Source: Chloroflexota bacterium
GTDB taxonomy: Bacteria > Chloroflexota > Anaerolineae > Anaerolineales > UBA11858
Reading direction: 5' to 3'
DNA length: 33,235 nucleotides
Assembly (NCBI GenBank): GCA_030608465.1
Contig: JAUWEC010000006.1
Location: forward strand, 1-33,235
The notes under the pieces were generated by a model, which saw nothing but the letters and a program-made list of their open reading frames with translations, had not been told where the DNA came from and did not search any database. Position numbers and translations under genes: made by a program. The number at the start of each line of letters is the position of its first letter. Position 1 is the first letter of the stretch. Positions 1-33,235 of the stretch are shown piece after piece.

Positions 1-489
1 ATCTTTCAGTTTGTTTACCATAATCAACCCAGAGGACACGGTTAATAAAAATAATGACATAAAAGGTATGTCTTTAGGATTAATAAAAGCGTGGCCAAAG
101 AGGAGGGGTTGAGTATTGAACAAGGCAGAAGTAACAAAGGCTAATTGCGGTGAAAGAAAATGTAAACAGATAGAGTAAAATGCGATTATTGCCAGGATAA
201 ATGAGAGGAAATGGATATGATGCCATGCCTGAATATTTGATAAATTGGGATTTATCAAACGTATTAAATCCCCTCCGAATTTTGCCAAAACAAAATAAAT
301 GGGGCCTTTATCTTCAATCCTTGGATTGGGTTCTAGGTTTGAATACCTAACAATTGATTCTAGGGCATATTCATATCTCACATTTTCGTCAGTAGAGTCT
401 CCGAAATCACCCCCGTAGAAAACCGCAAATAGCATGTTGAATGTAATTAATACTATGAAGAGAAAGTGTTTTGAAATAATATTCTTCAT
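1..489 (-). CDS. Partial membrane protein, GT-C / ArnT-like glycosyltransferase family (C-terminus beyond window)
   Basis: Reverse strand from ATG at 489 reads MKNIISKHFLFIVLITFNMLFAVFYGGDFGDSTDENVRYEYALES...AFINPKDIPFMSLFLLTVSSGLMVNKLKD with no stop to the window edge. Hydrophobic N-terminus, acidic first loop and an NPKD.PF motif are GT-C-like. Missing from the ORF track because it is cut by the edge. Confidence 0.65.
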   Translation of the reverse strand, partial: MKNIISKHFLFIVLITFNMLFAVFYGGDFGDSTDENVRYEYALESIVRYSNLEPNPRIEDKGPIYFVLAKFGGDLIRLINPNLSNIQAWHHIHFLSFILAIIAFYSICLHFLSPQLAFVTSALFNTQPLLFGHAFINPKDIPFMSLFLLTVSSGLIMVNKLKD

Positions 490-972
490 CACAGAATCGT
501 CCTTACTGAAAGAATCAATTACTGATGATTATTATCTTTTGTTATCAAAATTTCGATCATAGATGTGAGTAATAGACAAATTATATGATATCTCTTCACT
601 TGTTACAATTGGCTAGAGCAGGAACACTGTTGTGGAGGTTTTTCCCAAGAGCACCTCTTGCCCCCGGTTGGGTTACTGCCATTATGATACTATTCTAGAA
701 TGGGCAGCAAATCTGAACTCGTAATAATTATTGTTAGTAGTGGATAGTTTAGGATAAGGATACAAAGATCAATTTTAAGGATAATTATTGCGTAAACTGA
801 CTGAATAGTTTTCTATGCTATCAATCATTTTAGGAATGGCTTATAATTTATCTAGAATTGAAAAACCAATTTTATTTTGCGGCTATTGATTCAAATTTAT
901 AACTCTGAAAGAAAACAAAATCCAGGGTTGCGATTTTCTTAAGTTCGAGTTTTTTATCTCTTGGAGAAGTCG

Positions 973-1923
973 ATGAAGGTTTCAGTGATTATTCCTGTAT
1001 ACAATGAACGCGAGACATTATCAGAATTAGTTAAAACTCTGTTTAATACCCTGCGAGACCAACCGTATAGTTGGGAAATCCTTTTCATTGATGATGGGAG
1101 CAGCGATGGGAGTTTTCAGCAATTGAAATCTATTGCAGAAGAAAATCCTGAGCATATTATTGTGATTGCCTTGCGCAGGAACTTTGGCCAAACTGCAGCT
1201 ATCGCGGCTGGAATTGATTATGCTGCGGGTGATATTCTTGTCCTTATGGATGCAGATATGCAAAACGATCCCACCGACATTCCTCTTTTATTGAAGAAGA
1301 TTGATGAAGGGTACGATGTAGTTAGCGGTTGGAGAGTTAACCGGAAAGATAAAATATTCACCCGGATTATTCCATCAAAAATTGCTAATAAACTTATCTC
1401 ATGGGTGACGGGAGTACATTTACATGATTATGGCTGTTCCCTAAAGGCTTATCGAAAAGACATTCTGACTGGTTTTCGCTTGTATGGTGAAATGCATCGC
1501 TTTATTCCAGCTTATGCAGCTCATGTTGGAGCGAGGATAACAGAAGTTGAAGTAAAGCATCACCCACGAAGGTCTGGAAAAACCAAGTATGGTTTGGAAC
1601 GGACTTTAAAGGTTGTCTTGGATCTTTTCACTGTAAAGTTTTTGATCAGTTATTCTCAAAACCCCCTGTATCTATTTGGAGGACTTGGATTATTCTTGTT
1701 GCTGGGTGGTATGGGTATCTTGTTTTTCCTATTGATCCGCCGCGTAGGTTTAGGTATATCTCCCTTTTCGTCTCCCCTCTTCCCTGCCTCAATTATGATT
1801 GTATTGATGGGTTTTCAATCAATCTTAATGGGGCTTATTGCTGAGCTGCTGGTACGCACATATCATGAAGCTCAAGATAAACCTACCTATGCAATTCGTA
1901 AAATAATCAACGAGGATAATTGA
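973..1923 (+). CDS. Glycosyltransferase family 2 (dolichyl/undecaprenyl-phosphate sugar synthase type) with two C-terminal TM helices
   Basis: VSVIIPVYNERETLSELV, IDDGSSDGS, LMDADMQNDP, GCSLKAYR, hydrophobic C-terminus. Track start TTG 961 overlaps the Shine-Dalgarno GGAG; ATG 973 preferred. Confidence 0.88.
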   Translation: MKVSVIIPVYNERETLSELVKTLFNTLRDQPYSWEILFIDDGSSDGSFQQLKSIAEENPEHIIVIALRRNFGQTAAIAAGIDYAAGDILVLMDADMQNDPTDIPLLLKKIDEGYDVVSGWRVNRKDKIFTRIIPSKIANKLISWVTGVHLHDYGCSLKAYRKDILTGFRLYGEMHRFIPAYAAHVGARITEVEVKHHPRRSGKTKYGLERTLKVVLDLFTVKFLISYSQNPLYLFGGLGLFLLLGGMGILFFLLIRRVGLGISPFSSPLFPASIMIVLMGFQSILMGLIAELLVRTYHEAQDKPTYAIRKIINEDN

Positions 1924-3071
1924 TGCGAATATTGGTTTTAACGCATGAATTTCCCCCGGTGGGAGGAGGAGGAGGTCATGTCGCGAAAGATCTTTGTCAA
2001 GGTCTATCGGAATTAGGTCATGAGATTAAGATTCTTTCTGCTGGTATCCTGGGTGGTATCCACGGGGAAACTGGAAGTTCTGAAAAAGAATATGAAATAA
2101 TTAGGGTGCCCACTCTGAGAAAGGACCCTTCCAGGGCAAGCATATTGGCCATGGTCTCTTACATTATCAATTCGGTTTTCAGGGGATTTTTTCTTTGTAA
2201 GCGTTGGAAACCTGAAGTGATCCATGTTCATTTTGCGGTTCCCGCTGGTCCGACAGCTTTGGTGCTGTCAAAATTGACTGGAATTCCTTATCTGTTAACC
2301 GTGCACTTAGGTGATATTCCTGGCGGAACACCGGATAAAACTGACCGGTGGTTTCGGTTTATTCAGCCATTTACCTTTCCCGTCTGGAAGCATGCTAAGC
2401 AGGTCATTGCTGTAAGTCAGTTTACTCGCAATTTAGCCCAAAACCACTATCAAGTTCCAATAAAAGTAATCCATAATGGAGTGGATATTCGGAAATTTAA
2501 ACCTGAAAAAATTGCTGCCCACAACCCTCCCAGGATTATTTTTGCGGGGCGTTTTGTACCCCAAAAAAATCCAATTTTAGTTATTCAAACTTTGGCTGAA
2601 CTAGGTGAATATGCGTGGGAGTTAGTCATGTTGGGAGATGGTCCGTTGTTTAAAGAGACGAAAGAGGAAGCCAAAAAACATGGATTAGAGGATCGAGTAA
2701 AATTTTCTGGTTGGGTACACCCTGATGATGTAAAGAAGGAATTTCAGCAAAGTGATATCTTATTTTTACCCTCAAAATCAGAGGGTTTACCTGTTGTAGG
2801 TGTCCAAGCTCTGGCATCTGGTTTGGCTTTAATAGTCAGTGATATTGGAGGTTTTATGGATATTGTTGAGCATGGGAAAAATGGGTACCTATGTGATACA
2901 GGTAGTTTGGAATCATATATCGCAAAGTTAAAGATGTTACTTTCAGATGAAATTCTACTGTCCAAATATCGTCAAGAATCACTCATTAAATCCAAGGAAT
3001 TTGATATTAATCGTATAGTTTCTTCTTATGAAACAGTCTTCATGGAAGTTGTCAAGAATGAAATTCTCTAA
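1923..3071 (+). CDS. Glycosyltransferase family 4 (GT-B)
   Basis: N-terminal LTHEFPPVGGGGGHVAKDL, IHNGVDIRKFKP, FAGRFVPQKNP, LPSKSEGLPVVGVQALASG. ATG overlaps the upstream stop (TGATG). Confidence 0.9.
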   Translation: MRILVLTHEFPPVGGGGGHVAKDLCQGLSELGHEIKILSAGILGGIHGETGSSEKEYEIIRVPTLRKDPSRASILAMVSYIINSVFRGFFLCKRWKPEVIHVHFAVPAGPTALVLSKLTGIPYLLTVHLGDIPGGTPDKTDRWFRFIQPFTFPVWKHAKQVIAVSQFTRNLAQNHYQVPIKVIHNGVDIRKFKPEKIAAHNPPRIIFAGRFVPQKNPILVIQTLAELGEYAWELVMLGDGPLFKETKEEAKKHGLEDRVKFSGWVHPDDVKKEFQQSDILFLPSKSEGLPVVGVQALASGLALIVSDIGGFMDIVEHGKNGYLCDTGSLESYIAKLKMLLSDEILLSKYRQESLIKSKEFDINRIVSSYETVFMEVVKNEIL

Positions 3072-4011
3072 ATATAGAAATCTAATAAAAATAATTGGAT
3101 CTCTGGTATCCCTGATCTTAATTGTGTCTCTGATGTTACAACAAGATTGGGATATCGCATTTTCTTTGCTGAATCAATTATCAATAATTAGTCTGTTAGC
3201 TGTATTTCTTCTCTATTTCGGAGGTACTCTATTAAATGGAATACGCTGGCTGATATTATTAAATATTGCAGAAATTGAAGTGCCCCTTATCGAGGTATTC
3301 AAAATTGCTTATGTGGGATCATTTGTGTCAAATTTTTTACCCTCAACAATAGGGGGAGATGGTGTTAGATTTGCTAGCTTACTAAGGTACGATACTAGGA
3401 AAAGAATATGCCTTGCTTCAATTATTATCGATAGGCTCCTGAATATTCTAGTTATGTTTCTTATCTTACCGTTTGCGTTTTTTACTTTTGTGCCTGAAAT
3501 TGTGCAATTATTTCAAAAACTATTCGATGATGAAAATGAATTTGGATCACGAATAATCCAATTCTCTCAAGTTAATATTCTGGGCGTATTCATTCCCAAG
3601 ATTAAAAATCAGATCCGAGAAACAATTTCGTTGATCGGAATTTATTGGAAAAATCCAAAATCCTTGTTCTTGGCTTTATTTGTTGCGGTTATTGCTTTAA
3701 TGTTTTCCTTTAGTGGAACATACCTAATGGCAGTGAGTTTAGGGATTAAGGTGAGCATATTTGAAGTTATTCAAATAGCATCAATAGTATATATCTTCGC
3801 CTTAATTCCCATTTCCTTTAATGGATTTGGGATTCGAGAACTTGTTATGACCACATTATATGTATCTCTGGGATCTACGATTATAGAGGCAACATTGTTA
3901 GCCTTAATTACAAGATTATTCATGGTAATAATATCTTCTGTTGGGGCTTTTTGGATGCCTCAGCTAATGTCAGATGTTGATCAAAAACAAATCCAAATTG
4001 CTGAACTTTAA
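3058..4011 (+). CDS. Lysylphosphatidylglycerol synthase TM region / UPF0104 (YbhN-type) integral membrane protein
   Basis: Multi-TM protein with NFLPSTIGGDGVR and ISFNGFGIRE motifs. Track start 3028 would overlap the upstream gene by 44 nt; ATG 3058 gives a short overlap. Confidence 0.8.
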   Translation: MKFSKYRNLIKIIGSLVSLILIVSLMLQQDWDIAFSLLNQLSIISLLAVFLLYFGGTLLNGIRWLILLNIAEIEVPLIEVFKIAYVGSFVSNFLPSTIGGDGVRFASLLRYDTRKRICLASIIIDRLLNILVMFLILPFAFFTFVPEIVQLFQKLFDDENEFGSRIIQFSQVNILGVFIPKIKNQIRETISLIGIYWKNPKSLFLALFVAVIALMFSFSGTYLMAVSLGIKVSIFEVIQIASIVYIFALIPISFNGFGIRELVMTTLYVSLGSTIIEATLLALITRLFMVIISSVGAFWMPQLMSDVDQKQIQIAEL

Positions 4012-4193
4012 GAGTTAGATATTTTGTATAGATTATATTTGGCGAAGGAATATTTATAGGTACTTTTCGGGGGTTTCTATTTATGAAATATATAATGCCA
4101 AGGGTAACTAAAGCAAATAGAGGGGATTTAGCAGGCCATTAAAGAAAATATGACATTGCTCGACAATATTTATAATTCAGGGTTTGATTAAAT

Positions 4194-6104
4194 ATGATGC
4201 CTCTGTTCCAGCGGATAAAAAAATCCATCGTGATTGGGCTATTTGGTATATTGATTGTTGTCAACCTGATATATATTGTGCCCGATATGGGGTCCTTCGG
4301 CTTGGGAATACTCTCAAACCTAGACCGTACGGGAACCTGGCGTGGGGCTCGATTTGCCCGAAGTGAAAATTTTGCAGATTATATAATGTTTCTCCGGACA
4401 GAAATTCCTGATACCGGAATTGTAGTCATACCTCCCGCAGAAGTCAGCATGTGGACGCTTTCCAACACGCATGCCATGCAGTTTTTCCTTGATCCGAGAG
4501 AAATTAAAAATTGTACGACCATCGATTGTGGTGCTTATTATATAGGAGGAGAAAATACCTATATCCTGATCATGGGCTTAAGTCAATTTCCGGGCGAAAT
4601 TATTCAAAACCAGACGGTAAACATCCGGATGCACAATGATACCTGGGGTGTCTATGGTCCCGAAGATGGTCTCGGGAAAGGGTCACCACCTGTTGATCTC
4701 ACCAGGTTTGAAATCTTGGCAACGGATATATTCCTTCCATTATTCTCCTTCATCTTATTGATATTAATTGGTTATTATTCCGCTTCCATGATACTTCCCG
4801 GATTACCACCCTGGTCTAGATTGGGAATTGGTTTTGGAGTTTTAATGGGGGTGTTTTCAGTTTCCGGGTACATATTTCTTTACCTGGGTTGGATTGAAAA
4901 CTTAGCCCTTTGCTTTTCCTTGTTATTTGGTTTATCTGTGATAATCCTGGTTGCTGCTTTGTTAACAAAGAAAGTACACTTGGGCATTATTACTGATTTA
5001 TTTGTTTGGGGTTCAACGCTGGAAATTTGGACAATCTTAATTGTTGTTTTGGGAGGTTTATACATCTTTCTAGCTGTTGGTGCAGGATTTCATGCAACCG
5101 ATTCCTATGTATTATGGGGTGCAAAAGGTGCAGGGCTCGCTTCCGAGGGCTTAAGTGGAGTGATCACGCGAGGAACGAATACGACGGCATATCCTTTACA
5201 TATTCCTCTGCTGATTGGGATGTTAATGGATTCTTTTGGAGACACACTGCCAGCCTCAAAGTTAATCTTCCCTATTTACTACTTGAGCCTTTTGTTGGTA
5301 GTGTATGGATTTTTGAAAGAAAGATCAGATTCCTTGCTGGCTGGTCTTAGCACGCTTGTCTTGGCAACAATGCCCATCCTGGCTCGCCATGCCAGGGTAG
5401 GATATGCAAATCTGCCCCTTACTTTTTACCTGGTTGTTGGGGTGATTTTATTTGTCCGGGCGCTATCTGAATCACATTCAAATTCTCAGCGTGTGTTATG
5501 GGTGGTGTCGGGTGCATTCTTTGCGCTGGCGATTTGGACGCGCCCAGAAGGTTTGTGGTTAGTGATCGGGATAATGATTGCTGGTCTAACCTGGCTATTC
5601 TTGTCGGGAGAGTTTAAAAATGTCCACAAAGTTTGGTTGGTAGGTATAATTCCACTTCTATTATGGGTGGGGTGGAAAGTGACCAGCAGCAGGTTTTATG
5701 TTGGCATTGATCCAGTGGAAGGAAATATAGAAAAACTCGTCCATCAATTCTCATTAAGTAATTTTCACCAAGGGGAGTTTATCCTGATCCTGAGATATTT
5801 CTTGAGACTGCTATATGATTTTCAAACTTGGGGAGCGGTTGGCCTTGGCTCTCTTATTGCGATCACAGTATTTTTCTTGTCGGCTCATAAACCGGACAGT
5901 AAACTTTGGATTTTATGGATGACATCTGTCTCCAGCCTTGTGGTCATCATTGTTATTTATTATGTATTTGCATTTGATCAATTACATGATATGGATTGGT
6001 GGTTAGGTGGAGGATTCAGCCGAATGATCATGCCCGGGATGACTTTATTGTGGGTTGGTGTTGCCTGGTTGTTACTGCAATCTAAAATACCAACAGGAAA
6101 TTAA
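4194..6104 (+). CDS. Large polytopic membrane protein, GT-C-like core behind an N-terminal extracytoplasmic domain
   Basis: TM helix, ~150-aa soluble region with two Cys (KNCTTIDCGAYYIGG), then many TM helices with GFHATDSYVLWGAKGAGLASEG and WTRPEGLW-type motifs. Confidence 0.7.
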   Translation: MMPLFQRIKKSIVIGLFGILIVVNLIYIVPDMGSFGLGILSNLDRTGTWRGARFARSENFADYIMFLRTEIPDTGIVVIPPAEVSMWTLSNTHAMQFFLDPREIKNCTTIDCGAYYIGGENTYILIMGLSQFPGEIIQNQTVNIRMHNDTWGVYGPEDGLGKGSPPVDLTRFEILATDIFLPLFSFILLILIGYYSASMILPGLPPWSRLGIGFGVLMGVFSVSGYIFLYLGWIENLALCFSLLFGLSVIILVAALLTKKVHLGIITDLFVWGSTLEIWTILIVVLGGLYIFLAVGAGFHATDSYVLWGAKGAGLASEGLSGVITRGTNTTAYPLHIPLLIGMLMDSFGDTLPASKLIFPIYYLSLLLVVYGFLKERSDSLLAGLSTLVLATMPILARHARVGYANLPLTFYLVVGVILFVRALSESHSNSQRVLWVVSGAFFALAIWTRPEGLWLVIGIMIAGLTWLFLSGEFKNVHKVWLVGIIPLLLWVGWKVTSSRFYVGIDPVEGNIEKLVHQFSLSNFHQGEFILILRYFLRLLYDFQTWGAVGLGSLIAITVFFLSAHKPDSKLWILWMTSVSSLVVIIVIYYVFAFDQLHDMDWWLGGGFSRMIMPGMTLLWVGVAWLLLQSKIPTGN

Positions 6105-6205
6105 CCCTTATCGAAAAGCAAATAATTCTGGATCAAGTTCCTGAGAGGATTATCGTAACTGGATGATGCAATAATGGGGGAATAACCAGTAAACTCCAAT
6201 TTTTT

Positions 6206-8068
6206 TCAGTATAACGGCCAGAGCAGGGGGAGCAGCAGAATTGTGATTAACATGGAGATCAAAATCAGTGGAATACCGACCCTTAAATAGTCTCTGAAGC
6301 AGTAATTGCCTGATCCCATCACCAGTGTGTTGACCGGGGATGCAACCGGCGAAGCATATGCCGTGGAGGCTGCAATGGCAACCAGCATCAGGAATGCCTG
6401 GGGCTGATATCCCAAGCGGAGAGCCAAAGAAAGCGCAATGGGGGCGATCAGAACAGTTGTGGCTGTGTTGGAAATCACCTGGGTAAATAGAGCAGTAATC
6501 AGGAACAAGGTTGCCAATGTTGGCAATTCCCCCAGTCCTCCCAGTGTGGATGCCATCCAATCTGAACCAACCTCTACTAGGCCAACTTTTTGTAAGGCGG
6601 TAGTCATCGGCAGCATGCCGGCGATCAGAATAATGCTTTTCCAATCCACACTATTATAGGCGTCCTTCATATCCAGACAGCCAGTGATGATCATTAAAAA
6701 TGCGGCGATTAACGTTGTGGTGGCAACCGGTAGCCAATTTGTAACCAGAAAAATTAACATTCCCGCCAAAATCAAGGATGATAGGATCATTTTTGAGCGG
6801 GGAGGGGTACCCTTCAACGCTTCCGGTTGACCCACAACCACAAAGTCACGGCGCTGATCAGTAAGCGCACGAATATTTTTCCAGGGTCCCTGAACAAACA
6901 AGGTATCGCCAAACTGAAGTTTTGTTTCTTTGAGAGATAAACTGCCCTCAGCCCCAGGGCGGTTGATTGCTAATACCGTTAATTGGTAGAGGCTGCCGAA
7001 TCGCGCTGATACGAGAGTTTTTCCTATCAACCGGGAGCGGGGAGGGAGTAGAATTTCAGCTACGCCTACTTCATTATTGACTAAAGATTTCTGGTCTTTT
7101 GCTTCTGCAGGCTGCACACCAAGCTGGAGGGTTGCAGCAGCGTGGGTGATGTCATTGATTTTTCCTTGACAGATCAAGATGTCATTTGGATAAACCACTG
7201 TATCGGGAGATAGTTTGACACTTACAGAGTCATTTTCCAGGAGGTTTAGACGATTATCTCCTACCCTTGATCCGGAACGCAGGATTTCCAGTACGGTCAC
7301 TTCAAAAGTGCTTCGCAGATCGCTTTGTAAAAGAGTTTTTCCCGCCAGGGGGGATTGGGTTCGTACGCGCAGACGATAAAGATCTTCTGGAAGTTTATAG
7401 ACTCGGACCAATTCTTCGGGGGAATCCACTCGCTGCAGTTTCGTCCTTGGTTTATGGTCTGGAAGAAGCCAGCGGCTGGTGAGAGCCAGGAAAAGGATCC
7501 CGGAAATAAGCAGCGTCAATCCAATAGGTGTGAAATCGAAAAATTGAAAAGGAGTGTAGCCATTTTCCAGCAGGAAATCGCTGACGATGATATTGGGAGG
7601 TGTTCCGATTAACGTCATTGCACCGCCAAGCAGCGATCCAAAGGAGAGCGGGATTAATAATTTTGAAGGATTTATGCCTTTTTTTCGGCTGATACTGATG
7701 ACTGCCGGCGCCATTACTGCTACTGTCCCGGTATCGCTGATAAAACCGGAGAGTAAAGCAACAGTCCCCATGATCAAAACCAGCAGCCGGAATTTGCTCT
7801 CTCCCGCAAAATGAACGATCTTTTGACTGATGGTATCCGCCAGGCCGGTTTCCATCACGGCGCCTCCGACGACAAAGAGGGCGGCTACCGTGATCACGAT
7901 CGGGCTGGAAAAACCTGTCAGGGCCTCATCAGGGGTGAGGATTCCGCTCACCATTAAACCGATCACCACTCCCAGGGCAACCAGATCCACCTGCAGCCAT
8001 TCGGTGATGAACAGCAGTATCGCTCCAGCTAATAAACCAATGGTGATCCACATCTCAAGAGTCATCAT
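6206..8068 (-). CDS. SLC13 / DASS-family permease with two internal RCK_C (TrkA-C) domains
   Basis: Two hydrophobic halves with repeated SDTGTVAVMAPAVISIS and SNTATTVLIAPIALSLA motifs, flanking two RCK_C-like segments (SPLAGKTLLQSDLRSTFEVTVLEILR...; SRLIGKTLVSARFGSLYQLTVLAINR...). Confidence 0.88.
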   Translation of the reverse strand: MMTLEMWITIGLLAGAILLFITEWLQVDLVALGVVIGLMVSGILTPDEALTGFSSPIVITVAALFVVGGAVMETGLADTISQKIVHFAGESKFRLLVLIMGTVALLSGFISDTGTVAVMAPAVISISRKKGINPSKLLIPLSFGSLLGGAMTLIGTPPNIIVSDFLLENGYTPFQFFDFTPIGLTLLISGILFLALTSRWLLPDHKPRTKLQRVDSPEELVRVYKLPEDLYRLRVRTQSPLAGKTLLQSDLRSTFEVTVLEILRSGSRVGDNRLNLLENDSVSVKLSPDTVVYPNDILICQGKINDITHAAATLQLGVQPAEAKDQKSLVNNEVGVAEILLPPRSRLIGKTLVSARFGSLYQLTVLAINRPGAEGSLSLKETKLQFGDTLFVQGPWKNIRALTDQRRDFVVVGQPEALKGTPPRSKMILSSLILAGMLIFLVTNWLPVATTTLIAAFLMIITGCLDMKDAYNSVDWKSIILIAGMLPMTTALQKVGLVEVGSDWMASTLGGLGELPTLATLFLITALFTQVISNTATTVLIAPIALSLALRLGYQPQAFLMLVAIAASTAYASPVASPVNTLVMGSGNYCFRDYLRVGIPLILISMLITILLLPLLWPLY

Positions 8069-8230
8069 AATCTCGCGTTGAGGAGAATCCAGATCCTAAC
8101 TCGTTTTAGTGTACCAAATCTTTTCCCGGAAAGAAAGAATGGCCAGACAACCAGGAAAGGGAGAACTTTCGTGCCCTCAGTATTATAGCCTGCCTGGCTC
8201 ATAATTCTAATCAAGTGTTTTCAAACAACG

Positions 8231-8261
8231 AGCCTCCTTTTGAACCCATCAAAAGGAGGCT
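8231..8261 (-). terminator. Perfect 12-bp stem, 7-nt loop hairpin downstream of the beta-helix lipoprotein gene
   Basis: AGCCTCCTTTTG-aacccat-CAAAAGGAGGCT just beyond the stop at 8301 (minus orientation). U-tract is poor, so terminator function is tentative. Confidence 0.5.
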
Positions 8262-8300
8262 GCTCTTTGTGCTTTACCGTTACAAGCATCTTGTTGAATA

Positions 8301-11300
8301 TTATTCTACCTGGGTGATTTGCAGTCCTTCTGCCAACACCCAGCCCTGCAGGCCGCCGGGTTCCATCCGGATTTTTACCCACGACTGATCTTCATTCCAA
8401 TTCAGTAGATAAACAGTCTGGTTGACCCCCAGGTTGCCAATCACCTGTTGATCCTCCCCAGGGGAGAGTTGGATTGGTAAACCTTGTTTTGAAACCGCAG
8501 TCGCCGCAAGGGCCATGGCGTCCGGTGACCTGTCTAGCGAGCGGACATAAATGTCGTCCAGGCAGAGCTCGGTTCCTGCCACGGACCGCAAACCAGCAAG
8601 TCCGCGTTGGCTGTGTTCCAGGGTTTGAGTTAACATTAATCGGCCATTAAGATAGGTGCGGACGGTGTTTCCTTCCACTTCAGCCCGGAACTGGTACCAT
8701 TCCCCCTCTTCAAAAGTCGTTTGAACTCCCTCCCAGTTGGTGCACTCCTCCCGGCTGCAGAAGATCTGGGTGATCTGTATTTTTTCCGATCCGATGTCGA
8801 TTGAGTGCTGGGAGTATACCTCAAACTCCCGCAGGCGAAGCCCAGCACCTTCGCCGCCAACCAGCCGCAACCGGGCATCCACCTGGTAGTCCTGCCAAAG
8901 CCGGGAACCAAATTCGGTCCCGGTTCCAGCTTCTTCACCATACCCGCAGTAAATCATCCGACCATCTTCCTCCACCAATTCAAAGGAATTATAGGAAGGC
9001 CAATGCCTAAAGACGCCCAGCTCCGTTTCAAAATCCAACCCTAGTAAAGTTCCCAGAAAAGGTGTTATTTCCGGGGTATAGACCTCGGGGGGATTTATTT
9101 GAGAAGCCTCAGTGGGAGTGATATTTACCAGAACATAGACGGGTAAGGATAGTAAGACCCCATCCGCCTCCACCGTACAGGTGATTGTTGTGAATCCTGT
9201 AGTCTCTGCTGTGACTAGTCCAGCATCATTTACCCCGGCAATAGCAGAATCCTCACTGCTGCAGGACTGCTGGTAGGTATCTGGATCAGCCACATATCCA
9301 GAGGTTGTACGGGCAGTGATTTTTAGCTGGGCATCCTCACCAGGACTGAGGAATAGGTTGGCACCATGACCAGCGACATTTGAGGTGATGAACATCCTGG
9401 ATAAAGTATTATCCGGGGATGGGAATGGGAAATCAGACCTGAGACCCATATCTACAAAGTTAAGATCTTCAAATCCCAGGTCATAAGCCGGGGAATCAAA
9501 ACGCAGGCGGTAGTCACCATTTTCAGGATCGATAAACAAGGGATCCCCAATTACTGAATTCTGGTCAAAACGGCCTTCCTCCAGCGCCTGCCAATCCTGC
9601 AGTGTGGTCACGCCAGGGATACCGGTAACCAGGTAGATGCCCTGCTTATTAAAGAAAAGGTTTTGATCAGACTGTCTCAGCAGAGAGCCTTCGTGTCCAA
9701 AACGGAACTTATAAATGGGTCCTTCATTGTGATAAAAGATATTGCCCACCACGTCAATGTCATTGGGAGGTGTATCAGATGCGGTTTGAGCTTCTCCACT
9801 AACTGAGAGGCTGTATTCCCGTGGAAAGATTACGCTGGTTAATTCCACATCATTAAAGGCCAGGATGTTGTTCTGGACCATTGTTTCAATATCCGCGGCA
9901 TCAATGACTCCATTGGTATACCCTCCACCCTGGAGCCCCATCTTCTCCACCAGATTGTTGGTGATGGTGTAACCCCGTGAGCCCTGGTCCATATAGATCC
10001 CCCCCTGGATGGAGAATAAGCCAAAGACATCATGAACGTAATTATTGTGGATTTGATTATCCGGACCAGCCCCTCCAAAGTATATCGGTCCCATATCCTG
10101 GCTGTCTTGCAGTACGTTGTGTATCTCATTAAATTCCACAAGGTTGTCTGAACCCGTAGATCTGTCTAGGTCACCAGTTCCCCCGATCCCGATTGCTCCT
10201 TTTGGAATATCGTGAAGGAGATTATGGGCGATGCGGTTATGGGAGCCGATGGAAATCTCAATCCCCCGTGCGGAAGGGACAATTGTTCCCGTGTGGTGGA
10301 TATGATTGTTGAGGATCAGATGACCATTGCTTTCGTTGACATCGCCCCAGTTCCCTTCAATTCGGATCGCCGATCCGCCTGTATATTGGATGAGGTTATT
10401 TTTTATGGTGATTCCCTGCACTCCATTTCCCCTGGTATAAATCGCCAGGCCGCCAACTTGCTGGAAACGATTTCCGTCAAAAGTGATTTGTTGAGCGTGT
10501 TCGAGATAAATGGCAAAGGCGGTTTCGTTCTCCGTAGTGAGATCCCGTACATCGGTATATCGAAAATCTAATCCCTGAAAGGTGATGTTTTTCACTGGAT
10601 CAGATTCGTTCCCTACCAGGTTGATCAGGACTCTGGTCTGGGGTGCAATGATGGTTTGATTCTCAATGGGGAGCGCCAGAGGCCAGTAATACAATTTATC
10701 GCCGTCCAGAAAGAACTCTCCCGGCGCGTCCAGGAGATCAAGGGAATTCTGGATAAAGTACTCTGTCCCCGGACCCAGCATATCTACCCAACGGGGGGAG
10801 ATCCCCATTAGGTTGGCCATGATCAAATTATCTTGATAGGAAAGTTCGCTGATCTTGCCGGGGTACGTCCGCCAGTGAAATTCGCCATGCATCCCGCCAT
10901 TCCAGGTCACCATTTCCAAGCGGGACCAATCAGTCAGGACCGGAAATGTTTCCGGGTCAAAATAAAAGCCTTCGTACTCATGTTCCGGATAGGCACTGGC
11001 AATCTTCAAGTAGGCGTGTTTCCCGGGGCTGATGGCTTTCGGATCCCGATTGGGATGTCGGGCAGGGACGCTGGTTTCACCGTTCTCGTAAAGGACTGAG
11101 AACTCCTTATCTACAGTTGTTGTGTAGATATTTTTGTCGTCAGGTTCCCAATCCATGAGGGTGATCCCTCCGCTAATGATCGGGGTCTCACCGGGGTAAT
11201 TCTGGTAGATGATCTGGAAACCGTTCTGTCCGGAATCATTTGCCCGAAAGTCCAGCGGCTTGTAGACTCCCTCCCGGATCAGGATCTTGATATCCTCGGT

Positions 11301-11546
11301 TTGGGGATGGAAATTTCTTCTGGTCTGCAGTTCATTGCGGGCTTTGACAATGGTGTGGAAGGGGCCATCGGTGCCAACCCCATTGGGTTCTGGCAGGGTG
11401 CCGCTCCACTCGTCATTGCCCTCTGGTGATACGTAGTAGGTATAGGGTAAGATTTCAGCGCTTTCTGATAGAGATGTTTCCCCTTCCGCGCAGGCACTCA
11501 GTATGAGGGAGAAAAGAAGAATGATCCAGAGAGTTTTGCCTTTCAT
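8301..11546 (-). CDS. Secreted lipoprotein with right-handed parallel beta-helix, Ig-like, LamG/DUF1080-like and C-terminal SH3-like regions
   Basis: Lipobox LILSACAEG; YVSPEGNDEWSGT start typical of parallel beta-helix proteins; repeated NNxIxxxGxxAIxI coils; Ig-like TAETTGFTTITCTVEADG; ENTVRTYLNGRLMLTQTL; SH3-like NQTVYLLNWNEDQSWVKIRMEPGGLQGWVLAEGLQ. Confidence 0.85.
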   Translation of the reverse strand: MKGKTLWIILLFSLILSACAEGETSLSESAEILPYTYYVSPEGNDEWSGTLPEPNGVGTDGPFHTIVKARNELQTRRNFHPQTEDIKILIREGVYKPLDFRANDSGQNGFQIIYQNYPGETPIISGGITLMDWEPDDKNIYTTTVDKEFSVLYENGETSVPARHPNRDPKAISPGKHAYLKIASAYPEHEYEGFYFDPETFPVLTDWSRLEMVTWNGGMHGEFHWRTYPGKISELSYQDNLIMANLMGISPRWVDMLGPGTEYFIQNSLDLLDAPGEFFLDGDKLYYWPLALPIENQTIIAPQTRVLINLVGNESDPVKNITFQGLDFRYTDVRDLTTENETAFAIYLEHAQQITFDGNRFQQVGGLAIYTRGNGVQGITIKNNLIQYTGGSAIRIEGNWGDVNESNGHLILNNHIHHTGTIVPSARGIEISIGSHNRIAHNLLHDIPKGAIGIGGTGDLDRSTGSDNLVEFNEIHNVLQDSQDMGPIYFGGAGPDNQIHNNYVHDVFGLFSIQGGIYMDQGSRGYTITNNLVEKMGLQGGGYTNGVIDAADIETMVQNNILAFNDVELTSVIFPREYSLSVSGEAQTASDTPPNDIDVVGNIFYHNEGPIYKFRFGHEGSLLRQSDQNLFFNKQGIYLVTGIPGVTTLQDWQALEEGRFDQNSVIGDPLFIDPENGDYRLRFDSPAYDLGFEDLNFVDMGLRSDFPFPSPDNTLSRMFITSNVAGHGANLFLSPGEDAQLKITARTTSGYVADPDTYQQSCSSEDSAIAGVNDAGLVTAETTGFTTITCTVEADGVLLSLPVYVLVNITPTEASQINPPEVYTPEITPFLGTLLGLDFETELGVFRHWPSYNSFELVEEDGRMIYCGYGEEAGTGTEFGSRLWQDYQVDARLRLVGGEGAGLRLREFEVYSQHSIDIGSEKIQITQIFCSREECTNWEGVQTTFEEGEWYQFRAEVEGNTVRTYLNGRLMLTQTLEHSQRGLAGLRSVAGTELCLDDIYVRSLDRSPDAMALAATAVSKQGLPIQLSPGEDQQVIGNLGVNQTVYLLNWNEDQSWVKIRMEPGGLQGWVLAEGLQITQVE

Positions 11547-11638
11547 GGTGAGATCTCCATTAAGGGTGAGATATGGCAGGAAACCTGCCAGGATATATTT
11601 GGTTTGTCTGTATCAAAGGAAAGATGGGTATAACCCCC

Positions 11639-11667
11639 AGTATAAATAAATCCACATTATTTGTCAA
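11639..11667 (-). promoter_or_regulatory. Sigma70-type promoter for the beta-helix lipoprotein gene
   Basis: Minus strand TTGACA - N17 - TATACT (TTGACA at 11667..11662, TATACT at 11644..11639), oriented toward the ATG at 11546. Confidence 0.65.
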
Positions 11668-11699
11668 ACTTGGTCCGGCAGAATGTTCAGGCTTTAAGA

Positions 11700-11783
11700 T
11701 CTGGATAAATTTGGGGATAAACAAGGAATAGTTGTGGATAACTGGCCTGATCTGGGGATAAACTGGGGATTACTGGAGGATAA
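11700..11783 (-). repeat. Array of six TTATCC-core direct repeats, helically phased, upstream of the promoter
   Basis: On the + strand GGATAA starts at 11703, 11715, 11736, 11756, GGATTA at 11767, GGATAA at 11778; spacings 12, 21, 20, 11, 11. Confidence 0.65.
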
Positions 11784-12672
11784 ATAACATCCCGATGTGG
11801 AAAATGATGGCAATGAGAAGACTTCCTCCCCAGAGAATATAAGCCAGGACCCGGTTTTCCTCGTTCCTGAAAAGGAACAAACCTAAAACAAGATTTCCCA
11901 GATACGCCGTGGTATTGATGATTGGGAACAGGATCAGGCGCACACTCTCCAGAGGTTCGTGCGGTATCCCCCCTGGAGTAAACCCAAGCGATACTTTCTC
12001 CCGGGATGGGATGACCAGCAGCGTCCAAATCAGCAGAGTGATGTTTAAAACCGCCCCGGCCAGGAATATCCAGAGCAAAGTTTTCCTGCTGGAGATTTCG
12101 GTCAGGATAAGAGAAGGTCGGGATGATTGAGTGGTCAGTAGAGAAATTGATCCTAGCTCAGTGAGGGAATTGTACGAGAGAATAAAGTCTTCTACCTGGA
12201 GGGGTGAGATAGCGAAGTACCTTTCCCCGGCGGCGATAATCACCAATCCTTTCACTCTCGATGCCATGAACTCTACCGAAGGTCCCCGCAGAAAACGTCT
12301 GAATCCAATTACCGAACCAGGCCAGCGGATCAATGGGGGTTGAGGTGGAATTTCCAGATCTTCCGCTTTGTGGACCCATCTCACCTGGTCCATGGGTATA
12401 TTTTCTGATCTCCATCCCCACTGCAGTTGAATGCCCCCTCTCTCCAGGGAATATCCGGAGCGGTGCAGTGCATACAATCGATAAATCAGATAGGGAACCG
12501 TGATCAGGAAAAGCAGAATCAGGGCCAGATAAGGCAGCAGTTGAGGGGCAACTTGGACATTTGATGTGCCCCAGATGCCCCAAGCTCCTCCGCTGGAAAA
12601 GAACAAAATCAGCAGGAGGTGGACAATTGTACCAGTCCGTTTAGGGGGGTAATATACTCTGCTCTCCTCCAT
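11770..12672 (-). CDS. Membrane protein with bacterial PH-like domain
   Basis: Two N-terminal TM helices, then GGIQLQWGWRSENIPMDQVRWVHKAEDL...AAGERYFAISPLQVEDFI (bPH-like), then two C-terminal TM segments. Confidence 0.65.
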   Translation of the reverse strand: MEESRVYYPPKRTGTIVHLLLILFFSSGGAWGIWGTSNVQVAPQLLPYLALILLFLITVPYLIYRLYALHRSGYSLERGGIQLQWGWRSENIPMDQVRWVHKAEDLEIPPQPPLIRWPGSVIGFRRFLRGPSVEFMASRVKGLVIIAAGERYFAISPLQVEDFILSYNSLTELGSISLLTTQSSRPSLILTEISSRKTLLWIFLAGAVLNITLLIWTLLVIPSREKVSLGFTPGGIPHEPLESVRLILFPIINTTAYLGNLVLGLFLFRNEENRVLAYILWGGSLLIAIIFHIGMLFILQ

Positions 12673-12824
12673 GGTTATTAGTTATACCATACCGCTAAAC
12701 GGCTATTCATGCAGGATTTTTTTGACCTGGATAGATAGTTTTGGGTGTAAATAATCAGGAATTGGAACCGCACACTTATCAATAAGGCGAATGGATTTTT
12801 TAACTCACTATGAAACATTTTCGG

Positions 12825-12844
12825 GAGGAATGTAGGCATTCCTC
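12825..12844. promoter_or_regulatory. Perfect 20-bp dyad, candidate operator
   Basis: GAGGAATG-TAGG-CATTCCTC in the divergent intergenic region, about 25 bp upstream of the -35 of the ABC operon promoter. Confidence 0.45.
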
Positions 12845-12869
12845 TGGGAAAAATATCAGAATTGAATCC

Positions 12870-12898
12870 TTGCACAATTTTTTTTATTAACATATAAT
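12870..12898 (+). promoter_or_regulatory. Sigma70-type promoter for the amino-acid ABC transporter operon
   Basis: TTGCAC (12870-12875) - N17 - TATAAT (12893-12898). Confidence 0.7.
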
Positions 12899-13018
12899 TG
12901 ATTTATCCGGGGGGAATTCTTTATATTATGGTCATTTTCAAATAATCCTATAAAGGAGGCTCTATCAGACAAGATTCTATCTGGTCATTCATTCTTTCTT
13001 ATGCCTAAGGAGGCAAAC

Positions 13019-14155
13019 ATGTTTAGAAAGTATTTTCCTGTTTTAGCTATTTTCATTGTCTTGGCGCTCGCCCTTACTGCTTGTGGTACTACTGAACAAC
13101 CCCCTGCTGGCGAACCAATCACAGTAGTTGAGACAGTCATTGTAACGGTTGAAGTTCCTGTTGAAGTTCCCGCTGAACCAGTTGAAGCTGCTCCAGTAGC
13201 AGAAGATATCTTCAGTCGTGTCCTGGACCGCGGCAAAGTTGTCTGTGGAGGCCGCACAGATTTAGCCGGGTTTGGGATGTTAGATGCAGATGGAAAAAAC
13301 ATCGGATTTGATATCGATTTTTGTCGGGCTGTGGCTGCCGCAGTATTTGGTGATCCCGATGCGGTTGAGGTTGTTCCTCTCACAGCAGCAGATCGGGGAC
13401 CCGCTCTCCAGACTGCTGAAGTAGATATTTTATCCCGCAACGTAACCTGGACCTCAAGCCGTGATGCTCAGTGGGGGAATTTTACCAATGTCATGTTCTA
13501 TGACGGCCAGGGCTTTATGATCCGCAAGGATAGTGGTATTACATCAACAGATGATTTTGATGGCGCGACAGTATGTGTGACCAGCGGTACCACGACGGAA
13601 CAGAACTTGTCAGATTTCTTCCGCCAGAACGAAATGGAATATGAAGCTGTCATTTTCGAAGAAACACCTGCAGTCTACAGTGCGTATGAAGAAGAACGCT
13701 GCGATGTTACCACAAGTGATAAATCCCAATTAGCTTCTGTCAGAAGTGGTTTCGCTGATCCTGAGGCTCACCTCATTCTTGATATCACTATTTCCAAAGA
13801 ACCGCTCACTCCTGCCGTTCCGCAAGGAGATGATACCTGGTTCGATATCGTAAAATTGGTGTCATTTGCTCTGATCAATGCTGAGGAGTTAGGAGTTACC
13901 CAGGCAAATGTTGAGGAAATGAAGAGCAGTACTAATATCAACGTTCTGCGTCTCTTGGGAGAAGAGGGTGACTGGGGTTATACTGATTTAGGTCTGACAG
14001 CTGATGCGTTAGCAAATGCCATCCTTGCAGTAGGAAACTATGGAGAGATTTATGACCGCTACATGGGTCCGGAAGGAATGTCATTCACACTCCCACGTGG
14101 TCCCAATAATTTATGGTCTAACGGCGGCTTGATTTACGCCCCGCCAGTTAAATAA
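13019..14155 (+). CDS. Polar amino-acid ABC transporter substrate-binding protein (family 3 SBP, AapJ-like), lipoprotein
   Basis: Lipobox LALTACGTT; ILDRGKVVCGGRTDLAGFGMLDADGKNIGFDIDFCRAVAAAVFGD; SD AAGGAGG at 13007-13013 points to ATG 13019 rather than track start 13001. Confidence 0.92.
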   Translation: MFRKYFPVLAIFIVLALALTACGTTEQPPAGEPITVVETVIVTVEVPVEVPAEPVEAAPVAEDIFSRVLDRGKVVCGGRTDLAGFGMLDADGKNIGFDIDFCRAVAAAVFGDPDAVEVVPLTAADRGPALQTAEVDILSRNVTWTSSRDAQWGNFTNVMFYDGQGFMIRKDSGITSTDDFDGATVCVTSGTTTEQNLSDFFRQNEMEYEAVIFEETPAVYSAYEEERCDVTTSDKSQLASVRSGFADPEAHLILDITISKEPLTPAVPQGDDTWFDIVKLVSFALINAEELGVTQANVEEMKSSTNINVLRLLGEEGDWGYTDLGLTADALANAILAVGNYGEIYDRYMGPEGMSFTLPRGPNNLWSNGGLIYAPPVK

Positions 14156-14180
14156 TGTTCTAGCTACCAATATTTAATCG

Positions 14181-14215
14181 AAAGGATGCGGCGGCTCCAG
14201 CCGCATCCTTTTTAT
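14181..14215 (+). terminator. Intrinsic terminator between SBP and permease genes
   Basis: AAAGGATGCGGC-GGCTCCA-GCCGCATCCTTT, perfect 12-bp stem followed by a short T run. Confidence 0.8.
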
Positions 14216-14230
14216 AAATGGAAGCATGAG

Positions 14231-15421
14231 ATGACTAACAATCAACCATCAATTTCTAGTAAAGATAAGATCCCTTTTTATCGGGATGAACGTATCATCA
14301 TGATTTTTGCTCAAGTCCTTTCTACTGTAATGATCATAGGCGTTCTCATCTGGGCGATTATTAACTTCTTCAAGGCTGCTGAAGCACGCAATATGACACT
14401 GACATTTGGCTTTCTTAAAGAAGCCGCCGGATTCCCTATCAGTAATCCCCCTATAGATTATGAACCCGGAATGTCTTATATTCGTGCCTTCCAGGCTGGC
14501 CTAATAAATACTTTGCTCATATCTGGTATTGGCATTATTGCTGCAACGATTATTGGTACTTTGACCGCGTTAGCCCGACTCTCTTCAAACTGGTTATTAA
14601 GTCGTATAGCGCTGGTATTTATCGAATTTCACCGTAATATTCCTCTCCTGGTATTGTTATTTATCTGGTATTTTGTGGTCTTCGGATTCGTCCCACCTGT
14701 GAAAGAAAGTCTCCAATGGCCGGGTCCGATTTTTGTTAATAAGCGAGGAGTCTATCTTACCTGGCCGCGTTTGACGGAGACCGGGGGCATTTTTATCATA
14801 TTGGTTGTCATTGGATTTCTGGTTTCCATTCTCGCTTTTACCATGCTCCGGGGGCGGCGGAAAATCACCGGTAAAGAAACGTATTATATCCCTACCAGCC
14901 TTTTTCTCTTGATGATATTCTCCCTGGGTGGATGGTTTCTCTCAGGGGGAACCCCTTTCCAATTGGATATCCCATATTTGAAGGGATTTAATTATCAGGG
15001 TGGATTGCGTCTCACACCTGAATTTGCTGGAATGTTTCTCAGCTTGAGTTTATATACCGCTGCTTTTATCGCTGAAGTTGTCCGGGGAGGGATTCAGGCA
15101 GTCGATCGGGGACAACTTGAAGCTGCCCGGGCTGTCGGGCTTTCTCAATTTCAAGTTCTCAGCCTTGTGATCATGCCGCAGGCTTTGCGAATTATCATCC
15201 CCCCGATGATCAGTCAATATCTCAACCTGACTAAAAACTCCAGTCTGGCTCTGGCAATAGGTTTTCAAGAGGTATTTGCTGTTGGGAAAATCGCGATTAA
15301 CCAGGCTGGACGAGCTGTACCAATCTTTGCCCTGATTATGCTTACATACCTTAGTCTAAGTTTATTAACCTCATTTGTCCTTAATATCTATAACCGAAGG
15401 ATCCAATTTGTGATGAGGTAA
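14231..15421 (+). CDS. Amino-acid ABC transporter permease (AapQ-like, HisM/GlnP family)
   Basis: GLINTLLISGIGIIAATIIGTLTALARLS, EFHRNIPLLVLLFIWYF, EVVRGGIQAVDRGQLEAARAVGLSQFQVLSLVIMPQALRIIIPP. Track start 14186 lies inside the terminator stem. Confidence 0.92.
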   Translation: MTNNQPSISSKDKIPFYRDERIIMIFAQVLSTVMIIGVLIWAIINFFKAAEARNMTLTFGFLKEAAGFPISNPPIDYEPGMSYIRAFQAGLINTLLISGIGIIAATIIGTLTALARLSSNWLLSRIALVFIEFHRNIPLLVLLFIWYFVVFGFVPPVKESLQWPGPIFVNKRGVYLTWPRLTETGGIFIILVVIGFLVSILAFTMLRGRRKITGKETYYIPTSLFLLMIFSLGGWFLSGGTPFQLDIPYLKGFNYQGGLRLTPEFAGMFLSLSLYTAAFIAEVVRGGIQAVDRGQLEAARAVGLSQFQVLSLVIMPQALRIIIPPMISQYLNLTKNSSLALAIGFQEVFAVGKIAINQAGRAVPIFALIMLTYLSLSLLTSFVLNIYNRRIQFVMR

Positions 15422-15423
15422 TC

Positions 15424-16641
15424 ATGGTTAATATCGCTATCGAACAAGATCATATCCGACCTCCTCAGCCTCCTGGATTTCTCAAGTGGATGAAGGAAAA
15501 TCTTTTCAGCAGTATTTTTAATACTGTTTTGACAATCCTGCTGATCCCCCTCATCTCTTACTTCTTATTTGCGGTTTCCAAATGGGTGTTTTTCGCTGCT
15601 GAGTGGCGTGCAGTTACCCAATTTCCACTTTTGTATGCAGTGGGTCAATATCCAAGAGATCAAATTTGGCGAGTAGGAATCATCCTCTCTGGATTATTCC
15701 TTTTTCTCGGTATTAGTTGGGGTAGATGGGGAGGATTACTAAAATCCATTTCTTTTGCCGCTGGATTTATTATGCTTGTAACGGCTCTTTTGCCCGTCCA
15801 ACATCCAGCACTTGATTTGAGTATGCGCCTCTATCTTGGATCGAATCTACTGATCATTCTGGTGGGTTATCTCATTGGGAGCAAAACCGCTATTAAGAAT
15901 ATTTATATTTTTGTTGGCTGGTTACTTGTTCCAGTTTGCGGTATCGTTCTTTTAGCAGGGTTCGAGGCCAGTGAGTTAATCCCGAATGTCTCCACTACCC
16001 TCTGGGGTGGATTGTTAGTAACCATTCTACTTGCAGCGGGAGGAATATTTCTCTCTTTTCCCCTGGGAATCGCCTTAGCCTTTGGACGTCGTTCTTCTCT
16101 CCCAGTTGTGAGTGCCTTCTCAACTCTTTTTATCGAAGTTATCCGGGGTGTCCCGCTGGTGACGATCCTTTTTATGTTTTCTATCATCCTGGCTTTATTC
16201 TTGCCGGTGGAATCCAGGATTGACCGCCTGGTAAGGGCCTTGATGGCAGTGACAGTATTTAGTGCAGCTTATTCTGCGGAAAATATCCGTGGTGGTTTAC
16301 AAGCTGTTCCCCTGGGCCAAATCGAAGCATCCAAAGCACTTGGAATGGGTAACTTCAAAACGACGATATTTATTGTATTACCTCAGGCATTAAGAGCGGT
16401 GCTTCCAGCCATTGTAGGGCAGTTCATTTCCCTGTTTAAGGATACTACTCTAGTGGTTATCATTGGCATTAATGATTTTCTGGGAATCGGTCGCTCGATT
16501 ATTAATTCTGATCCTGAGTTTGTTCAGATGCGGACTGAGGTTTACATTTTTATGGCTGTTGTCTATTGGATTTTTAGTTATCTGATGTCGCTTGCAAGCC
16601 GGCGTATGGAATCTGCAATGGGAATGAGTAATAATATGTAG
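15424..16641 (+). CDS. Amino-acid ABC transporter permease (AapM-like)
   Basis: [60 protein letters not shown]. Confidence 0.92.
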
Positions 16642-16652
16642 GAGACCACAAT

Positions 16653-17396
16653 ATGACAGAAGAACCGATCATTTATTGTAAGGATGTCCATAAGTGGTAT
16701 GATGACTTTCATGCTTTGCGTGGCATTGATATGGAAGTTTTCCTGGGAGAGGTGATTGTAATCTTTGGACCATCTGGTTCTGGGAAATCAACCTTTATTC
16801 GTACCATCAATCGCCTGGAAGAACATCAACAAGGGCAAATAATGGTTGATGGAATTGAATTATCTCACGATGTACGCAATATAGAACGCATTCGAATGGA
16901 AACGGGGATGGTATTTCAGCAATTCAACTTATTTCCCCACTTGAGTGTGTTGCAAAATGTCACCTTGGCACCGATTTGGGTCCGAAAATGGCCCAAAGAG
17001 AAAGCAGACAAAGTAGCCATGGAGCTCTTGGAACTTGTAGGAATCCCTGAGCAGGCTCAAAAATTCCCTGGCAATCTTTCCGGGGGACAACAGCAGCGGG
17101 TGGCCATTGCGCGAGCATTAGCAATGCAGCCAAAGATCATGCTCTTTGATGAACCGACATCAGCTCTCGATCCAGAAATGATCAAGGAAGTTCTTGACAC
17201 CATGACTGATCTTGCTGAATCCGGTATGACCATGATTGTAGTTACTCACGAAATGGGTTTTGCCCGGGCAGTAGCAGATCGCTTGTACTTTTTTGATGAA
17301 GGGCTAATTGTAGAAAGTGGTACGCCAGAGGAAATCTACAATAATCCTCAAGAAGAACGTACAAAGTTGTTCTTGTCTCAAATCATACAACATTAA
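16653..17396 (+). CDS. Amino-acid ABC transporter ATP-binding protein (GlnQ/AapP family)
   Basis: Walker [11 protein letters not shown]-loop, signature [43 protein letters not shown]. Confidence 0.96.
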
Positions 17397-17422
17397 ATTA
17401 GTTTCAATAGAAATCCATTCAG

Positions 17423-17460
17423 CCCTCCTTCTGTTTTGTTTGAGAAGGAGGGTTTGGTTT
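17423..17460 (+). terminator. Intrinsic terminator after the ABC transporter operon
   Basis: CCCTCCTTCT-gttttgtttg-AGAAGGAGGG followed by TTTGGTTT. Confidence 0.8.
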
Positions 17461-17494
17461 GGGTATCAAATGTGCTGAAAGGGAAGGGATTCGC

Positions 17495-18220
17495 TTAGCG
17501 AATGATTAGAAAAAACCCAATTACAACCAAAAACCCATAGATGATTTTATCGAATTTTCCCTGGGGTATGATCTGGTTTGCTTTTTCACCCAACAAAACC
17601 GCTCCGATGATGATGGGCAAACTATATCCGTACAGGCGAACCACTTGTGAAGTCCACATTCCCGCTAAACCATGGGTGATTAAAATGGCGAAGCCAGTAG
17701 GAAGAAAATATCCCTGCAAGGTAGCCCGGAATTTTTCTTGATCCCAGCGGCGTAATACGCCATAGACAACTACCGGTGGTCCATTTGTGTTATAGGCACC
17801 ACCCAAAATTCCTGCAATGAGACCGGTTAGATAAGCCCATTTTTCATTGAGTAATCTGGGGAGGTTGGGAACAAACAAGTTGTATGATCCAAATCCTATC
17901 AAGAGGATTCCCAAAAGGGATTTTACGAGTAGTTCCGGAGCTGCTTTCAGGAAAAATATTCCGATTGGGATTCCGATCCAGGTTGAAATGACCAGGCGCC
18001 AAGCTGCTTTGATTTCTACTTTTCGCCATGATTTAAGAAGGATCGTGAAGGCGATTGTTGACGCGCCCATCGCTACCAGAGGGGTTGCTACTTGTAAACC
18101 TACTACCATTGCCAGGAGGGGCATTGCGATTAATGCGTCACCAAACCCTAAGGCTGATCGAATAAAAGTGGATAGGAAAAGAATTGACAGTACTAGAAAA
18201 ATTGTTGAAGAAAGTTCCAT
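17495..18220 (-). CDS. TSUP-family permease (sulfite exporter TauE/SafE)
   Basis: Multi-TM; SALGFGDALIAMPLLAMVVGLQVATPLVA, AGILGGAYNTNGPPVVVYG. Confidence 0.88.
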   Translation of the reverse strand: MELSSTIFLVLSILFLSTFIRSALGFGDALIAMPLLAMVVGLQVATPLVAMGASTIAFTILLKSWRKVEIKAAWRLVISTWIGIPIGIFFLKAAPELLVKSLLGILLIGFGSYNLFVPNLPRLLNEKWAYLTGLIAGILGGAYNTNGPPVVVYGVLRRWDQEKFRATLQGYFLPTGFAILITHGLAGMWTSQVVRLYGYSLPIIIGAVLLGEKANQIIPQGKFDKIIYGFLVVIGFFLIIR

Positions 18221-18551
18221 GTCTCAAAGAAAGGAGAATTATCTAGTTTTAATAAGTTTGTTAATCCTACCACAAGTATCCCCCCCTGAAAGCGTCACAT
18301 TGTTTGGGAAAATCAGGTAAAGCTAGTTTATTCTGGCTGAAATATTTTTCACTAATATAATCAACTTCTTCCGAGCTTGCCGGGAAGATGACGTTTCAGC
18401 GTCTTTTTCCCTTTAAATGGCAAAGATATTTACCAGCGGCAGGAAGATCCTGGCTGCCTAGTTTCCTTCCCTGATATTTCCTCATGATTTCAGAGTAGGG
18501 CTATAGTATACTTTCTTGACCACTTCCAACATAGTTATGGTGTTAAACCGC

Positions 18552-19379
18552 ATGACTCAATATCAGAAAATATTTCAGCGCCAAATCTTTATCACCAATG
18601 AACACGGATCCTGGGTTTTCCTGCTCAGTCCATTATTAATCGGGCTCTTTGCCGGGCAAAGTTGGTCTTTAGACGCGGCAATTCTTGTTTTGGGTGCGCT
18701 GGTTGGATTTTTAATCCGTCACCCGATTACTATAGCAGTGAAAGTCTTGAGTGGCCGAAGATCGAAAGCAGATCTACGCCCGGCGGGCTGGGCGATACTC
18801 ATTTACAGCCTTGTGGGGGTTTTAATGGTTGGAGGCTTGGTTCTACGTGGATTAAGCTATTTATTGATTCTTGCTGTACCTGGTATCCTGGTGTTTATCT
18901 GGCACCTGTATCTGGTATACAATCGGGCTGAACGTGGAAAGATGGGTATTGAAATTGTAGCCAGTGGTGTCCTGGCACTCACTGCTCCAGCAGGGTACTG
19001 GATCGGTGTTGGTGGGCTTTCTGGGCTGGGCTGGTGGTTGTGGGGATTAACCTGGTTTCAATCAGCCGCATCAATAGTTTATGTTTATTTACAGCTGGCG
19101 CAACGTGAGCAAAAACAGATCCCTTCACTCAAAGACCGCTTCCGGTTGGGTTGGCGGGCTGCACTTTACACAAGTTTTAACCTCCTGGCAGCAATCCTCT
19201 TATCTGGTGCAGGCATTGTTCCGACCTGGATATTTGCTCCTTATCTTATCCAGTGGAGTGAGACATTCCGGGGAATTTATTCTCCAGCTGTAGGGGTTAA
19301 ACCTACGAGAATCGGGATCAGGCAATTGATCATCAGTAGTTTGTTTACCATTCTCTTTATCCTGACTTGGGGGACCTGA
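18552..19379 (+). CDS. YwiC-like membrane protein
   Basis: ITNEHGSWVFLLSPLLIGLFAG at the N-terminus, then multi-TM with FLIRHP..IAVK. ATG 18537 is an alternative start; track start 18516 (TTG) is less likely. Confidence 0.72.
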   Translation: MTQYQKIFQRQIFITNEHGSWVFLLSPLLIGLFAGQSWSLDAAILVLGALVGFLIRHPITIAVKVLSGRRSKADLRPAGWAILIYSLVGVLMVGGLVLRGLSYLLILAVPGILVFIWHLYLVYNRAERGKMGIEIVASGVLALTAPAGYWIGVGGLSGLGWWLWGLTWFQSAASIVYVYLQLAQREQKQIPSLKDRFRLGWRAALYTSFNLLAAILLSGAGIVPTWIFAPYLIQWSETFRGIYSPAVGVKPTRIGIRQLIISSLFTILFILTWGT

Positions 19380-19719
19380 GGTTTTATCCGCAGATTTCGA
19401 TACTCCTCATTTTTTCCAAATCCATTAACTCTCTTTGAGATTAACTTTCCCTGGTTTCCTGAGAATAGAATCCATTCACCTGCTGGATATTGGGTTGAAC
19501 CAGATTTGTTTAACTATTCTGGAGCGGTAGTAAACTCTCTGGTTTTAGCTATCCACGTTTGTTCGTCTTGGTGAGCGTGGATGGATCAGCAAGTTCCGGG
19601 CAAAATTGATTCGGTTATCATTAAGTATTTACCGAATTAATCAAAGGAAGTGATGCCGTAAAACCTACCGGTAAAAGAAATCTGGTATGATGGATGAGAA
19701 ATTATTACAGAGGAACCTG

Positions 19720-20538
19720 ATGAGTGAATTGGATGTCATAAAAAACACCAAAGATGGACCGGTAACGGTTGATTCGATCAAAAAAGATTTGCTGAACCTT
19801 GGTGTCTTGGAAGGTATGGTGCTGCTGGTTCATTCCTCACTGAGTTCCCTGGGTTGGGTAAGCGGCGGACCGGTGGGGGTTATCCTTGCTCTTGAGGAAG
19901 TGCTCGGTCCGGAAGGCACATTGGTAATGCCCACCCATTCGGGGGATTTAACCGATCCTGAGAAATGGGAAAATCCACCAGTACCTGAGGGATGGAAGGA
20001 AATTATCCGGCAAACCATGCCGGCCTTTGACCCTGACTTTACACCTACCCGCGGGATGGGAAGAATACCGGAAGCTTTCCGGAAACAAGCTGGTGTGCGG
20101 CGGAGTAACCATCCTCATGTCTCTTTCACAGCTAGGGGCAAACAAGCGGAATTCATTACTGAGAATCATGGTCTCCATTTTGGGTTGGGTGAGGATTCCC
20201 CTTTAGCCAGAGTCTATGAACTGGAGGGCTGGATTTTGTTCCTGGGTGTGGGTCATGAAAACAATACCAGCCTGCACCTGGCTGAATATCGGGCTGATTA
20301 TCCAGGTAAAAAAGAAATACAGCAGGGAGCGCCAATCATTCAGAATGGGGTCCGACGCTGGATGAAGTTGAATGAACTGGAAGAAAACAGCAAGGAATTT
20401 GACGAAATAGGCAAAGCCTACCAAAAATCAGGTGGCAAGGTTCTAGCAGGGCAGGTTGGAAATGCCCGCGGGGAGTTGATTCCTCAGCGGAAGTTGGTTG
20501 ATTTTGCGGTGGAGTGGATGAATGAAAACCGTAAGTAA
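19720..20538 (+). CDS. Aminoglycoside N3'-acetyltransferase (AAC(3)) family protein
   Basis: LLVHSSLSSLGWVSGGPVGVILALEEVLGPEGTLVMPTHS, RRSNHPHVSFTARGKQAEF, GVGHENNTSLHLAEYRADYPGK. SD AGAGGA supports ATG 19720; track start 19687 overlaps a -10-like TATGAT. Confidence 0.9.
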   Translation: MSELDVIKNTKDGPVTVDSIKKDLLNLGVLEGMVLLVHSSLSSLGWVSGGPVGVILALEEVLGPEGTLVMPTHSGDLTDPEKWENPPVPEGWKEIIRQTMPAFDPDFTPTRGMGRIPEAFRKQAGVRRSNHPHVSFTARGKQAEFITENHGLHFGLGEDSPLARVYELEGWILFLGVGHENNTSLHLAEYRADYPGKKEIQQGAPIIQNGVRRWMKLNELEENSKEFDEIGKAYQKSGGKVLAGQVGNARGELIPQRKLVDFAVEWMNENRK

Positions 20539-20654
20539 GCTTACTCTAGCCTGGCTTGTAACCTAATTGGAATCTTCCCGGGTTGGGAATTCGGCACTCA
20601 TGAAATAATTCAGTGTGACTGCTGGATACACATAAGATAAAAGGAAGGACAAAC

Positions 20655-21704
20655 ATGGTTTTTTTGAACTATGTCATATTTAATAATTCAATCCAAAATT
20701 GGTTGATCGCCTTGGGGATCCTAGTGGGGATATTTTTGATATTGACCCTCGTCAAACGGATCATTAAAAACCGATTGATAAACAGGGTTAAAAAGTCAAA
20801 AACCGAGATTGATAATTTCGTCATTCCGGTATTGGAACAAACCCGGTGGTTTTCTTTCCTTGCCCTGGGTCTATATCTTGGCATACTTGTATTGAATATA
20901 CCTACCGAGGTTCGGAAATGGTTGGTATTGGGAAATCAAGTGATCTTTACCCTGCAGCTGGGTTTCTGGGGTACAGGGTCAATCTCATATTATGTCAACC
21001 GGAGTGTTGCAAATAAGGTCAAAGAGGATCATGGCGAGGATGCGACCACTCTGGATGCCCTGGGATTAATCGGAAAAATTCTCTTATGGGTAATCTTATC
21101 TCTGATCATTTTGGATAACTTAAATATAGAAATTAGCAGCCTGGTTGCCAGCCTGGGTATTGGCGGGATCGCGGTTGCGTTGGCGCTTCAGAATATTTTG
21201 GGTGATTTATTCGCTTCTATCTCCATCACGCTGGACAAACCTTTTGTGATTGGTGATTTTGTTGAGGTAGATGATTTTGCAGGTGATGTAGAAGATATTG
21301 GATTAAAGAGCACCCGGATCCGCAGTTTATCTGGAGAGGAATTGATCTTTTCCAATACCGATTTATTGAACAGCCGGATTAGGAACTACAAAAGATTGGA
21401 AAAACGCCGGATCTCATTTTCAATTGGTGTCACCTACGGCACATCTGCGGAGAATCTGAAAAAAATACCGGGGATTGTGAAGGAAATCATTACTCCCTTA
21501 GAAAACGTTAAATTTGATCGAGCTCATTTTAAGTCCATGGGAGATTATTCCCTGAATTTTGCGATTGTATATCATGTTCTTGACCCGGCCTATGCGTCCT
21601 ATTTAGACGTCCAGCAAATCATTAATCTGGAACTGTACCAGCGTTTTGACCAGGAAGGCATCGAGTTTGCCTACCCCACACAAACGGTGATCATAGAGCA
21701 ATGA
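20655..21704 (+). CDS. MscS-family mechanosensitive channel
   Basis: VASLGIGGIAVALALQNILGDLFASISITLDKPFVIGDFVEVDDFAGDVEDIGLKSTRIRSLSGEELIFSNTDLL; SD AAGGAAGG. Confidence 0.93.
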   Translation: MVFLNYVIFNNSIQNWLIALGILVGIFLILTLVKRIIKNRLINRVKKSKTEIDNFVIPVLEQTRWFSFLALGLYLGILVLNIPTEVRKWLVLGNQVIFTLQLGFWGTGSISYYVNRSVANKVKEDHGEDATTLDALGLIGKILLWVILSLIILDNLNIEISSLVASLGIGGIAVALALQNILGDLFASISITLDKPFVIGDFVEVDDFAGDVEDIGLKSTRIRSLSGEELIFSNTDLLNSRIRNYKRLEKRRISFSIGVTYGTSAENLKKIPGIVKEIITPLENVKFDRAHFKSMGDYSLNFAIVYHVLDPAYASYLDVQQIINLELYQRFDQEGIEFAYPTQTVIIEQ

Positions 21705-21758
21705 GGTGTTTCGGAATGATCCTTGTACCATCCCCCTGGTGGAAAATTGATTGGATGA

Positions 21759-22475
21759 TTACATCTCGGCGATCAGGTTCCCAATATTAATGATCACCTG
21801 ACAGTCTGCATCCGGGAAGGTATTCCTGGGGTCAAATAGAATGGGATAAATCCCGATTGCCTGGGCACCCAGGACATCCGTATAATAATTATCCCCGATA
21901 TAGGCAGTTGTCTCGGGACTGCTCTCCGCCAGATAAAGTGCGTGTTCAAATATGCCTGGAGCGGGCTTCCAGGAATTGACTTCGCCTGCTGTGAAGAAAA
22001 AATCAAAATAAGGAAGAAATCCCAATTCGTTGATTTCTTCCTCAATCGAGCTGGACCGGTTGGACACTAATCCCATAACGTAACCCTTTCCACGGAGAGT
22101 TTTTAAAGTGAGTCTAACATCATCAGGCACCAGCTTTTCCGGTTGGTACCTTTCCTCCAGCTCAGGCTGTATAATAGGAGCAATATCAGCAGCCTGAAGC
22201 TCGGTCAGGCCAGCAGCCCATAATTTTCGCTTAAGATAATGGAACCAGAAATCATCGGTAAAATCACCATACCTCTCCAGATCTTGAGCGACCTCGTATG
22301 AAATTCCCCAGTATTGGTAAACGAACTGCAACGTATCTCTGTGAGCGGTTGCCATTAAAGGAATTTTATGTTCGTCCAGGACAGTGAACAAAAAATCCAG
22401 AGAAGTTGGGTGTTGGTGGGTTAATGTCCCATCCAGGTCAAATAGGAGGGTAGTAATGTGGAGGGGGATGGTCAT
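21759..22475 (-). CDS. HAD-superfamily hydrolase
   Basis: LLFDLDGTLTH, VSNRSSSIEEE, KPAPGIFEHAL, YIGDNYYTDVLGAQAIG. Confidence 0.92.
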   Translation of the reverse strand: MTIPLHITTLLFDLDGTLTHQHPTSLDFLFTVLDEHKIPLMATAHRDTLQFVYQYWGISYEVAQDLERYGDFTDDFWFHYLKRKLWAAGLTELQAADIAPIIQPELEERYQPEKLVPDDVRLTLKTLRGKGYVMGLVSNRSSSIEEEINELGFLPYFDFFFTAGEVNSWKPAPGIFEHALYLAESSPETTAYIGDNYYTDVLGAQAIGIYPILFDPRNTFPDADCQVIINIGNLIAEM

Positions 22476-22572
22476 TTTTTTACCAGTAGATTCAGCTAGT
22501 ATTCCGACCAGTGGCTATCGACCGTGCGATTAGGTAGAATTACAATATAATATATACGATTATACAATACCA

Positions 22573-22601
22573 TTGACAAATCAAATCAATTCAGATTTTA
22601 T
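22573..22601 (+). promoter_or_regulatory. Candidate sigma70 promoter upstream of the Thr/Pro-rich protein
   Basis: TTGACA (22573-22578) - N17 - TTTTAT (22596-22601). Confidence 0.45.
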
Positions 22602-22648
22602 CTTTTTAAGAAAAAGACTAAGACCCGGATGTCCTGAAAATTCTATCC

Positions 22649-23050
22649 ATGAGCTATCCAAATTATAAACAAAAGCGTTTGCAAATAATTCTTTTATTAT
22701 TGATCGGAGCAACCCTTCCCTGTTATGGATTAGGGTATGCCTTTGTTAAAATCAAACAGAGGAATGAACCCCAGCGTACCATGCAGTCCACCCGGACTGC
22801 TACATATACGTCAACCCCGATTGTTACTTCTACACCTGGAAAGATTTTCCCAACGAGATATCCCACTTTCACACCAACATTGACAGCGACTATTACACCT
22901 ACAAGAACGCCGTCTCCTATCCCATCAGACACCTCCACACCGAGTTGGACACCGGAGCCTACCGGGACAAATACTCTTACGGTAACCATTGCAGTGACCG
23001 AGCTTCCAACCAATACCTCTGAACCACCACCCACCTCAACAGTGGAATAA
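22649..23050 (+). CDS. Membrane-anchored protein with Thr/Pro-rich low-complexity extracellular stalk
   Basis: N-terminal TM (IILLLLIGATLPCYGLGYAFV) followed by TSTP/TPT/TRTP-rich tail. Confidence 0.6.
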   Translation: MSYPNYKQKRLQIILLLLIGATLPCYGLGYAFVKIKQRNEPQRTMQSTRTATYTSTPIVTSTPGKIFPTRYPTFTPTLTATITPTRTPSPIPSDTSTPSWTPEPTGTNTLTVTIAVTELPTNTSEPPPTSTVE

Positions 23051-23077
23051 TTTTATTCAAAAGGTTTTTTTCTTATT

Positions 23078-23105
23078 AATCTAAGGCTATATTTTAGATT
23101 TTATT
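23078..23105 (+). terminator. Weak hairpin plus T-rich tail after the Thr/Pro-rich gene
   Basis: AATCTAA-ggctatatt-TTAGATT followed by TTATT. Confidence 0.35.
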
Positions 23106-23243
23106 GATCAAAAAGCAATATTGGCAGGTTGTTGTGACTTGAAACGGTTCCCTTGATCAGCTTTATTAAATCCGTATTAGATGAGTTCCCCCTGAGAAAA
23201 AATGTGGTTTAATGGAGTTTCTTTGAAAGAGAAGGAAAATATC

Positions 23244-24581
23244 ATGAAAAAGATAGGAAAATATAGTAAACGGTCGACTTTTATGAAACTCATCTTGGGA
23301 TTAGGTATCCTGGTTCTGCTTTTGATCGGGATAACCTCCTGTAATTTCCCGAATATTCAGGGGTTAATCTCTCCGAACTCCCCTACGGAAATTACCAACG
23401 CTTCCCCGGTTTCACCTACCCCAAAGCCCTCGGCTACTGCCAATGTCCCAGTTCTGCAATCCAAGACCTTGATCCTCTGGGTTCCACCGCAATTTGATCC
23501 TGCCGATGAGTCGACAGCGAGCAATTTGTTCTTATCCCGACTGGATGATTTTACTTCACGCAGACCGCAAACTGAGATCCAGGTACGTGTGAAGGATCTT
23601 TCTGGTGAGTTTGGCTTGCTGGAGATGCTCAGAGCGACCCGGTTAGCAGCGCCCATTATCATGCCGGATCTGGTTGCTTTACCGCGTTCATTAATGGAAC
23701 AGGCGTTTAAGGAGGGATTGGTTTTACCCTTGGCTGAAATCACTGAGGTGATGAATGAAGATGATTGGTTCAGCTACGCCCAGGAATTAGCCCGGGTGGG
23801 AGAACAGATCGCCGGTATTCCCTTTGCCGGGGATGTGATGATTCTGGTTTATAAAGATGACACAGATGAATCCCCCCCGCCCGATTGGGATGCTGTTCTT
23901 GTTGCGCAAAAAGCGCTTGCTTTTCCGGCTTCTGATCCTCAAGGCCTGGTTACATTGGCTTTGTATCAAAGTTTGGGTGGTGAGATTGTAAATTCCGATG
24001 GGGAAATTATCATTGATGAAGAACTATTTTTAGAAGTGCTGACCTATTATCAACAGGCACAGACTGCCAATGTAATGCCCTATTGGCTGACCCAATTTGA
24101 ATCCGATCAGCAGGTCTGGCAGTCTTACCAGGAGCGTCAATCAACCATGGCTGTCACCTGGAGTTCAACCTCCCTGGGCTCAGATTCTCCCAATACTGCT
24201 CTGGTTGCCCTGCCAACAAAAGACAGCAAACCGTTTACCTATGCCGATGGCTGGGTTTGGTGTGTGATTCCATCTGATACCGAGACAGAACAGGTAGCAG
24301 TAGAGTTAGCAGAATTTATCACTGCTGAAACTTATTTATCCACCTGGTCTTTTGAGGGAAGGTATCTTCCCACCAGAACATCTGGGATGGACGCCTGGTC
24401 AGAAATATCCTTTTACTCCACTCTGCAGCAACTTCTGCCCTCGGCTGTCCTGATACCAGATATCGATCTGCTGAATGAGCTGGGACCGGAAATTCGGGAC
24501 GCGGTTGTAGCTGTACTGAAGGATCAGACTGAACCGACTATTGCACTTGCTGACCTGGTGAGAGCTATCCAGGGTCCCTGA
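23244..24581 (+). CDS. Extracellular solute-binding lipoprotein (family 1-like)
   Basis: Signal/lipobox LVLLLIGITSCNFP; TLILWVPPQFDPADES, IAGIPFAGDVMILVYK, YADGWVWCVIPSDTE. ATG 23244 preceded by SD GAGAAGGA. Confidence 0.82.
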   Translation: MKKIGKYSKRSTFMKLILGLGILVLLLIGITSCNFPNIQGLISPNSPTEITNASPVSPTPKPSATANVPVLQSKTLILWVPPQFDPADESTASNLFLSRLDDFTSRRPQTEIQVRVKDLSGEFGLLEMLRATRLAAPIIMPDLVALPRSLMEQAFKEGLVLPLAEITEVMNEDDWFSYAQELARVGEQIAGIPFAGDVMILVYKDDTDESPPPDWDAVLVAQKALAFPASDPQGLVTLALYQSLGGEIVNSDGEIIIDEELFLEVLTYYQQAQTANVMPYWLTQFESDQQVWQSYQERQSTMAVTWSSTSLGSDSPNTALVALPTKDSKPFTYADGWVWCVIPSDTETEQVAVELAEFITAETYLSTWSFEGRYLPTRTSGMDAWSEISFYSTLQQLLPSAVLIPDIDLLNELGPEIRDAVVAVLKDQTEPTIALADLVRAIQGP

Positions 24582-24654
24582 GATGGATTCCGTAATCGCG
24601 ATTCTAAAGGATTAAATCTTCAAATTCCTCTTTGCAGATAGATGCCTACGGGAA

Positions 24655-24674
24655 TTCAGCGACCTTCAGCGACC
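24655..24674. repeat. Two perfect tandem 10-mers (TTCAGCGACC)x2
   Basis: ttcagcgacc ttcagcgacc, immediately upstream of a -35/-10 pair. Confidence 0.75.
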
Positions 24675-24678
24675 TTCC

Positions 24679-24707
24679 TTCTCAAATCAAACCCCCCGTG
24701 TTATAAT
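24679..24707 (+). promoter_or_regulatory. Candidate rplS promoter
   Basis: TTCTCA (24679-24684) - N17 - TATAAT (24702-24707). Confidence 0.6.
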
Positions 24708-24777
24708 CACCAGCCGTGTCTGAAGTTGATGTGTGATTTACGAAAAAAAATGAGTTTTACTAAGAAGGATACTTAAG

Positions 24778-25128
24778 ATGGATGACCTGATTAAGGTGTT
24801 GGAAACACCAAAAAACCCCAATATTCCTCAGATCCGCTCCGGGGATACAGTGACCGTGTTTGTTCGGATTAAAGAAGGCGACAATGAACGGATCCAGCAG
24901 TTTAAAGGTATTATTATCCGGACCCACGGCAGCGGAAACAGTGAAAGTTTTACTGTCAGGCGAATTGCCAGTAATAGTATCGGTGTGGAAAGAACCTTCC
25001 TCACCCGATCTCCCATTGTTGAGAAAGTAACCGTGCAGAGCAGTGGATTTACCCGACGGGCCCGGTTGTATTTCCTCCGAGATCGCAGCGGCAAAAAGGC
25101 CAAGCTGCGGCAAAAATTTACCTCCTGA
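24778..25128 (+). CDS. rplS: 50S ribosomal protein L19
   Basis: IRSGDTVTVFVRIKEGDNERIQQFKGIIIRTHGSG...ESFTVRRIASNSIGVERTFLTRSPIVEKVTV...RRARLYFLRDRSGKKAKLRQK; SD AAGAAGGA. Confidence 0.98.
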   Translation: MDDLIKVLETPKNPNIPQIRSGDTVTVFVRIKEGDNERIQQFKGIIIRTHGSGNSESFTVRRIASNSIGVERTFLTRSPIVEKVTVQSSGFTRRARLYFLRDRSGKKAKLRQKFTS

Positions 25129-25152
25129 TTTATCTATTATAAAAATCCATCA

Positions 25153-25182
25153 GGGTACAGTGATTCCCACTGTACCCTTTTT
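25153..25182 (+). terminator. Intrinsic terminator after rplS
   Basis: GGGTACAGTG-attcc-CACTGTACCC-TTTTT. Confidence 0.88.
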
Positions 25183-25222
25183 GGTTTAAAGATAACTTGT
25201 CTGAGAGAGGAATAAACCTGAG

Positions 25223-25228
25223 TATAAT
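25223..25228 (+). promoter_or_regulatory. -10 box for murI, predicted leaderless
   Basis: TATAAT with 6 nt to the ATG at 25235; no SD at normal spacing. Confidence 0.5.
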
Positions 25229-25234
25229 GATGTT

Positions 25235-26065
25235 ATGAAGATCAATAAACACCACAGACCGATAGGGATATTTGATTCCGGTGTAGGCGGTTTATCCGTT
25301 TTACAGGAAGTTCACCGGCAATATCCCTTCGAGAATTGTACCTATATTGCAGATCAGGTCCATGTTCCCTACGGAACCCGTTCCCGGGAAGAAGTGTTGG
25401 GGTATTCAGATGGGATCGTCCGTTATCTTCTAAGCAAGGGCGCAAAATTGATCATTGTGGCTTGCAACACTGCCTCTGCGGTCGCCCTGATAGATTTGAG
25501 GAAGAAATATCCGGATGTGCCATTTGTGGGTATGGAACCGGCTGTGAAACCAGCGGCGGAAGGAACCAGCAGCGGTGTGGTAGGTGTGTTGGCAACCCCG
25601 GCAACTTTTCAAGGAGACTTGTATTCATCAACGGTAGAGAAATTTGCCCGGGGAGTGGAAATCCTGCAGGATAACTGTCCAGGACTGGTGGATCAAATCG
25701 AGGGTGGAAAAATCGATGATCCTATGACCAGGAATATCCTGGAAAAGGCTTTAGCACCGATGTTGGAAGAGGGAATAGATGAAGTGGTGATGGGCTGTAC
25801 CCATTATCCCTTTGTGATTCATATCATCAGGGAGATTGTAGGCGAGAATGTCCGGGTGATTGATCCCGCACCGGCTGTAGCCCGTCAGGCGGGACGGTTA
25901 TTAGAAACCTTTGATCTCAAAACGGAAAGGGACCGAGAAGGAGAAGATCATTTCCTGACCACAGGGGATCCGGGGAAAATGGAAAAATTAATTGCGGATT
26001 TGATTATTATTCAGGCTGAGGTGAATAAGTTAGTTTGGGATGGGGGAAATCTCCGGGATGAGTAA
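25235..26065 (+). CDS. murI: Glutamate racemase
   Basis: IGIFDSGVGGLSVLQEV, YIADQVHVPYG, IIVACNTASA, VGMEPAVKPA, VMGCTHYPFV. Confidence 0.97.
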   Translation: MKINKHHRPIGIFDSGVGGLSVLQEVHRQYPFENCTYIADQVHVPYGTRSREEVLGYSDGIVRYLLSKGAKLIIVACNTASAVALIDLRKKYPDVPFVGMEPAVKPAAEGTSSGVVGVLATPATFQGDLYSSTVEKFARGVEILQDNCPGLVDQIEGGKIDDPMTRNILEKALAPMLEEGIDEVVMGCTHYPFVIHIIREIVGENVRVIDPAPAVARQAGRLLETFDLKTERDREGEDHFLTTGDPGKMEKLIADLIIIQAEVNKLVWDGGNLRDE

Positions 26066-26076
26066 CCGAATCTGTA

Positions 26077-27066
26077 TTAGTCTTTTTTCCTGAAACTGAA
26101 CAATGACGCAGCCAGCAATGTTCCGCCGGAAATTATCACGGCCAGGATAATTACGATCGGATTTTTGCCGCTGCTTTGAAAGCGGGGTTCGATAGCAAGT
26201 TCTTCTGTGGTTGTTGCCGTTGGGAGATTAAACAGAACCGGGGTCCCTTCGGGCGCAGTTAAGGAGGGAGTATGGGAAAACCTGGGCGGCAAGGTAGCGC
26301 TGGGCTTTCCAATCGGTGTGTTGGTTGGGGTATAGGAAGGCTGGATGATGACCTCATCTCCGAGCAGCAGTATTTTATCCGGTTCAAACTCGTTAATCTG
26401 ATTCAACAACTCAAGCGGGATGTTATAAACCGCGGCGATTGTCCACAATGTCTGTCCGCCCTGGACGATATGTTTAACTGTTCCGTCACTTAGAGGAGTG
26501 GAAACGATTACCGGAACTACCGTAGGGAAAACTGAGGCGGAAGGGGTGTCGGAAACAGCGGGGGATTCGGGTGTGGGCACCGGGTCTCCAACATAATATC
26601 CGGTATCAACCGTGTAAAACACAAAATTACCGGAATAAGCTACCCCGGCTCCGATATATTTGGCGCTAGGGTTGAACATGGTGTGGTGATGATCAGGATC
26701 GTTCCAGGGACCGTTGATTGTTTCCATGATCGACATATTGGTCCCGTAGGCGACATTTTCCGAGATATAGATTGTCGCCCCATTGCCAAAACCTGCTGCA
26801 TATGCCCGGTCTTTGGGGCGGGAGCCGTCAGCACTGTAATGTGTCCAGGTCCCTATGGATGCCTGGTACTGGCTGTGCTGTTGGGCGATCTGCATTAAGG
26901 CAGGATCAGTCAGAAGCGGTGCCAGCCCTCTTTGGGAGCGCAGCTGATTGATAGTATTGATCATTTTAGTTGTGGAATCACCCTGGGCTTGAATGATGCC
27001 AACAGAGGAGAGGGTAAATAGGAGGGATAATCCAATCAGGAATATCTGGATTCTGTTTTTTTTCAT
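26077..27066 (-). CDS. Secreted CAP/SCP-domain protein with LysM domain and C-terminal TM anchor
   Basis: Signal peptide MKKNRIQIFLIGLSLLFTLSSVGIIQA; CAP domain MINTINQLRSQRGLAPLLTDPALMQIAQQHSQYQ...ISENVAYG...HTMFNPSAKYIGAGVAYSG; LysM HIVQGGQTLWTIAAVYNIPLELLNQIN; TM then FRKKD. Track start 27093 also possible. Confidence 0.9.
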   Translation of the reverse strand: MKKNRIQIFLIGLSLLFTLSSVGIIQAQGDSTTKMINTINQLRSQRGLAPLLTDPALMQIAQQHSQYQASIGTWTHYSADGSRPKDRAYAAGFGNGATIYISENVAYGTNMSIMETINGPWNDPDHHHTMFNPSAKYIGAGVAYSGNFVFYTVDTGYYVGDPVPTPESPAVSDTPSASVFPTVVPVIVSTPLSDGTVKHIVQGGQTLWTIAAVYNIPLELLNQINEFEPDKILLLGDEVIIQPSYTPTNTPIGKPSATLPPRFSHTPSLTAPEGTPVLFNLPTATTTEELAIEPRFQSSGKNPIVIILAVIISGGTLLAASLFSFRKKD

Positions 27067-27152
27067 CGGTTTTGCAATTATGGAAAACACCATCTTGTCC
27101 AGGAAGGAAAACCTTGGAAGGATACACCCTGGACTAATTCTCTTCTTCTAAT

Positions 27153-28202
27153 TTACAGTTCCCGTTTTAGATTCTCAATCGCAGCCACTGGTGTGGGATC
27201 GACATTATAGGCCATCGCCAGGTAATAAGCTGTAAAATCACCAAATTGAATCAAATTCCACATCTGGGCCAGACGGGTTTTTCCTTTAGCTTGGACCAAA
27301 TCTGTATTTAATCCTCCAACCATAAAACCCTTTTTGGTTAACTCGATTCTTCGCTGGTTGCGGGGATGGTTGGAATTTGCCTGCAGGAATAAAGTCATGG
27401 TCTTTGTCAGGACTTCCTCCGGGTTTACTACCCCGGCCAGAGTATTGTGATCCGCTTCCGGCAGGGCTTCAAATTGCCCCCAGGCTTTGGCGATCTCACT
27501 GATTTGACCTTTCCAGCGTCTTGCGACAGGAGCGAGCAGATCGGCAGCGAATACGCTTACCCAGCGATCGATCAGCTGCCCCGCCAAACGTTTCGCAGGA
27601 TTCTGATGATCCGGCAATTCAGGAGCCAGCAGATCTCTGCCTTTTTGCAACTCACTGACAGCGTCATTTATTTCCTTAATAGGATCAGGAAGGAAACCCA
27701 ACCGGTAAAAAACGTTCAGAAGCAGGCAGAATGAGTATCCCACAGCTGCCCGCGGTTGTCCTTTGTGATTAAAGATCCACTGGTCGGTGCCATTCTTCTT
27801 TGCAATTTCGGCTACTTTCCCTCCAGTGGAGATAGCCAACAGGCGGCATCCCCGCTCGAGAGCGGTTTCCATTGCCGAGAGGGTTTCTTCAGTGTTTCCG
27901 GAATGAGAGGAAACGATCACCAGCGTGTCTGGTCCGTTTGCCCAGGCGGGAAGTCCATAATCCCGGTGAACCTCAATTGAAACTGAAGCCAGGGGGGAGG
28001 CATAGGATTTCAGCAGGGAGGCACCGATGGCGGAACCACCCATGCCGGCGATTATTACTTGTTTAACACCATCAAAGTTCGAAAGTGGAAGGACTTCCGC
28101 TTCACTCCAGGCGGTTTCCAGCTGTTCGGGCAAGCCGTTAATTTCCGCCAGCATATTTTGACTGTCTAATTTAGGAAAGTCCTGATATTGATTTAAATCC
28201 AT
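27153..28202 (-). CDS. Bifunctional phosphoglucose/phosphomannose isomerase
   Basis: QVIIAGMGGSAIGASLLKSY, TLVIVSSHSGNTEETLSAMETA, AVGYSFCLLLNVFYRLG, GQFEALPEADHNTLAGV. SD AGAAGGTG supports ATG 28202. Confidence 0.92.
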   Translation of the reverse strand: MDLNQYQDFPKLDSQNMLAEINGLPEQLETAWSEAEVLPLSNFDGVKQVIIAGMGGSAIGASLLKSYASPLASVSIEVHRDYGLPAWANGPDTLVIVSSHSGNTEETLSAMETALERGCRLLAISTGGKVAEIAKKNGTDQWIFNHKGQPRAAVGYSFCLLLNVFYRLGFLPDPIKEINDAVSELQKGRDLLAPELPDHQNPAKRLAGQLIDRWVSVFAADLLAPVARRWKGQISEIAKAWGQFEALPEADHNTLAGVVNPEEVLTKTMTLFLQANSNHPRNQRRIELTKKGFMVGGLNTDLVQAKGKTRLAQMWNLIQFGDFTAYYLAMAYNVDPTPVAAIENLKREL

Positions 28203-28292
28203 TGAGTGCACCTTCTTTTGTTTAATTGAGTCCGTTTCCTCATTCCATAAGAAGCGGTATCCTGCTTGTGAAAAACTAAATTTTGTATATTT

Positions 28293-29117
28293 TTAGTCTC
28301 GTAATCCCTGCATTAAATCATAGATATCCCGCCGTGACCAGCCTGATTTATCCGCCAGGGATTTGGCGAGCTGGGTAGGGCTGAGCCCTTCCGATTTGAG
28401 CTCTTCCTGTATGGCCTTGAACAGTTTTTTCTCTGACCAGACATCTTCGTTTCCCCTACCAGAGATGATCAAAGTGATTTCTCCTTTAGGTTTGTTCTGG
28501 CTGTAATGATCCCGGGTTTCGCTGATGGTTCCCCTATATATTTCCTCGTGGAGTTTGGTCAGCTCCCGGGCTACAGCAATCTCTCGATTACCCAACACAG
28601 CCAGAATATCTTCCAATGATTGGATCAGCCTGTGCGGCGTCTCCAGGAAGACCAGGGTCCAGGGTAGCTTTTTTACATCCTCCAGTAAATCCCGCCGTCC
28701 TTTGGTTTTCCTCGGCAGATAACCCAGGTAAAGGAAGTTGTCGGTGGGAAAACCGGAAGCGGAGAGGGCAGCAACCGGCGCGCTGGGACCAGGTACAGGG
28801 ACCACCTGATGACCTGCCTCCAATGCCGCCTTAACCAGGTAAAATCCGGGATCGCTAATAGCAGGGGTGCCAGCATCCGATATCAAGGCCAGGGACTGTC
28901 CTTTCAGATGATCCAAAAGTTTTGGAGTCTTACTTTCTTTGTTGTGATCGTGGTAGGAGGTCAACTTGGTGTTTATCTGATACGCTTTCAGCAAGGTTTT
29001 AGAGGTCCGGGTATCTTCGGCAGCAATAAGAGGAACTTCCTTCAGGATCCGAACTGCCCGGAAAGTGATATCCTCCAGGTTTCCGATTGGTGTGGCCACC
29101 AGGTAGAGCGTGCTCAT
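28293..29117 (-). CDS. rsmI: 16S rRNA (cytidine1402-2'-O)-methyltransferase
   Basis: LYLVATPIGNLEDITFRAVRILKEVPLIAAEDTRTSKTLL, LISDAGTPAISDPGFYLV, VPGPSAPVAALSASGFPTD, FLETPHRL. Start corrected from 29207 to 29117. Confidence 0.97.
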   Translation of the reverse strand: MSTLYLVATPIGNLEDITFRAVRILKEVPLIAAEDTRTSKTLLKAYQINTKLTSYHDHNKESKTPKLLDHLKGQSLALISDAGTPAISDPGFYLVKAALEAGHQVVPVPGPSAPVAALSASGFPTDNFLYLGYLPRKTKGRRDLLEDVKKLPWTLVFLETPHRLIQSLEDILAVLGNREIAVARELTKLHEEIYRGTISETRDHYSQNKPKGEITLIISGRGNEDVWSEKKLFKAIQEELKSEGLSPTQLAKSLADKSGWSRRDIYDLMQGLRD

Positions 29118-29314
29118 ACCGCTTTTTCCTCTTGGGTCAGATTGTTTTTGACGTTTCGGGCCAGCTTTCTGCGGGTCAGCATCACCTGCCTTCCGCATCC
29201 CAGGCATTCGATCTTAATATCTGCGCCCAAACGGATGACCTTCCAGCGGTTTTCTCCGCAAGGATGACCTTTTCGCAACTTTAAAATATCGTCTAATTCC
29301 AGGTCCGGCAGCAT
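29114..29314 (-). CDS. DUF951-family small zinc-ribbon-like protein
   Basis: LRKGHPCGENRWKVIRLGADIKIECLGCGRQVMLTRRKLARNVK; 4-nt ATGA overlap with rsmI. Confidence 0.9.
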   Translation of the reverse strand: MLPDLELDDILKLRKGHPCGENRWKVIRLGADIKIECLGCGRQVMLTRRKLARNVKNNLTQEEKAV

Positions 29315-29320
29315 GCTGGC

Positions 29321-29326
29321 ATTATA
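29321..29326 (-). promoter_or_regulatory. -10 box for the DUF951-rsmI operon, predicted leaderless
   Basis: Minus strand TATAAT with 6 nt (GCCAGC) to the ATG at 29314. Confidence 0.5.
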
Positions 29327-29504
29327 TCATTTGGGAGTATATTGATGAATTTTGTGTTTCTGCTTACCAATGGGAAAAGAAAATTCGCTATTGTATAGCA
29401 ATCTAGCCCAGTGGGTATTGGTAGTGGGAAACAACCGAAACGATCATTTAACGAAGGGATACTCAACCGATAGTTAGTCTGAGAGAGCATTTGTTGCATT
29501 TGAA

Positions 29505-29699
29505 TTATCAAGATAGGGGTTCATCCCGGGAATCCAGAAATGGGGACTTGATAAGTAGTGAAACATCCCCCGTCTCTTCAAGACGATGTTTCGAAAAAAA
29601 GTTTTACCTTCCGAATTTGAGAAAGCTGATATTGAAAGTCGGATGGAAAAATCGAGACTTATTATCAATGAATAGATTCGGTTCAATCTCTTTCGGAAG
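29505..29699. ncRNA. Candidate structured RNA: three consecutive stem-loops in an intergenic gap (strand undetermined)
   Basis: TTATCAAG(29505-29512)/CTTGATAA(29547-29554); GAAACAT+CGTCT(29560-29575)/AGACG+ATGTTTC(29581-29592); CTTCCGAA+GAGA(29608-29622)/TCTC+TTCGGAAG(29687-29699). Confidence 0.3.
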
Positions 29700-29849
29700 A
29701 ATAGCGTCTGTCATGCTTAATGTTGGGGGAAAAATCAATACATCAAGTCTATAGAATCTATTTATTTATCCCTTTTTAATGATTACATCACCAGCTTCTT
29801 ACCAAAAACCTTCCAGGATTGGCTCGTATTATCTAAGGGAGCGAGATGG

Positions 29850-29855
29850 TATAAT
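29850..29855 (+). promoter_or_regulatory. -10 box upstream of the M50 protease gene
   Basis: TGGTATAAT 17 nt upstream of ATG 29873; SD CAGGAG in between. Confidence 0.45.
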
Positions 29856-29872
29856 CTGGCGCAGGAGTTTAT

Positions 29873-30535
29873 ATGTTAAATCTGAATCCTGCAACACTGA
29901 TTTCAAGAATCATAGTCCTGTTAACCGCCTTTTCCGTGCATGAGTTTGCCCATGCCTGGACCGCTAATTATTTTGGCGACAACACACCCCGGGTCAACGG
30001 CCGGTTGACGCTGAATCCACTGGCACACCTGGATCCAATGGGATCGCTGCTGCTGGTTGTGGCTGGATTTGGATGGGCTAAACCAGTCCCGGTGAACCCT
30101 TATACCCTGAGGCGCAGCGCACCTTCAGCGATGATGTGGGTTGCCCTTGCTGGTCCGCTGTCAAATTTCCTGATGGCACTGCTGGCAGCTTTACCATTCC
30201 GATTAAATCTGGTTTCCCTGGATGATCTTTATTTATCCTTTGCCGCCCAGGGGAGTTCTATTTTTCCGACCATGGCAGGATTTTTATGGGAGTTCATCAC
30301 CATCAACCTGGTGCTGATGCTGTTTAACCTGATTCCGATTCCCCCGCTTGATGGGGATAAGATTGCGGAATTTTTTCTACCCCTGGCCTGGAAAGATCGA
30401 ATGGCGCAGATCCGCCCCTACGGACCGATGATCCTGATTGTGCTGTTTTTGGTTGGACCCTATCTAGGGGTCAACGTCTTGAGCTGGATCCTGGGACCGC
30501 CCTTGCGTTTTCTGATTAATCTACTGGTGGGTTAA
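29873..30535 (+). CDS. Site-2-protease-like M50 metalloprotease
   Basis: [16 protein letters not shown] (HExxH), [13 protein letters not shown], four or more TM segments. Confidence 0.93.
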
Positions 30536-31062
30536 TGAGTTCTAAGGTCAATTACCGTGTTTGGCAGTTCTGGCAGGGGTTAAAAAGATCTCCCCGGGAG
30601 GGAGATCTGGAGGCTGTAAATACTGTTTTATTTCCAGAGGAGCGGAACCTTTTTCAGCAGTTACCCACAGCTGATCAAAATCACAGTCTACGGGTATTCC
30701 GGTCATTACAAACCCAGGGGGAGGATGACCCCGACCTGCTTAAAGCCGCCTTGCTGCATGACCTGGGAAAAACACGTTATCCGCTCCGCCGCTGGGAACG
30801 GGTCTTTGCTGTTTTGGCAGCCGGATTGTTTCCCCGGCGAGTAGGGGTGTGGGGAGAGGGTAAACCCACTGGTCTGCGGCGTCCCCTGGTAATTGTTCGG
30901 CAGCACCCCCAGTGGGGCGCGGATTTAGCGGAGGCAGCCGGGAGCAGCCCCCGAACAGTATGGTTCATCCATAACCATGAAAAGGACCTACCTGAAGGAT
31001 CTCCATCCGATGAGGAATTATTTTTATTAAGGAAACTTCAAAAAGCAGATAATACTAACTAG
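30535..31062 (+). CDS. HD-domain phosphohydrolase-like protein
   Basis: HSLRVFRSLQTQGEDDPDLLKAALLHDLGKTRYP...VRQHPQWGADLAEAAG...HNHE; start overlaps the upstream stop (TAATG). Confidence 0.85.
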   Translation: MSSKVNYRVWQFWQGLKRSPREGDLEAVNTVLFPEERNLFQQLPTADQNHSLRVFRSLQTQGEDDPDLLKAALLHDLGKTRYPLRRWERVFAVLAAGLFPRRVGVWGEGKPTGLRRPLVIVRQHPQWGADLAEAAGSSPRTVWFIHNHEKDLPEGSPSDEELFLLRKLQKADNTN

Positions 31063-31071
31063 GAAAATTAA

Positions 31072-32064
31072 ATGACAATTCAACTTACAATTCTTGGTTT
31101 GGGGCAGATTGGCACATCTGTCGGGATGGTCTTGGCGGAATATACTGACCAGATTTTCCGAGTAGGCCATGACAAATCCCGGGGAGCAGCCAACCAGGCC
31201 AAAGGAAAAAATGCTGTTGATAAAATCGCCATCACGCTTTCCGGAGCCGTTAAGGATGCCGATATAGTTCTCCTGGCCTTGCCATTCCAGGAAATATATT
31301 CCGTGCTGGAACATATTGCCCAGGATCTAAAAGAGGATGCCCTGGTGTTAGATACCGGTCCGTTGAAACAGCCTGTAATGAAATGGGCTGAAGAACTGCT
31401 TCCAGAGAACAGGCATTATGTAGGACTAACCCCGGTGATTAATTTTGCCTATCTGGAAGAATTCGAATTTGGTCCGGAGACCGCCCAAAATGATCTCTTT
31501 TCAGATTGCTTGATGGCAGTTGTCAGTGGACGTCTCTCCAGCGAAAAAGCGGTAAATATGGCTGTCAATCTGGTGCAGCTGCTGGGCGCTACTCCTTATT
31601 TCACCAATTCGGCTGAAATAGACGGATTAATGACCATGACGCATATCCTGCCTCAGTTGCTCGCAGCCTCCTTGCTTAAAATCACCCAAGACTCGCCCGG
31701 CTGGCGGGAAGCTCAAAAGATTGCTGGAAAACCATACATCCAGGTAACCAATCCCTTTTCCCAGGATGATGCGCCCGGAGCACTGGCTGCCGCAGTGATC
31801 TATAATCAAGAAAATACCACTCGATTGCTGAATGATGTTATCCGAACCCTGGTTGAAATCCGGGATTTATCCGAAACACCGGGTCAGGAAGAATTGAAAG
31901 AAATGTTTTCTAAATTACAGAAAGATAGGGACCTGTGGTGGGCTGACCGCCGGGAAAGCCGCTGGATTGAAACCACTAGGAGTGAAGTTCCCCGGTCCAC
32001 ATTTTTTTCTCGATTTTTTGGCGTCCGCAGGAAAGGTCCTCCCCGGGTGGAGAAAGACCAGTGA
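31072..32064 (+). CDS. TyrA-like (prephenate/arogenate dehydrogenase-family) NAD(P)-binding protein, divergent
   Basis: ILGLGQIGTSVGMVL Rossmann motif, DIVLLALPFQEI, LVLDTGPLKQPVM; TyrA-like helical C-terminus. Confidence 0.75.
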   Translation: MTIQLTILGLGQIGTSVGMVLAEYTDQIFRVGHDKSRGAANQAKGKNAVDKIAITLSGAVKDADIVLLALPFQEIYSVLEHIAQDLKEDALVLDTGPLKQPVMKWAEELLPENRHYVGLTPVINFAYLEEFEFGPETAQNDLFSDCLMAVVSGRLSSEKAVNMAVNLVQLLGATPYFTNSAEIDGLMTMTHILPQLLAASLLKITQDSPGWREAQKIAGKPYIQVTNPFSQDDAPGALAAAVIYNQENTTRLLNDVIRTLVEIRDLSETPGQEELKEMFSKLQKDRDLWWADRRESRWIETTRSEVPRSTFFSRFFGVRRKGPPRVEKDQ

Positions 32065-32336
32065 GTGAATCCCGGGGGGTGGGATATTACTGTTATATGG
32101 TGGAATGTGCCGATGGGACTTACTACACCGGGTGGACAACTGACCCGGAACGGCGGGTTAAAGAACATAATGCAGGAAGAGGTGCACTTTATACCAAATT
32201 CCGCCGTCCGGTTGAGTTGATTTACCTGGAAGAAGTAATCGACCGGTCTACCGCCCAGCGCAGGGAATATATAATCAAAAAACTAACCCGGGAGAAGAAG
32301 GTAAATTTAGTCCGGGAATTTGCAGAACACAGTTAA
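32061..32336 (+). CDS. GIY-YIG nuclease superfamily protein (UPF0213/YhbQ-like)
   Basis: YYCYMVECADGTYYTGWTTDPERRVKEHNAGRGALYTKFRRPVELIYLEEV. Confidence 0.94.
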   Translation: MSESRGVGYYCYMVECADGTYYTGWTTDPERRVKEHNAGRGALYTKFRRPVELIYLEEVIDRSTAQRREYIIKKLTREKKVNLVREFAEHS

Positions 32337-32370
32337 ACTGATAAAGTTGGAATATTAAAGAGGATAAACT

Positions 32371-33235
32371 ATGCCAAAACCATTGGATTGGATAGAAACT
32401 GAATTGCAGGCTTTAAGGGATACAGGTCTGTACAACCAGATACGGACTCTGGAATCTCCTCAGGGCTCCTGGCTAGTGGTAGATGGGGAAAAAGTGCTGA
32501 ATTTCTGTGCCAACAACTACCTTGGCCTGGCAAATCATCCTCGCCTGATTGAGGCAGCCAAAAAGGCTGCGGACAAGTATGGAGTAGGCCCGGGTGCTGT
32601 ACGCACCATTGCCGGTACCATGGACCTGCATCTGGAACTTGAAAAACGCCTAGCGGCGTTTAAAAAAGTGGAGAAAGCGATCACCTTTCAGTCTGGGTTC
32701 AGTGCCAACCTGGCAACCATCCCTGCTCTGGTTGGGAAAGAAGATGTGATATTTTCTGACCGGTTGAATCATGCCAGCATTATCGACGGCTGCCGGTTGG
32801 CTAAATCCAAAATAATTCCCTATGACCACTGTTCCCCAGCTTCGCTAAAACGGTCCCTGGATGAATTCCGGGCGGATTTCCGACGGGCGCTGGTGGTGAC
32901 TGATGGTGTCTTCTCCATGGACGGTGATGTTGCTCCCCTGGATGAGATCTATGAGGTCACCCGCGATTTTGATGTAATCTTGATGGTGGATGATGCCCAC
33001 GGAGAAGGTGTGCTGGGTGAAGGGGGCAGGGGTATTGTGGATCATTTTAAGCTGCACGGAAAGGTGGATGTGGAAGTCGGTACACTCTCCAAAGCGTTTG
33101 GCGTGGTGGGCGGTGTGGTAGCCGGACATCCCCTGGTTGTGGAATGGCTTTACCAGCGCGGCCGGCCGTTCCTGTTCTCTTCTGCGATGACGATACCTGA
33201 TGTCGCTGCTTGTATTGAAGCGGTGAAAATACTAG
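32371..33235 (+). CDS. kbl: 2-amino-3-ketobutyrate CoA ligase / glycine C-acetyltransferase, C-terminus beyond window
   Basis: ATG 32371 after SD AGAGGA; reads [99 protein letters not shown]..., open to the edge and missing from the ORF track. Confidence 0.93.

Follow-up and report, generated by a model that had tools for sequence, protein, structure and literature searches.

An array of DnaA boxes, kept in many relatives, was found at the 3' end of a bPH_5 gene in the analysed window, a stretch of 33,235 nucleotides from an uncultured Chloroflexota bacterium of the order Anaerolineales. By analogy with known systems, and with a probability of roughly 60%, we consider it to be a DnaA-binding cluster outside but close to the replication origin oriC, which would sequester DnaA or alter its state. 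The array is located away from the likely oriC and persists in relatives, which argues that it probably serves replication timing, rather than the control of the lipoprotein gene found downstream of it in this genome. The relevant features of the window, by coordinates, are the following.

6206–8068, minus strand: CitMHS transporter gene, directly 3' of the array in the closest relative
about 8142–11679, minus strand: species-specific insert of ~3.5 kb, holding the lipoprotein gene, its promoter and a GGGTATAACCC dyad, but not the array
8301–11546, minus strand: lipoprotein gene, encoding a 1,081-aa beta-helix protein, downstream of the array and on the same strand as bPH
11639–11667, minus strand: promoter, TTGACA (11667–11662), N17, TATACT (11644–11639), 36 bp from the nearest core
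11700–11708, minus strand: DnaA box 4, TTATCCAGA, one mismatch, 12 bp from box 3
11712–11720, minus strand: DnaA box 3, TTATCCCCA, one mismatch, 21 bp from box 2
11733–11741, minus strand: DnaA box 2, a perfect match to TTATCCACA and 20 bp from box 1, conserved at the same position in most members of the genus
11753–11761, minus strand: DnaA box 1, TTATCCCCA, one mismatch
11764–11772, minus strand: weak box, TAATCCCCA, over the bPH stop codon and one helical turn from box 1, retained in several genus members
11775–11783, minus strand: weak core, TTATCCTCC, within the bPH coding sequence
11770–12672, minus strand: bPH_5 (PF10882) gene, coding for 300 aa and conserved next to the array, with its stop codon at 11770–11772

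The array comprises six minus-strand cores at 11703–11783, five TTATCC and one TAATCC, spaced by 12/21/20/11/11 bp. On the plus strand, these read as GGATAA at 11703, 11715, 11736, 11756 and 11778, and GGATTA at 11767–11772. All six phased cores and their coordinates had been listed in the original prediction and were confirmed. The same is true for box 2, where plus-strand TGTGGATAA is a perfect minus-strand DnaA box, and for the one-base variants at boxes 1 and 3; box 4 is a further box with one mismatch. The array straddles the 3' end of bPH, and two cores overlap this end, as had been noted for a PH-like gene. The prediction had also held that no coding feature explains the repeats. This may not apply to the core at 11778, which sits in F-I-L codons shared with related bPH proteins, so that coding may explain it.

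The hexamer TTATCC is over-represented in the window as a whole (50 observed, 26 expected). A comparison with shuffled sequence, proposed as a check on the repeat density, favoured the array: at least five TTATCC on one strand within 90 bp did not occur in any of 1,000 dinucleotide shuffles of the window, the maximum being four, reached once. Several DnaA boxes are thus grouped closely together, above chance and outside the putative oriC described below, as in extra-oriC clusters. The spacer carrying the array at bPH is 226 bp long, with 41% GC, and an Rfam search of the window gave no match. Elsewhere in the window, a block of glycosyltransferase and membrane-protein genes (961–6104) has a GC content of 0.33–0.44, below that of the rest.

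The bPH gene is widespread in the order, being present in 51 of 61 genomes in one search and in 127 of 151 in another. In most relatives from the same family, and in several other families, between two and four DnaA boxes, on the same strand as bPH, follow its stop codon. The array is therefore conserved next to bPH across several families, and there it occurs without the lipoprotein. Among six genus members, the boxes share 87% pairwise identity and the linkers 37%. The 69 boxes from 24 bPH loci have the consensus TTATCCACA, from which each differs by at most one base, and successive boxes are spaced by exactly 21 bp in 28 of 45 cases. With a looser pattern, a pair was also found at the bPH locus in G007 and G008, where the boxes are degenerate, and near a distant bPH homologue in G021. 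The array at bPH was absent from members of two families (f11 and f13) and, within the genus, from G006.

The gene following the array changes between lineages. It is DUF92 in other families, and CitMHS in most other genus members, as judged from the sequence after the array. DUF92 was considered as a regulated partner and rejected, being missing from ten out of ten genus genomes, most of which retain the array. With a varying downstream gene and a persistent array, the constant neighbour is bPH. Judged from these sequences, the array belongs with the 3' end of the bPH gene, and not with the lipoprotein.

The main rival to a timing element is a transcriptional role of DnaA at this locus. The array would then be a DnaA-dependent operator, controlling transcription that leaves bPH or enters the downstream gene, through a roadblock, repression or activation, and tying that gene to the replication cycle. 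Such a role fits the position of the array, which in every case shares the orientation of bPH and precedes the next gene within the spacer; in several relatives, no more than about 10–20 bases separate the end of the last box from the downstream ATG. Furthermore, DnaA is a known transcription factor at B. subtilis box clusters (PMC4447404). However, the array stays while the downstream gene varies, from DUF92 in other families to CitMHS in the genus and the lipoprotein insert here, and thus no single regulated gene accounts for its conservation. Regulation of bPH from its own 3' end would also be unusual. On balance, we regard an operator as unlikely.

Box pairs with this spacing are common in the order. 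The pattern TTATCCMCA-N10..13-TTATCCMCA was found in 97 of 151 genomes, and its reversed control had one match in total. When gaps of 0–30 bp were allowed between perfect TTATCCACA boxes, 123 of 139 pairs (counted by hand) fell at 20–22 bp. Pairs at 19–22 bp from the 151 genomes, mostly fragmented MAGs in which exact-match patterns miss degenerate arrays, were merged into 124 arrays. In 60 of these, a DnaA-trio motif, marking a putative oriC, is found no more than 600 bp away; another 36 are 11–220 bp 3' of bPH, and 28, probably including origins with a diverged trio motif, are elsewhere or unresolved. The bPH-linked arrays come from six families and, by inspection, all 36 are on the bPH strand. 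Both main array types, with DnaA-trio and with bPH, were present in 18 genomes.

Some arrays were detected at other places. Two f13 genomes (L085, G045:C9:182758; and G069:C15:82984) carry an extra array ~29 kb from the oriC array and not at bPH, which looks as if the additional site had been relocated. In f11, an array follows an RmlD-like gene instead of bPH (L082, which is G113:C1:792833, and L083); in G113 this site is 237 kb from the trio motif. In addition, G140:C143:1308-1352 has four tandem TTATCCACA with a 12-bp spacing, as opposed to the usual 21 bp.

A DnaA-responsive element is supported by the agreement of the boxes in relatives with each position of the DnaA consensus, by their two-turn spacing, and by their resemblance to the three-box array at the genome's own putative oriC. 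The assignment of this lineage's boxes to DnaA rests on sequence, which leaves some room for an array of another protein with a DnaA-box-like motif, or for a repeat that binds no protein. We find this very improbable, because the boxes at bPH agree with the DnaA consensus in each of its nine positions, have the same orientation and spacing as the boxes beside the DnaA-trio motif, and persist while the linkers diverge.

The putative oriC of this genome is on another contig (C79), in a 530-bp intergenic region with 33% GC (L039:4690-5219, equal to C79:13690-14218). The flanking genes, named by eye from their translations, are enoyl-CoA-hydratase-like and glucose-1-phosphate-adenylyltransferase-like. 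The region has a three-box array with 20/21-bp spacing (14066–14115) and, on the opposite strand, TTATCCCCA-TCCCC-TACTAAGACTACTAC, that is, a DnaA box, then a GC-rich stretch, then DnaA-trios; every genus member in the alignment retains it. This box-GC-DnaA-trio pattern occurs once in the genome (C79:13768-13794) and in 111 of 151 genomes, usually once per genome, and the features of the C79 region are conserved in both family and order. The dnaA gene is on contig C257, apart from the putative oriC, and its product retains the GGRDHTTV helix-turn-helix signature for box reading. GC skew was only partly useful as a test of oriC. The position of the motif coincides, or nearly so, with the best split in the complete genomes G113 and G030, and is weakly supported in G098 and G075, with a pooled Mann-Whitney p = 0.002.

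The bPH gene and the putative-oriC motif are on one contig and 104–138 kb apart in six genomes of ~2.2 Mb, all from one family (f8); in our genome the two sites are on separate short contigs. The bPH array itself was considered as oriC, and rejected after the C79 site with its DnaA-trio was found. Its three-box, 20/21-bp arrangement does match that of the putative oriC, as would be expected of a chromosomal origin or of one half of a bipartite origin. However, no DnaA-trio, GC-rich spacer or strongly AT-rich stretch adjoins the window array, the 226-bp spacer having 41% GC. Moreover, the separate AT-rich C79 region combines the box-GC-trio with an array and is conserved in the order, and the f8 genomes carry both sites, more than 100 kb apart. 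An origin function of the window array is therefore highly unlikely.

The original prediction had placed the array upstream of the lipoprotein, as an activator or repressor array or a DnaA-responsive element. The DnaA-responsive part is supported and the lipoprotein part is not. The promoter is present where it was predicted, on the minus strand, and the array is 36–116 bp upstream of this good sigma-70-like promoter, a layout which today could allow DnaA to influence it. The closest relative, an Anaerolineales MAG (L091, JAIORG010000128.1; 92% identity over bPH), aligns with this part of the window in two blocks, positions 2-1021 of our aligned stretch with its 6884-7903, and 4560-6488 of our stretch with its 7898-9814. 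It follows that window positions 8142–11679 are a ~3.5-kb insert, missing from this relative. The lipoprotein gene, its promoter and the dyad are on the insert, which ends at ~11679, before the array. CATTCT is present at each of its two junctions, possibly as a 6-bp target duplication or as microhomology. A promoter-like motif, TTTGGTACACT, conserved before CitMHS in relatives, is here still upstream of CitMHS. The lipoprotein had no match in the nine other genus genomes searched, and the array is kept where the lipoprotein is missing, so that the two are not conserved together, as would be expected if the array were an operator of this gene. The lipoprotein was consequently rejected as the partner of the array. 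Its control is already contradicted as the ancestral function by these alignments, and an array dedicated to its promoter is highly unlikely.

How could a timing element of this kind work? Three boxes in the same orientation, spaced by 20/21 bp and so by two turns of the helix, and flanked at either end by weaker boxes at a distance of one turn, would place DnaA molecules on one face of the helix and allow head-to-tail oligomerisation. The proposed oligomer would parallel the one expected on the matching three-box array at the lineage's putative oriC. As neither a DnaA-trio nor an AT-rich region for unwinding adjoins the window array, it should not open the DNA. Presumably near oriC, it would be duplicated soon after initiation, and it would then most likely sequester DnaA or promote a change in its nucleotide state, preventing early re-initiation and so playing the part of E. 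coli datA or of the DnaA-box clusters of B. subtilis. That DnaA binds here, and is titrated or controlled in its nucleotide state, we infer from the types of DnaA-box cluster already known.

DnaA sites outside oriC with a role in replication timing have been described in detail for E. coli and B. subtilis. According to a review (PMC5295017) covering the work of Okumura et al. (2012), B. subtilis has DnaA-box clusters away from the origin, and deletion of all six led to early initiation, which is read there as sensitivity to free DnaA. Our array is similar in that DnaA boxes are grouped outside oriC. Unlike in B. subtilis, the putative oriC is usually accompanied by a single conserved cluster, known here from its sequence, with strict two-turn phasing and one orientation, and tied to one gene across families. 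In E. coli, the closest counterparts are datA and, with it, DARS1/DARS2. Of these, datA promotes the hydrolysis of DnaA-bound ATP and has an IHF site between its DnaA boxes. It is near oriC at a conserved relative distance, and its binding sites are kept while the spacers vary (PMC4585315); it depends on IHF, and its five boxes are spread over about 1 kb (PMC5295017). The window array is likewise a non-coding DnaA-box cluster with varying spacers, yet its strong boxes, three or four in number, share one strand and fit into about 60 bp.

Same-orientation boxes are also found in the oligomerisation regions of oriC, where in E. coli and T. maritima they support head-to-tail oligomers of ATP-DnaA (PMC10316083). 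The putative oriC of our genome has an array of this kind. The window array also has its boxes in one orientation, but is not accompanied by a DnaA-trio, a GC-rich spacer or an AT-rich element for unwinding. In E. coli, the concentration of DnaA boxes near the origin is a trait favourable for titration (PMC12371093). That excess is one of regional box density, whereas here it is a single compact, phased array.

Taken further, many Anaerolineales may have one dedicated datA-/DARS-like site, made of an oriC oligomerisation array without the unwinding motif and kept close to oriC beside bPH. ATP-DnaA would assemble on one helical face of it, and its nucleotide state or free amount would be reset after initiation. 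We put this forward as a tentative proposal, at somewhat less than even odds.

A literature search returned no paper combining Anaerolineae and DnaA box, and no replication-timing element described for the group. If the proposal above is true, the site beside bPH would be such an element. Two nearly identical DnaA arrays, of which one has an unwinding element and the other does not, offer a clean comparison. Together, the conserved phased array and the well-marked putative oriC would make the control of initiation testable in the large and mostly uncultured Anaerolineales.
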